Program-made: the position numbers and the translations under genes | Shown here: piece by piece, positions 1 to 64,000 of the stretch | How the letters are laid out: each line of letters begins with the position of its first letter | Numbering within the stretch: position 1 is the first letter of the stretch | The notes under the pieces: model-generated | Seen by the model: only the letters and a program-made list of their open reading frames with translations | What the model was told of the DNA's origin: nothing | Databases searched by the model: none | Origin: Phorcus lineatus | Taxonomy: Eukaryota > Mollusca > Gastropoda > Trochida > Trochidae | Assembly (NCBI GenBank): GCA_921293015.1 | Contig: OV121090.1 | Coordinates: 37,793,082-37,857,081 of the forward strand | Length of the DNA stretch: 64,000 nt | Direction of reading: 5' to 3'

Positions 1-1314
1 TCTTACATTTGCAATGCATTTAGGTCTATTGAAAGTTGCGATAGAGTATTATAAACAGTTTCATATCTCTTTCTTTCTATTCATTCCTTTACTTCCAATT
101 CTCTGTTATCTGTTATAAAAGAATATCATAATAGGAAATAGGTCTGTGAACAATTAATCAGTTTCGTGGATAATTTCTAGAATTGTGATAAATGGTTTAA
201 GAAGTGATTACTTACAAACGTTTACCATCGTAATTATTACTACATTATGAAACACAATGGAAAAATCTATAAATACTGCTGGTAAGCTGACAGGGAGAAT
301 CAGCGGCAGCATGCAGGCTAACAACTTACTATTCTGTAAAGATTGATTTATTGATCATTTCCTTCTGGTTTTCATTGCAATCACGAATGCTTTTAAAATA
401 TTTATAGGCTATGTGTCCTACACTGAAAATACAAATTTTACTCTCACGTAAAACTAAACAAATTCTAATGTACTCCTTAGTCTTCTTCATTCAAACAACA
501 CTGAAACATTTTAATGTCTAATGATTGGAAATGTTCAAAATCTATTATTTGATTTCACCCCAAGGTTTCTTGCATCATCCAAATGGAAACATCCTTAGCC
601 ACTGCGGTCTGTAGGTTTCTTGTTGAAGACTATACTGAGTGCTGAATGGGATCAGTTACATTTTCTTAAATGATATGCATATGCACATTCATTTCTGAAA
701 GTTACATTTCCTATGTCCGAGAATTTTTTTACCCTATTTCCCGGAATAAAGAGTTCGCTTTAGGTGGTTTCTTTTCCTATTTCAACGATGAAAGAGACCA
801 AGGAAACACGACATAAAAGAGCAGGAAAGATTGATCAGCAGGAGATGATAATCTTCCTTTAACCATGAAAAGAATCGATGATGTTTTTATTGATAAAAAA
901 TGTTTATGTCAATTATTCATATCCTTATTAGCCAACTATGGCTATTTTCATATGTTCCAATGTATTTTTCATGCCCTATTTTCCCACCTTTTGCAATTTT
1001 GTTTCACTATCTATGTTGTTTCTATTCACATGTACTTGTGGAAGACTTTGCCCTCTTATCAATGAGCTTTAAAATGGTAATGTAACCCAACTACTAATAG
1101 CACAGTTAGTTTTACAAGAAAGCACGAATTCTCCTTGGGACCTCTCCTGGTGTCCTCAAAGCTGAGCCAAATGAACCAAAATGCCAAATGACCTGAGGAT
1201 ACATCTTTATAACTTAAATGTCAACATTTTGATATTTTCCTTTTTTAAAAATGTAAATGAAAAACGATCATATAAATGTTAAAAAGTCGATTTCTGCATT
1301 CGATGTATATGTAT
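1..1314. other. Non-coding DNA, no feature seen
   Basis: AT-rich sequence with only short, overlapping, low-complexity open frames (66 codons or fewer). I see no splice-flanked exon, repeat or RNA gene that I can support. Confidence 0.5.
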
Positions 1315-1600
1315 ATTGGTTAAATGACCTATAAAGTACACCATCCTATATTTGTCTTTGTGTCAGCAGTAAATAAGTTTTTAAAATCATGCACGCGATT
1401 GTCCGGTTTGCGACCAAATATCTTGACTTGAACCTGTTAAGTATCACTATACTGATATATTAAGCATTGATGTGATTATTTTCAGATACAACCACTACTT
1501 CTCGATCAAATAACACTATTTATTAAGTTTGACATATTTGTCCCCACCAACATATTCTGTGCCCCTTTAACATATTGAACATATTTGGCAATGGGTAAAC
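1315..1600. repeat. Segment duplicated at 38.4 kb
   Basis: This stretch aligns by eye, same orientation, with 38402-38660. Shared anchors in the same order are GTTAAATGACCTA, the TAAGTTT..AAAAT block, TTGAACCTGTT, and CAACCACTACTTCTC followed by ATCA. Several indels separate the copies, so the duplication is old. No open frame is shared. It is either a dispersed repeat or part of the broader duplication history of the window. Confidence 0.65.
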
Positions 1601-4600
1601 TCATCAAAATATAAATGATATAATGCATATACATTTTAAAGACTACGATAAGAGCATGTAACTCTTTTGCGATATTTTTCAATGAAGCAGTGCCACAATG
1701 CTTCCATCGTGAGTTGATTAAAAAGACCGAATAATTTTCCTGCGGGTTGAGTCACATGTCCATTCACTTTTTACTTTAGAATTGAGTAATGGTATATTGG
1801 TACATATTAAGAAATAAAAAGGTTTGACTGATGCCATATTAACTAAAAGTTTAACTAAAAGTAAAACTAAGGATGAATTATGTTGTGTCAATTAACCCTC
1901 AAAGTCATTACATAGCTCAATTTGCATGTAACAATGCGCGCATTAGAAGAAATAAACTTTTATATTAGTATTGCCAGGCAGATCGTCGCGTTTTAAGTGT
2001 AGAATGGCAATGTATGATTAAGAGATTATCATGCTTATACCTTTTGGGGTGGCAAATATCCTGCATTATGAATAAACACTATTTATTTTGCTCGCCAAAG
2101 TTCGAAAAATACAATGTTTATTCCTAATGCTGGATATTTCCTGTTCGAAAATACACTCGTTTATTAATCTTTATGGACTTTTTTGAAGGCAACTGGACCG
2201 TCACTTCTCATTTACAACCCAAAACAGTTATTCTTAATTATATGTACCGAGTTCCATGAATGGTGATTGCTTTCACAGCTTCGCAAATTAAATGAATCTA
2301 AAATGAATTGATTGTAAATAAACCGACATCACAAAAGCATTATACATTCACGTCGTTTTCAATTTGCACAATGCAACGAGTGTTATCGAGCGTTAAATGT
2401 CCCTCTCGGTGATAGTTGATAGTTGATGAACGTATGGAAATTGATCAAAAACAAGAGCTTTACACAAATTGTCGTCATGCTGACATTATCTAGTGGGTTT
2501 GGTGATGGCATGATTCCGTAAAAAATATGTCAATATGTTTTGTAGAAGTTAATCAGACAGATGATAAAATACAGCGATGTAGTATGAAAAACGGAGAACT
2601 GATTTCATGAAAATAGGCAGAATAATTATCTTCTGTTTGAAGTGTGTAACACTTGAAATAGAAAGTAAAGACAGTTCTACTTTCAGGTTTATGCTAAAAG
2701 CAACGATTTATTTCAATTTGAAATATTTTTTCCCACTAATGTTGATCATGAGTCTATTAGAAGGGACATTCACTATCACAAAGCACACAAGATTCACATA
2801 AACACGAGAAGCCTTTGATAGTTTCACATAAAAAAGTAAGTTAGAAACGTTTTCTGTGACTGTAAGAGTTGATCGACTGAATGTCGTACAAAATGACTCC
2901 TTTAAAGTAATTTTAACTCATACAATTTTAACAAAAGACTGACGAAATTTGTCAACGGATTTTGGATCATTTCTTGATATTTAAGATACCCAGGAGAAAG
3001 TGCATATTTCCATGAGTGAGATTAAATCTCTCGGAAGAACAGAAGCTCAACTTGGTACATATAATCACATTGTAAGAATGTAACACGATTTTTTGATCAA
3101 AATCATTAATTTAAAAAAAAAACTATTTTGGAAAACTTGATTGTAGGAAAGATACAAATCATATTAAAGAAACTTGAACCTTATAAATTTGGATTTCATG
3201 AAAAAACTTGCATTGGATCTAATCCAACAAATTTCTGGTCCAGATTCCAGGGAACGTGAATCTGAAAAGTTCCTTAAGAATTGGCTGAATGTTTTCGCCA
3301 TTTGATTTTGACAAGTTTGTGCCTGTTTTTTTCTATCTTTCATCGTGTACAAATGTGCGATGGATTTAACTAAAGAAAATAAGCTGTAGTAAAGTCAATA
3401 ACGTTACGTAGGTTATACACCTATGGCAAAACTCTAATGGAAAGCTCGATTACTGATCAATATGTCAGCAAGTTATGTAAATACCAATGTGAGGATCTTG
3501 AACACAAAATACGCCTGATGCCTCCAAAGGTAAATGACCTTCAGAAACTATTTACGTTTCTATTCTGGTGCTAAACAGAGGTTCACGAAGTAAGCAGAAA
3601 CCCATCAAGATTGTGCTGTTAGCCTGCTCCAGGTGTCCGCTCCAAATGTCAGAATGTTGTCGAGGAAGAATCTTCAACATGAAAAAAGAGTTGCCATGAT
3701 ATTATACTCCATAACCAAAAATATCATTTCACCATTCGATGATTAGTGCTTAACAAACTTGTTCAGTTTTGAAAACATTCCTCTTTTTAAGGTACAAATA
3801 TAAACACTAGTGAAAGTTACTTTGAATTTTGAACAAGATGTATTAATGTGTTAATTACGGGAAACAGCCGATATAAAGTTTTAGAAAGGAATATGTAAAT
3901 CAGTCGTTCAAAACCATAACTGTTATGATTGTCTTTGTTCCCAGTAACATGCATGTAGTTTGAGCTTTATTCCTATTTGAGTTGTTCCTTACCATAGGTA
4001 ATCCAAGTAAGTATTCACTTAAGCATTGTTATTCTTTCTCCGTGGACGTCTAGGGTCCTAAACCTTTTTGATGTGTAGTAGTGCCCCGTTTATCTTGATT
4101 GGGAACCTCAAATTTGCAACTTCCTACCCAAGATGGCGTATTTCTTATTGTAAATAAAGGAAGGGGTAGCGATGAAATAAATGTTGCAAGTTACTGAATA
4201 TCAAACACAGCGTTGCGTTGAAGCATAAGCAAGACATGCTAGCACTAAAGTAACGCAGTTAGAACCTTTAAATATGGAAATGAGCTACGTAAAACGGTAT
4301 CATTCATCGCTGCTCACTTTGGATAGTGTAAACACGAAACTGGTTTAACCAAGGTCAAATTTGTGTACATCATTGTTTTGAAAAATAGTGCGTTAAGATA
4401 TATTTTCGTTTTTTCAATAGAATCATTAAAAAGTGGTAGCAGAAATATTTCTTTATTAAGGCGAAGGCACAATAGCACGCATTTTCTCGCTCAATTTTAA
4501 CTAACTTTAACTCTCTATCGATGCAAAAAATTATGAATAATCTATACAATCGACCTGCAATTAAGAATAAAAAAGTTTCGACGGCTGAAGACGGCTAAAG

Positions 4601-5971
4601 CATATTAAATTTTTTGGTTAGCTGTGCACAAAAGAAGTAAGATATGGACTTTTTAAAACGGCTGAAGTAGTAATGTGTGTAGCTTTTTAGTCTACTTTTA
4701 TCTCTGAAAGAATGAACTATTATTTATTTAGTACACAGTATGGCATTGTTGATTGATGTATGAACGTTTATATGCTAAACAAAAACGCATACGTGAACAA
4801 TATTGAACAAACATTATGACCTTATTTGTATAGTAAGCAGAAATTTGTATGAGCCTAAATCTCACACTTTTTGTATCAAATATAAAAGGTTGTCTTCCAA
4901 TGTATCCCACCCATTAAATGTCTGGGAATTCCCACGTCAATGACAGTCTCAATGACCGACTTTTTTACAAATGGGATGTCTTAATATTTGTTCTGGTAAC
5001 CGCCGAGGATATAGCATCTTATTTTCAGTTTGTAGGTTGCGCTACGTCTTGGTTGATCTCTCCCTGTGTTAAATATGTATAGAAACTTTGTTAACTGTAG
5101 AAACTAGCGTTTTGTTGTTAGTACCGTTGACCAGGACTCTCTGCTGCCTCTTGGCTACCTTGCTTGGCTATCATTTGCAAACTATGAAATGCTTAGTTCA
5201 TAACATTAACATATATTCCATAGTCAGTTTAAATCCATACTTTCAAGAATTTAATTAAATCATTAAGGCTCCAAGCCCAAGCTATGCAATTATATTTTCA
5301 TCACAACTTAAGATATAAATTTCATCTTATGACGTCAACTCTCCATCTGAGGAAAAACCTTCCAAATTTTATGCGATAGGGCCTTGCAGATCTGAGGTCT
5401 TTTATTACTTAGCTTGCTTACATATATAGCATATACCCATCTGTTACAGTCAAGGCCGGGAAAACGTTCCAGCTTCTAATGTTGAATGCTTTATTGTGTT
5501 CAGTATCAAATAACCAAAGGTACATGGTTAAACCGACTCTCATGGTATTTAGCCAAAGCAGCATTCGATCTGTGTTGCTAAATTTTATGGTGTAATCGAG
5601 TTCCTCATGGAAGCTATTCGAACTTTACTAACAAAAGGCAAGATATTGGATGCAAGAAGCAACATAGAGGCCTTTTTAAGTATGGTTTTCGATGCCATCC
5701 ATTTAATGAATTAGTGTAGTAACTTGAAACGTATGTACCTGGTGCCAAAAATGAACTATGGAAATAGATCAATCATATTCAGCGAAAAGGACCTAATGTC
5801 TTGATCAATGAGGAAATACATCATCAAGAGAACCCCAAGAGAACTGCTAAGGGTTATTCCCCCCTCTAATCAATACCGATGACCACCCTCAAAGGATTAT
5901 ATTAACTGTAAGATTAGTTATAGATGAAGCTAGTATTGTAGTCCGTTGCTGAAAGTATCATTTAATCGGTA
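1601..5971. other. Non-coding DNA, no feature seen
   Basis: About 4.4 kb without a supportable gene. Open frames are short and compositionally random. I recognised no repeat family here. Confidence 0.45.
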
Positions 5972-6305
5972 TAAACTTGCATGCCAAAAGTTTGTTCACA
6001 CACCTGAATATACTAGTGCAAATATCATGTAATGCCTTTCAGGTACCGTAGCGTTGCGAAAAGGGAACGCATAATATTGAATTTTCAATACACATATGCG
6101 TAACAGTTTTGGCAGGGCATTGAAATGACCAGGTGTCAATATGTCGAAAACACTATTATTTTTCTCCATAAAAACCTTTATAAGATATCAACTTCTTTAA
6201 AATTTTCACGTTTGTTCCTTAGCACAACCTCAATGTCGTTATGTTGGTTTTAATCTCAGCGAGTCGATGTGGAACATTTTATTTGACATTTAACGAAATC
6301 GACAA
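5972..6305 (+). mobile_element. Left part of a TIR element (family of 56.4 kb)
   Basis: Begins with the terminal motif GCATGCCAAAAGTTTGTTCA and runs parallel to 56403-56800: the same ATATCATGTAAT, GTAGCGTTGCGAAAA, TATTGAATTTTCAATA, TAACAGTTTTGGCA, GTTTGTTCCTTAGCACAA and TGACATTTAACGAAATCGA blocks follow in order. A block of about 45 bp present at 56.5 kb (after ATATGCAGATCC) is missing here. The right half and right terminal repeat are absent, so this is a truncated copy. It encodes nothing. Confidence 0.8.
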
Positions 6306-9300
6306 CACTGCAGGACGTCTTGGGAAGAATTAAGCTAAACAGACCTTATCGACTTATACAAGCCTTTCCAAATGGAGGCCAGCAAATACTGTTGCAAATG
6401 GTAGGAATTTAAAGTTTGACGCCACGTTGTGCACTAAGTGGAAAAAATTACAACAAAGTAGTTTGCATTCATGCAAATAAAATAAAATTATATGTTTGCT
6501 ATTACCACAAAAGTATGACGCTTTGAAAAAATTGATTATACGTTTATGTTTTGGAATAGTTTACTATCTTAGTATCAATGCGATAGTTTACTATGAAAAT
6601 CCAGAGGTGCAGTTGATAACAAAGCTGTAACCATTAAACCTTGTTTATCAAACTGTATGCAGCGAAGTATATTCTTGAAGTAGATGAGATAGGGGCAGTT
6701 AGGAGTGATGGTAGTTGTACGCTAGTTTTCAATTCGGATTTCGACGACGTTTGTATAGAATACGCCAGCCATTAGTTTATTATTGTATTGCCAATCAAAG
6801 TAGCAAAACATTCCATTTCTGTGACAGCAACATACATTATAACACTTATGATAATACTTTAAATGCAGCCTGTATACCTTAGGATTATTAAAATACAATG
6901 TTTGTCGATTGTCAAATATTGTAATGACATTTGTACGTTTGCGGATGACAAATTGCCGGTTTGTGGCAACCCTAATTACCCTATTTAAAACTGAGTTCTT
7001 GACTGTTAACCAAATGCTTTGTATTTAAATGACATTGCCTGTTTCACAACAAGAGTGATACCTGTCCCGTGCTGTCATTTGAAATAACTGTTCGCATTTA
7101 TTGTTATTTAATTCCTAATCACATTATAACTTTCGAGAAATAAACCACATACAAAAGTGTGAAAGAATTTGGAAATTTGTAATAACAATAAAACAAATAA
7201 ACTAGTATGTGATATCTAATAATTGCTGTCGATGATCAAAGTCCAGACCACAAGAAATCAATATTGAACACGATGGCTCGTCTACTCATTAATCTTCAGA
7301 AACCTGCAATTTGACCAGTCTGGTTCACTACTCTCTATACCTTATAATTCACCATCCTCCCTGATGACCAGAAACTTCAGTCGTGTCTACTTATTGCAGT
7401 AAATTATAAGCTGAATTTGGAGGACGGTTGTGTTATATGAAGTCGTTTAACTTTACATTGGAATTTGTGTGTGTCATTTGATTATACTGTTTGATAAGTG
7501 CTTAACCTCGGCTAAGAAGGCACAGGTATACATATCACAATGAACATATCTTAGCATTTAAGACAAACCCCCCTTATTCCTTGAAATGGTAATTAAAGGA
7601 AGTAGCAAGTTCCGTGTCGAAAGACTTAAAGCACATTCATATGCATTTTAGAAAAATCCATGGGGCAACTGATGCAATGTAAACATAGATTGACAAGCTT
7701 TTTCTCGGATCAACATGATACGTCTAAAAAAGGGAATTGTAGACAGGTTTTTCTTCTGTCCGGTATATATTACTTATTCATCAGGTTAAAACAGATCGGA
7801 ATTAAATGAGAACGATGAATTGATAAAAAATAAATGGACGGTTTTTTAAATGGACCATTTCATGTAATTCAGCCCCATGTTGCGTTCATATTAACGACCA
7901 AATGTAATTTATAAAATGCCTTTCAATCGAACTTTCATGAGTGAAGCGAGTGTAGATTCCAGACACGTGTTATGGCCAATATCCTTTTCTAGCAACTCTG
8001 GAAAATTATTTACGTTCGAGGTCTTCTGGTAACTCCTGGGAAATATAAATATATACATAGCTGTTTAGTAGAGTTCTCGGTTCAAGAGCGTCTCAATACC
8101 AAATATAAGTATCATTATCGAGAAGTATGTAGGGCACTGTGAAGGCACATAATACGGTGACATATGCGAGTTTCTTATGTTGTTATATTAAATGGAGGAT
8201 TTGTTAGCGAAGATTCAGTGATCCAGACGGTAATGCCAGAAACTGGTAAAATCTATGTAGAATAGATGATGATAACAAAGGTTACCTCCAGACTTTATAA
8301 CTACGACCATTGTCAGAGAGATGGGAATACTCTATGAAGAAACACCATGGACAGGGAACATACAACCACACCAGGGAGTTATTCTATGACTTTTGTGTAT
8401 CTTTTTACCGCAATTTTACAGAAAAATGCAGAGGTGAATCATGATTTCAAATGTCCAACCTCCAAGCCTAGACATGTGATCGGCTATAGTATAACACAAT
8501 TCAACGTGGTATGTAAACTGTTAATGAATCCAAGCTAAGTGGTGATTTAATGGGATTTTTGCGCTCGGTCATCGATAATGTGTTTTCATAAATTGACTTA
8601 TATATATTATTTCAATTTTGTATTGTCTATTATGAGATTGCCTACATTGAGCATTACATTTTCTAAAATAAAAATGAATCCTGTTTTACTCGCTGACCTT
8701 TGGTTGAAATATGACTAAATAACTAGACGAAGATAATTTTCTGCACCATTGATCAATTCTGATGATGGACAGTTAATGGCTATAAGAGAATCAAGGGAGG
8801 AGAAAAACAGCAACCCTCATCAAACAAACAATTTCCTTATGAACATGGGGTGAAAGTGGATAACATTAAACGTCCATCCCCATCAGTTGTCACGCAAGAG
8901 TGTAGCATTGGTACATCAGTGATAACACTGTTATCTGTTAAGTTTCCCCATTCTCTCCCCACAGAGGTAACCCTAAGCTAAACCCTAAAATGTGTTTCTT
9001 CTTAATGCAGTTTTATAAAAAAAAAAATAATTCTTTTCAATGTTTTCCTCATGGCTAATAGTATTTAGTGTAATGTCTTCCTCAAAGTAACATTAGATTT
9101 TCTATTGATTATATGCGGTGGTTGCAAATACAAACCATTTATTCTAAGTAATGATCATAAAGTTTGAAAAATAAAGAAGAAATCTCCTAATGGTTTCAGG
9201 ACTGTTCAATTAGGAGATACTACCTGTTGGTTTGTGCGATTCGAACGTTGCCTCAACTCATGTTGATACCAGTCAGAGCCGAACGCGTAATATCAGATGA

Positions 9301-9505
9301 TATGGAATCTCGTTTGAATCACAACAAATTTAAAAGACACCAGGTATATTTCCATTGTATCATGACGACTTATTGACGTTTTAAACTGCATTGTTTTGAT
9401 ACCATGGACGCTCAGTCGTGATACAGTCACGGGTTTAACGATTTCTGGTAGGTATGTTGGGAAACACATAGAGCAATTAATGAAAAAGGAACAATGCAGA
9501 GAAAC
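6306..9505. other. Non-coding DNA, no major feature
   Basis: No supportable gene. The only structure noted is a small inverted repeat at 9183-9217 (TCTCCTAA, 19-base spacer, TTAGGAGA), which is within the range expected by chance in AT-rich DNA. Confidence 0.45.
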
Positions 9506-9514
9506 CAGAAAAAT

Positions 9515-9842
9515 CCATCCTGCTAAATCAGCGTGTATAAATCCGCTCTCGCTCCTTCTTCCTAATACCCTGATCTCTTTCGAGCTAAATCTTTCGTATG
9601 GCTGGCGGTTTGATATTCGTGGCTATGCTCACCTGTAATTTTTTAAGCCAATGAAAGATCGTTAATCAAGGAGCTTGGAGCTAATACCTTGAACTCAGCG
9701 GATTTTTCCATCCGGGTTGTGCCGCTGTTGCTGAATGCGAGTCGTCTCATTGGCTGGTTAGATAGGTAGCGATACGCGGGTTTTAGCCTGAAAGAGATCA
9801 GGGTATTAGGAAGGAGCGAGAGCGGATTCACATACGCTGATT
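9515..9842. mobile_element. MITE with long TIRs, Mutator-like, copy 1
   Basis: A non-autonomous DNA transposon of about 328 bp. Its ends are inverted repeats of about 60 bp: left arm from AATCAGCGTGTATAAATCCG at 9526, right arm ending CATACGCTGATT at 9842. The arms share CTAATACCCTGATCTCTTTC and its complement. A direct repeat CAGAAAAAT lies at 9506-9514 and again at 9843-9851, a likely 9-bp target duplication. The outermost right-arm bases seen in copy 2 (18.2 kb) seem lost here. Two short open frames span it, but they follow the repeat and have no transposase motif. Long TIRs with a 9-bp duplication are typical of Mutator-like elements; the family name is an inference. Confidence 0.82.
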
Positions 9843-9851
9843 CAGAAAAAT

Positions 9852-12129
9852 TCTTAACAAAGACTAGCATTAAATTGGAGGAAGTTTTCAAATGAATAAA
9901 AGATGCTTGTCGATAGTGTGTTGGAAGTAAAATATATTGCGTTCCATTGTGACAGTGGTGGATAATATGGTGACGTCACAACTACACAGTATTGTGATTT
10001 CTCACGTTTAGCGGTTGTACACACGAAGCATCTTGATTTTCAAATGTTTACAAAATCATATGATATCTTCTCATTTTATGGTACGTGTTTATTTATAAGA
10101 TATATATAAGTATGGGTTCTTCAAATTTGGGAAATGTTCTTGATTGGTTTCGCAAATTCTTCGAAATTTCATGTAACAGTAAGACATGAAAGAACAGATG
10201 TCAAAGGTAACACGCACTGCTGAATTAAAGAGCAACGTAAATCAACATATTCTGATGCTTAAAACAGTATACTGACGATTCGTTAAATAAACCACACTGT
10301 GTATATATAGCAACCTTTTTAAAAAGTAAGTTAAGATTTAAAAAAAGAAAATTTATTCTAGAAAAGAAAGTTTGTGATGGTGCTTTGCAGTGAAGGAATA
10401 ATTCAAAATCCAGAATCCGTTTGCGACCATTTTGGCCCTTCAACATTATCAAGATATTGGTGTAAAAGATTTCAAACAGAAAACTGAAAAGATTTATTCT
10501 TTATAATCAGTTTTTCATTTCAATATAAATTAGTGACAATCTCAATATTGTAAGCTGAAACACAATCATTGAGTAAACCTTGAGTATACGCTTAACGATC
10601 TGAAAAACAATACAGAGACAATGCTATTTGTTTTACAAAGTATTGACCATGCAGTATGTTAATGTTCCCTGGGACTTAATGCTGACATTGACGTTGTCAT
10701 TATCTTTGAACTTCCAGTGTCATAATCATCACAATGAACGACCATTAAGGAGTGATTAGTGTTGGGATAACAATTTCGAGTTCAGTGGTTCAGCCATTAC
10801 TTTCTATAGATTTTGTTCTAGGCTTTAATGTTTTCAGCAAATCAAACAGTGAAATAACGTGTTAAAATATAGTGACGGTGAATAGTTTGTTAGATATTTC
10901 CATTTATTTAAAGTTGATGCAGTTCATCAGGCTCCGATCATTTTAAAGTAAACTTTTATCCACATCTCTTCCAATGATTATTAATCAATCTGTATCTTTC
11001 GACTCAGCTATCACTGTAGGAAGAGATTGTGAAAATATCATAAATATAAAAGATCCAATACTTCTAACTAAACAAGGTTTATTTTAGCATCTCTGGACAA
11101 TATTGACACTACAAAACTATTATCAAATGTTTCAGTTTATTGATTTGGCAAATATTCCGTTTTAAAAAGTATTCCATATCTTTCAGCAAATAAACCTAAA
11201 AAAATATTGATCCCTCGTGACAACCCTGTTCTATTGAAGGCTTTGTTTGTACAAGCGAATTTTAAGCCAGAGCCAACGGATAAAAATTCTTGTTAAATCC
11301 TGCATCACGCAAAGGTTAATACTGGCTCATACACGTAAGATCCTTCCTACGGCTTGCGATAATTATTCTGTTACAGCTGAAGTCGAGTCTTTGAAATGAG
11401 CTTGAAAGTCGATGGATAATCACTTGGTATCCTGGCTACTCAAACCTCAGAAGAGCCTTGCTAATCGCTTTATATGAGATAATTCAATAGGCATTATTTA
11501 AAAACAGTCAAATACGAATCGATTTATTTCATTTTGAAGGTGGAAATTAAATACTCTCACTACACGGATGAGAAACGTGGCGATGTCCTCTTTGTAGGTT
11601 CGATCTGATTTCATCCTTATATTGCATACTCGTTGAACATGCTGAACAGTAAACGAAATGTAGAAGCGAGAAAACTCACATGCCCCCGATTCCAAGATCG
11701 GTCAAAGAAACTTCGAAATTCGAAACTACTTATCTGGGGAGTATCTATAAAAATGTGTGCAAACTAAGCTGGAGGTCAACAGTTCCAGTGATGTTTTTAG
11801 TCTGTTGTCTACTAAGGCTGAAAGCGGGGGCAAATTAGAAGAAAAATACCTACAAAGTTTAACTTTTGTGAGTCTCTAGAATAGTACAATAACGATTGAC
11901 TGACTGACTTTGCAAGCGACTCCACCATTTGAGGCTATTCTTGTACGACGATTGACTTAAGCCCACCAGGTCTGATAGCCCAAATGGAATTGTGGCATGG
12001 AATGGCATCCGTCCATCCATGTATTTATAAAGTTCCCTCTTTTGACTTTACTCTAGAACATATCGCCTTGACATCTTAAAATCTGAAATATTATGTACAG
12101 ACTCCTACCCCAATGCATGTTTTAGTTAA
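9852..12129. other. Non-coding DNA, no feature seen
   Basis: No open frame with protein-like composition and no repeat recognised. Confidence 0.45.
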
Positions 12130-12360
12130 GCGATTAGGTGGCACTGTGGCCCATGATAAGGGTTATAGCTTTCTACGCCCCATAAACCTATATTTTTTCT
12201 ACCATTCGAGAAACAAAAGGCCCAGAAAGCTGAAATTTTGTCTATAGATTATTTGGCTAATTGTTTTTCACAGGTTTATGATCCATATTCTCATGGGGTA
12301 CGCCCTCAAAACCTATTTACATCTTGTTTCCAGAAGCAAAAGGTCCAGACTGATGAGGAT
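12130..12360 (-). repeat. Diverged copy of the 145-bp satellite
   Basis: Read on the minus strand this matches the satellite at 33.5-34.2 kb. The complement of the satellite block (AAAACCTATTT, CATCTT.TTTCCAGAA, CAAAAGGTCCAGA, then GCTGAAA) appears twice, starting near 12187 and 12311. A CATGGGGT block lies between the two. The spacing of about 124 bp suggests internal deletion. It shows that the satellite unit is a dispersed family and not unique to 33.5 kb. Confidence 0.6.
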
Positions 12361-14101
12361 TACAGTTGCTGACGCTTTATATCATATGCTATATGAATGC
12401 TGATGAGCTACAGAATCAAAGGCTTTTTTAACTAACGAGAACTCATGACACTTCATTTCCCTCAGTTATTTTGACGTCCATTTTAGTCATTTCATAGTTC
12501 TTTTCTTCTGAATAATCAATGAAGGTTTGCGAAACTTTATAAATTTAAACCTTCATTTAAATTTGAAATTTCATGTTCAAAAGACTCATTAGTTTTACTT
12601 TGCATGTTCATTTCGAAATTCCATGTACATTAAATGTTAAGTCTATTTTTATTAAAGGTCAGTTAACGTAAACTTGTTCCTACCTTCATTTAATAAAATT
12701 GATATTCGCAATCGTCATGTTATCAAACCAATTCGAACTCTCCTCTAGGCGTTTCCAAACTTAGGGTTGACTGAATTTTCGGACACAAATAGAAAAATAA
12801 TTAAATTATACGCATCTGTGTATCAATACTTTTGATTAAGTGAATAATGAAGTTAAACTCAAGATGATCATATTTTCATGTAACCGAATATTTACATTTA
12901 AATCGCTAATTGACAGTCAGGACATTGGTCGATCACAGAGAGCAGGTGTACTACAATTCAAAAGAACCACTGAACATTTCTCAATCATCCTTGGCTTATG
13001 ATATTGTCCCTGGGACCATCCTTCCACGCATGGCCCACTATTACGTCAACTCCAATGACTTGTTAAGATAGGCCTTGCCGCATTTCCCGTACTTTTCTGT
13101 GCATGTCGCCGAGGGTGCTGCGACGGATCGCGATAGTCCATCGAGAAATCATATGAGAATTGCAATCGAAGAGGGCGATGCCCTCAAAACAAAAATGTTG
13201 ACTGGTTGACAGCAAGGTTTAATTAGCAAGAAATAGAGACTGGTGGAATTTAAAGCCATGCGGGGGGAGATGCCCTGAGACTTGCCGTCAGAATCTCTTT
13301 TTTTCCAAGGGTTAATATGTGAAGAGTATCATGAGGTTGAGTGACCAAGGATGAGAGCAGATGTGTTGAATGTCAAATCTTCATCAAAACCACTCAGAAG
13401 ATAGTGCATGGTTATTAAGGAAATGACTGATGAATACAAGATGAAATAAGAAAACAATCATACTCCGTTTCCATGATAAATGACGATGGTATTGGATAAT
13501 GACAGCAATACTGCCAATAAGGGCTGGTTACAGGCGTGGTCACATACGGTGGAAGTAAATGTTATTGATTTGTCTGGAAGGCATTGACCACAATGAGCGT
13601 GATAAGATAAAACTCATGTATTTGGCATATACAATATCACAGTTAATATCATAGACCTTTGTTTATCGTTTAATTTAGCGTTACTGCTCTCTGAAATGTT
13701 TGGGAATAATTGAATATGAATAAGAAGAATTATTATTCTTCAACGTGAAAAAATAAATGAAGGTTATAAGAATTCAATTAAAATTGATGTCGCCAGACGT
13801 TAAATATTTTTAATGATTTTTTTTAAAAATTGCTATAAATCAAAACACATTTCTTTTTCCGTATGTCATCACAATACCCGTAACAATACATTTGGTGGTA
13901 AGCACAAGGAAAATGAATTTGGTATAACTTGATAAGCGGGCGTAGTTAATCAAGTAAAAGTCAACCATCATTGGAGACAGGGACATGAACAGGGTTGGAA
14001 CAAAAATACTTAAATTGAAAGTAAAGTATGTGATTTTATAATGGTAGGTTATATCCTAAGATATCAATGAAATGACAACAAATTTATCAGTTGATTTGGG
14101 G
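12361..14101. other. Non-coding DNA, no feature seen
   Basis: No supportable gene or recognised repeat. A locally more GC-rich patch near 13.02-13.30 kb has no open frame I can assign. Confidence 0.4.
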
Positions 14102-14290
14102 TCTAACGCCGCTTTGAAGAGTATTTCACTTATATCATGGCTGCTAGTATTATTTTAGGGAGAAAGCCTGCAACACCATTGGTGCTATGTATTGCGGTGA
14201 AACCTGATAGCATCGGCTGGAGTGGTACTGCGCTGAAATTTAGTGTAGCATTGCACTCAAACCTTACTGTGTGTGGAACAGTTCTCTCAT
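14102..14290 (-). mobile_element. SINE fragment, reverse orientation
   Basis: The complement of the body and 3' end of the SINE at 37878-38192. Shared blocks include TAACGCCGCTTT, TATTTCACTTATATC, GGCTGCTAGTATTAT, AGGGAGAAAGCCTGCAACAC, TATTGCGGTGAAACCTG, AGCATCGGCTGGA and AACAGTTCTCT. The tRNA-like head is missing and the CTCAC tail is not visible at the left edge. No target duplication could be identified. Transcriptionally dead copy. Confidence 0.85.
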
Positions 14291-15120
14291 CTCCATTATA
14301 ACTATATTTACTTTTCATAGCTCTGTTTTGTAATTGGTAATTAAAGTTTATCTGGATATATCTGCTTCCTTATCTTGATTTATGTTGCTGGATAACCCTT
14401 CTATTAAATTAGGAATTTTCAAGCAATTGTAATCATTCATAATTCGATGTTTTGGTCGTATCACCTATTGCTGGGACTTACGAAGAAAAGAAGCTACATA
14501 ATATGAATTGCCGTACAACACTGGAACAAAGGAAACATTTCAGTGTTAAAAGTCCCACGAATTTGAGAGACAAAAGAGTTAAATTTCGATTTTCTAGATA
14601 TCTCAGACTGGTTTAATCGTGGAAGATTCCAGATATGGAACTTTCTTGAATCTATTTACCTATGTAAATGGCTTGCTCATGAAACTTTCCCACATTTTTA
14701 TCACCCTTTTACATTTGACTTTGCGATCATTCTGCTGTGCCATTGCTCTCTACATTTTTTAAAACTGTTTACATCCGGACTCATCAAGACCGGACTCAAC
14801 CTATTAACTGTTTGACCAAGAAATTTGGTGAATATATTATTCTGACAGATTTGCTATTGCATAACCTATTTGTATCAGTCTTTATTGTAACTTTAATTTG
14901 CAGTATTGATTTATATTGATATTATAATATTCAAATATTTCTCTTGAACTGTCATATTTTCCTGGTTTGCCAGTTCTTTTTCTTAAAAATTTCATGTAAC
15001 AATATCTAAATGTATATATGCAATCATTAAAACTTTCCCATACTGCATTAAGCGTATTGATCTTCAATGGATTGTATTGCTGAATAATGGGATACCTGCT
15101 CCAAAACCTTCTGTCCAGTG
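14291..15120. other. Non-coding DNA before duplication copy A
   Basis: Short open frames only. Copy A of the tandem duplication becomes recognisable near 15121. Its true left edge may lie somewhat earlier. Confidence 0.4.
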
Positions 15121-18100
15121 TCGCCCGGCTACAGCATATTGGTTTGTTTGAATTGAGAGTCATCAAAGCTGGATTGTTATCAACCAGCTGACATGCGTGA
15201 TACTTGACTTGTCACATCTTCTGGTTCACACGTTTAGAAACGTCCTTGGTGTTGTTTAAACAAACACGATTAAGTAGAGGAGTTGTCAGCTTCTCTGTAC
15301 AACACCCCCCAACAGATTCATATTTCAAAGTCTTTATAAACCAATCCTTTGTTTAACTCTGTCAAGTCTTTTATAAATGCTCTGTCTACCTTTGTGTACC
15401 TATATATCTTTTTCATAGTGTTTTCAACGCTGAACGGCGGGATTAGGTTTTGTTTAAAAGTTATTTCAAGAGAAGCACACATACATTCGAAGTTTGATTT
15501 CAAACATTCATGCACACTTGGGTCGTATGGTCAGTTTCCGGACTGTATTTGTTGCTTATGATCAATGACGTTTCTCTAGATATTGTACAAGCAAAGATAC
15601 TGGCTATATTAGGCCGATAAATGTTGCTTAAAGTTTAGTTACAAAAAACCTCATTATATTTGTTTATATCAAAAAAATTAATCATGAAATGCACTTTAAT
15701 CCTATTTTCACCAAACAATGTTCCTGTCCAAAGTGTGTTATTCTGTCTTCCTTTTTTGAAGCGAAACTACGTTAGTCGTTAATATGAAAAATATTGATTA
15801 TAGATATTCTGTGATATAATTCTATTTTTATGATTGCAACGTTTATTTGTAAAGCCCTGAAAAATAATATGAAAGGAAATAAATCACCTGCGAAAACATA
15901 ATCAAGAAACGTCGACAGTTACTTAATGAGGAACAATGGAATTTTATTTGCTAATGAATTAGATTTTGTAATGTACAGCACAGGGACTTTCATCATCGTC
16001 TTCTTGACGACTTGAGACTGAATAGATACCTTAAGATACTGAACGTTGCAAGACCTTTTGATTACGTGCCTGAAATGCAGAAATCTCCATTTTTATGCCA
16101 GAAGTTTAAAGAGAAGAGGAGTATATTGTTATTAAATGGAGAAGTTGGTTCTGTAAACATACACAACACGATGTTAACTGATGCAGTTGATCAGTACATT
16201 TAACAACCATCACTTTCACATCTTGACTCCATCAGATGGTTACACAGATCCTGCTCTTACAACGTCATCAGGTCAACATAATAGTACTCTCATCACAACC
16301 TATTCAATGAAGGGGGATTATCTAGTTTTATGTCAAACCCTACTTTCCGTTTGCCACACTTGTATGTTACTAGTCATGATCCTTTAATGTAAAACAAAAG
16401 GTAATGCAAGTATGGAGGAATAGGAAATTTGAATTATATTGCAGATGAAGTTCATTTGTGAAACCTGAAATTACGATCTGGAACAGACTCTTAATCTCCT
16501 CGGAAAAGGGATTCCTTTTAGGCTGATATATACAAAGTAACCATGTAACATCTTCACAAAAAAGTTAATCCTTTAGGCAAATAATTCGAGCTATGTCGTA
16601 CAAGAGCCATGTGAGTTAACCTCTCTTCATCGTGCAAGAATAGTTGTTTGTGAGGCTCAAATGAACATGCCTGAACACATGTATCTTCACAAGTACACAT
16701 GAAAAAACGATCTGTATCAGGGTTTACCTGTTACTATTTTGGATATGTTTATAAAACTTGTACTTGTCTTCAGTCAGTATCTCGGTCAGTGTGAAATGGC
16801 ATCTACTCACATATTGGAAACCTTGGAACAACTGACCTCGGGAGATTGACAGTGCCAGAACTGCTCCATCAATGTATTGTATAACTCATGTTGAAATTGT
16901 GATTATTTCCTTGGTTCCTGTTTTCAAATGCCCTTCTCAGTAGAAATAACAACAAAAACAGCATATGATTTCTAAATCATATATGCTAAATCATTTCCTC
17001 TTCATTGCCACTCAATGGTATGAATAAAACTCCTGAGAGCTTATGGACGTATTTAAACGTTAAATCGTTATTTGTTCACTAATTGTCCCAATTAATGTTC
17101 AGAGGTATAAAAACATAAATTGCTGGACTGGAGGTTTCTTGTCGACAGCAGTGATTTGAAAGAAATTAATAGGATATTAGAGTATGTTAAATTGGAGTAT
17201 GTATCGAATAAATACAGAAAACTGCATTTTTGGCTGCTGACAAGTCTAGTTTTCTCTTTTTTTAAATTATTCATTTTTCTTATAATGTTATGGTCTGTGG
17301 ATGTACATGATATGGTTCATTTGATGTCTTATTTGATAATCGCTCTAAAAATAATTGGCATTTGGCATCAATTACATTGAGTATAATATTATGCAGCTGA
17401 ATAATTGTTTTATTATATATGTTGCAAATGTCGTTTTTAATGTATGGGGTAATTTATTTAGTTGTTTTGCTTTAAATATATTATATTTCATGATTATATA
17501 TAAATATCTGATTTAATACATCGTTTCTGTTTTCTGTGTATACAAAGATATGTTTAATTAACACTCTGTTTTTTATTCGATCCAATTGGTCATTTCTAAC
17601 CAGATACGATTCTATATTTTGCAATCATAAAACAAATGAAGTCTAGTTTTCCTTGTTATAATTTAAAATAACTATATTCAGCTAACACAATATCACAGAT
17701 TCCCTCATAGCTGAACTTTGAGTCTTCAATACAAAAACAACGGCACAGCGAGGAGTATGACACTAATGTAGTGCAAATAATTGGAGAGACTTAAAAAATC
17801 AAAGCAAAAAAGGGATTTCACATTGCCACCTGACAGGACTAATAGATTTGTTTTTGCTGTTTTTACACACACAGCCTCAAGCTTCCTAAATTATTTTTCT
17901 TTTAGCTTGCTTAGTCGTAACATTTATTTTTGAGAAGAATTATGAACACATTAGGTCCTTTAAAGATTTACTTACTTCACTTACTTACTCCTTTACTGAT
18001 GATTGTCTCATATTTACGTCACCTCGACCCATGATCAATCTACATATTCACATGAACCCTAGACTTGCAATGAGAGTGATCGTTTTCAAGTTGATACATT

Positions 18101-18172
18101 ACCTGCCCTCTACACAAGTAATTCAACCATGTCAATCATCATATATGTTCATTATCGAAACTGACTCCAGTC

Positions 18173-18486
18173 CATTCGGCTAAATCAGCGTATAGGAATC
18201 CGCCCTCGCTTCTTCCTAATACCCTGATCTCTTTCGGACTAAATCCCTCGTATGGCTGGCGGCTTGGTATTCGTGGCTATGCTCACCTGTAATTTTTTCA
18301 GCCATTATTTAATGGGCTTGAAGCTACTAGCTTGAACTCAGCGGATTTTTGTGTGCCGCTGTTGCTGAATGCAAGTCGTCTCATTGGCTGGTTTGATAGC
18401 TAGCGATACGAGCGTTTTGGCTTGAAGGAGATCAGGGTATTAGGAAGGAGCGAGTGCGGATTCCTATACGTTGATTAAGCGGCATG
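18173..18486. mobile_element. MITE with long TIRs, Mutator-like, copy 2
   Basis: Same family as 9515-9842, including the internal blocks TGGCTATGCTCACCTGTAAT, TTGAACTCAGCGGATTTT and GTCGTCTCATTGGCTGGTT. The arms extend further out than in copy 1: left CATTCGGCTAAATCA, right complement CATGCCGCTTAATCA. Flanks are ACTCCAGTC (18164-18172) and AGTCCAGTC (18487-18495), a 9-bp target duplication with one difference. No counterpart was found at the matching place in duplication copy B, so it probably inserted after the A/B duplication or was lost from B. Confidence 0.85.
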
Positions 18487-19164
18487 AGTCCAGTCGTTCA
18501 GGGATAGCATTTGTAACTTATTGCAAATGTGAAAACTAGGAAATCTATAAATTAATGCACCGCGAATCAAACACGTCACGTTAGAAAAGAAATATGGCAG
18601 AGAACCTGCGCCTACTGACACAAAAGTAACAATATTTATCGAAATCTTGACTGTGACGATGATTGGACAATAAAACTAACAAGCAAATACTAAGTAAGCT
18701 TGGGGCCAATTGCGAAATAAGATCATCCATTTGTATCCAAAGGGTAAAAATTTCCAAAACCGCCAACCTGGCAAAAGTCATGGTAAACGTACATGGCGTC
18801 AAGTCTTAACAACTCTCGCTTCAATGAGAAATAGCGTCTGCGCATGTCCGGTAAGAAAAATGTTCTTGAATGAATAAAGCATTCTTAATTCCCGACAGGT
18901 AAATTTGGTGAGGGATTCTAAAATATGACTTCAAATGCTCATGAAGACATATGTGGTATGGAAGAAAGACAAATATCTCATAAGTACTACTCACAATCTT
19001 CCTTCAATCGCTCATATAACGGAACTACTTTCATAGGGTACCCTAACCATGCATTATCATTCAATTTAAACACCACAGGAGGTCAATTCCTCACCATCTT
19101 AACTAGGAGACATGTGTCCTGGTCTTCTTTTTTGTTTAGCAGAAGGTTGTGTGACATTATGCTC

Positions 19165-19440
19165 AAACTCTGTAACCTATGGGGATACATAAAAAATAAA
19201 AAACCTATGTGGAAGACGCAGGAAGTCAAGTCCTCAGCTTGTAATCAAGGAGACGTATCCTAATCTTCTTTTTCGTAAATCGGATGGATAAAATGGGGTG
19301 AGCATGGACAATGGAGCAGCATGCTCAAATGGAGAACCAGCTCCTGGTTGAGCTTAAAGGTATTCTTGTCTAAAACCCTCTAATTCACGGGCGCCCAAAT
19401 ATAGTTTGTAAAAACTGTATAATTCTATCATTCAAGTTTG
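19165..19440 (+). pseudogene. Exon-like module, degenerate copy in A
   Basis: One of the recurring exon-like modules. From ATG at 19311 it reads MEQHAQMENQLLVELKGILV and then stops (TAA 19371-19373). The QLL..L.GIL core aligns with IERQLFDKLTGILD-type residues in the better copies (43.3, 49.15, 55.0 kb). Upstream TTCTTTTTCGTAAATCGG and the AAGGAGAC block are shared with the 28.7 and 29.1 kb copies. A donor-like GTAAAA lies near 19408. An extra, more decayed piece of the same repeat lies near 19.1 kb. Its function is unknown. Confidence 0.5.
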
Positions 19441-22400
19441 AGGTGATTAAATCAATATCTAATAGTTAACACTACATTCACCAGTTGAAATCTATACAAT
19501 GCTTTGTCATTGTGGTGAGTACTTCTTTTTGAGTCATCATTGGAAACATTAAATTTAAAAGTCTAGTCAGTACATCTCATCTTAAAAGTTGTTTTTAAAA
19601 ATAATGAGATCAGTTTGAACTTATCCAGTATAATGCTGATGTGTTTATGTTTGGCTGATTTCCAATGATATGACTTTGAAAGGCAATAACCATTAAACTT
19701 GCTATATTGTCAAAGTTTTACGAATATCACCAAGCAAAAAGTAGAATTTGTTTCTAAATTATTCTAAACCATTTCCTTCATAGAGTTTAAACTGATCACG
19801 ACGTTGTTAAGTTAATCATGGGCACAGCGGACGATTTATCTTGGGTACTGATGATCATTAATCCTATTATACCGTAATCTCTGCTAGAATGTTTTTGTTA
19901 TAATTTATTAAATTTAGCTTACTCTAATGATCGAAGAATGGAAGACTTTGTTTCCAATGTCTTCATTTTGCTCAATTTACAAGTCAGCTACACCTTATCC
20001 TCAATATTTTCAAGACACAAGGAATCAATGTTCAATCTTTATTAAGCTATTCAGTATTTTTTGATCAATTACATAAAGGGGCAGTAGCACGTTTGATTTC
20101 TGTAAAATGTTCCAAATAAACAATTATGTCAAATGTATAATATTGAGACTGTCAGAACATCTCACGACTCAACCCCCATAGTCATAGAGGAAATAATCAG
20201 ATGTCAAGCAAAACCAGTCATTTTTGTATGGACACCTCTGATAATGCTAAGGAAGGGAATAGATTTGCATAGATGAAAGTGTTATGATTCCGTAGATTCT
20301 GGTCATTTTATATTTGTTTCTTATCTACATCCGTCTATCACTTAGTATGCATAACTGATATCAGAACATTTGCACTTTTTTGTGTAACTAACATCAGTAT
20401 TAATTCGAATTTTACCATTTTTTTGCATTGAGATGACTTTGTCCTGAACTTCCTAAGAGAACTATAGTCGTCATTAGTGCAATGACAGCTTCCCAGGTTT
20501 TTCTGAAATTAGAAATAGAGTGACTGAGATGCATTTGACACATCAAGAAGTGATTATGTCTATTTCATATTCAATACTAAGGCACTAAGGCAGCTAATAT
20601 CTAATAGTATCATATCAATATTTCATATTTTATATTTCACCCACCTGTCCCTTCAGTATAAAAGTACTATGTGAATTACCCACAGGCTGACCAAACGGCA
20701 ATACTTATTCTCACATTCTTACATCTATCAACATTTATCTTTGCTTCCTAACTTTGTTTCTAAATGTGAGTAATAGACATATCTATCTATGAACTGGTAA
20801 TTTAACCTAAATAACAATAATGCAATATCAGGCTGATGTTGGGAAAAACTAACTTATATCAATATATGTAGGAATAACATATATAGGTCGAATAATAACA
20901 AAATACACATTAATCAAATTATCAGATGTAATGTCCTGCAACTCTCTCTGTCCATATGAAAATGACACAACTTGAGATTGAATATCATTGCACCTTTTTG
21001 CCAATTCTGAAATTATACAGCAGGCTGTCAAGAGTGATACATTCTGTATTATTAGGGATGGCCTGCTTCATGGTGTCATCAAAGCATGTTTTCTGAAAAC
21101 GCAGTTGCCAATTTAACCAAAGTGCATGAAAAAATAAGCTGAAATCACTAGATGGAAAACCCTTTCAAAGTAAATGAACCACGTGTTTGATGAATTCATG
21201 GAATGGATCACTTCAATATCATATTTTGTGTTCAAATAATTTTTTTGGATTAATTTAACGCATGGTATGGATTGATTTGTGAACGGGGCTTTAGAGATAA
21301 TAATGTTTGTAACCTGGTCTTTTGCCAAGAAATGAAAATCCCAAAAGGAAATTCATCTTTACATTTTAACCAATAATAATCATTAAAGATCTAAATGCTC
21401 GCTATTGAAAAAGATGGTTTCCTCTTAAATGAATCTTAAAAACAATGAATTACATTTTACCAAGCTGAAAATAGCTTTTCAATTTGCTGAATATGCATAC
21501 AAGAGTGTCCAAAAACAGAAGAATAAAAACTACTTCGACAGTATTCATGATAGTTCCTGAAAAACATCTCGTGCAACCCCAAAAAACAACAGTTGACGGA
21601 ACTCTGTGCACTGCATACTTCATCTCATAACCTGTTACAAATGAAAACGATACTGCTTTTGAATGTGGATATAATGGTAACCATGGCAGCGAGAAACATT
21701 GTTTTAATTTGCTTGACTTTCAAAGATCTCTTGTTATCATGTTATTATTAATTATATTCAAATAAAACATTCTGTTTAAAAGCAGCTTTGTAATGTAAAA
21801 ACCAATCTACTCCACGAAATAGAATGTCAACAGTGTATCTTTTTAATGAGTTTTCTGTGTCAATTCTAAAAGGCAAAACTCTTAAATGTCTCTAAATGGT
21901 CATGTTTTTATTTCGCGACACTTCAAGGTTTGGCTGACTTTAGCAGACTCTATGCTGAATTACAGATCTGTTGAGCATTTCTATACTAATATTAGTTCTG
22001 TTGAAGACCTTTTTTCAGTACACCTCTTGACAGAGATCCTATTTTGCATTTTTCTTTAGAGAGATCTTGCTTTTTTTTAATATAGCTTTGCTCAAAGTAA
22101 AAAACTAGAATGAATAAATACTCACACGATAAGCTTAAATTTTGATGAGCACAGAACCAACTAACAAAGGCCGAGCTTAAACCGACTTACCCTTTAACCA
22201 ATTAACAGCCTATACAAGGTAATGAAAGAAAACAAATCAATAAGTACAGATTTGGTTCATAGAATACAACTGGATGTTCTGAAAACATTTGATTAATTTG
22301 GAAATCTAACGCGGACATTGCATGTTGCAGTTCAAAGCGTGGATAACATGTAGTTCATAATGTTGAATTTTATTGTGATTGAACAATGCGCTCAACCCCA

Positions 22401-22584
22401 ACACCGCACATATGTCTGCCTTCTGAATTCAAATTCTAAGTTCCTTTGTTGGTTATCGGTAGTTTATGTTTGACTGGTAGATTCGTCTGCACAGCAGACT
22501 ACTCATCCTTGGTTTGTCAATTCAATTTACCCTGTGTGAATGTTTGGTTAGGCTTTGCTCTTTGAAACGTAGTTACTCAGCTAA

Positions 22585-22757
22585 CGATCCCGCCAGGGGG
22601 TTGGCAACTTTGTCTGCTATCCTGAATTTCAGCGCATTACCACCAATAGTTTCACCGCAATTCATAGCCAAAATGGTGTTGCTGATTTCTCCCTGCAATA
22701 ATGGTAGCAGCCGCGATACAAGTGAAATACTCTTGAATGCGGCATTAAACTCCTCAC
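22585..22757 (+). mobile_element. 5'-truncated SINE with target duplication
   Basis: Starts inside the SINE just after the B-box region (CGATCCCGCCAGGGGGT) and continues through GGCAACTTTGTCTGC, TTTCACCGCAATTCATAGCC, CTCCCTGCAATAATGGTAGC, AGCCGCGATACAAGTGAAAT and GCGGCATTAAACTCCTCAC. It is flanked by a perfect 12-bp direct repeat, TTACTCAGCTAA, at 22573-22584 and 22758-22769. It also carries an internal deletion relative to the copy at 37.9 kb. 5' truncation with a target duplication is a typical product of target-primed reverse transcription. Confidence 0.9.
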
Positions 22758-23699
22758 TTACTCAGCTAATATAATGAACCTGCATTTTCATCTCCTTTGT
22801 CGTACTTTTTATGTACAAAGTTTTCTAAAGTTCTGGAAAAATCAGAAACTGCAAAAGACAAGATGGTTGAGGCTACTGTATACTTTCTAACGTGTGAGTT
22901 TTGTTTTGTTTTGTTTAGTAATATTTTTACCATGAAGTTACAAAAGGCAGAACTTAACGGATCTTACCTGATTTGTTTTCCAATTCGGAGATGTCTTCTT
23001 CGCGAAACCAGTTTTTAATAACTCTGTCCTTTTATTTATTTGACATATGGATCACTATTATTTCAGCTCTTGTTACTACTAATTCAATTAGAAATAGCAC
23101 ATTATCTTAAAATTACCATGTCCAAATATTTTGATAACAATGGTCCCAGAGATGAATAATTGAAGTTACAGATATCTTAATGGTGATAACTATTGCATAC
23201 AATTAAAATATTTTATTAACGGTTCCATGTATTTAAAGGCCCTGACACAAACATAAATTACGTAGTTATAAATAATGCAGATAATGCTTCTCTCTAGCTA
23301 TTACTATCAATGCGCTCACAGGCAATATACCATATACATTATTTGGAAAATATGTATACATTCAGGCTATACGGTTAAATCTAAAAGACCATGATGAGTT
23401 TAAGATGCATTAATTTCCTTAAACTACGGAAACCATAAATAAAGGTAAATCACATTGTGCATATTAACTGAAAACAGAAAATGTCACTCGCTATTGTTAA
23501 TGCATTGCTTATACTATGCATCTTGACGAATAATTAATCCTTTGTTCTCAGCAATATGCAAGTATACGCAAAAGCTGCAAACGTTCCCTAATCTGACTTT
23601 TTTAAAAATCAACTCTTCCCATTTTTGCACACACACAATTCTTCTAATTTTTTACATATATTCTCATTGAGGTCAATTGTCAAGAATGATACTCATTTC

Positions 23700-23999
23700 A
23701 TTTCAACAGCACAGTGGTCAACTCTTTCAGCTTCGGATCAAGAGGTCCTTGGTTCGATTCCCACCAGGAGCTCGTAAACTTTGCAGAAGAGAACTGTTCT
23801 ACATGCAGTAAGGTTTTGGTGCTATGGTACACTGAATTTCGTCAGTACCATTGATGGTTTGCTACTTACAACTGTTTGCAGGTTTCATCGCAATGCAGAC
23901 ATATAGGTACAATGGTGTTGCAGTCTGTCTCTTTTAAAGAAGTGAAATACTCTTGAAAGTGGCGTTAACCCCCAAATCACCTCACTTCACCTCACCTCA
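23700..23999 (+). mobile_element. tRNA-derived SINE, diverged copy
   Basis: The same SINE family as 37878-38192. A-box-like AGCACAGTGG lies at 23708 and a B box GGTTCGATTCC at 23751-23761. The body is recognisable (AGAACTGTTCTACATGCAGT, GGTTTCATCGCAATGCAGAC, AATGGTGTTGCAGTCTGTCT) and the tail is CACCTCACTTCACCTCACCTC. The first bases of the head are replaced. CTCATTTC occurs at 23692 and 23996 and could be the target duplication, but the tail itself makes this ambiguous. No match at the equivalent site in copy B. Confidence 0.85.
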
Positions 24000-24325
24000 T
24001 TTCGATAGATATGGAACCCATGGAACGATAGAAAGTTATATTGATTGATATGGGTCTAAGTAGATTGTAAATGAAAATGAAATTGAAAATGAAATTAGGA
24101 TACTCTGTTGCTTCTTCATTGATGCGATTCTGAGTGACTAAAAAGTCAATCTATCATTTAAAGTAGACACCATCTAATCATCATTTCAATGATTAGATTA
24201 GGTCTTAACTCTAAATTTCCGAAGAATTGATAGCGTAACAATGTTTATAGATAAATGCTAGTTTTACTATTTTTTGACATTTTGATAATTGGTTTAAAAG
24301 AGTAGAGTTTTACGTATACGCTTAC

Positions 24326-24457
24326 AATACCAAAGTAAAAGGATGTCAAGCAGATGTCTGTGAATGGCAGGAAGTTCTTATTAAGGTCAAGGAAACCCGT
24401 CAACTTATCCAATAGCTGGAGCTCAATCTCCATTATAAGGGAATATTTTTGGAACAT
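24326..24457 (-). pseudogene. Exon-like module, copy E1
   Basis: Minus-strand open stretch beginning MFQKYSLIMEIELQLLDKL at 24457 and continuing TGFLDLNKNFLPF. The core aligns residue for residue with copies at 34.3, 43.3, 49.15 and 55.0 kb. The 3' end reads TTTGGTATT followed directly by GTAAGC (complement at 24320-24325), a good splice donor, and the frame is open into it. Relative to the 55.0 kb copy, the DITAACRPSYFGL part is shortened. No upstream exon was identified. It could be a real exon of a lineage-specific gene, or a pseudoexon carried by duplication. Confidence 0.5.
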
Positions 24458-24479
24458 GACAAACTAATGTCAAGCCTTA

Positions 24480-25480
24480 CTCAATTGCTCTCTTCCAATA
24501 CTGATAATCGAACAGCAGATGTAAGACGCCTGTCTCCTTCCAGGATGACATGATCGGGGACTTTTGTCAATATGCCGGATAACGATTTTAGGATTTAAGG
24601 ATCTGCTTTGGTGTTATAAACCATAAAAGAAAGATTATGATCAATAGCTATTAGACATAATCATGTCTTTCACTTGTTCTAAACACATTGTTGGAAACAG
24701 TAAAAGGACATGTACATGAATAAATAAATCTATGTCAGTATTGAAAATATTATAATTAGTTATAATCAAACTTGCCATTGAGACAGACTTATATGTTACA
24801 AATAAGACAAATAATGATATTAAAATCTTTGTGTGACTAATGACAAGATATGAGAAATTAGAACTTGCAATAGCGTGACATGTAATATTTGTGTGCAGAT
24901 TTAATTCTTGAGTCTGTAAAAAGATTGGTGGCTGGATGTTTGACCAGTCAAAACCAGTCATTGTTGCAAGAGTGACATGAAGTGATATTGCATTCTGATA
25001 ATCCCAAAAATTAACCAGAAAAATGTCGAAACTGTGTAATACTTAAAATATGATAAGATATAGTTTTGAGGCAGCAATACAATTAAGTTACTTTTTATTT
25101 ATTTCTACTTTTATTAGCACATATTGATACATATTTTTGATATCAGAAGACACTAGGGTGAGATTCTATTTATCATTCGAAATAATTTTTCATTTTGATT
25201 TCGTGAAAAAATATAAATTTCTGAACACTGCACTACTCTACGCACTGTGACGTCTTTATGTTTATGGTGTCATAGCACTGTGATATGATTTGATGATGTA
25301 AAACAATTGTGATGTTAGGAACTTGACTGTAACAGGGTATTGTTCAAAATCTAGTGTCCTAGGAGATATCGACAATAAGCGATATCTCATGTGGAACACA
25401 GATTTGGATGATAAATGTATATATTCCTTACTGTAAAAAGTTGGAGATCAAGACATTCAATAATGGATTTTGGTATCAAT
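24480..25480. other. Spacer between duplication copies A and B
   Basis: AT-rich, with short open frames only (longest 106 codons, minus strand, hydrophobic and low in complexity). No repeat recognised. Confidence 0.4.
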
Positions 25481-25493
25481 CGTACTACATGTA

Positions 25494-25551
25494 GTGAGTG
25501 AGTAATTTATTGTTTAACGCCGCTTGAGCAATATTTCAGCCATTAGCGGCG
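25494..25551 (-). mobile_element. 58-bp tail-only retroposon with perfect TSD
   Basis: Insertion of 58 bp flanked by CGTACTACATGTA at 25481-25493 and 25552-25564, a perfect 13-bp target duplication. Read on the plus strand it starts GTGAGTGAGTAATTTATTGT, then TTAACGCCGCT, a loop ending in CAGCCATT, and AGCGGCG. CGCCGCT and AGCGGCG form a perfect 7-bp stem. Read on the minus strand the order is hairpin, GTTAAAC, CTCAC-type tail, exactly the 3' end of the SINE at 37.9 kb. There is no tRNA head or promoter. Confidence 0.9.
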
Positions 25552-28470
25552 CGTACTACATGTAAATACATACTATATTTATAGTGTTTACGGCTCTTAC
25601 TACTTGTACATGAAAAAACAGATGTGGGATTATGACTGGTCACACAATTAATGTAAAGTTATGGGACAAGTAGACCTAAAAATGAAAAGATTCCTAAGTT
25701 TGTGATCGATTTTAAACCTTAAAGGTCGAAAGTTGCTCATACAAAAATTCGAGCATCCCTTTTAAAATGAACTCGGCAGGCCTTGGAACTTGTTACTTTG
25801 ATCAACCCGTATAAATATATTTTATTTCATAAGACACTTGCATTGGGTGAAATCTTTAATGGACAATGTCACGTTTGGTATTGCAAAATTAAGGAATCCC
25901 TACTCTGAGATCTTCTACATAAAGTGTATCAGGGTAAATAAAAATGTTTGTTAAATGACAGAGAAACAAGAAAAATATCTCTTTTTGCATTTTATTTTTT
26001 AACATAGAATCTGCTTACATCAAAACATTTGGACCAGCGATGTTTAAGCTTCAATATGCCATATTCGTCATTACGATACTATTTTGGGATGTGACATCTT
26101 GAAAACTACTCAACGGATGGTTCCAACATTTGTCACTAGCTTCAGAAAAGATTGCCTTCCAGGTTCATAGATAATTTGGAAGTAGTGGATTGTTACATTA
26201 CGTTTATTCTACGAACATATTGGTTTATAGTATTGCCCAGCTACATCATATTGGTTTGTTTGAATCGAGAGTAATCACAACTGGATGGTTATCAACCGAA
26301 TGACACGTGTGATACTTCACTCGTTACATTGTCTAGTTCACCTTGAGAGATGTCCTTGGTGTTATAATGTTAAATACAAATGAGTGTAGGAGTAATTAGT
26401 TCTCTGTACAAAAAATAGCATTTATTTTTCAGATTCTTTTTATACCACATGCTATGCTTAACTCTACCAATATAATTCTTCTATAAATGATGCTACAATG
26501 TATGCCTACATTTGTGAACGTGTATATATTCTCCATAGTGCTTTCATCGGTGAACAAAGATAAAAGGTCTTGTTGAAAAGGAAAGAAGCAGACATACCTT
26601 CGATGTTGATTCCACACATACACATCGGTCATTTAGTCAGTTTCCGGAATGTATTTGTTGGGAGTGATAAATTTTTCCAACTAATGTACAAACATAACAA
26701 CAGGTTTTATTGGTTGATTTAAACAGAAACTTTATTATGTTCATCGCTATGACTATAATTTTCAATTTTAGTTTCATTTACAAAACACCTGTTTCATGGG
26801 TTTTTTTATATTTTTTTTTTATCTCAGTCAGTATGAAATGATATCGACTCACATATTGAGAATATTGGAACAACTGACCTAGAGAGACTGCTAAAGATAG
26901 AGCTACTCCATCAATGCGTTGTGTAAATTATTTTGAAATCGTATTCATTTCCTTGGTACCTGTTTTCAACTTGCCTTCTTAGTGGAAATAGCACTTTTTT
27001 CCACTTACTGTCCAATATGAAGTCGAGAGGTATACTGCATTAATAAACAGGTGTTCTAAAGTGTTTCTGTTACAGCGGTGATTCGAAAGAAATTCAAAGG
27101 ATATTGTAATAAGAGTAAGTACCAATTAAATACAGAAATGTTTTAGTTACTGACGAATAAATCATTACCTTCAGCTAAAAGAATAACACAGCTTTCTTCC
27201 TAGTTCAGCTTTGCAATTTCAAATTAAAAAATGACACATTGAAGGGCACTTTTCAGTAAGACACTAATAAGGCGCAAATAATGAGAGACCCTACGAAAAA
27301 AACAAAAACAAGAAAGGAGTTTACATCGTCACCTGATAGGTCTAATGGATTTTCTGCTGCTCTTACACACATAGCCTAAAGCTTCCTACATGATTTTTCT
27401 ATCAATTTATTCAGTCGTAATAGTGATTTTTAGAATAATTACCAACATTAAAGGTCATACAAATACCACAGGTAATTATTATTGTCTCACATGTTCATTC
27501 ACCTCAACTCATTATCAATTTACATATTCATATAATTTGTAATAACAGTGACGAGACTGATACTTAAGGTTGATCTACTACTGGAAGAGCTAAGCCAATT
27601 AGGGAAAATGAGAACTGATCTATTATTGCATATTATTGCGCTCTCTATCCCACAACTGGCTCGTCTTCTATTGGGACGTCTTTCCACTGGGGTGTAACCT
27701 ATACTAAACCCCTTATGAATAATAAACCAAATTAAACCAAGGAGATTATGTAAAAGTGTCGATTTCAATGTACCAGCGATGTTTTTCATTTTCATGGCGT
27801 TGCCACATTAGAGAAATATATTTACAATTATAGGTTTGGTGTGTGCAATTAAAGTGATTACCATTTGTGAAAACACTATTTCTAAAATTGAAGAAACTAA
27901 GATCAATTATTTCTATACAGGAAATTCTGAGGAAGGCTAATCTTAATATAATATGATCATTATAGGGTTGAAAACCTAATTACATGTGTAATATACACAT
28001 TTATTTAAAGTCAGTTTGATTATTTCAACGGTTAACATGGAGTTTTGAGACCCTAAGTTTAAGTTTCCCCAGCTCATGTCTTTTAATCATTACTGTGACT
28101 CATTCCTATTTCATCAAAATAAGTTTCAACAATTTTTAATGTAAAATGTTTCGGATGATGTACATGTTTCAAGTAAGAGTTAAATGAGAAAATAGAGGCA
28201 ATATAGTTGGTTGAAGGAATTTTTCGGCAGAAGCTGTACATTTTCTTTAGATTTTGTCTAATTTACATCAGAGAAATAAAACTATTAAATGACCATATAC
28301 ATAATCTTTCTCTGTCAAACAAGAAGGCAACAATAACACACAAAATTTCTTCTTCACAGTAACACACACCACATTTTATCAAGGGACAAGATACTATTTG
28401 CATACTTATATCAGTTGGTGAACCTTCACAAGGTCAAATTGTTTTCTCTTATGGCAAATGCTTTCCTTCA

Positions 28471-28472
<2 letters not shown>

Positions 28473-28557
<85 letters not shown>
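28473..28557. repeat. (TC)n microsatellite, 85 bp
   Basis: Uninterrupted TC dinucleotide repeat of about 42 units. The apparent SLSLSL and ERERER open frames across it are artefacts of the repeat. Absent from copy A, so it arose or expanded after the duplication. Likely polymorphic. Confidence 0.98.
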
Positions 28558-28561
<4 letters not shown>

Positions 28562-28639
28562 AAAACCAAACAGCTTTTCGCGGGTCCCATAATCATACAT
28601 AATCATTTAATATTGAACACCTAAGGGAGTCAAATTCCT

Positions 28640-28830
28640 AGGATCTTATCTCTTAGGAGACATATGTACTACATGTCCTCCTTTTTCCTTAATAATTTGC
28701 TGTGAGCATGGACAATGGAACCAGGTGCTCAAATGAAAAATAAGCTCTTTGATAAGCAAATAGATATTCTTGTCCTCAATCCTGCAATTCATATTAGTTT
28801 GCTCGGCGCCCAAGTAGAGTCTGTTTAATC
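28640..28830 (+). pseudogene. Exon-like module, first of a tandem pair in B
   Basis: From ATG at 28715 it reads MEPGAQMKNKLFDKQIDILV and stays open for 37 codons to a TAA. The KLFDK..DIL core aligns with QLFDKLTGIL of the 43.3 kb copy. Downstream CGGCGCCCAAGTAGAGTCTG matches the CRPS-coding end of other copies. The upstream AGGAGACATATGTACTACAT block is also shared. The module is repeated about 345 bp downstream. Confidence 0.5.
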
Positions 28831-28949
28831 TGTATAGTCAAGTTTGAGGTGATTTAATCCATGGTGAACCATACATCCACGAGTTTAAATCTAGACAAAG
28901 CTTTGTCATTGTGGTGAGTACAAGACATAATTGGTCAACAGTACCAACT

Positions 28950-29190
28950 ATTAACCTATGTGGAAGACACAGGAAGTCAAGTCCTCAGCTTGTAATCAAG
29001 GAGACATGTGTCCTAATCTTCCTTTTCGTAATCAGATGGGTAAGCTGGGGTGACCATGGCCAATGGAGCAGCATGCTCAAATGGAGAACCAGCTCCTGGT
29101 TGAGCTGACAAGTATCCTTGACTAAAATGCTGTAATTCACATTGGTTTGCCTGGCGCCCTAGTAGAGTCTGTGTAAGCTGGATAATAAAG
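28950..29190 (+). pseudogene. Exon-like module, second of a tandem pair in B
   Basis: From ATG at 29063 it reads MEQHAQMENQLLVELTSILD, then TAA at 29123-29125, the same position as the stop in the copy A module. After the stop the nucleotide similarity continues (GCCTGGCGCCCTAGT, coding AWRPS in the 49.15 kb copy) to a donor-like GTGTAAGC near 29171. Upstream, TCTTCCTTTTCGTAATCAG looks like a pyrimidine tract with an acceptor. Nearly identical to 19.3 kb. Confidence 0.5.
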
Positions 29191-31119
29191 TTTTAGGTGA
29201 CCAAATCAATTATTAATGGTTAACCCTACATCCACGATTTTAATCTAGACAAATAAATCTAGTACTTGTTTTTGTATACATATGACGACAGTTTTTTTCC
29301 AATTCTCAGGCCATTAAATTTGATTTAAAAATCTAGCCAGTTTATCTCATCATCATTGAAAGCCAATCAAGTCACTATTTTGTAAAAGTTTTATGAGAAT
29401 CACAAAGCAAAAGGTACAATTTGTTTTTAAATCATTTCAAACCATTTTCATCATAGATTTTTAACTGAACATGACGTTGATTGAATTAATCATTTGAACA
29501 GAGGACGATTTATCTCGGATCCTTTATCCTATGATACCACAATCTCTGCCCGAAACCTATTTTTATACACAATTAAAGTTAGTATGTAAATGTAAATGCT
29601 ATAATATGTAAATTACCTGTAATCTTAAACGGGTCATGGAACATTTCATGTTTTAAAATTGTTTCATATCTTTGGTTCTTCACTAGTTATTTTACCTTGT
29701 GTAATATCAAGAATATACATAAAGTGATAACTTTACATTTGTTTTCATAATCTTTACACTTCTTAGCGTGTGTTGCAAATTACTATTCTTACGAGTTCAA
29801 CCGTGACTTTTGTTGTGAGATAAAAGTGCAACTGCACCCTTCCTTGTCAAGAGAGTTGCAGGCTTATTACTCACTCACTGCTGATAGTGACTTAAGACAT
29901 AACATGTTTCTAAATGTGCCGCAAATATACGAAATACAGACATTTGTACCTGTAAATAAGCAAATTTAACAAATATACTTTATATTAACGTGAGTGCTGT
30001 AACAAAACATCTCATTCAAACTTCAAAGGGCCAAAATTGGAAGAGAAAATAAAAAGTGTTACAATCATTTGTTATGACCAAATGTTAAATTATTATAGGT
30101 TATATCCTGTAACTCTCTCTCTCCATGTCAAAGTGACAAACCGTGAGTTTGAATGTCACTGCACCTTTTTGCCAATTCTGAAATTATACAGTAGGCTGTC
30201 AAGAGTATTACATTCTGTATTATTAGGGATGCACTGCTTCATGGTGTAATCAAAGCATGTTTAAAAAAACGCCGTTACCAATTTTACGTGAGATGCCTAA
30301 TCAAATTGCATGAGAAAAAAAAGCTGAAATCACTAGATGGAAAACCCCAATCAAAGTAAATGCACCACGTGTTTAATGATTTCATTGAATAGGTAACTTC
30401 CTTAGCATATTTTTTGTTCAAATCTTCTTCTTTTTTATTAATTTCACGCATGATATTGATTGATTTGTGAACGGGGCTTTCAAGATAATAATGTTTGTGA
30501 TCTGTTCTTTTGCCAAAATATGAAAATTCAAAAAAAACCCTTCATATTAGCATTTTTAACCAATTATCAACATTTGAAGTCTAAAGGCTCGCTAATGAAA
30601 TAAAGGATTTTCATCTTAAAGGAATCTTAAAAACATTGAATTACATTACACCATGGTGAAAGCTGCTATAAAACTTGCTAAATATGCATACAAGAGTGTG
30701 CAAAAACAGCAGAATAAAAAGCACAGTGAAAGTATTCAGGATAGGTCCTTAAAACAATGCGTGCAGCCCCAAAAAACACAAGTTGACGGAACTCTTGTAA
30801 CCATGTCATCGAGAATAATTGTTTCCTTTTGATTGACTTTCGAGTATCTCTTGTTAATAATTTTATTATAAATTATATCAAAAGAAAATATCATGTTTAA
30901 AATCAGCCTTGGGATTTAAAAATCAATTTACTCCACGAAATAGAATGTCGACAGTATTTCTTTTCATTGAGTACTCTGTGTCAATTTTAAAAAGCAAAAA
31001 TCTAAAATGTTTTTTTAAATTTTGATGCTTTTATTTCGCGAAACTTCAAGGCTGATGATAACAGACTCTATGCTGGAGTAACGGATCAGCTGTTTATTTT
31101 CTCTACACTTAGTTTCGTT

Positions 31120-31155
31120 GACGATCTCTTTTCACTTGACGATCTCTTTTCACTT
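31120..31155. repeat. 18-bp unit, two tandem copies
   Basis: GACGATCTCTTTTCACTT occurs twice back to back (31120-31137 and 31138-31155). Copy A has a single equivalent near 22.0 kb, so the duplication is private to B. Confidence 0.95.
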
Positions 31156-31994
31156 GACGTCTTGACCGAGATCCTATTTTGCATTTTCCTTTAGAGATTT
31201 TGATGAGCACAGAACCAAGTAAGAATGGCCAAGATTAAACCAACTTGCCCTTTAACCAATTAACTACGTTACTAAGCTTATAAAAGAAAAAAGTACAGAG
31301 TTGGTTCATACAACGCAATTTGATGTTCTGAAAATATTTCATCATTTTGGAAATCAGACGTGGACATTGCCTGTTGCAGTTCAAAGCAGAATACGTCCTT
31401 GAAGTATTGTATAAAGGCACTATTAACTGAGCTAATTAGATTTTGTTTACCAAAAGCGGAAATGAGAAGAAACTTGACAGACTTGACATAACAGAAGTTT
31501 CACAATGAAACGTAATCATATGAATATCTTGTTGTAATTCACGTAAAGTCAATATTTTGCCATATTTTTTTATATTTTTCTTCAAAACATTAGTCACCAC
31601 TTTTATGCTTTAAAAAACCTCTACTACCGAAAAAAATTTAGGGAACTGATGACATTTCACTGAATCCTTATAATGTCACAATCAATTCTGGGTATGCTGA
31701 GATTGAAAATTGTCGTCAATTAAGTATACGGAATTCAGATTGATAGCAGGTGTTGATTCTAACATATATGGTTGGTAATTTCAATGAAAACTGTACACTT
31801 CACAGTGTGAATGTCGTGTTAGGCTTCTCTCATTGAAAAGTAGTTACTCAGCTGGCGTTACTCAGCAGACCTGCATCCTTCGTTGTCATTTCTTGATTAG
31901 CTCCTTTTCGGAATACATGATTGGATACTTTTTATGGGCAATATTTTCTTTTTGCTTTAGTCCTAGGCAAAACAGTAACTGCAAAACACATGAC

Positions 31995-32044
31995 GGTTGA
32001 GGCTGCTCTTTTCTTTCTAGGTTGAGGCTGCTCTTTTCTTTCTA
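31995..32044. repeat. 25-bp unit, two perfect tandem copies
   Basis: A 25-bp unit starting GGTTGAGGCTGCTC and ending TTTCTTTCTA occurs twice without change (31995-32019, 32020-32044). Copy A has one equivalent near 22.87 kb. The perfect identity implies a young event. Confidence 0.97.
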
Positions 32045-32074
32045 ACGTGTCAGTTTTGTTTTCTATGAGAAAGA

Positions 32075-32218
32075 TTTTTGTCATAGGGTTACAAAAGTTA
32101 GTACTGCTAGCTGATCTGATGGTAGATAAAACAAATTTAAAAATCAGTTTTTCCATGAAGTTCCAAAAAGCAGCCCTACTAGCTGATCTGAGGGCAGATA
32201 AAAAACATAATAATCTTT
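32075..32218. repeat. 72-bp tandem duplication
   Basis: CTAGCTGATCTGA recurs with a 72-bp offset (32107 and 32179), with GTTACAAAAG/GTTCCAAAAAG before it and GGTAGATAAAA/GGCAGATAAAA after it. Copy A has one unit near 22.93 kb. The minus-strand open frame of 135 codons across 31932-32339 owes much of its length to these duplications. Confidence 0.8.
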
Positions 32219-33253
32219 GATAATCCTCTGAAACATTAATGCTCATTTGACATTTTAATGTAGTCATATTTGATGGATCTAAGGTGGTTTTATTCCTAGC
32301 GAAACCTTTCTTTACTTTAATACCTTTGATTGAGTTCACAAATGGATCACTATTTTTAAGAATGTTAAAGAATAAGGTATGCTAATATTTCAAGAAAGAA
32401 GTGTGCTAATCAAGTCATCCTTCTGGTGAATTATTCACACATTTGATGTAACCACTGTGTTTAGGCGTGCCACCTGCTGTTTTCAGCTCTTGTCATTACG
32501 TAATACAATTAGGCATCCCACATTATCTTAAAAGTACAAGTCGAAAAGCTTCGATAACATCCTGCGGCAATAGTCTCAGAAATGAATAATGCAGCAGAAC
32601 TTGATATCTTCATCGTGACAACTAATGCATTCAATCAAGATTCTGTTAAAAGTTATCACGATAGAACCCCAGACTTGTGTAAAAAATAAATAAAACACGG
32701 ATAATTCTTATCTCTATTAATAACCGACAATTTCGGTAATCTTTTATATACGTTACTTGGAAATTATGTACGTATTAAGGCTATACAGTTAATTAACAAA
32801 GGCAATAAGAATGTAAGATGAATTACATCCATGTAAACAATGGATACGACAATATGCATATTTTGTATACAATCTGAAAACAGTAAATGGTAGCAAGGTA
32901 AAACAGCAACAATTTACCACAGTAATCTCCTAGATTCATGTGTAAAATGAAATAATTAAATTTACTATCTTTCTCTTCTAGAAACAGATAATCGTAGTAT
33001 ACGTAGAGAAAGGTAGAAGTATTTACTAAGGTATGAGGTTCACTGTTTAATAGATAGAGTGTAATATTAAACCAGTTCTTCCTACAGATAAAGCATAGTG
33101 ATGTCATAGACAATCTTTCTGTCAAAAAGTAGAAACATGAAGAAAAAAACGTGGTGTGCTGTTGTTTTAAATCAACTCTAACGATAACTAAGCACTTGAT
33201 CGAATTTTATACTTTGTTGAAACTTCAAGAAGTTGCCTAGAGAGAAATAACTG

Positions 33254-33282
33254 ATGGATGGATGGACGGATGGACGGAATCG
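33254..33282. repeat. GGAT/GGAC tetranucleotide block, left of satellite
   Basis: GATGGATGGATGGACGGATG followed by GACGG. It is mirrored by a similar block on the right side of the satellite at 34174-34217. Confidence 0.9.
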
Positions 33283-33470
33283 TTGGTATTACTATATCCC
33301 TGTGGTCGGTGGTACAATGAAAAATAGAGCCATGGGCTCTGTAGCTCATCAGACTTTTGATAGAAATAGGTGTTGTGGTTTACACCATGGGGTCATGGGC
33401 AGTGCAGGAAAGATAGCCTGTCCCAACGTCCGAGTTATTCACAATCAAATAAAAAAGGCCCATTGCCCAT

Positions 33471-34165
33471 TTGGGGTCAAGGGGTCACCAAACCTACAAT
33501 TCAGAATCCCCATTGTCCAAGGAGTCTACACACAACTATTAAGCTACCAAGCCCTTTTGGAACTGGAGAAGAAGATGAAAGTAGGATTTTAAGGTTTTGA
33601 CCCCTGTGACCCCATTTGGGGTCAAGTGGTCACCAAACCTACAATTTAGAATCCCCAGTGTCCAAGGAGTCTTCACACAATTTTTCAGCTCTCTAGACCT
33701 TTTGAAACTAGGGAAAAAGATGAAATTAGGTTTTTTAGGTTATGACCCCTGTGACCCCATTTGGCGTCATGGGGTCACCAAACCTACAATTTAGAATCCC
33801 CGTTGGCCAAGGAGTCTACACACACCTTTTCAGCTCTCTGGACCTTTTGGAACTGGAGAAGAAGATGAAAATAGGTTTTTCATCTTTTGACCCCTCTGAC
33901 CTCATTTGGGGTCATGGGGTCACAAAATCTACAATTTAGAATCTCCAGTGCCCAAGGAGTCTACACACAACTTTTCAGCTCTTTGGACCTTTTGGAACTA
34001 GAGAAGAAGATTAAAATAGATTTTTAAGGTTTTGACCCTTGTGACCCCATTTGGGGTCATGGGGTCACGAAATCTACAATTTAGAATCCCCATTTGCCAA
34101 GGAGTATGCACATAAAATTTCAGCTCTCTAGAGTCATTGGTTCTGGAGAAGAAGTCGAAAAAGTG
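33471..34165 (+). repeat. 145-bp satellite, about 4.8 units
   Basis: The landmark TTGGGGTCA (TTGGCGTCA in one unit) starts at 33471, 33616, 33761, 33906 and 34051, a spacing of exactly 145 bp each time. The last unit stops near 34165. Each unit holds GACCCC..GTGACCCCATTTGG, CAAACCTACAATT.AGAATC, GCCAAGGAGTCTACACACA and CAGCTCTCTGGACCTTTTGG. GGAT/GGAC blocks flank both sides. The short open frames that repeat PNLQFRIP are a by-product; 145 is not a multiple of three, so no long frame can form. A decayed relative lies at 12.1 kb on the other strand. Absent from copy A. Confidence 0.95.
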
Positions 34166-34173
34166 AAAAGTTT

Positions 34174-34217
34174 ACGGACGGATGGACGGATTGACGGATG
34201 GACGGATGGACGGACGC
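34174..34217. repeat. GGAT/GGAC tetranucleotide block, right of satellite
   Basis: Runs of GGACGGATGGACGGATTGAC and GGATGGACGGATGGACGGAC, then GCCGGACGCC. Matching blocks on both sides suggest the satellite and its flanks move or expand as one unit. Confidence 0.9.
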
Positions 34218-34253
34218 CGGACGCCTTGCCATGCCATAAGCCCATCGGGTCTT

Positions 34254-34349
34254 TCAGAACAAGAACTTCTCATTGAGGTCAAAGATACCTGTCAGCTTAT
34301 TCAAGAGCTGGTGCTCCATCTCAATTATAAAGGAATATTTTGTGAACGT
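34254..34349 (-). pseudogene. Exon-like module, copy E2
   Basis: Minus strand: FTKYSFIIEMEHQLLNKLTG, then IFDLNEKFLF and a TGA at 34254-34256. The ATG present in copies at 24.4, 43.3 and 49.15 kb is ACG here (34347-34349). The CRPSYFGL-coding end is missing, cut off where the satellite flank begins. The opposite strand is also open here, but that strand has stops in the other copies, so I prefer the minus-strand reading. Confidence 0.5.
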
Positions 34350-34619
34350 GCCACAAATATATCAAGGCTTACTCAATTGCAGATAAACGATAATTTCAGA
34401 TTCGTATCATAAATCAATATTTTTCCTGGATGCAAGTTAATTCCTGTTTATAGTGATGACGTTAAACCTGTTCGTTTTTTCACTCTAATAGCGTCTAATT
34501 GGGATAAACTGCATACTTATTGGTACAATTGTAAATTGGTTCGTCGACCAGATGTTGCTAATTCCGCCCTAAAACTGCCCCTTTCTTCACGATTTCCGAA
34601 TCAGCATGTCGGAAATAAG

Positions 34620-35350
34620 TGTTTTGTTATATATTTGTGGGGTAATAGAAATCGGTTTAGTTGTCTTAATACATCATTTAACCATTGTGAAAAGTCCAAA
34701 GGGAAATGAACAGCAAATTGGATAAAAAAAAACCTATAAAAGTTGTTCTGGGGAAATGAATGTGCAACGACCAAAAACAGTTGATCCAACTCTGTGCAAT
34801 GTATGCCTATCTCATAACTGTATACAAGTATAAAACGCAATTGTTTTAGAATGCAAATTATGTAGTTAGGGTCCACTTTGCTCTTGACAAGAGATCTACT
34901 AAAGAATGGACTGATAGGCTTTGTAAATTAAATATTAAACATTTCATACACTATAGATCTTTGAAATGATCAGCACTTGACCTAGTGACAATGAGAAGGC
35001 TTAAACCGACTGACCAGTTTAATTTTTCACGAATGAAATACATTGCTGATATCTAAATTTTATACAATACAGTTTTGATGTCAAGACATGTTGAAATCAA
35101 GCATGGACTTTTCAAAGTGGAATTCGTCCTTGAAGTATCGCAGTATTATGATGAAGACAACCGCTGAGCTAATAACATTCTGTTGATCGAACACGGAAAC
35201 GTCTCCAAGATGAGATGAAATGCAATCTTAACAACAGAATTAATTTCACAAGGAAACGTACTCAAAGGTTGTCATTCACTGCGAGTCAATACTTTGCAAT
35301 ATTCTTTATTCTTTACTGTTGTTAACACAATACTTTGTAAAGACTTCATG
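34620..35350 (+). repeat. Partial third copy of the A/B duplication
   Basis: Aligns with 21560-22350 (A) and 30780-31600 (B). Examples are AACTCTGTGCAATGTATGCC against AACTCTGTGCACTGCATACT in A, and CGTCCTTGAAGTAT with GAGCTAAT as in B. It follows directly on copy B but contains only the middle part of the unit. The rest is deleted or was never duplicated. Confidence 0.7.
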
Positions 35351-35589
35351 CAGGCCACTCAATGAAGACGGGAATGCTAATCAATGTACAATTAGGGTTG
35401 GTTTTCCTACCTTGCCCAAGGTAAAGTACTCTTATGCAATATCCGTAATTTGTATTTGTGAAGAGAAATGTTACAAGAAGTTTTCCTCGTATATGCAGCT
35501 TACGACTAAACAATAAAACCCCAGGCGAACCGTGTAAGTGTGTAATATCTGTAGATTTGGTAGATATGGACAAACGAAACGTTTTTCGT

Positions 35590-35870
35590 TTCTCTTGTAG
35601 TAGACGTCAAGAGCTATACCAGCTGGAGCTTACTTGCTCCTGATAGAGGCACCCAAGCTGGTCAGGTCGACGGTTAGAAATTGAGTCGTTATAAAACCTG
35701 CTGTCATTTATTCAGTATGCCTTTCTTTCCGTCTTTTCCCTCAACCTTTCGATCCCATTCTCTCTGATCTGTCCACTCTCTTTTGGATGCTTTTCATCCA
35801 CGTGCTTAATAACTATAACTATAATATTGGTTAAAAAAACACGTTAAACCCCAATGCAACTTACTCACTC
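35590..35870 (+). mobile_element. Retroposon 3' part with hairpin and ACTCACTC tail
   Basis: The 3' end has the arrangement seen in the SINE and the tail-only insertions: GTGCTT (35802), a loop with ATAATATTGGTTA, AAACAC (35837-35842), then GTTAAACC and a CTTACTCACTC tail ending near 35870. The 5' part (AGAGCTATACCAGCTGGAGC, TAGAGGCACCCAAGCTGGTC) is not tRNA-like and resembles no other copy here. It could be a LINE 3' untranslated region or a different SINE sharing the tail. Target duplication not found. Confidence 0.6.
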
Positions 35871-35874
35871 CCAA

Positions 35875-37865
35875 ATAATCATGAATGAATCAGAATACAT
35901 GCCTCACGATCTGAACTATTTTGACGCTGCTTCAAAACAAGAGAAAAATACGAGATTGAGATTCCAGGGGTAGTAGAATGAAAATTTTGCATCCTTTGGT
36001 CACCACCAAAAACAAAAACTCTATGGTTTGTGGTAGGGTTCAGCACTAACTCGAGGGGAGGTAACCTACAAGCTCTCAGTATAGAAGAAAAGTAGAAAAC
36101 ATGTCATCCCGTTAATGTAAAGTCCCTATCAATGTATGTAATGGTTAATTTAAGAGAAATGATGGTTCAAGCTAACCTTTCCAATCAATTAGACGTAGTA
36201 AACATTGGTACTACGTGTACATTTTAACAGACTGGCGTGCTGAGTAAGTATGGGCTTCCGTCTGATTGATTCAATGCAACAACACTAATGGTCAAGCTGT
36301 GAATCAGCTTTCTGAAAGTAAAATGTTTGCAGATGTGCCCAATGCTTTCAAACAAGAATTTTAACAGTAGAATGAAGACTTGAAGAACTCAGGACTGATT
36401 GAAATTTCAGAGACTGGTTAAACTATTGTCAATTAACCCTTTATATTTAAATCTTTCGCTTCAATTTGTTTATCATAAGATATTTATTTCTTACATATAG
36501 CTCTTTGAGTGGAGGTTTTGGAAGATTAAGTTAAGTTTTGTTATGCATATTAAATAACGACGTCCGCCTTTTTAGTGAGTAGTATGATTTGTCCTCTCCG
36601 GATTTCTCTTCAGATTGGTTCCTCCTTCAAATCAAATCTGCTTTTTGATACGAAAAGGCTACGGGCTTATTAGTAAAGAAGGCATAACGATGTAGAACAA
36701 TATGTGGTCGGACAAATATTTGGCTTGAAATGACAAATTGGTTTTCCTTTTTCAAATGAATAGAAGCTATATTTCGCATACACTATAATGTGATGTTTAC
36801 TAAAAGCAAAGTTAAATTCAGGTACAAAATGTTTCAATGGTAATGGAAATTATGAAACGATTAAGTCTTTCGTTCTTGAATGGATTTTTACTTCAAGCCT
36901 TAAGGCTGAGAACTGAGGATAATCATGTTGGAAAAAGACCAGCCGGTTTAGACAGTTTCAACTGTAAATGGAAAAAAATAGAAATGTGTATGCGGGACAG
37001 AAAGTGATAATCGTTTTCAATTAAATCAAGCTTTTAAATTTTCTTTTTCATATAAAGTTATTGTTACAATGAAACAGTTTCTTGATTTAGTGTCAATGAT
37101 TTTACGGGAACGGCAAACATAAACGACTAAAGTAATATTGATTCCTATCGCAAATTATCAAGCAAAAAATGTAATGAATAATATTTATTTGAAAACACTA
37201 TAATCTTGAATATGTCATCAAATAATTAAACATATTTAAGAGTCAGACAATTGTAATGCCCAAAATTTATATCTGAGTCATAGGGCAAAGTTGTTAGTCA
37301 ATTTAAACTTTTGAGACACTCAAACAATATTGTTATGTGTAATGTTGGTTCTCATTTTTTGCAATTAGAAAGATCATGTGGTCTTGTCAAACAGGTCCTT
37401 AGCCAATGCATTGCCTACTAAAATTTCTATATTTATAAATGAACCTTTTGAAGTCTTGCTTGCACATAAAATATGATGCTCATTCTAAGATGTATCTAAA
37501 TGTATCTAATGTAGGGTGATTATATCACGTCTACAGTTGGTCAGCAAAAACTTGACGTTAATTCTGATCCTGTCCAAAAAACAAGATTTGTAAAAATTAT
37601 CTTTTTATATAGTATCAATCGTTTTAATATGTTTAACTTTCGACATAAGAAATCATTAGACAGACCTACGGACCTAATGTATTCCAAGTTAGCGTCAAGG
37701 ATCTTCAGTTTGAAATTGAAAATAGCAAAAACCTTTTCTTAATTAGTGAGGATTATTGTGCCTCTAGATATCTTAGTGATATTATTGTGGCTGCCAATTC
37801 GAAATGTTTTCAAAATAAATGAAATTAAGGTAATATAAAACAAGCCTAAGCACAAGAGTCGGAAT
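35875..37865. other. Non-coding DNA, no feature seen
   Basis: No supportable gene or repeat. AT-rich with scattered short open frames. Confidence 0.4.
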
Positions 37866-37877
37866 CCTTTGGTAGAT

Positions 37878-38192
37878 GGGGGCGGGATAGCGCAGTGGTT
37901 TGCGCGTTCGTCTTCGGATCAGGAGGTCCGTGGTTCGAATCCCGCCAGGGGCTCGGCAACTTTGTCTGCAGTAGAGAACTGTTCTACACGCAGTCAGGTT
38001 TGGGTGCAATGCTACACTGAAATCGGCGCAGTACCACCCATGGTTCGCTAGTTCCAGCCGATGCTCGCAGGTTTCACCGCAATGCATAGCCACAATGGTG
38101 TTGCGGGCTTTCTCCCTGCAATAATACTAGCAGCCGCGATATAAGTGAAATAATCTTGAAAGCGGCGTTAAACACCAACTCACCTCACCTCA
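37878..38192 (+). mobile_element. Full-length tRNA-derived SINE, 315 bp
   Basis: Complete copy with a perfect 12-bp target duplication CCTTTGGTAGAT (37866-37877, 38193-38204). The tRNA-like head has an A box TAGCGCAGTGG (37888-37898) and a B box GGTTCGAATCC (37932-37942) at normal pol III spacing. The body follows (AGAACTGTTCTACACGCAGT, ATGGTTCGCTAGTTCCAGCC, ATGCATAGCCACAATGGTGT). The 3' end has stem GCCGC/GCGGC around GATATAAGTGAAATAATC, then GTTAAAC and CAACTCACCTCACCTCACC. It encodes no protein and would be transcribed by pol III and mobilised in trans by a LINE sharing the tail. Intact boxes and TSD make it the youngest-looking SINE here. Confidence 0.95.
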
Positions 38193-38401
38193 CCTTTGGT
38201 AGATCATGCTTAAAGTGACGGAAAGTATGTTTTCATGATTTTCCCTGTGGCTTAAATACAATTCAAAATACCATAAGTTAGGTTCATATAGCCTCTCTTA
38301 ACTTTTCCTGAAAAATGCTTTTCTGAAAAATGCCAAAATAATGCTATTTGCTTGTCTTCAATAAAAAAACTGAAAAAAGCGATATCAATGTTAGATAAAC
38401 T

Positions 38402-38660
38402 ATAGTTAAATGACCTACTAGGCAATTTCAATCAATGTTTTACTTTATGTCTGCTGTAGATAAGTTTCGAAAATGACATTTGAGACATTGGTGCGCGCCA
38501 CTGTCCGGTTTTCGATCACAAATGACGAGTTGAACCTGTTTATTGTCTTTTTACTGAACTGATAAGCATTCGGACGTTGCTTTTCAGGAACAACCACTAC
38601 TTCTCAATCAGTTGACACAATTTATAAACTTCAATATATTCTAAGAACCCACTATTTCAT
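38402..38660. repeat. Segment duplicated at 1.3 kb
   Basis: Partner of 1315-1600. Shares GTTAAATGACCTA, TGTCCGGTTTTCGATCA against TGTCCGGTTTGCGACCA, TTGAACCTGTT and CAACCACTACTTCTC, in order. Confidence 0.65.
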
Positions 38661-41465
38661 TTTGCCACAGGGTTCTACGGTAAGGAGGTTATGGTACTGC
38701 ATCCTATATTATAACCTTAAAATTGTCTTCCATTATTCGTGCTAGTTTCCAATGAGATGCATAGAAGTGATATAAGGTTAAAGAAATACTCTACCTTTGA
38801 ATAATGGATCATTCTGGTAAGAAATAGAATTTACCACATTCATTGGTGTCTTTCGGGATTATAGTCTCTACAAAAACACAGTTAACCAAATTGCTTTTTG
38901 TCACAGGTTTCATAAAAGGTTCATACGTTTTGAATAGATTGTGAACAACATTTGGATTGACTTAACCAATCAAACCTGTTACAAAATATCATCCCTTACT
39001 TTGTAGTTGCTTCAAATTGACATTTACAGATCGACCAACAAACAAGCAATTACGTTAGAGAAACCGAACCATGATGATCGCTTAAGTTAAATGTAACGTC
39101 CCAGACTATATTGGCATGTTACAAATCAAAATGGAGTAAAAACTGGTTTGGATTACATGCAGTACGTAGGACAGCATTGCAAAACTCATCCTGGATGAAA
39201 ATCATTAACTTCTTGTCATAAAAAGACTATATGAAATGAGAAAACGATCATACAGAGGAAACCATTAAAGCAAAACTATCACTATAACTGATGTTGACTC
39301 AGGTGAAACATAATTTAAAATCAAGTAATCAACTTATAGGTAAAGAAGGTTGCCGCTATTTAGACTGCCACTGCAGAAATCACGCATGGTAACATGTAGT
39401 TCTCTATGAGAAGTGTCTTCATTATCAAGAGATTGCAGACTGTACTTTAAACATTATAGCACATTCCAATATGATATAAAAAGAATATCATTGAGTTGTT
39501 AGTAAGAATATCTGTCTTTGGAATGTAATTTACATACATTGTATTTACTTCGTAACCATGCACATTTACGAAATATCTGATCGGGAAAACGACCAATGAT
39601 TATATATTAAAATATCAAAATTGATCCATTTAAATTATATTTCATTTTCAAACTTTTATATATATATATTTTATATTATATCCCAAATTGAATTTCGATG
39701 ATCAATAAACAAAAATCGAAAAGACATTATTGAAGAAGGATTAGATAATATAATGGGCAAACATACATATTAAAATGTGTAAATGAAAAAATATTGTCTA
39801 TTTGTTGTCTCAAGATAAATTAAACTCATACAGATGAATTTCAGAAGCTATTCAAAGAGATCCAAAGATAAATCTTTAGATATTCGGATCAGCTGGCGAA
39901 AGATGTATGGAACGTCAGGTCTGGTGAACATAAAAATTGAAAGGTGCATTGTTGGGAAAGGTAGAATCTGTAGGCATTTGCGTTATGCTACGCTCCGAAT
40001 CATTTTATACACCTGGAAGAAAACAATGCAACACTAATTTCAATTGCCCTATCTTCTGCAACCCATATGAACAAAATAGCGTGTCCTAGTTATAATCAGA
40101 TCCTTAAAGACATATATTCACTGCCGAAACGGAATGGAACCATCGACCTTACCAACAGCTCAGCATCTTGTTCAGTAAATTAGAGAAACATTTGTTAGAG
40201 CTGTTTTTGTTCATTACACCAAATACTGATTTTCTTTCGTGTTTTTGTGACTTAAGTAATCACTCCAAGTCAATAAAGTTGACATCTTCTACTCGAACAT
40301 TGATTATTCACGAAAACATTTTCGACTATGAAGTTTGACTGTTTTATAAGAGTTACCTTATTGACTATTTTTATTATAACCTAGGTAATTAGTTTGTTGT
40401 TTATCATAACTTGAACGAGTTTATTCGTGAATGACGTTTTTCTTATATTATACCATGTTATCATGTTTATTTAATGTAAGTAAACAACTTCATTTACATA
40501 CATAATAGAAAATAGCTGTGGCAACTGACCAGTGACCAGGTACATCATATCGATCGTCACTGGTCACAATGAAACTATATGATATCGTCATTGTAACTTA
40601 ATAGGCAGTATATTACACTGATATATCACAGTATTCAATATATTGCTCTTTATATGATAATTGGTTTTTATCTAAGCCATTCTGAAATATAATTTAATAC
40701 AACTTACTGGTAAGTCTTAACGTATTTGGTATACTCGTGAATTCGTGTTTTACATCTAACTTAATTTGAAATACTCTCTACGATAACGTAGATATTGTAT
40801 ATATAACATGTCTTCCTAATCAACCAAGTCAAATATGTATAAAATGATACATGTAATGACAATGACTTGATCTAATAACTTGACTTTAAATAGAGTTCAA
40901 ACGCAGACCTAGAGACTTTGAAATACTGAAGTTTGTTCCTACCAATATTTGATTGGATTATTATGTTTACAGATAATTTACTAAGATTTTTTAATAATCC
41001 CCTCCTTATTTGAATAATTAGCTGAACAGCATTTGTTGTCTAAAAGAAATTTAATGATGTCTTCAGTTTAGACAATCAACTACATGGGAAGAATTTTTTA
41101 AACGTTTATTTGATACATCAAGAATAAAATATTATCAAGATTAATCTTTTGGTCATCAACAAAGTATTGTTCAATGATGTGAAGATAAAATGTTCTTTTC
41201 CTTCCTCATTAGTTCTACGCTGCATTTAGATTTTAATGGGAATTATGTACATTATTTACAGATAAGTAAAAGACAGCACTATGTGTAAAGTATTCGGTCT
41301 ACTGGAAACCTATGTGAACAAAATATCAAAAGAAACTTTTCATTTCATTGCTTCATTAAACCTTTTCTACTTTATTCGCCAGATGAAAATAAGTAGAAGA
41401 CATCTTACTCACAAACTCTCTTGTGGAAATATAAGGACAGACCAATAGTCAATATTTTAATACTT
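38661..41465. other. Non-coding DNA, no feature seen
   Basis: AT-rich with short open frames. No repeat family recognised apart from simple AT-rich tracts near 39.65 kb. Confidence 0.4.
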
Positions 41466-41466
41466 T

Positions 41467-41487
41467 GGGGAGGGGGGGGGGGGGGGG
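41467..41487 (+). repeat. Poly-G tract
   Basis: GGGGA followed by sixteen consecutive G (41472-41487). Such a run can form a quadruplex and is prone to length change and assembly error. Confidence 0.95.
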
Positions 41488-42813
41488 TGATTTTAGCTCA
41501 ACGTTACAATTACAGGTTATGATCATATCATTTTAACGAGAGGAACAAATTTCATGCTTTACGAAACATTATTGTGCCCTGCAGTAATTTTCAGCCGTAA
41601 AAAACTTACATGAAAACGTTGAAAATTCCAGTTGTATCTGTATTGCCTCATTTACTTTGTTTTATCTACGAAGAGTTGTTTCACACTTAACAACTCACAA
41701 CAACACAAGAAATATTTGGTAATTTTGTGGAGCTTGCGTGAATGCATTTTGAATGGGATGATAGAATGAGTAGAGTAGCCAGTGATCTAAATTACACATT
41801 ACATTATCAACATGACTGTAATAATCGCGAATCAGTTAAAATGCTATCCAAGAATATGAAAATCTTGTATCGCTTTAAGAATACTACAGAGTGCTATATT
41901 AATGCTTTACTGAGGAGCTTTCACTCCACCTAATTACAGTAAATGAAATATGCATATGTGTAATCAATTCTCTTATGTTCAAAATCAAAAGTTCTTATCA
42001 CATTTCAGTTTCGTACACATAAAGCATATTTGTTATGTTGCCGCTAAGTGATGAAATAAAAATTTCACAAGAATTTGACTAGCCTTATATTATTTATAAA
42101 TATTCTTCCTTTTGTCATCTTATCATTTTATTAATCTGTCCAACTTTAAAACTTTTGACACCTGGACAGTTTCATTTGATGTTGCTGCTTTGTGTTTTTA
42201 TTCAATTAAACAATCACATGAGAAAGAAATAGTTTTTCTTTCCAAAAGCAACATTCTTTGTATCAAAATGTGTTACAAAAATCTTTTTTGAAAAACTAAT
42301 TTAGATTGCATGTAAGCATCTGTTAAATGTTACCCATTTACCTTGTGGACATTGTCTGGTGTATCTAAAGACATTCTAAACTTTTAGTTTTTAAACGTTG
42401 TACACAGTCCATTACCGGCCATCTGCTTTATGTTGAACTGTCAAACAAATGACTTTAAGTAAACAGAGTAAAAATTCTTTGTGACAACAAAATTACTTCT
42501 TGTTGTTTTCTTCAACAACAAGACTTTTAACGATGTTAAATATGCAGCCATTTATTTTTTCAAAGAAACAAAATACAGTGAAACGTTTTTTGCATTCAAC
42601 TATTTCTCCTCACGTCGTCAAAAGTTCTCGATTTTCAAAACTTGTAATTTGTCTTTCGAATAGATAGGAAGGAATTCATTGACATTGATGTCCTGATTTG
42701 AGTTATGTTGTTGTGTTGATACATTCATCGTTTTAAACGTGTTTAACATTTATCTCAAAAGAATGTTGTTAAACTCTTTAACATGACAACTAACGTATAC
42801 TTACAACTATAAA

Positions 42814-42966
42814 GATGAAGAAATAGGAAAATTATGGATGAACAACTTTTTCAATGCAAAGAGATTCATCAAACTTGCTTGCTAACGGTGTTAGCATCTA
42901 CACCGAAATGTCGCATCTCTTTGCAATAAAGAAGTTGTTAATCCATAGATTTCCTATTTCTTCATC
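42814..42966. mobile_element. MITE with 51-bp arms
   Basis: Near-perfect inverted repeat of about 153 bp. The left arm (42814-42864) starts GATGAAGAAATAGGAAAATT and ends GCAAAGAGA; the right arm (42916-42966) is its complement with roughly seven differences, around a 51-base centre. It can fold into one long hairpin. Related arm sequence occurs near 48.31 kb and 57.02 kb. Weaker pairing continues a few bases outside the arms. No target duplication could be fixed. Confidence 0.85.
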
Positions 42967-43255
42967 ATACCAACTTCTATAATGCCACTTAAAGAAACTA
43001 AAAAGATATTGATATACATTTCAATTTACTATGTTCCAACAACGTGCACGTGTACAGTAAAAACGAATGTCTCATAAATTGATCGTAATATGTCTTTAAA
43101 TCCTTATAAACCAAACCAGATCTCTAAGTGTCGCACAAGCTGGCATGATGACACAGTATTGACAACAGAGGATGGCAATTCCCCAGCGACAGGTGCCCTG
43201 CATCTACTGTTTGCTTATCAGTAAAGGAAGAGAACATTTGAGTAAGCCTTTACAG

Positions 43256-43405
43256 TGATGGGGTATGTTCACACAATATTCATTTACATTGGAGATTGAG
43301 CGTCAGCTCTTTGATAAGCTGAGAGGTATCCTTGACCCTGATGGGGAGTTCTTACTATTCAATGGACATTACAGACAGCTGCATGGAGCCGAAGTACTTT
43401 GATTT
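43256..43405 (+). pseudogene. Exon-like module, copy E3
   Basis: Plus strand. From ATG at 43265 it reads MFTQYSFTLEIERQLFDKLR, then GILDPDGEFLLF. A single-base frame change then restores similarity to the other copies (MDITDSCMEPKYFDL against CDITAACRPSYFGL of the 55.0 kb copy). CCTTTACAG at 43247-43255 is a reasonable splice acceptor just before it. The donor position has GAAAGC in place of GTAAGC. Downstream CTACTCTTTTAAA also matches the region after the 24.4 kb copy. A decayed exon copy, probably not used. Confidence 0.55.
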
Positions 43406-43435
43406 GAAAGCTTACACCTGAACCACTACTCTTTT

Positions 43436-46400
43436 AAATCAGATAAAATTTTGTATAAATTAAAGAAAGAGTCTACTTGGTTTCGTTATTATCCATATGA
43501 TGTAAGATGGTCAAATTAGTATCAGGCGGTAATCATTTAACCCAGAATTTTGGTTCGGAGACTTTCATCTAAATGCATACAACTGATCGACAGGATTTTT
43601 TCTAACGCTAATGTGAATTGTATTTTTCTGGCCTACCCCTAATAATGGGACTATCAAATTTGAAATTCGACTGCCAAGCAAACTGCCTTCTTGGCTAAGT
43701 TTTATGAGTTTGATTAAGCATTTAGAAGTTTCGGATTGACATTTCATTCAGGGATTTTATTAAGATAGAAGTTTCCATGCCTTTATTCTTAAATACTTAT
43801 GATGTAATATTTTTCAGATGTAATGGTATGAATTAACTTTGTAAATCCAAGCCACTGTTTTATTCATCAGCTTAAACCGAATTATTCATTAATACTGTCA
43901 AAACTAAGAAAGGCAGTATGCACTATTGTTATTTTACCTGAGGCAGTGTCTAAATGCCTTGAAAATGTTTGTTCATAGTAATTTGCGAATTTGACTTGTA
44001 TCTTTTAAATTCTGTGTTGACTGTTTCCTAAACTATAAGCCTTCAAATACTTTTTCTAGGAGTAAAAGTGTTATTAGGTTCATTGAATCATAATTGACCA
44101 TTACAGATCACTATAAATGTAATTACATAAGAGAAATCTAACCATCGTTATCGTTAAGGAAACGTATTGCTTGAAATGCTCTAGACTAAAGAGACATGAT
44201 ACAAATTAGATTGTTAATAACCACGGTTTAGGTAAGCACTAGAGGAAATGAATGTGGCCGATGTTGACACAAATGTAACCTTGAGAGGAAGTTTACTAAA
44301 TCACTTTCACAAAACGAGTCCGAATGTTTTTATTAAACCCAAGGATTTTAAAATTGCAATCATTTTTATTTTACCTATGCTTCCCTTGCAACGGTTAACT
44401 AAAATGGCGTCGCGTAAATTTGTTTTGTGACGTCATTGGCGATGAAATTCGGAAAATCTGACTGAAACACATTAAAGTGATATGTGTACAAGTGCTTATA
44501 CATATAACATGTACTTATGTTTCACCATATTTGTAATGAATAGAGGATATGATATAAGTGTGTATGTAACACTATGTTTAAAGAGTGTTTAAATACTAGT
44601 ATTACCCAAAGGAAAGTTATTGATATACTGATATATAGGCTGGAGTGACGTAAACAAAGTATATCATAGTAGATTATGGGTACAAATATAAATATATCCG
44701 CCATGAAAAGTCTCCAGTGTGAAAATTATCAAACGTTTTGAAGAAATGTTTTTGCTTTTGGTTGTATTTTGATTCTATAATTTACACCAATATTTACACC
44801 AATATACCAAAAGATATACAGCAAATCAAAGATATTAAAAAAGAAAAGAAAAAACCTTTCAAATTACCTTCGATATTCGGATTAATGGTGATTTAGGAAA
44901 GATGTTGTCGGGAAACTAAGGTCGTGAGAATATGCAAATACATGTATATACGTAGCATACAAACTGGAACGGATGATAGTAGAATTTATAAGTATGAAAA
45001 AGCAGTTTTTTGTTTAAATCTACGATGGTGTTTTCATATAAATTTACAGAAAGAAGAGATATTTGAAGTTTATTATTTTATTGTTCTCTTTATTTTATTC
45101 TTCTTTATTGAACTCGTTATTGCTTGAGGAGAAAGCCAATTGGTCGAGGTGTAAAGCAGAGTAAAACTTGACCTCACAAAAACCTGATCGTTGAAGTTGC
45201 ACTTATATCCTTTAAACTCCTTGATTTTATCTCTTCAAACAATATTTAAAAATAAATAAAAGTTAAACCACCATAAGTGGCAAGTTATGTATTTGTGTCC
45301 CTAACGTAAACATAGAAAACGGATAATCTTCTTCAATCATCTGAAAAAATATTAAATTCATTTTATTGAATAAGTATTGAATAAATCACCGTGTCTGTTT
45401 CTGGTTTGCGACTTGTGATTTAGCATATCATCTTATTTAGAAATTGGCATCGTCTTATCTTATAAGATAATATAATGTCTTAATTCAATGTCTTGTCAAT
45501 GAGCCAAATATATTATTCAAGATTTTGTGACATTGAAAAATGATGTTATGTCATATTTACGTTTGATATTTTATAATGACGAAGTTACACGCACATTACA
45601 TTAAAAATGAATTAAAGTTACACCAGATGTTCCCTCCAAGGTTGGTAGGAACTGTTGGACTTCTCTTGTTACGTTGTAATCTCTCATGTTCTTTTATTTT
45701 CTCAAGGATTCTCTATGACCAAGTCCCTCTTTAAGCCCACGAGGCAAAACCATGCCAGGATTTCTGTGGTAATGATGTAGGCCAAGACCGACCATGTCAG
45801 TTTTTATGCTTTTAGGGTTCTATTGGTTTGCCTCAGATACTTTCTGTATTAAATTCCTAGAAATTACACGCTTCCAAAAAAAGACCATGGCATTTTTTAA
45901 GCTATTTATCGCCATCTGACGCATGAAGAGAAACTAATGACTTCTACAGAACAATTTGTGAACGCTATGTTCTGTTAATTTGAATTATAAGTGAAGCTGC
46001 AGTAATGACCCATTGACTTTTGAGCGCAGTACGACTTCGCCAGGGTATGAAGAGAGTTTGAACCTGTCAATCAACCATTTCGTTACACTGCAGACAAACG
46101 TATTTCAGTTTGAATATACGTTCCACCCATCAAGTATTCTCCTCCTAAAGCATTCGTGTTGGTGTTTTGACACTTTATTGACCCATTTGTTCACACTAAA
46201 GACGAGTGGACAAGATACAAAAAGAAACTGTTCGTTCAAAATCCCTTCACAGCTATAAATCTTTTAGAAATAGAAGTATATTTATGAATGATTTGAATTG
46301 TTTTAATAAACATTCACGTTTGTTATGTATTCCTCGAGTAAATCATTTACATCATGCTAGAGATTTCACTACCACTTTATCTGCATGTCCCAAAAACGAC

Positions 46401-48300
46401 TGAATATCATTGAATGCTGACAATACAAATTTGAATCATTGTTCTGCCTCCTTTTGAAAATCAAAGAATTATTTGGCTGTTCAGACAATATGACACGATT
46501 GTCAAATGTATCTCACTAGGCAATTGTCAGACGCTTTAATTATCACTGAAACATTGTTGCATATCTTGGACAACGCTACCGATAGACGTTACCGACTGGT
46601 CTCAGGACAGATGGATATGGTTTACTGTATCACACGTAATCAACAATCCCTAAACAACGGTCAGAACCATTTCTAACTTTACGGAAAATTCTTTCTAACA
46701 CTGTCATAAACTACCTACGTGGGTTTGCACTTACACAACGTCATCGACTGCATTGGTGTATCCTTATACTGCAAAGTGATTGTTGACCTCTTACCGAGGA
46801 CGAGCTGGTTCTTCGTGTTATATGTCAAATTTACTGAATAAAAGCATACAGTGATTAAATGCACTTTTTCTGTTAACAGTCAGTGTGTGGATTAGGTAGC
46901 CACTGGTCAATATGAACACCTTGGATAAAGAGACAAACACAGAGCCAAACAGACAAACAGGTGGAAAAACAAACAAGACATGGACAGACACATAACAACA
47001 ACACAGAGGCAAGGACAGTTTACTGAAGATGATATATACACGTCACATCGTATCATTATATAAATATGATTATGGCATTTTTAGAAATTCGATATTCATT
47101 TTTGGCTAAGAAAATAAGAATTGTTTTCATGTACATACATGTATAATGAAGAAGGATGACAACATCATAATATGACATCGATAAAGCTCTAAAAGTTACA
47201 GTTTCTGACGCCCCATGATTCTTTTCAATACACACCCGGCCCAAACATTCCAGTGCGTAAACTGTTAGCACCAGTGAGCCCAAGTGATGAACTAATGAGC
47301 TCGATTACTAGTGAGAGTCTTTAAGGTAACATTCTTGCTCTCTGACGGAAACATCTATCATTGGCGAAATAAATCGTCAAATTCTTCTTGCGCTATGTAG
47401 TTTGCATTGACACTTTGCACATAGTTTGAGCATAGTTTTATGTGCATAGACATCTCTTAAGATTTTAGGTCGGCAATAGCAAGGAATAGTATGCATAAGT
47501 TGCGTACATTTCCCGTGAAGGTACCAGCAGTTACCAACAACATACGCACTTGAGCGTATCAGTGCATGCCACGATTGCGTGGACGTGTCAATAGGCGTAC
47601 ATGTCATATCATAATTCAAAATTTATCGAAATTAAAGATTCATGAGATTTCAAAAATACATCAAGAGTAGGAATCGGCTTCATTTGACTAAAATACGATT
47701 TTTGACATGTTTGATACGTTGTAAAATATTCTTATAGGCTAAGTTAACGACTCAGACTGTCATTTGTAATAATCCTTGCCCTACTTTCTCTACTTTCTCA
47801 ACATGAGGAAACTATTCCTTGAAACGAGTTTCACCAAATGAAGCATATATAGAGATGTACATGTGTATGTGTGTCTGTGTGTTTATAAAAACATATATTT
47901 ACATATATACACACATATATATATATACCAGTGAACTTCAACTCTTACCTTGCAAGTTTTCCAGTGAACTTAAATAATCTGGAAGTCACTTTAAATAAAC
48001 CTTTTTGATGTTTTATTTATCTCTTGATAGTTTGCCTTATACATTTATATACCAATATATCCATAGAGTGACTAGAGTTATCTGATGATTTATCTTTCTC
48101 ACTTACTATGTTAAAATCAATCCACACAGTTAAAGCCATCTTGCATGCAATCGATTTTCATGAATAGGATAAACATTTTATCATTATCATTGAAACCAGA
48201 AAAGTTATTAAAGAATTGACACACTTTCGTAAAACGATTCCACTTTTCAGGGTTTTTAAAGAAATGAGCTGGTGAATTGAAAGTCAGCCAACCTATAAGA
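43436..48300. other. Non-coding DNA, no major feature
   Basis: No supportable gene. Low-complexity GT/AT sequence lies near 47.86-47.93 kb. Nothing else was recognised. Confidence 0.4.
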
Positions 48301-48306
48301 TAAGAG

Positions 48307-48375
48307 ACGAATATATGGATGACAACTTCTTTATTCTCAGAATGCGACGTTTCGACACAGCTTCTTGTGTCGTTG
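48307..48375 (+). mobile_element. Fragment of the 42.8-kb MITE family or a relative
   Basis: ATATATGGATGACAACTTCT, then TTATTCTCAGAATGCGACGT, resembles the arm of the MITE at 42.8 kb (ATGGAT.AACAACTTCTTTATT). A small palindrome (GACACAGCTTCTTGTGTC) follows. Only one arm is seen. Confidence 0.5.
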
Positions 48376-48579
48376 TCAAGCAACGAAGGGATAGAGGGGG
48401 GTTACATTTATATCATAGTAAACAATGTAATTAACAGATGCAATTAACAAGAAAAACAATTGTGATAGAGACAATGAGAACAAGTTAACAGGTATGATAA
48501 AAGGATTAAGACTGGAAGCCAAAGTTTCACACAGCATTATGTAACCCCCCTCTATCCCTTCATTTACCACTCTAAACAG

Positions 48580-48768
48580 GAGGCCAAAAGCCTCACTAAA
48601 CTACACGCTAAAAACAAGTGGCAACAACAATACCAACAATCCACTATCGCCACCCACACCAAAACACTACTTCCTAAACCACTCCGCAAGCAAATATTAA
48701 ACTCCAAAAACACCAACATAGACAGGGCAATCATCAAATTACAAACGGGGCATACACGCCATCTTTGA
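48580..48768 (+). pseudogene. LINE ORF2 C-terminal relic
   Basis: Open plus-strand frame ending at TGA 48766-48768. It reads EAKSLTKLHAKNKWQQQYQQ, then continues through LLPKPLRKQILNSK and ends IIKLQTGHTRHL. The closing ...R.I..L.TGHTR motif is typical of the part after the RNase H domain in Jockey/I-like non-LTR retrotransposon polyproteins. The assignment is from motif memory, without a search. The reverse transcriptase is not present, so this is a short relic; a stop follows HL directly, earlier than in intact elements. Confidence 0.6.
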
Positions 48769-49085
48769 AGATTGACCAAACAATCGTTTGAAGTACGCTA
48801 GCTTGTCATTATTTCAATGGTTGAATTTGGTCTAGACTTCAGCGTTTAGATGTAAGGATATCCCATCGATATCAGAACTCTGAGTGAAATATCAAAGAGA
48901 CACTTAGTGGTTTTCTGACATTTTTAGCCTTTGATACATAATAAAATTGGCATAGATTTCGCTAGCGACACATGGGCTATCCCTTTAAATTAGTTATCAA
49001 TGTGTTTCACGATCTTTTATTATATATTTATATATTATATCTGTTTTAATGTGGAAAGTGATTGAAAACAAATATAGACTCATAA

Positions 49086-49219
49086 AACCGACTAGGGCGC
49101 CAGGCAGCTGCAATGTCAAAAACCTTTACCAGGAACCTTTCAATAAGGTCTAGGATACCTGTCAGATTATCAAACAGCCGTCTCCCCACATACAACGTAA
49201 ATGAATATTGTGTGAACAT
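49086..49219 (-). pseudogene. Exon-like module, copy E4
   Basis: Minus strand from ATG at 49217-49219: MFTQYSFTLYVGRRLFDNLT, then GILDLIERFLVK and FDIAAAWRPSRFYE, open throughout. The donor position has TATGAGTC, so GT is lost. Upstream GACACAG gives a possible acceptor. It matches copy E5 (55.0 kb) closely, being part of the C/D duplication, and shares AWRPSR with the plus-strand copy at 29.1 kb. Confidence 0.55.
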
Positions 49220-49660
49220 GTTGCACCTGTGTCACGTGTTATCACTTTCGCTCTTCCATTATATGCCGGAAGCAATGGACACGTGTGTCCTTAACCGTGA
49301 GTAAGATATTTCTGAGGAAAACAGCTACTAATATTAGCCAAGCTCCTTCACTAAGATAACAAAATATTGCATAAATGTATGTAAATATTAATGGAGTCCT
49401 TAATAAACTCTTCAAAAAAAGAAACTTGACATTCATGCGAAATTGATTTTTTCGAAACGGGCCAATTTTATTCCTGATACATACCTGTAATTTAAAGAAA
49501 GGCTTGTTCAAAAGTGTAAATTTACCAAAACGAAAGGACCCAAAAAGTTTACGTTGTGTTCAGGGACGAAAACAAGCGATTCGTCCAAATGTATTTTCTG
49601 CCAAAGCACGTGCAGCATGGGATCATGAAGGTTTACATGCAGACACGTCTGCTTTAGGGG

Positions 49661-49670
49661 TATAAAAACC
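49661..49670 (+). promoter_or_regulatory. TATA-like element of the transposase gene
   Basis: TATAAAAACC lies 54 bp before the transposase ATG inside the Tc1-like element. Position and sequence fit a core promoter; activity is inferred. Confidence 0.5.
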
Positions 49671-49723
49671 ATATCGGCCGCTGTTCATTCAGACTACACA
49701 ACATCGGTACAGCGACCTGAAGA

Positions 49724-50733
49724 ATGCCAAGACTGAACAGAGCGCAACGCAACAACGCTATTGGCAGACTACAAGCACGAGCGACGCAGCGAGATGTTGC
49801 AACACACTTTGGCGTGTCCAGACAGACGATCTCTTCATTGTGGACCCGTTTCAAAACCCGAAACAGCGTTGATGATAGGCCAAGGTCAGGCAGACCAAGG
49901 GTGACTACTCGGGCCCAAGATCGGTTCATCCTACTGCTCCACGTTCGGGAACGCACCAGGACAGCAACGTCAACAACAACGCAGATACCAGGCCTGCGTC
50001 GAATTTCCGACCAAACGGGTACGCAAACAGGCTGAGAGAGGCTGAACTTTTTCCACAACGACTGGTTTGACGTCCCGTTTTAACGCAACGTCATCTGGCG
50101 GAACGTATTCACTGGTGTCAACAGAGGATGAGATGGGCACGTGCAAGGTGGAGAACCGTTCTCTTCACTGATGAGTCCCGTTTTCTGCTTCGACGAAGTG
50201 ATGGACAAGCACGTGTATACCAACGTCATGGAGAACGTTATGCTGCCAACTGTGTTCAGGAGATTGTCCCATTTGGAGGTGGGAGTGTCATGGTGTGGGC
50301 CGGGATTCGTCACGGTGTTAGGACACCCCTTGTGCATGTTGTGGGTAACCTCACAGGAGTACGGTATAGGGACTTGATCCTACAGCCTTACGTTATTCCT
50401 CACGTCAACGTCCATGGTGGTGTCTTTCAGCAGGACAATGCTCGACCACATGTTGCACGTGTTTGTCAAGGCTTTTTACAGCATAACAATGTCCAGACAT
50501 TGCCATGGCCAGCCAGGTCACCAGATTTGTCACCAATTGAGCATCTCTTGGACGAACTGGATCGACGCCAGCGCAGTAGGAATCCACCACCCCAAACACT
50601 TCCAGGACTTCTTGCAGCACTTCAGCACGAATGGCAGAACATTCCACAGGTTGTGATTTACAACTTGATTGCATCCATGGGTTGTCGGTGCCAAGCAATA
50701 ATCAATGCCAATGGTGGCCATACCCGATACTGA
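49724..50733 (+). pseudogene. Tc1-family DDE transposase, broken
   Basis: Catalyses cut-and-paste transposition at TA sites by binding the element's inverted repeats. The N-terminal part (49724 to about 50010) starts MPRLNRAQRNNAIGRL. It has a helix-turn-helix (TQRDVATHFGVSRQTISSLW) and a linker RSGRPRV of the AT-hook kind. The C-terminal part has the catalytic triad: D in FTDESRF (50170), D in QQDNARPH (50434) and E in SPIEH (50539), with 34 residues between the last two (DD34E). It ends NGGHTRY as intact relatives do. Damage: two single-base insertions (GGG and AAA runs, about 50015-50028) shift the frame, and a TGA lies at 50068-50070. The TGA is explained by a CGA to TGA change. All three catalytic residues remain, so decay is recent. 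Unlike the AT-rich surroundings, the gene is GC-richer. Confidence 0.95.
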
Positions 50734-52451
50734 CATTTGTGCACTCCTGTGATGTTGAAACAATTGTGCACCTGTGCATTTCAAGATCATGCTTATTCTG
50801 AATAAAATTTACTGAACAGAGATCTTCAAACAGCGTTTTAGTTTTCATTTCAATGTTTAACATGCATCTGTGGTCTTTATATTGAACTTTGAAAGTCAGT
50901 GTCAAGTTTCTTTTTTTGAAGAGTTTATTTATTTGAAAAAACGATTGAAAGATTTTAAACATGTGGTTTCCTAGCTTTAAAATTCGTTCTTTATTTTACT
51001 CGTTTGTTTGGGAGTGAATATTCTCGCTGCATATATAGTTGCAACGGAAAATGACAAACGTTTGAATAAGAGATGCCTAAAAAGGGTTTGAATATAGCAG
51101 AGGTCCTTTACAGAATAGCTTGAAACGTACTTTGATATGTCAGACAAGTTTCACAAGAAATTTGTTAAACCGATAAATAGACAGTTGCTATCCGCTATTT
51201 CACTATTTCAATCACCATTTTGATCCAGTTGCTTAAAAAGTTAGTCATGATCTTATTATATTGTTGATGTTGCTCTTGCCTATCAATTGCGTAAATACAC
51301 AGGAGAGTAAAATTGCCACATTTAAAATTTGGTATTATAAACTCATATAGAATGTCAATGTTTTGTCATGCTACAACACCCTTGTCTTGTTGTACGGTTA
51401 GAATAATCAAATTAAGTGAGACAAATATTTTATTTTGTTTTATTTTTTATAAATGCACATTTATCTATATAAAAATATTTAGCTTAAGATATGTTCATCC
51501 CATCGGTGAATTTGCTTTAGTTTTTGGGAACCAACACACTCATTTTTCGAGTTATTTGGACCTACACATGTCCGCATGCTGTCATTCTAATATCAATTAT
51601 TAAAGTAAACCAAAGTATTAACCATTCCAGTTGTAGGTTTTCATCAACATTTCATTAAGGCTTTTCTTCGTTTGTTAGTTTGTTTCCTTATTTTCCTTTT
51701 GTACTTTGGAAATGTTTGCTTTCAGGGGAATTTCGTAATGATTGATTGATTTTAAGCTTAATAAAAGAAATCCTGATGACGGACCCGGATTTAGAAATTG
51801 TATGTAGAAAATTCTTAATTACTTTTTTTCATGACGGACATACTTTTAGTACAAAGATAGAAAACAGAATAACAACACAATGGCCAGAATGAAATGAAAC
51901 TTTTATAACAACTGTTTAAAGAAAGATTATTGATTTTCAACTTGTAAGCAGATGTTTTTAATCTAAATCTTTCAACAATATTCAAAGCAGTGAAGTAAAT
52001 TGCCATGCCTTATGAAAAGGCGTGAATTTTCCACAGAAAATTTGGTTGGCGATGCTTTCAACAGCAAAAACAAGAAAGATTGGTTTGTGAGAGGAAGTAA
52101 TGGCTTCTGGCATAACATTGTTGTTTTCGTGATCACACTTTATGAAATAGTACAATTTCTTGTACTGTTTCAGGTCAGTGGCTTTCGGTATTCGAACTCT
52201 CACCTTCAGAGTTGTTTAAGCTTAAACTTGAAAAAGGAAGAACTTCAGAATATTTTATCGATTTAATTGTAGAAATTTTCTAAGTGTTCAATAAAATATT
52301 GATTTTACCATTTGCCAACTCCAAACACAAATCAAAGTACTAAAGCAGATAATACACTGACCAAAACAGATGGTACTGTGAAGGTAAGTGCATATTTGTA
52401 TGAGTGTATTTCATGGTTAATTGTGACCAACTGCATAAGAGAAGAGGGTTC

Positions 52452-52452
52452 C

Positions 52453-52540
<88 letters not shown>
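52452..52540. repeat. Compound (AT)n(GT)n microsatellite
   Basis: About 70 bp of AT dinucleotides to 52524, then eight GT units (52525-52540). The IYIYIY open frames on both strands are artefacts. Confidence 0.97.
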
Positions 52541-52685
52541 ATCACTGAACCGAAAAACAAACGTCATCCTCATATAGAGTATAAATAAGTTTTATTTTAA
52601 AATGTGATAGAAACAGATCGAAAGGCCCAATCGTAATGAACTTTTACAATAGTTATATGCAATGTTGAAGGTAGGATGTGTAACA

Positions 52686-53195
52686 TTTACAGGCACAGAA
52701 CACTTTAATGTTGGATTTCCTGATGTGAGAAAGTCGGTATCTGGTATGGCCACGATTTGCGTTGGCAACAGCATTGCATCGTCGGTACATTGAGTGAATC
52801 AAATGATTGATGAAGGCCATTTGGATCTGCGCCCATACTCTGAGATAGGCCTGACTGAGTTCATCACGAGTTCTCGGCCTTGGTCGGACTATTTTCAGTC
52901 TCCTCATCCAGCAAGTGTTCGATAGGATTTAAATCTGAACTGAGGGCCGGCCACTACAATGTTTAAAAGTCATTTGTTTAAGGAAGTCCCCAGTTGCTCT
53001 AGCAGTGTGAGCACGTGCATTATGATTCTGGGAGACACTGTAACTTTGTTATGTGCAAAGTGCGGTACGACGTGAGGGTCTGATGACTTGGTCGATGTAC
53101 CGAGCTGCCGTTACACCATTGCCTCTTCCTGGGCCTCTTCCTGGGCCAATATTCTTCCAACTGCCTGGCTCCTTTCATCCCTTGTCAATCTTGGC
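52686..53195 (-). pseudogene. Second Tc1-like transposase, internally deleted
   Basis: Minus strand. It starts MPRLTRDERSQAVGRIL at about 53195, matching the first residues of Tc1-type transposases. After a few disrupted codons it jumps to the catalytic half, where an NARAHTARATGDFL-like stretch and HLLDE can be read across frameshifts. The C-terminal 60 residues are clear: MRRLKIVRPRPRTRDELSQA, then YLRVWAQIQMAF, and the closing NANRGHTRYR near 52735. The DNA-binding region between them is deleted and several frameshifts are present. The protein belongs to a different subfamily from the 49.7 kb copy. The element's TIRs were not found, and the copy is inactive. Confidence 0.85.
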
Positions 53196-54199
53196 ATTAT
53201 GCTTATATCAAAACGTGAATGACTGGATTTCATTTTTAAGCTGCCTTTTATTGGAGAGGCCCAAACGATATGCACGTGCATTTCCATTTTCATGAGTGTC
53301 AATTTAAACCCTATACCATTGTCATCTTTGGTGACTCTATTTCTGGTCACAAAATCACACTTCCATTGGGTTTTCAAGAAATCTTGACTCGAACAAATGT
53401 TAAAATGAGATACAAGTTAAGTTTCGACTTCGTACTGACCAAATGAGTATATGTACATATTTATTGTATGGTGACGGTTCTTTTGCGGTTGAGTATATTA
53501 GCCAAACCACCTTACACGATAAACAATCGTACTATGAGCATGCTGAGTAGAAAAAGAGAGGGCTATGTCTGTAGGAATCATTCTCTGATTGAGTGTGTGC
53601 AGTAGGGCCCATGCTGTTTGTAGGCCCTCAGAAGTAATCTGTTTGCAAATGTGCCTTGTTTTCTTCATGGGAGCATTCCAACTAGAACATTTGAGAACAG
53701 ATTGAATTTCAGAACAACTACATACCGAAAGTTTATTCACTTACTACTGTAACTTAGGTTTATATTGGACGTCAATAAAAAAACTTCAGCAGAGTTTTAG
53801 TGACCTGCACTGTTATGGTTACGATCGGGTATGATATACGATTGCGTTAAGGTACAACGGATCTTCACCTCTGCATTCAAGAATTCATGTCTTCAATACT
53901 AGTTCCGAAATAACGCTAAAATATGACTTGGCTTTGTGTCATGCCTCGAGAAAAAAACAGTTAATTGTGAAATATAAAGATAAACAAAATTAAGCTTCCA
54001 TTTAATTTCAGCTTTAGGTTTTTTATCATTCAGTCAAATATGAGTGGCATACCCTTTAGAATATTCCGTACAAATAAGTTTCATAAAACTATTTATTTCA
54101 AGAACACTGATCTGCAATTTACATTTCGTACATGCATTTCTGATAAATCATGAACCACCTGTGATAAATGATATTAGCGATGTCAATTATAACTGGGTC

Positions 54200-54460
54200 G
54201 CCATACATCTCTTGACAGGGAGGATATGTTGGTCATCTGAAAATGAGACAGTTTAAGATTGACGTTTGATTAAAGTATAACAGTAAGAGAAGAATACCGG
54301 TTAGAAAAAAATATCTGCAGATGTCGGTAGCAGGTAAAGAGGAGACGTGATGTGAGTTAACTTTGAGGCTCCTATGAGGAGCTGTACGTGAAGCATCTGG
54401 ATAAGAGCTGGAATGTGAGGTAGTTTAGTCAGGATGTAACAAGGCAGTAGGCACGTTTCT
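54200..54460. repeat. Segment duplicated at 58.2-58.55 kb
   Basis: Pairs with 58230-58550: GATATGTTGGTCATCTGA with GAGATGTTGGTCTTGTGA, then GTCGGTAGCA with GTTGGCAGCA, and TAGTCAGGATGTAACAAGGC with AAGTGGGGATGCAACAAGAC. Diverged, same orientation, no shared open frame. Confidence 0.5.
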
Positions 54461-54864
54461 AGAATCTTCGCTTAAAAATTAGTGTCTCAGTCAATCTGTT
54501 CTAGTACAGGGTTAACTACCATTACAATCTTGATCACTATTGAGAATTGAGTGAAACTACTGCTGTAGTTTATTTCGAAAAAAGTTTTATTCCAACTTTA
54601 GGAATTGCACAAATCAGTATCGTCTACCATCCAATTTGGTGCAGATTGCCTGCAGATGTTTCCTCGTATTTATGATGAAGTCTGGGAAAGGTTAAAGTTG
54701 AATGTTAATTTTTGAAAAACAATTCTCTCGTGAACACTACCCAGCGTTAGGATTGTGATACTTATTTCTAGAGACTTCGTCTTCAATATTCTTGATTAAC
54801 TTCAATTCAAGGAAACGTCGCAATCAACAAAGGTCCTTGAAGTAGCATATCAAGAATATGTGAC

Positions 54865-55985
54865 TCCTGTGTTTTAATGTGGAAAGTAGTGTGCAAACAA
54901 ATGTAAACTCATTAAACCAAAATAACTAGGGCGACAGGCAGCTGTTATGTCACAAGCTTTTACCAGGATTTTTCCATTAAGGTCTAGGATACCTGTCAGA
55001 TTATCAATGAGCTGTCTCTTTACATCCAACGTAAATGAATATCGTGTGAACAGCTGACCCTCTATCAGCATTTGCTATCTAAAATTACATAACATAACTA
55101 ATAGACTCGTGTATCTTTAACTGTGAGTAGGATTTTTTCTAAATAAAAAAACTACCCATTAGATGGAAAGTTTTGAAAACATGAGACTTTCTGGTTAATG
55201 TGACAGGACAAAGTGTTGAGATTACCTGTCTTCGGCATATTCCTTCGGAAACATTTGCTTTAAAAGAAATGTGGTCTTTATTTTACAGTGTCTCCCGTTA
55301 AATTAATAGTATGTTTTGATATGTCAAGGGGCAATCAAATAATAGCTTCAAACGCCTTTGACCTGTCAAACAAGTTTCAAAACAATCTTCTTTACTATTA
55401 AACAGAGATTTGCTATCCATGTTTTGATTGCTCATTAGCTCACTTATGATCTTATTTTATTCTTATTGTTGCTCCTTCGCACAATTAGTAAAACATACAA
55501 AAGAGTAAAATTGCCATACAAAAATTACGTTATCATAAACTCATATATTCATGTATTGTGATGAAACGGCAATTATTTCTTAATTCAAGGTTAAAATAAT
55601 CAGGTAAAAAGAGTCAAATGATTTAATCTTTTTATAATCATATTTATTATTTTTGATGTTGTCCTTTTGTACTTTGGAAGTCTTTTAAGAATTTCGTAAT
55701 AACTAATTCTCTTTTAGCTTATTGAAAGATACCCATCATTGTCCTGGATATAGAATTCGTTCGATCATGGAAAATCCATAATCAAATTTTTGCATAAATG
55801 ACAGACATACTAAGTTCAAAGATGGAAAGCAGAATAACAGCACAATGGCCAGAAACATTGCTTTATGAAGCCTCAACTGATTAAAGAATGATTATTGATT
55901 TTTCAACTCGTATGCAGATGTTTTAATCTAAATCTTGCAACAATAGTCAAAGCAGCGAACTGAGCGGCGATATTTTTTCGTTTAC
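54865..55985 (-). repeat. Segmental duplication, copy D
   Basis: Partner of copy C (anchors are given there). It lacks the Tc1-like insertion and several smaller stretches, so it approximates the state of C before the insertion. Confidence 0.8.
54913..55053 (-). pseudogene. Exon-like module, copy E5 (best preserved)
   Basis: Minus strand: LFTRYSFTLDVKRQLIDNLT, then GILDLNGKILVKACDI and TAACRPSYFGL, open from before the module start to beyond its end (65 codons in all). The ATG seen in E1, E3 and E4 is CTG here. GGGTCAG directly precedes it as a possible acceptor. The donor site, GTAAGC in E1, reads ATGAGT here. The peptide is amphipathic, with an even spread of charged and leucine residues and two cysteines near its end. 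I do not recognise the family. Its open state in all five better copies argues that it once coded. Confidence 0.55.
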
Positions 55986-56402
55986 ATACTAATATACATA
56001 GAATAATATGTCACGTGTCAGGTAAAAACCATTATTGTGAGAGATATATGCGTGTGATTGCTTTACTTCCCAAAGCAAACGTACTACAGCGTCTTTGAAA
56101 TTTAAAAACAGTTATCAAGTACATAGTACTCCAGCGACAACCCTAAATTGATAGTTTACTTACAACTAATTTTTTATGATCAATTCAGCAATATGACAAC
56201 TTGATAAGACCATTACCATGAATGAAGTTAAATCTAAAATGTGGGCTATATATATGAGTAAATATTGATATTAATTAGCACCAAACAATTGCTGCAAGCA
56301 CCTTTTCTGTTACTACTAAGAACACAAGAAATACGTTAATGATGAAGAAGTGGAATACAGAAAGCCAAGGTGTGGGCGAAACAAAACGTCTCATACCGTG
56401 TA

Positions 56403-57018
56403 CAGCTGCATGCCAAAAGTTTGTTCACATACCTGTATATATTAGTGCAAATATCATGTAATTTGAGATGCCTTTGAGGTATCGTAGCGTTGCGAAAAAG
56501 GAATGTAAAATATTGAATTTTCAATATAGATATGCAGATCCATTCTTCTCTAAGGCAAGTGTTCATCGTACCCCCACAATTACCCGTAACAGTTTTGGCA
56601 AGCCATTGAAGTGACCAGGGGTCAAAATTCCGAAAACACTAATTTTTAGTTTTTTTCCATACAATCCTTTATACGTTAATAACTTCTTTAAAGATAAGTC
56701 ACGTTTGTTCCTTAGCACAAAGTCAATGTGATTAGGTTGGTTGTAATCTTAGAGAATCGATATGGAACATTTCATTTGACATTTAACGAAATCGAAATTT
56801 CGAAAATATGACCCCTTCTGTCTATATCAATGAGCTAACATTCCAATTTTTGCACGAGAGACAAGACGATCCCAAAATGAGTTCAAGAATGGCTATTTCA
56901 CACATGGACATTGTCAGTTTTGCTGAAATTATTCTATTGACGTTGAGACGAAACCCAAATTACATGATATTTGCACTACGATTCAGTGGTAAGTGAACAA
57001 ACTTTCGGTATGCAGCTG
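56403..57018. mobile_element. TIR element of 616 bp with TA duplication
   Basis: Starts CAGCTGCATGCCAAAAGTTT and ends with the imperfect complement AAACTTTCGGTATGCAGCTG; pairing extends over about 30 bp, including GTTCAC/GTGAAC. TA flanks both sides (56401-56402 and 57019-57020). The TA target and a CAAAAGTTT-type terminus point to a non-autonomous Tc1/mariner-group element. A 62-codon open frame inside (56808-56996) shows no transposase motif. Partial copies lie at 5972-6305 and 59390-59788. Confidence 0.87.
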
Positions 57019-57022
57019 TATA

Positions 57023-57250
57023 AAGAAGTTATCATCCATATATTTTTCTTTATAAACGTCAGTCGAACTTCTAAAAAGCCTCTCAAAAACGCCATTACAT
57101 GGATAAGAAAAACCCTGTCAAGCAAATCACAGACATAAGGAAGTATTTATCCATATATTTTCTTAATCATCGTCAGTCACACTTCTAAAAAGCCTCTCAA
57201 AGAGGCAATTACTTGGATGAGAATAATACTGTCAAGCAAATCACACCTCT
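57023..57250. repeat. Two tandem 114-bp units
   Basis: 57023-57136 and 57137-57250 are direct repeats with a 114-bp period. Both contain ATCCATATATTTT, CGTCAGTC, ACTTCTAAAAAGCCTCTCAA, then a GCCATTAC/GCAATTAC block with TGGAT.AGAA, and CTGTCAAGCAAATCACA. The ATCATCCATATATTT start resembles the arms of the MITE at 42.8 kb. The unit abuts the right end of the preceding TIR element. Confidence 0.9.
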
Positions 57251-58229
57251 TTGTGTCGATCTCGCTGCAGGATTGTTCCTGTTTAAAATCATTTTAAGCT
57301 GTGTCAAACACCTTCAAGCCGACAAATAAACCAGATTTTTACAGCACCTTACAAACGTGAAGACGGTGAGTGTGAGATATTTTTTTTCTACAATTAACCG
57401 TATTTAAAAAGGGATGGGAATTCGAAATTATATGTAAGTGACAAAATTTATTTTTATTCAACTATGTCTTTTTACAATTTGGTAGATATGGGTGACAGAA
57501 TGGGTGAGGACTGAGAAGGAAAAACTTAATTCTTTTCCAATATTATTAATCTTTTCATGACAACCTTTACAGATATAAAGGTAATTGGCGTTAACTTATA
57601 TCTTCTTCATCAATATATGCAACTCTGGATTTCAAATAAAAAATTTTTACAAACAGTTATTTTCTCAAAGTAAAAGTAGTAGAAATCTAGACAGTGTAAA
57701 ACTATCTTAAACATTTTCATATTTTCCTACCTTACTATTTTCAACTTCATGAAAACAAAAACATTTCATCAATGATCTACATTCCTCTGTATTACATGTC
57801 ATTTATCCTGTCGTTTTGAGATTCGTGCATCTTCACTATGAGGATTAAGATACTTGACCCTTTACTTAATAAACCTGTCTAGAGCTACTTGAGTTATTTC
57901 TTATATCTTTAAGTAAATATTTGAAGCTTTGACTGTTTACTAAATTCATCAAATAACGTACACCTGTTGATGATGAAAATTGTTTTTTTTAAATCATTTT
58001 AATTTGAACTCATTGCTAGATAAGCTTGCTCTTCCCAGTTCACAGAACAGTACGAACGTAAATACGAAAGCAGGTGGATATGTAAGTGATTAGTGTCATA
58101 AGAGGTCGTTATTAAGTGTGTCTTGAGTTGTCTTAAAAGAGTTTCAAAAGGTAATGAGAGCCTGATGTGTAGATGACAGTTACATAAGTGTGTCAACTGA
58201 GGAGAGAAGAACCATATTACAGGAAGTTT

Positions 58230-58550
58230 AACCCACATCTCGGGGCAGTGAGGAGATGTTGGTCTTGTGATAGAAGCTGCCATAACAGCTGGTAAGGACT
58301 CTAGTCTTAAGACAGACTCTTGAAATCAAGTATTATGTAAGAGTAGAAGACAAGTTTGAAGGATATGTCTGCTGAAGTTGGCAGCAAAGTTAGCAAAGGT
58401 AATTCATCTCTAGAAGACACGTGATATTTTAGGTGATCAGACCGACAGGGTTATGTACGCAATGTACTTGTAACGATAGTGAGTGGTTAAAGAGCGAACG
58501 ATTAATGTGACAATAGTTAAGTGGGGATGCAACAAGACAATTGGAAGGTG
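58230..58550. repeat. Segment duplicated at 54.2 kb
   Basis: Partner of 54200-54460. Together with the C/D pair it shows that duplicated material extends past 58 kb. Confidence 0.5.
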
Positions 58551-58559
58551 CCAAGCAAC

Positions 58560-59389
58560 TTGGGGAATGCCTCATTTACCCCAATTCACAATAACAAAAC
58601 TATTAAGTCTAAAACTACAAAAAGACATTTTCATTTATCAACAACTATGATTGCTTTTAAACCTAATATCTAAAACAAATAATAAACAAAACATTTTACA
58701 ATTGATAAGATGATCTTGTCATCATGATTCACTAAAAAGAATCCGGTTAACAGCATTTGCCACTCAAACACTGACACAAACACCAAACCAAGGAAACACC
58801 AAGCCACGGTGTCAGTTTTGATCCTGTATCTCGGAAACGAGTAACTGAAGAGTCAAAGGCAAAGGTTGCCTGATACCTTTAGGTGCAAAAGAGGTCTACT
58901 TCCCGCTGGACATTCAGGAATCATTTTCGTCAGACCGTGTCAAGAGGTTGACATCTTTGAAGAAATGCAATAGGCTAGGAGGGTCTCGTTCTATGCAAAG
59001 ACTTAATGATAGAGACAATGTACTATCTCGATTTGTGTCTTTGGGATTACCTTCTCTCAAAAGTACAAACGCTTCCAATTGCTGTTGGTCTCAGGTTTGG
59101 CATTTGTCATTTACTTTATGAATAAATCGTGAAGATAAAAAAGAGCGGTGAGAGAGATTTACAACATCTTGATACAGAACTGCAACAAGATATCATCTTT
59201 TTTTCTTTCTTGAAAAACTTATAGTTTAGATGTTAAGAATGATAATTATTTTTTATTTATGGATATTGTATTTATTTTATGAGTCTCTGAAAGAGTCATA
59301 AAGACAAATGCCTCCCCTCCTTAAGGTGTGTTCATTGCAATTCCGACACACGTGTTGCCATTCTTACTTCAAACCGATTGTCGTTGTCA
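58560..59389. other. Non-coding DNA, no feature seen
   Basis: No gene or repeat recognised. Confidence 0.4.
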
Positions 59390-59788
59390 AAGGGGCATTA
59401 TTTCTTTAAATTCCGTTAAATGTCAAATGAAATGTTCCATATCGACTTTCTGAGATTAAAAGCAGCATAACCACATTGACTTATGCTAAGAAACAAACAC
59501 GACTAATTTTTAAAGCAGTTGATAACTCATAACGGATTTTGTGGAGAGAAAAAATGTTTTCGAAATTTTGACCCCTGGTGACTTTAAAGACCTGCCAAAA
59601 CTGTTACGGTTAATTTTGGGGTATGATAAACATTTGCCTTAGGGAGAATGGATCTGCTTATCTGTATTGAAAATTCAATATTATACATTTCTTTTTCGCA
59701 ATGCTACGATACCTCAAAGGCATCTCAAATTATAGGATATTTGCATAAGAATACCAAGGTATGTGAACAAACTTTTGGAATGCAGCTG
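59390..59788 (-). mobile_element. Truncated copy of the 56.4-kb TIR element, inverted
   Basis: Complement of 56403-56800. The terminus GTGAACAAACTTTTGGAATG plus CAGCTG ends at 59788, followed by TA. Inside are CGCAATGCTACGATACCTCA, TATTGAAAATTCAATA, CCAAAACTGTTACGG and GTTAAATGTCAAATGAAATG. The other half and terminus are missing, as in the 6.0-kb copy. Confidence 0.85.
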
Positions 59789-59790
59789 TA

Positions 59791-61450
59791 TGTTCGAAAG
59801 TCACGATATGAAAATGAAATGGTAATCTTAATGGATACTCCCCACATAAATAGTTTTCAATAATAAGAGGTTTTACATTTTGCTACAGCTAGTAAGCCTT
59901 CTTCATTAACAAATATCTTAAAAAATAAATATTAAACATAGCATTTCTATTTTAGAAACACCATCATTTTTACTCGAGTCTTTGCCTTTTGTGCCTATAG
60001 AATGTACGTCATAAAGTCAAAATTAGTTCACTGGTATTTTTCTGTGTTATTCGTAGCTTTATTCCCCATGTCATAAAATATCTCGAGCCACGTAAAAACG
60101 TATATAGAAATCTTTGAAGAAAATATAAAAATAATACGTAGTTGATTAACATGAAGTTATTTTGAAATGTACAGATAGTTAAAAGAGTTCCTTTTTCATA
60201 AAACGTCTTTTGAACTGTTTTACCAATACCTTTTTTAAACCTTCAAATCGGCCACTTTTTTGTCAAATGACAAGGTTGCTTAACCTAAGGAAAGTCAGGA
60301 GATGAATGTAAAGCACGTGCTTTGCGTATCTGAATCGTTTCTTATTCTTAGTATCGAAGTATCCTGTGAATGTAGTGCAGTTGTTTATAACTATTGAAAT
60401 AGCACAGTCGCCCTAAGAAGTCGTTAGAAACAATGCGTGTGGTAATTCATAAAGACACTTAATCTCAGCCTGCTTTTAGCGTGAAAGCATTCAATTCCGC
60501 TTCCTACTCTATATCAGGTAAATTAACTATAACGCTCGGCACGTCATGGTTGAAATGTTGTCTTTGAACCTTTTTTTCTCACAAAAGAAATTATGTCTTT
60601 TATGCCTTGTCTCTTCAGCAAGCATGTAAAATAATATTGTAATACAAAATATTTACACTTGAAACCTAATTAGTCTCACCAATTGAATAGCACAGACGAC
60701 GCTCTGTCATAAAATACAGTAGTATGATATGTAAAACTATCATCTAGCATATTATAAACTAAAGTAGATGAATAATGATTTATAACTTAATAAGTAACCT
60801 TTGAGTTGTAGATGTAAGATTTTTCTAGTGGCTAATGTAATTAATATATCTTGAATAAATGATTTGGTTTTTTAAAAAGTGGCTCTGCAAATGTTTGCCG
60901 GGTTTTATGTCGGGGTAGATGGTAGATTTCGGCTAAAAGTGTAAGGTTTAATTTAAGCAGATATGTTGTAGTTGCCTTCACGCTCAGCATATGAGAATTG
61001 TAATATTCTTGTTTAGACTGTCCAGTGGTAACCAGATACACTTGACAACAACAAATTATAATTTTGACAACGGAGTTCCTTAGACCCAATTATGGAATAT
61101 TACGTATTGCATAACCTGGCAGGTAGCCGGAGACTCTGATAGCGAGTATACTCAACCATTTGGTTCCTTTACTTAGTCCATATCAAGTAGTGCAGGCGTG
61201 TTATATGTTATCAAGGATGTAGCCCTTAGAATCCAGGTCAGTTCATTTGTTGCATCATTAGGGTAGATGTATGACATCTATTGATTAGCATTACCAGAAG
61301 TGAGCGGGTCGCTGCAAAATAGTCTGCATCAACTCTATGAGTCATATGTTGTAGATAGGATAGTAGCAGTGACATTTTCAATCATACTACGTCATACTCT
61401 AACGAGGGACTTGCCCTGACAGTGAGAGGATATTGTAGGAGCTCAAAGGA
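59791..61450. other. Non-coding DNA, no feature seen
   Basis: No gene or repeat recognised. Confidence 0.4.
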
Positions 61451-61464
61451 TACAAATGAGTTGA

Positions 61465-61518
61465 GTGAGTGAGTTATTGTTTAACGCCGCTTGAGCAATA
61501 TTTCAGCCATTAGCGGCG
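61465..61518 (-). mobile_element. 54-bp tail-only retroposon with perfect TSD
   Basis: Flanked by TACAAATGAGTTGA at 61451-61464 and 61519-61532, a perfect 14-bp duplication. The insert is GTGAGTGAGTTATTGT, TTAACGCCGCT, the loop TGAGCAATATTTCAGCCATT, then AGCGGCG. Its hairpin and loop are identical to those of the 25.5-kb insertion, but the host site and TSD differ, so the two are independent insertions. Confidence 0.93.
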
Positions 61519-61532
61519 TACAAATGAGTTGA

Positions 61533-63008
61533 TGTATTCTATATTTAACTGTTACATTCCCGTGGTTTCATTGCTTGTTGTTTAATTGACTATCTTGTTT
61601 CAAACCTCTGGACAAAAGTCCATTAAATTGTGAAAGCCGACATATATTTTTTTAGATAATCCTTTTGGGAATATTATTAATAAAAGTCAAAGTTAGTATT
61701 ATTGAAGACCGTTTATTTATTTATCAGGTATAATTGATAAAGACATCTAGCTTACTCATACTTATTCTTTTGGCAGGTAAAGTTGTTGAAGCCGTACAAG
61801 GTGTAAACTAAACAACAAGTGATCAGTTAAAAGAGTACATAAACTAACACTGGCAGAAAAAAATAATTTTAAAACACAAGTCTTTGCTATAGATATCTAG
61901 AAATATTAAATAATCTGCAATATGGTAAATATTAATTTTTTGAAAATTTTAATTGCTATAACCATGTTTATTGAAATAAAAATCACTTATGCATTCTTTT
62001 CTGGTATACAATCTCATGATCTCTTTTTCATAATATTCAAGATTCCAACCCAAAACAAGATTCCACAAAATGAGGTATGTTGCCATCCTGCAATCGTATC
62101 TATGAAAATAGTTGATAGACTTGCGACTTGAAATGAATGTTTGTAAGATAACTTTGAATGAAAGTGTGGTGATTATGTTTAGAGGATCATCTCGGAATCA
62201 GTTAGGTTTTTCATAGGTTTATGGTATCACCTACTAGACAGAAGGAACTCTCTGCTCAACTATAGTTTAGTCTTCTAAGTTTAGACATAAATACAATGAG
62301 AGTCATTTCTGCATATATCCAGCTTGAAACACATAGGTCAAGATATTTTTCTAGGGAGTATAAACATATTACGAGCAATGGTACGTGTTTCATTTTCAGT
62401 AGCAAGAACTACAAGAAATACCTGTAATTTTCCTATGTGGGCTTCACTGTCCCAGATAGACAGTTTATGCTCTTCAATAGTTAACAACCAACGTCAAAAC
62501 CTAAGCAATCATAACCGTGAGCTTATAAGTAAGTAACACTATAATATACAACACTGTTGGGTACTCGTTGATATCTCGTTCACCTACTTCTACGCTAGGA
62601 ATCCTCTCAACTTCACCGCTGATGACTATATTAGTTGCTTTCTCCAGACTATATTAGTAGGCTTCTCGGGGCCATGAAGTAGAGAGGAAGTATTAATGAA
62701 AACAAAGCTTGTTATATGTGCACCCAAGGCAAGACGTTCAGGCTGTGACGATACAGTATGTGCATACCCTCGTAGATAAGTGGTCACCTTCTATGTTTGG
62801 AATCATTGTCTCCATTGATAGGATTGTGCACCTTCCAAGTGTCATTCTCTCAAATAATGTTTTCTTGACCTTTTCTTGCCTCGATTTTCTTCATAGTGAT
62901 GGCATGTAAGATTCTTACACCCCTTGGGAAGTTATTTCCTTTGTTTTATTTGAAGGTTATATGCCATAACCACCATGTGCGCAGGTTGGTTATCTCATAA
63001 TTACCATG
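61533..63008. other. Non-coding DNA, no feature seen
   Basis: Short open frames (up to 70 codons) with no recognisable domain. Confidence 0.4.
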
Positions 63009-63020
63009 GTCGGTTATGAG

Positions 63021-63082
63021 TGAGTACATGAGTTGAGGTTTAACGTGTTTTTTTCTAACAACATTTCAGATATTAAACACCT
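63021..63082 (-). mobile_element. 62-bp tail-only retroposon, variant stem
   Basis: Flanked by GTCGGTTATGAG at 63009-63020 and 63083-63094, a perfect 12-bp duplication. Same layout as the 25.5 and 61.5 kb insertions (TGAGT-type end, GGTTTAAC, stem, loop with AACATTTCAGATATT, stem), but the stem is GTGTTT/AAACAC where the others have GCCGCT/AGCGGC. The tail side resembles the 35.6-35.87 kb element. Confidence 0.85.
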
Positions 63083-63170
63083 GTCGGTTATGAGATGTTC
63101 AATGTGAACAAACAAATTGACTTGTAAAATTTTGAAATTTCATCAAGCTAGAGATTTAACATTTAGAAAG

Positions 63171-63226
63171 GGCGTAACAGACCTCTGTATTGTCAAGCAA
63201 CACCTCTACCTCTTGAGCTAACGAGG
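63171..63226 (-). pseudogene. tRNA-like relic
   Basis: On the minus strand: GTTAGCTCAAGAGGTAGAGG has a good A box (TAGCTCAAGAGG). GACAATACAGAGGTCTG follows, where an anticodon arm and variable region would be expected. The B box that should follow is degraded. It could be an old tRNA pseudogene or the head of a SINE. No cloverleaf closes fully. Confidence 0.4.
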
Positions 63227-63507
63227 ATCCATGTCAGCTGAGGTACTTTTTGTTGTGTCATGTGTACACTGATTTCCCCCTGTATATATATAATAATAGG
63301 TAATAGGTTTTGTATATTTTTAATGTAAATGGGCTAGTTTTTAGCTTTAGAATCTAAAGCAGGCGTGTATTGTTAATATTCTATGTGACTCGTTCGGTCA
63401 GAAAACATAAAGCCGCAAAGTGTTAAAATATAACGTTAATAAATGCAATATATATGAATAATTTAGTTTAAAGTTATTTTACGAATGTTCCGCGGGAGTG
63501 TAAGCCA

Positions 63508-63606
63508 AATAATGACCTGATTGCCTCGCATTATGGCAATAAACTCGGCTCGGGCTACGCCCTCGCGAGTTTATTTGCCATAACCGCTCGGCACCAGGTC
63601 ATTATT
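63508..63606. mobile_element. 99-bp palindromic element
   Basis: AATAATGACCTG at 63508 is complemented by CAGGTCATTATT at 63595-63606; between them TTATGGCAATAAACTCG pairs with CGAGTTTATTTGCCATAA. The centre is GC-rich (GGCTCGGGCTACGCCCTC). The outer intervals (ATTGCCTCGCA against CCGCTCGGCAC) pair less well. The whole can fold as a single hairpin. It looks like a very small MITE; no target duplication was fixed. Confidence 0.75.
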
Positions 63607-63759
63607 TACTACTTACCCAATTTTACCTGCACAATTGACGCATATATAGGACTGTTTCTGACTTACACTCTAGGCCTCTCTTCTGTAAATTTAGTAAGAT
63701 TGATTTACGTTACTCAAGAATAAGTTTTACATTGAAATGAATAAAATTATCAACAGATC

Positions 63760-64000
63760 AACAGCGATGCTTGTAGACATCGCCTGAACAAAAGCACGAT
63801 CGAGAATATCACCATTGATGATGCAGAGATTGCTTTAACTCCAATGGTGAAAAGTCCGGGAGTATTCATCGACCAGAACCTATCAATGGATTCCCAGATC
63901 AACCAACTCTCCAGAATTTGCTTCTTTCACCTATAAGCTATCAGTAACATCCGACATAGTCTAACAACTGTCGCAGCTCATACTCTCGTCAGGTCTCTTG
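63760..64000 (+). pseudogene. Non-LTR reverse transcriptase relic, runs off the end
   Basis: Reads NSDACRHRLNKSTIENITID, then GVFIDQNLSMDSQINQLSRI and CFFHL, a TAA (63934-63936), then AISNIRHSLTTVAAHTLVRS. The pattern (K.PGV..D.NLSM..QI..I....F.HL..I..IR..LT...A.TLV) is that of the region after the catalytic core of CR1/Jockey-type reverse transcriptases. The stop sits where relatives usually have a charged residue before NIS. The 5' catalytic part is absent, so the copy is truncated at its start; the 3' part continues beyond the window. Confidence 0.85.

Follow-up and report, generated by a model that had tools for sequence, protein, structure and literature searches.

A tail-only insertion in the Phorcus lineatus genome and a probable class of hairpin-only LINE/SINE insertions

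The insertion at positions 63009-63094 of the 64-kb stretch of Phorcus lineatus DNA analyzed here (the window) probably represents the hairpin module at the 3' terminus of a stringent-type LINE/SINE system, put in place by target-primed reverse transcription (TPRT), and a class of insertions made of the hairpin only probably exists. The copy in the window is an old hairpin-only event of the second of the tail families described below, later multiplied inside another repeat. Judging from pattern counts, the LINE that carries the first tail family apparently makes about ten insertions of its ~55-base hairpin for each insertion of a longer part. The genome searched was 958 Mb; the sequence read was the window plus about 250 kb, and the genome-wide figures are pattern counts. 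The coordinates of the features are collected in Table 1.

Table 1. Positions in the window of the 63-kb insertion, its parts, its host repeat and the related insertions
Feature	Position	Strand	Basis or remark
Target-site duplication, copy 1	63009..63020	-	GTCGGTTATGAG on +; single copy in L029/L030
Retroposed 3' tail, tail-only insertion	63021..63082	-	AG, hairpin, GTTAAAC, degenerate CTCA-type end
Outer stem 5' arm GTGTTT	63075..63080	-	Sequence, 41-tail alignment
Inner stem 5' arm TATC	63069..63072	-	One U-U mismatch with GTTA; family form AAC/GTT
Apical loop, 9 nt, TGAAATGTT	63060..63068	-	Family form TGAAATATT
Inner stem 3' arm GTTA	63056..63059	-	Sequence, family alignment
Outer stem 3' arm AAACAC	63045..63050	-	Sequence, 41-tail alignment
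GTTAAAC core, conserved, 3' of hairpin	63038..63044	-	Tail comparison
Target-site duplication, copy 2	63083..63094	-	GTCGGTTATGAG on +
Dispersed host repeat, ~0.7 kb	about 62914..63615	.	Left end varies by ~15 nt among copies
Tail-only insertion, LINE-type tail	25494..25551	-	Target-site duplication 25481-25493 / 25552-25564 (CGTACTACATGTA)
Tail-only insertion, LINE-type tail	61465..61518	-	Target-site duplication 61451-61464 / 61519-61532 (TACAAATGAGTTGA)
SINE, ~270 bp, CGTGTTT/AAACACG-type tail	35602..35870	+	Family of the 63-kb insert; diverged copy
SINE, tRNA-like head, GCCGC/GCGGC + AAG/CTT tail	37878..38192	+	Target-site duplication 37866-37877 / 38193-38204; weak tRNA match, 17.5 bits

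The original prediction described a perfect 12-bp duplication around 62 bp, and this is what we found: the two exact copies of GTCGGTTATGAG (63009-63020 and 63083-63094) start 74 nt apart and leave 62 bp between them. They are the only two exact matches to this sequence in the 64-kb window, both flanking the insert; with up to two mismatches there are five window matches, which is not above chance (18 of 100 shuffles reach five). An empty site, with a single GTCGGTTATGAG and continuous flanks, is present in two related repeats, L030 and L029, the sole two matches to a joined-flank query at up to three mismatches. The L030 paralogue matches at 96% over 82 bp of the left flank and 82% over 223 bp of the right, and the more diverged L029 at 76% over 106 bp and 69% over 460 bp, respectively. 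Thus, the empty sites identify a true insertion with a target-site duplication. The label "tail-only insertion" was also right. The insert is 62 bp of 3' tail and lacks the Pol III RNA-derived head with internal promoter of a SINE. The RNA-like strand is the minus strand, which corrects the earlier account. Read on that strand, the insert consists of AG, GTGTTT, AATATC, TGAAATGTT, GTTA, a G with an A-run, AAACAC, GTTAAAC and a degenerate CTCA-type end. The proposed stem arms are indeed complementary (GTGTTT at minus-strand 63080-63075, AAACAC at 63050-63045), and the loop core lies at 63060-63074.

All 40 scored genome matches to window positions 62980-63120 (501 candidates) span the insert at 96-100% identity. 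Eight copies of the host repeat were read, including the window's own; all eight have the insert and its duplication and have ~700 bp in common, and the other seven are 94-97% identical to the window copy. Thus, there was one old insertion, passively multiplied in the repeat. The simplest reading of these alignments is that the tail was inserted once, in an ancestor of the ~0.7-kb repeat, and then multiplied with it; on this comparison the 63-kb insert is not a separate recent event and is carried by the amplified repeat. Near the right end of the host repeat we also observed a near-palindrome of ~100 bp (window 63507-63607) with perfect 13-nt arms (AAATAATGACCTG/CAGGTCATTATTT), which may be a nested small element or part of the repeat terminus.

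The original prediction regarded the 63-kb insert as the third insertion of the same element with a drifted stem. This was not supported: the stem is that of a second tail family, found on a ~270-bp SINE. The insertions at 25 and 61 kb carry the tail CGCCGCTAATGGCTGAAATATTGCTCAAGCGGCGTTAAAC, and the family of the 35-kb SINE carries, for example in L081, the tail CACGTGTTTAATAACTGAAATATTGTTCAAAACACGTTAAAC. By tail comparison, the 63-kb insert is a member of the latter family and not of the LINE/25-kb/61-kb type. Its layout is the tail layout of both the ~270-bp repeat and the 38-kb SINE. The extent of the ~270-bp repeat is given by its matches outside the window, of which 39 of 42 scored cover most of the interval, none of them extending upstream. 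A pattern for the loop and core of this family has 1539 exact matches in the genome. Twenty copies, hand-picked for varied 3' arms among the 100 matches listed and with loop and core fixed by the pattern, were fetched; 19 have the SINE body upstream, and half have A at a 3'-arm position where most listed rows have G.

A third tail type belongs to the 38-kb SINE, whose duplication is ATCTACCAAAGG; it has an outer GCCGC/GCGGC helix, an inner AAG/CTT-type helix and the loop TGAAATAAT. In the 264-kb sample, 10 of 12 copies of this family have tail and body in line, one is inverted and one is joined to another stretch. The 3' end is common to an autonomous LINE (L052, below) and to the SINEs ending at 38192 and 35870, with the same layout, a similar loop and GTTAAAC but different stems. 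It finishes in a short tandem repeat and not in poly(A): (ACTC)n at L052 and in 34 listed stand-alone copies, degenerate in the 63-kb copy. A tail scan over the 264 kb gave 12 sites and no clear new tail family. In one copy of the 38-kb SINE family (L028:1859-2249), tail and body are adjacent in opposite orientations, as expected from 5' inversion or twin priming. At L023:5704-5779, the stretch directly before a SINE tail is a different one (GGAATAGTTCAGTGGTTAGCGTGT) with a tRNA-like look on visual inspection, and the two may form a head-tail chimera. Two suggested SINE heads were set aside. For the 35-kb SINE, a head derived from 5S rRNA had been suspected on visual inspection but gained no support, and a tRNA-derived head of the 38-kb SINE scored 17.5 bits (E 0.15), below the gathering threshold of 29, with no match in other tRNA searches.

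We then compared the tails of the two main families. Aligned over 42 nt, the tails of the LINE (L052) and the SINE (L081) need no gaps and differ at 12 positions, and all 12 differences fall in six base pairs changed on both sides (four of seven in the outer stem, two of three in the inner stem). Thus 6 of the 10 pairs are altered and all 22 unpaired positions are the same in both tails, with the loop and the CGTTAAAC core fixed by the search pattern and 24 positions left free. Twelve differences placed over those 24 positions would make up six complete pairs with a probability of about 2.6e-6, or 3.6e-9 with complementarity. The G-for-A form of the 3' arm, seen in most listed rows, likewise differs from the LINE tail at 12 positions in six pairs, one of them U-G. 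The resulting architecture is an outer stem, a 3-bp inner stem, the 9-nt loop TGAAATATT and then GTTAAAC, followed by (ACTC)n in the LINE family.

To allow for phylogenetic background, we used this two-tail comparison and, on an alignment of 41 distinct tails (40 tails of exactly 42 nt plus the 63-kb insert), slid controls and shuffles. The proposed pairs are complementary in 94.9% of cells, compared with 33-58% in six slid controls and 78.4% in shuffles, and the covariation score is 0.547, compared with at most 0.199 in the slid controls; no shuffle among 500 attains either value. Of five measures, two fail to exceed the shuffles: the number of pairs with changes in both partners is reached by 384 of 500, and that of further pair types by 500 of 500. 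A 30-row alignment gave 94.3% paired and a covariation of 0.575, and RNAalifold on this 30-row subset returned nearly the same fold. The covariation signal comes mainly from the two tail types, and individual copies are not independent events. A functional hairpin kept by selection is supported, from these alignments, at the level of the tail family.

The predicted RNA hairpin with a paired stem change and a kept loop thus stood for the family and not for the 63-kb copy, which folds otherwise: its own lowest-energy fold differs from the proposed hairpin (z of -0.43 on the minus strand and +0.99 on the plus strand). This copy has an AU-rich stem, four extra bases relative to its own tail family and several substitutions; for a fossil of this kind, with its AU stem and added bases, a different best fold might be expected. 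That its GTGTTT/AAACAC complementarity is due to chance or AT-richness would agree with a copy that alone folds no better than shuffles. However, we give this explanation very little credence, because homologues exist (the 1539 matches to the family loop and core) and the U-A pair of columns 6-39 is kept in 15 of 15 second-family rows, the 63-kb insert included.

The LINE behind the first tail was reached from hairpins nearly identical to the 61-kb copy. Of 20 such hairpins fetched, three (L032, L043 and L047) have a common upstream sequence, and this led to the C-terminus of a LINE. At L052 we found an intact 1234-aa ORF with Pfam domains in the order endonuclease (PF03372/PF14529), reverse transcriptase RVT_1 (PF00078) and RNase_H (PF00075); the hairpin and (ACTC)n are reached 120 nt after the stop codon. 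One ORF2 with AP endonuclease, reverse transcriptase and RNase H is the mark of the I superfamily, and L052 has it. From its C-terminal motif, this LINE may be Nimb-like. Open frames of at least 1150 codons are present at 14 of the best 150 of 589 C-terminus matches (L052 being the one read), which suggests recent activity of the family. Eight lower-identity LINE ends (L073-L080) belong to the same family, and six have the same hairpin; L078 has no hairpin in the stretch read, and at L080 the hairpin is absent and the ACTC end present. As separate observations, 38 of the best 150 of 589 LINE ORF ends (hand count) are on contig C25, 34 of them within about 0.7-8.7 Mb, an 8-Mb stretch that is under 1% of the genome and possibly a repeat-rich or low-recombination region. 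A tandem array of about nine 30-bp units (L051:432-705) lies ~2 kb upstream of a truncated LINE copy.

To count copies, we placed four 38-letter probes along the LINE 3' end and searched genome-wide at up to two mismatches, so that the result applies to young copies. The probe 45-82 nt upstream of the stem has 232 matches and the probe reaching from 20 nt upstream into the stem and loop has 224; the hairpin probe has 2489 and the probe for the 3' half plus tail 2694. Reversed-pattern controls gave 0 matches for each of the four probes. The counts are therefore nearly flat on either side of a single eleven-fold jump at the 5' foot of the stem, and about nine-tenths of about 2,500 hairpin copies (up to two mismatches) have no adjoining LINE sequence.

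These copies were examined in a sample drawn without regard to 5' sequence: the first 20 exact matches listed for the 3'-half probe, all on contig C1. Eighteen are stand-alone hairpins, and two (L059 and L061) run on into the LINE. The best duplication is 8-18 nt long in all 18 stand-alone copies, being weak in three (L058, low complexity; L065, 8 nt; L067, 9 nt). They start within 2 nt of the stem-foot base, 9 of the 18 exactly there. Bases matching neither the LINE nor the duplication occur at 10 of the 18 junctions, with a point mutation equally likely in L066 and L067. The earlier set of near-identical hairpins, 20 of the 40 scored rows, chosen by identity to the 61-kb copy and biased at the base before the stem, gave 17 stand-alone copies, among them L036 with a 12-nt duplication. 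The duplications and intact 3' ends of truncated LINE copies are thus present in 18 of 18 stand-alone copies (three weak), whereas scattered truncation points are not found, with 232 and 224 matches upstream and 2489 and 2694 from the stem foot on.

Two point variants of the hairpin were followed by eye among the matches listed, so the counts of links are lower bounds. The G variant has 88 exact matches, at least 8 of them LINE-linked: six have a LINE ORF match exactly 124 nt upstream, a seventh (C25:744942) follows a shorter match with similar spacing, and an eighth (C25:7835194) comes 45 nt after the upstream probe. The T variant has 90 exact matches, at least 9 LINE-linked (8 among the matches listed plus L032). 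Both ratios are close to the overall 224/2489, so the stand-alone copies follow the LINE variants. Production from LINE RNA would fit these stand-alone copies better than one separate master.

Two other identities were rejected. Against a DNA transposon with terminal inverted repeats stand the variable 8-18-nt duplications, the match to the LINE and the directional ACTC end. For a cellular noncoding RNA gene there was no support: in the window, Rfam gave no match above its gathering thresholds and ARAGORN found no tRNA.

How would such copies arise? ZfL2 LINEs require a specific loop and a stem that pairs but can largely be swapped (Hayashi et al. 2014, PMC4176376); as passages of that paper describe, the cognate loop is required and an exchanged stem is tolerated if paired, at about half the rate in one case. 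This is the pattern seen between the two tails here, and by analogy we infer the same kind of recognition, of loop plus paired stem, by the LINE protein. What the protein recognizes would be the shape of loop and stem, as in the zebrafish L2 LINEs, and priming would take place on the ACTC repeats. The LINE RNA may be trimmed or cleaved up to the protein-bound hairpin, leaving 5' ends spread over a few bases, and the most productive templates would be RNAs already ending at the stem foot. Reverse transcriptase would then run off there, often adding a few untemplated bases, and the product would be a ~55-bp hairpin-only copy. With reverse transcriptase arriving from the 3' side, a simple block would leave the hairpin out of the copy, yet the whole hairpin is copied; run-off on an RNA starting at the stem foot accounts for both the stop position and the extra bases. 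Extra bases at template run-off are discussed for R2 (PMC2718515). However, the same source mentions untemplated bases at ordinary truncated junctions of R1 and R2, and thus they are not decisive for run-off. We propose the trimming step tentatively, from the positions of these ends. It is conceivable, though short of probable, that the recognition hairpin is the LINE's main insertion product, with trimmed RNA as the usual TPRT template and thousands of ~55-bp inserts, about ten per longer LINE insertion. If so, the inserts would make up a retroposon class of their own, coupled to RNA decay (hairpin-only retroposons). For the second tail family, which mostly has the SINE body (19/20), we found no RNA source of its stand-alone copies.

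The main rival to trimming starts from a full-length LINE RNA. Once the second arm has been copied and RNase H has removed the RNA, the cDNA would snap into its own hairpin, and this would end synthesis at the stem foot much as an intrinsic terminator does. The stop does fall there, after both arms; the LINE has an RNase H domain; in silico, the cDNA strand forms the hairpin at -11.9 kcal/mol (z -3.78); and two SINE families with weaker hairpins usually keep their body (19/20; 10/12 in line). However, extra bases are present at 8 to 10 of 18 junctions and agree, if not uniquely, with the run-off at template ends that PMC2718515 discusses for R2, and the 224-232 copies that pass the stem foot drop no further between 20 and 82 nt upstream. 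We judge this snap-back unlikely as the explanation.

It is more doubtful still that the stand-alone hairpin is a replicating family of its own, in which the LINE protein mobilizes a ~55-nt RNA whose source is a single master locus, or a few of them, transcribed from a promoter outside the unit. Such a source would give the uniform ends and the many near-identical copies observed. However, both variants are found at LINE ends as well as stand-alone, in a similar ratio (at least 8/88 and at least 9/90 LINE-linked), as expected if LINE RNAs seed the copies; the hairpin also has little room for an internal promoter, and no RNA gene was reported in the window. Ordinary 5' truncation, with very short LINE copies simply being common, would explain the target-site duplications and intact 3' ends, which are those of truncated LINE copies. 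We consider it highly improbable, since truncation points are described, in passages of PMC3747384, as scattered (100-1,000 bp), and here there is one eleven-fold jump.

With loop and unpaired bases the same and the stem replaced yet still paired, these tails are an unusually clean natural experiment on LINE protein-RNA recognition. The three options for what sets the 5' end of a LINE insertion are enzyme failure, RNA decay and early second-strand synthesis, as set out in part of PMC2718515. A sharp stop at the stem foot makes that question directly testable in one family with many near-identical copies. Some 2,300 young ~55-bp hairpins are scattered through the genome, and standard LINE/SINE annotation is expected to miss many of them.

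Several known systems are similar. UnaL2 and ZfL2-1/ZfL2-2 of the L2 clade, as described in sections of PMC4176376, share a specific loop, an exchangeable paired stem and a tail common to LINE and SINE, and UnaL2 also ends in short terminal repeats instead of poly(A) (passages of PMC3747384). The LINE here differs from UnaL2 and ZfL2 in having RNase H, a two-helix hairpin, GTTAAAC and (ACTC)n, and in that most young insertions are the hairpin only. Plant L1/SINE 3' hairpins likewise combine a variable, compensatory stem with a conserved loop and 3' flank (PMC3747384, in part); however, they have another sequence, belong to another clade and are found in plants. Among the molluscs surveyed in PMC10294476, as far as excerpts of it report, Nimb and Ingi are the only I-superfamily clades identified, and the words hairpin and stem-loop are absent from its main text. 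The endonuclease-RT-RNase H order of those LINEs is also that of the LINE here. Literature text searches for the tail sequences and for very short tail copies found nothing, and the literature searched, part of it in extract, gave no report of a dominant hairpin-only insertion class; novelty is claimed within that scope. According to passages of PMC3747384, the majority of LINE copies are truncated, at various positions, and are 100-1,000 bp long; 5'-truncated copies in general share the target-site duplication and intact 3' end, whereas here there is one sharp point instead of scattered ones. Conserved-loop, compensatory-stem 3' hairpins of LINEs and SINEs are already known from the cited parts of PMC4176376 and PMC3747384, and it is the dominance and sharpness of the hairpin-only insertions that look new.
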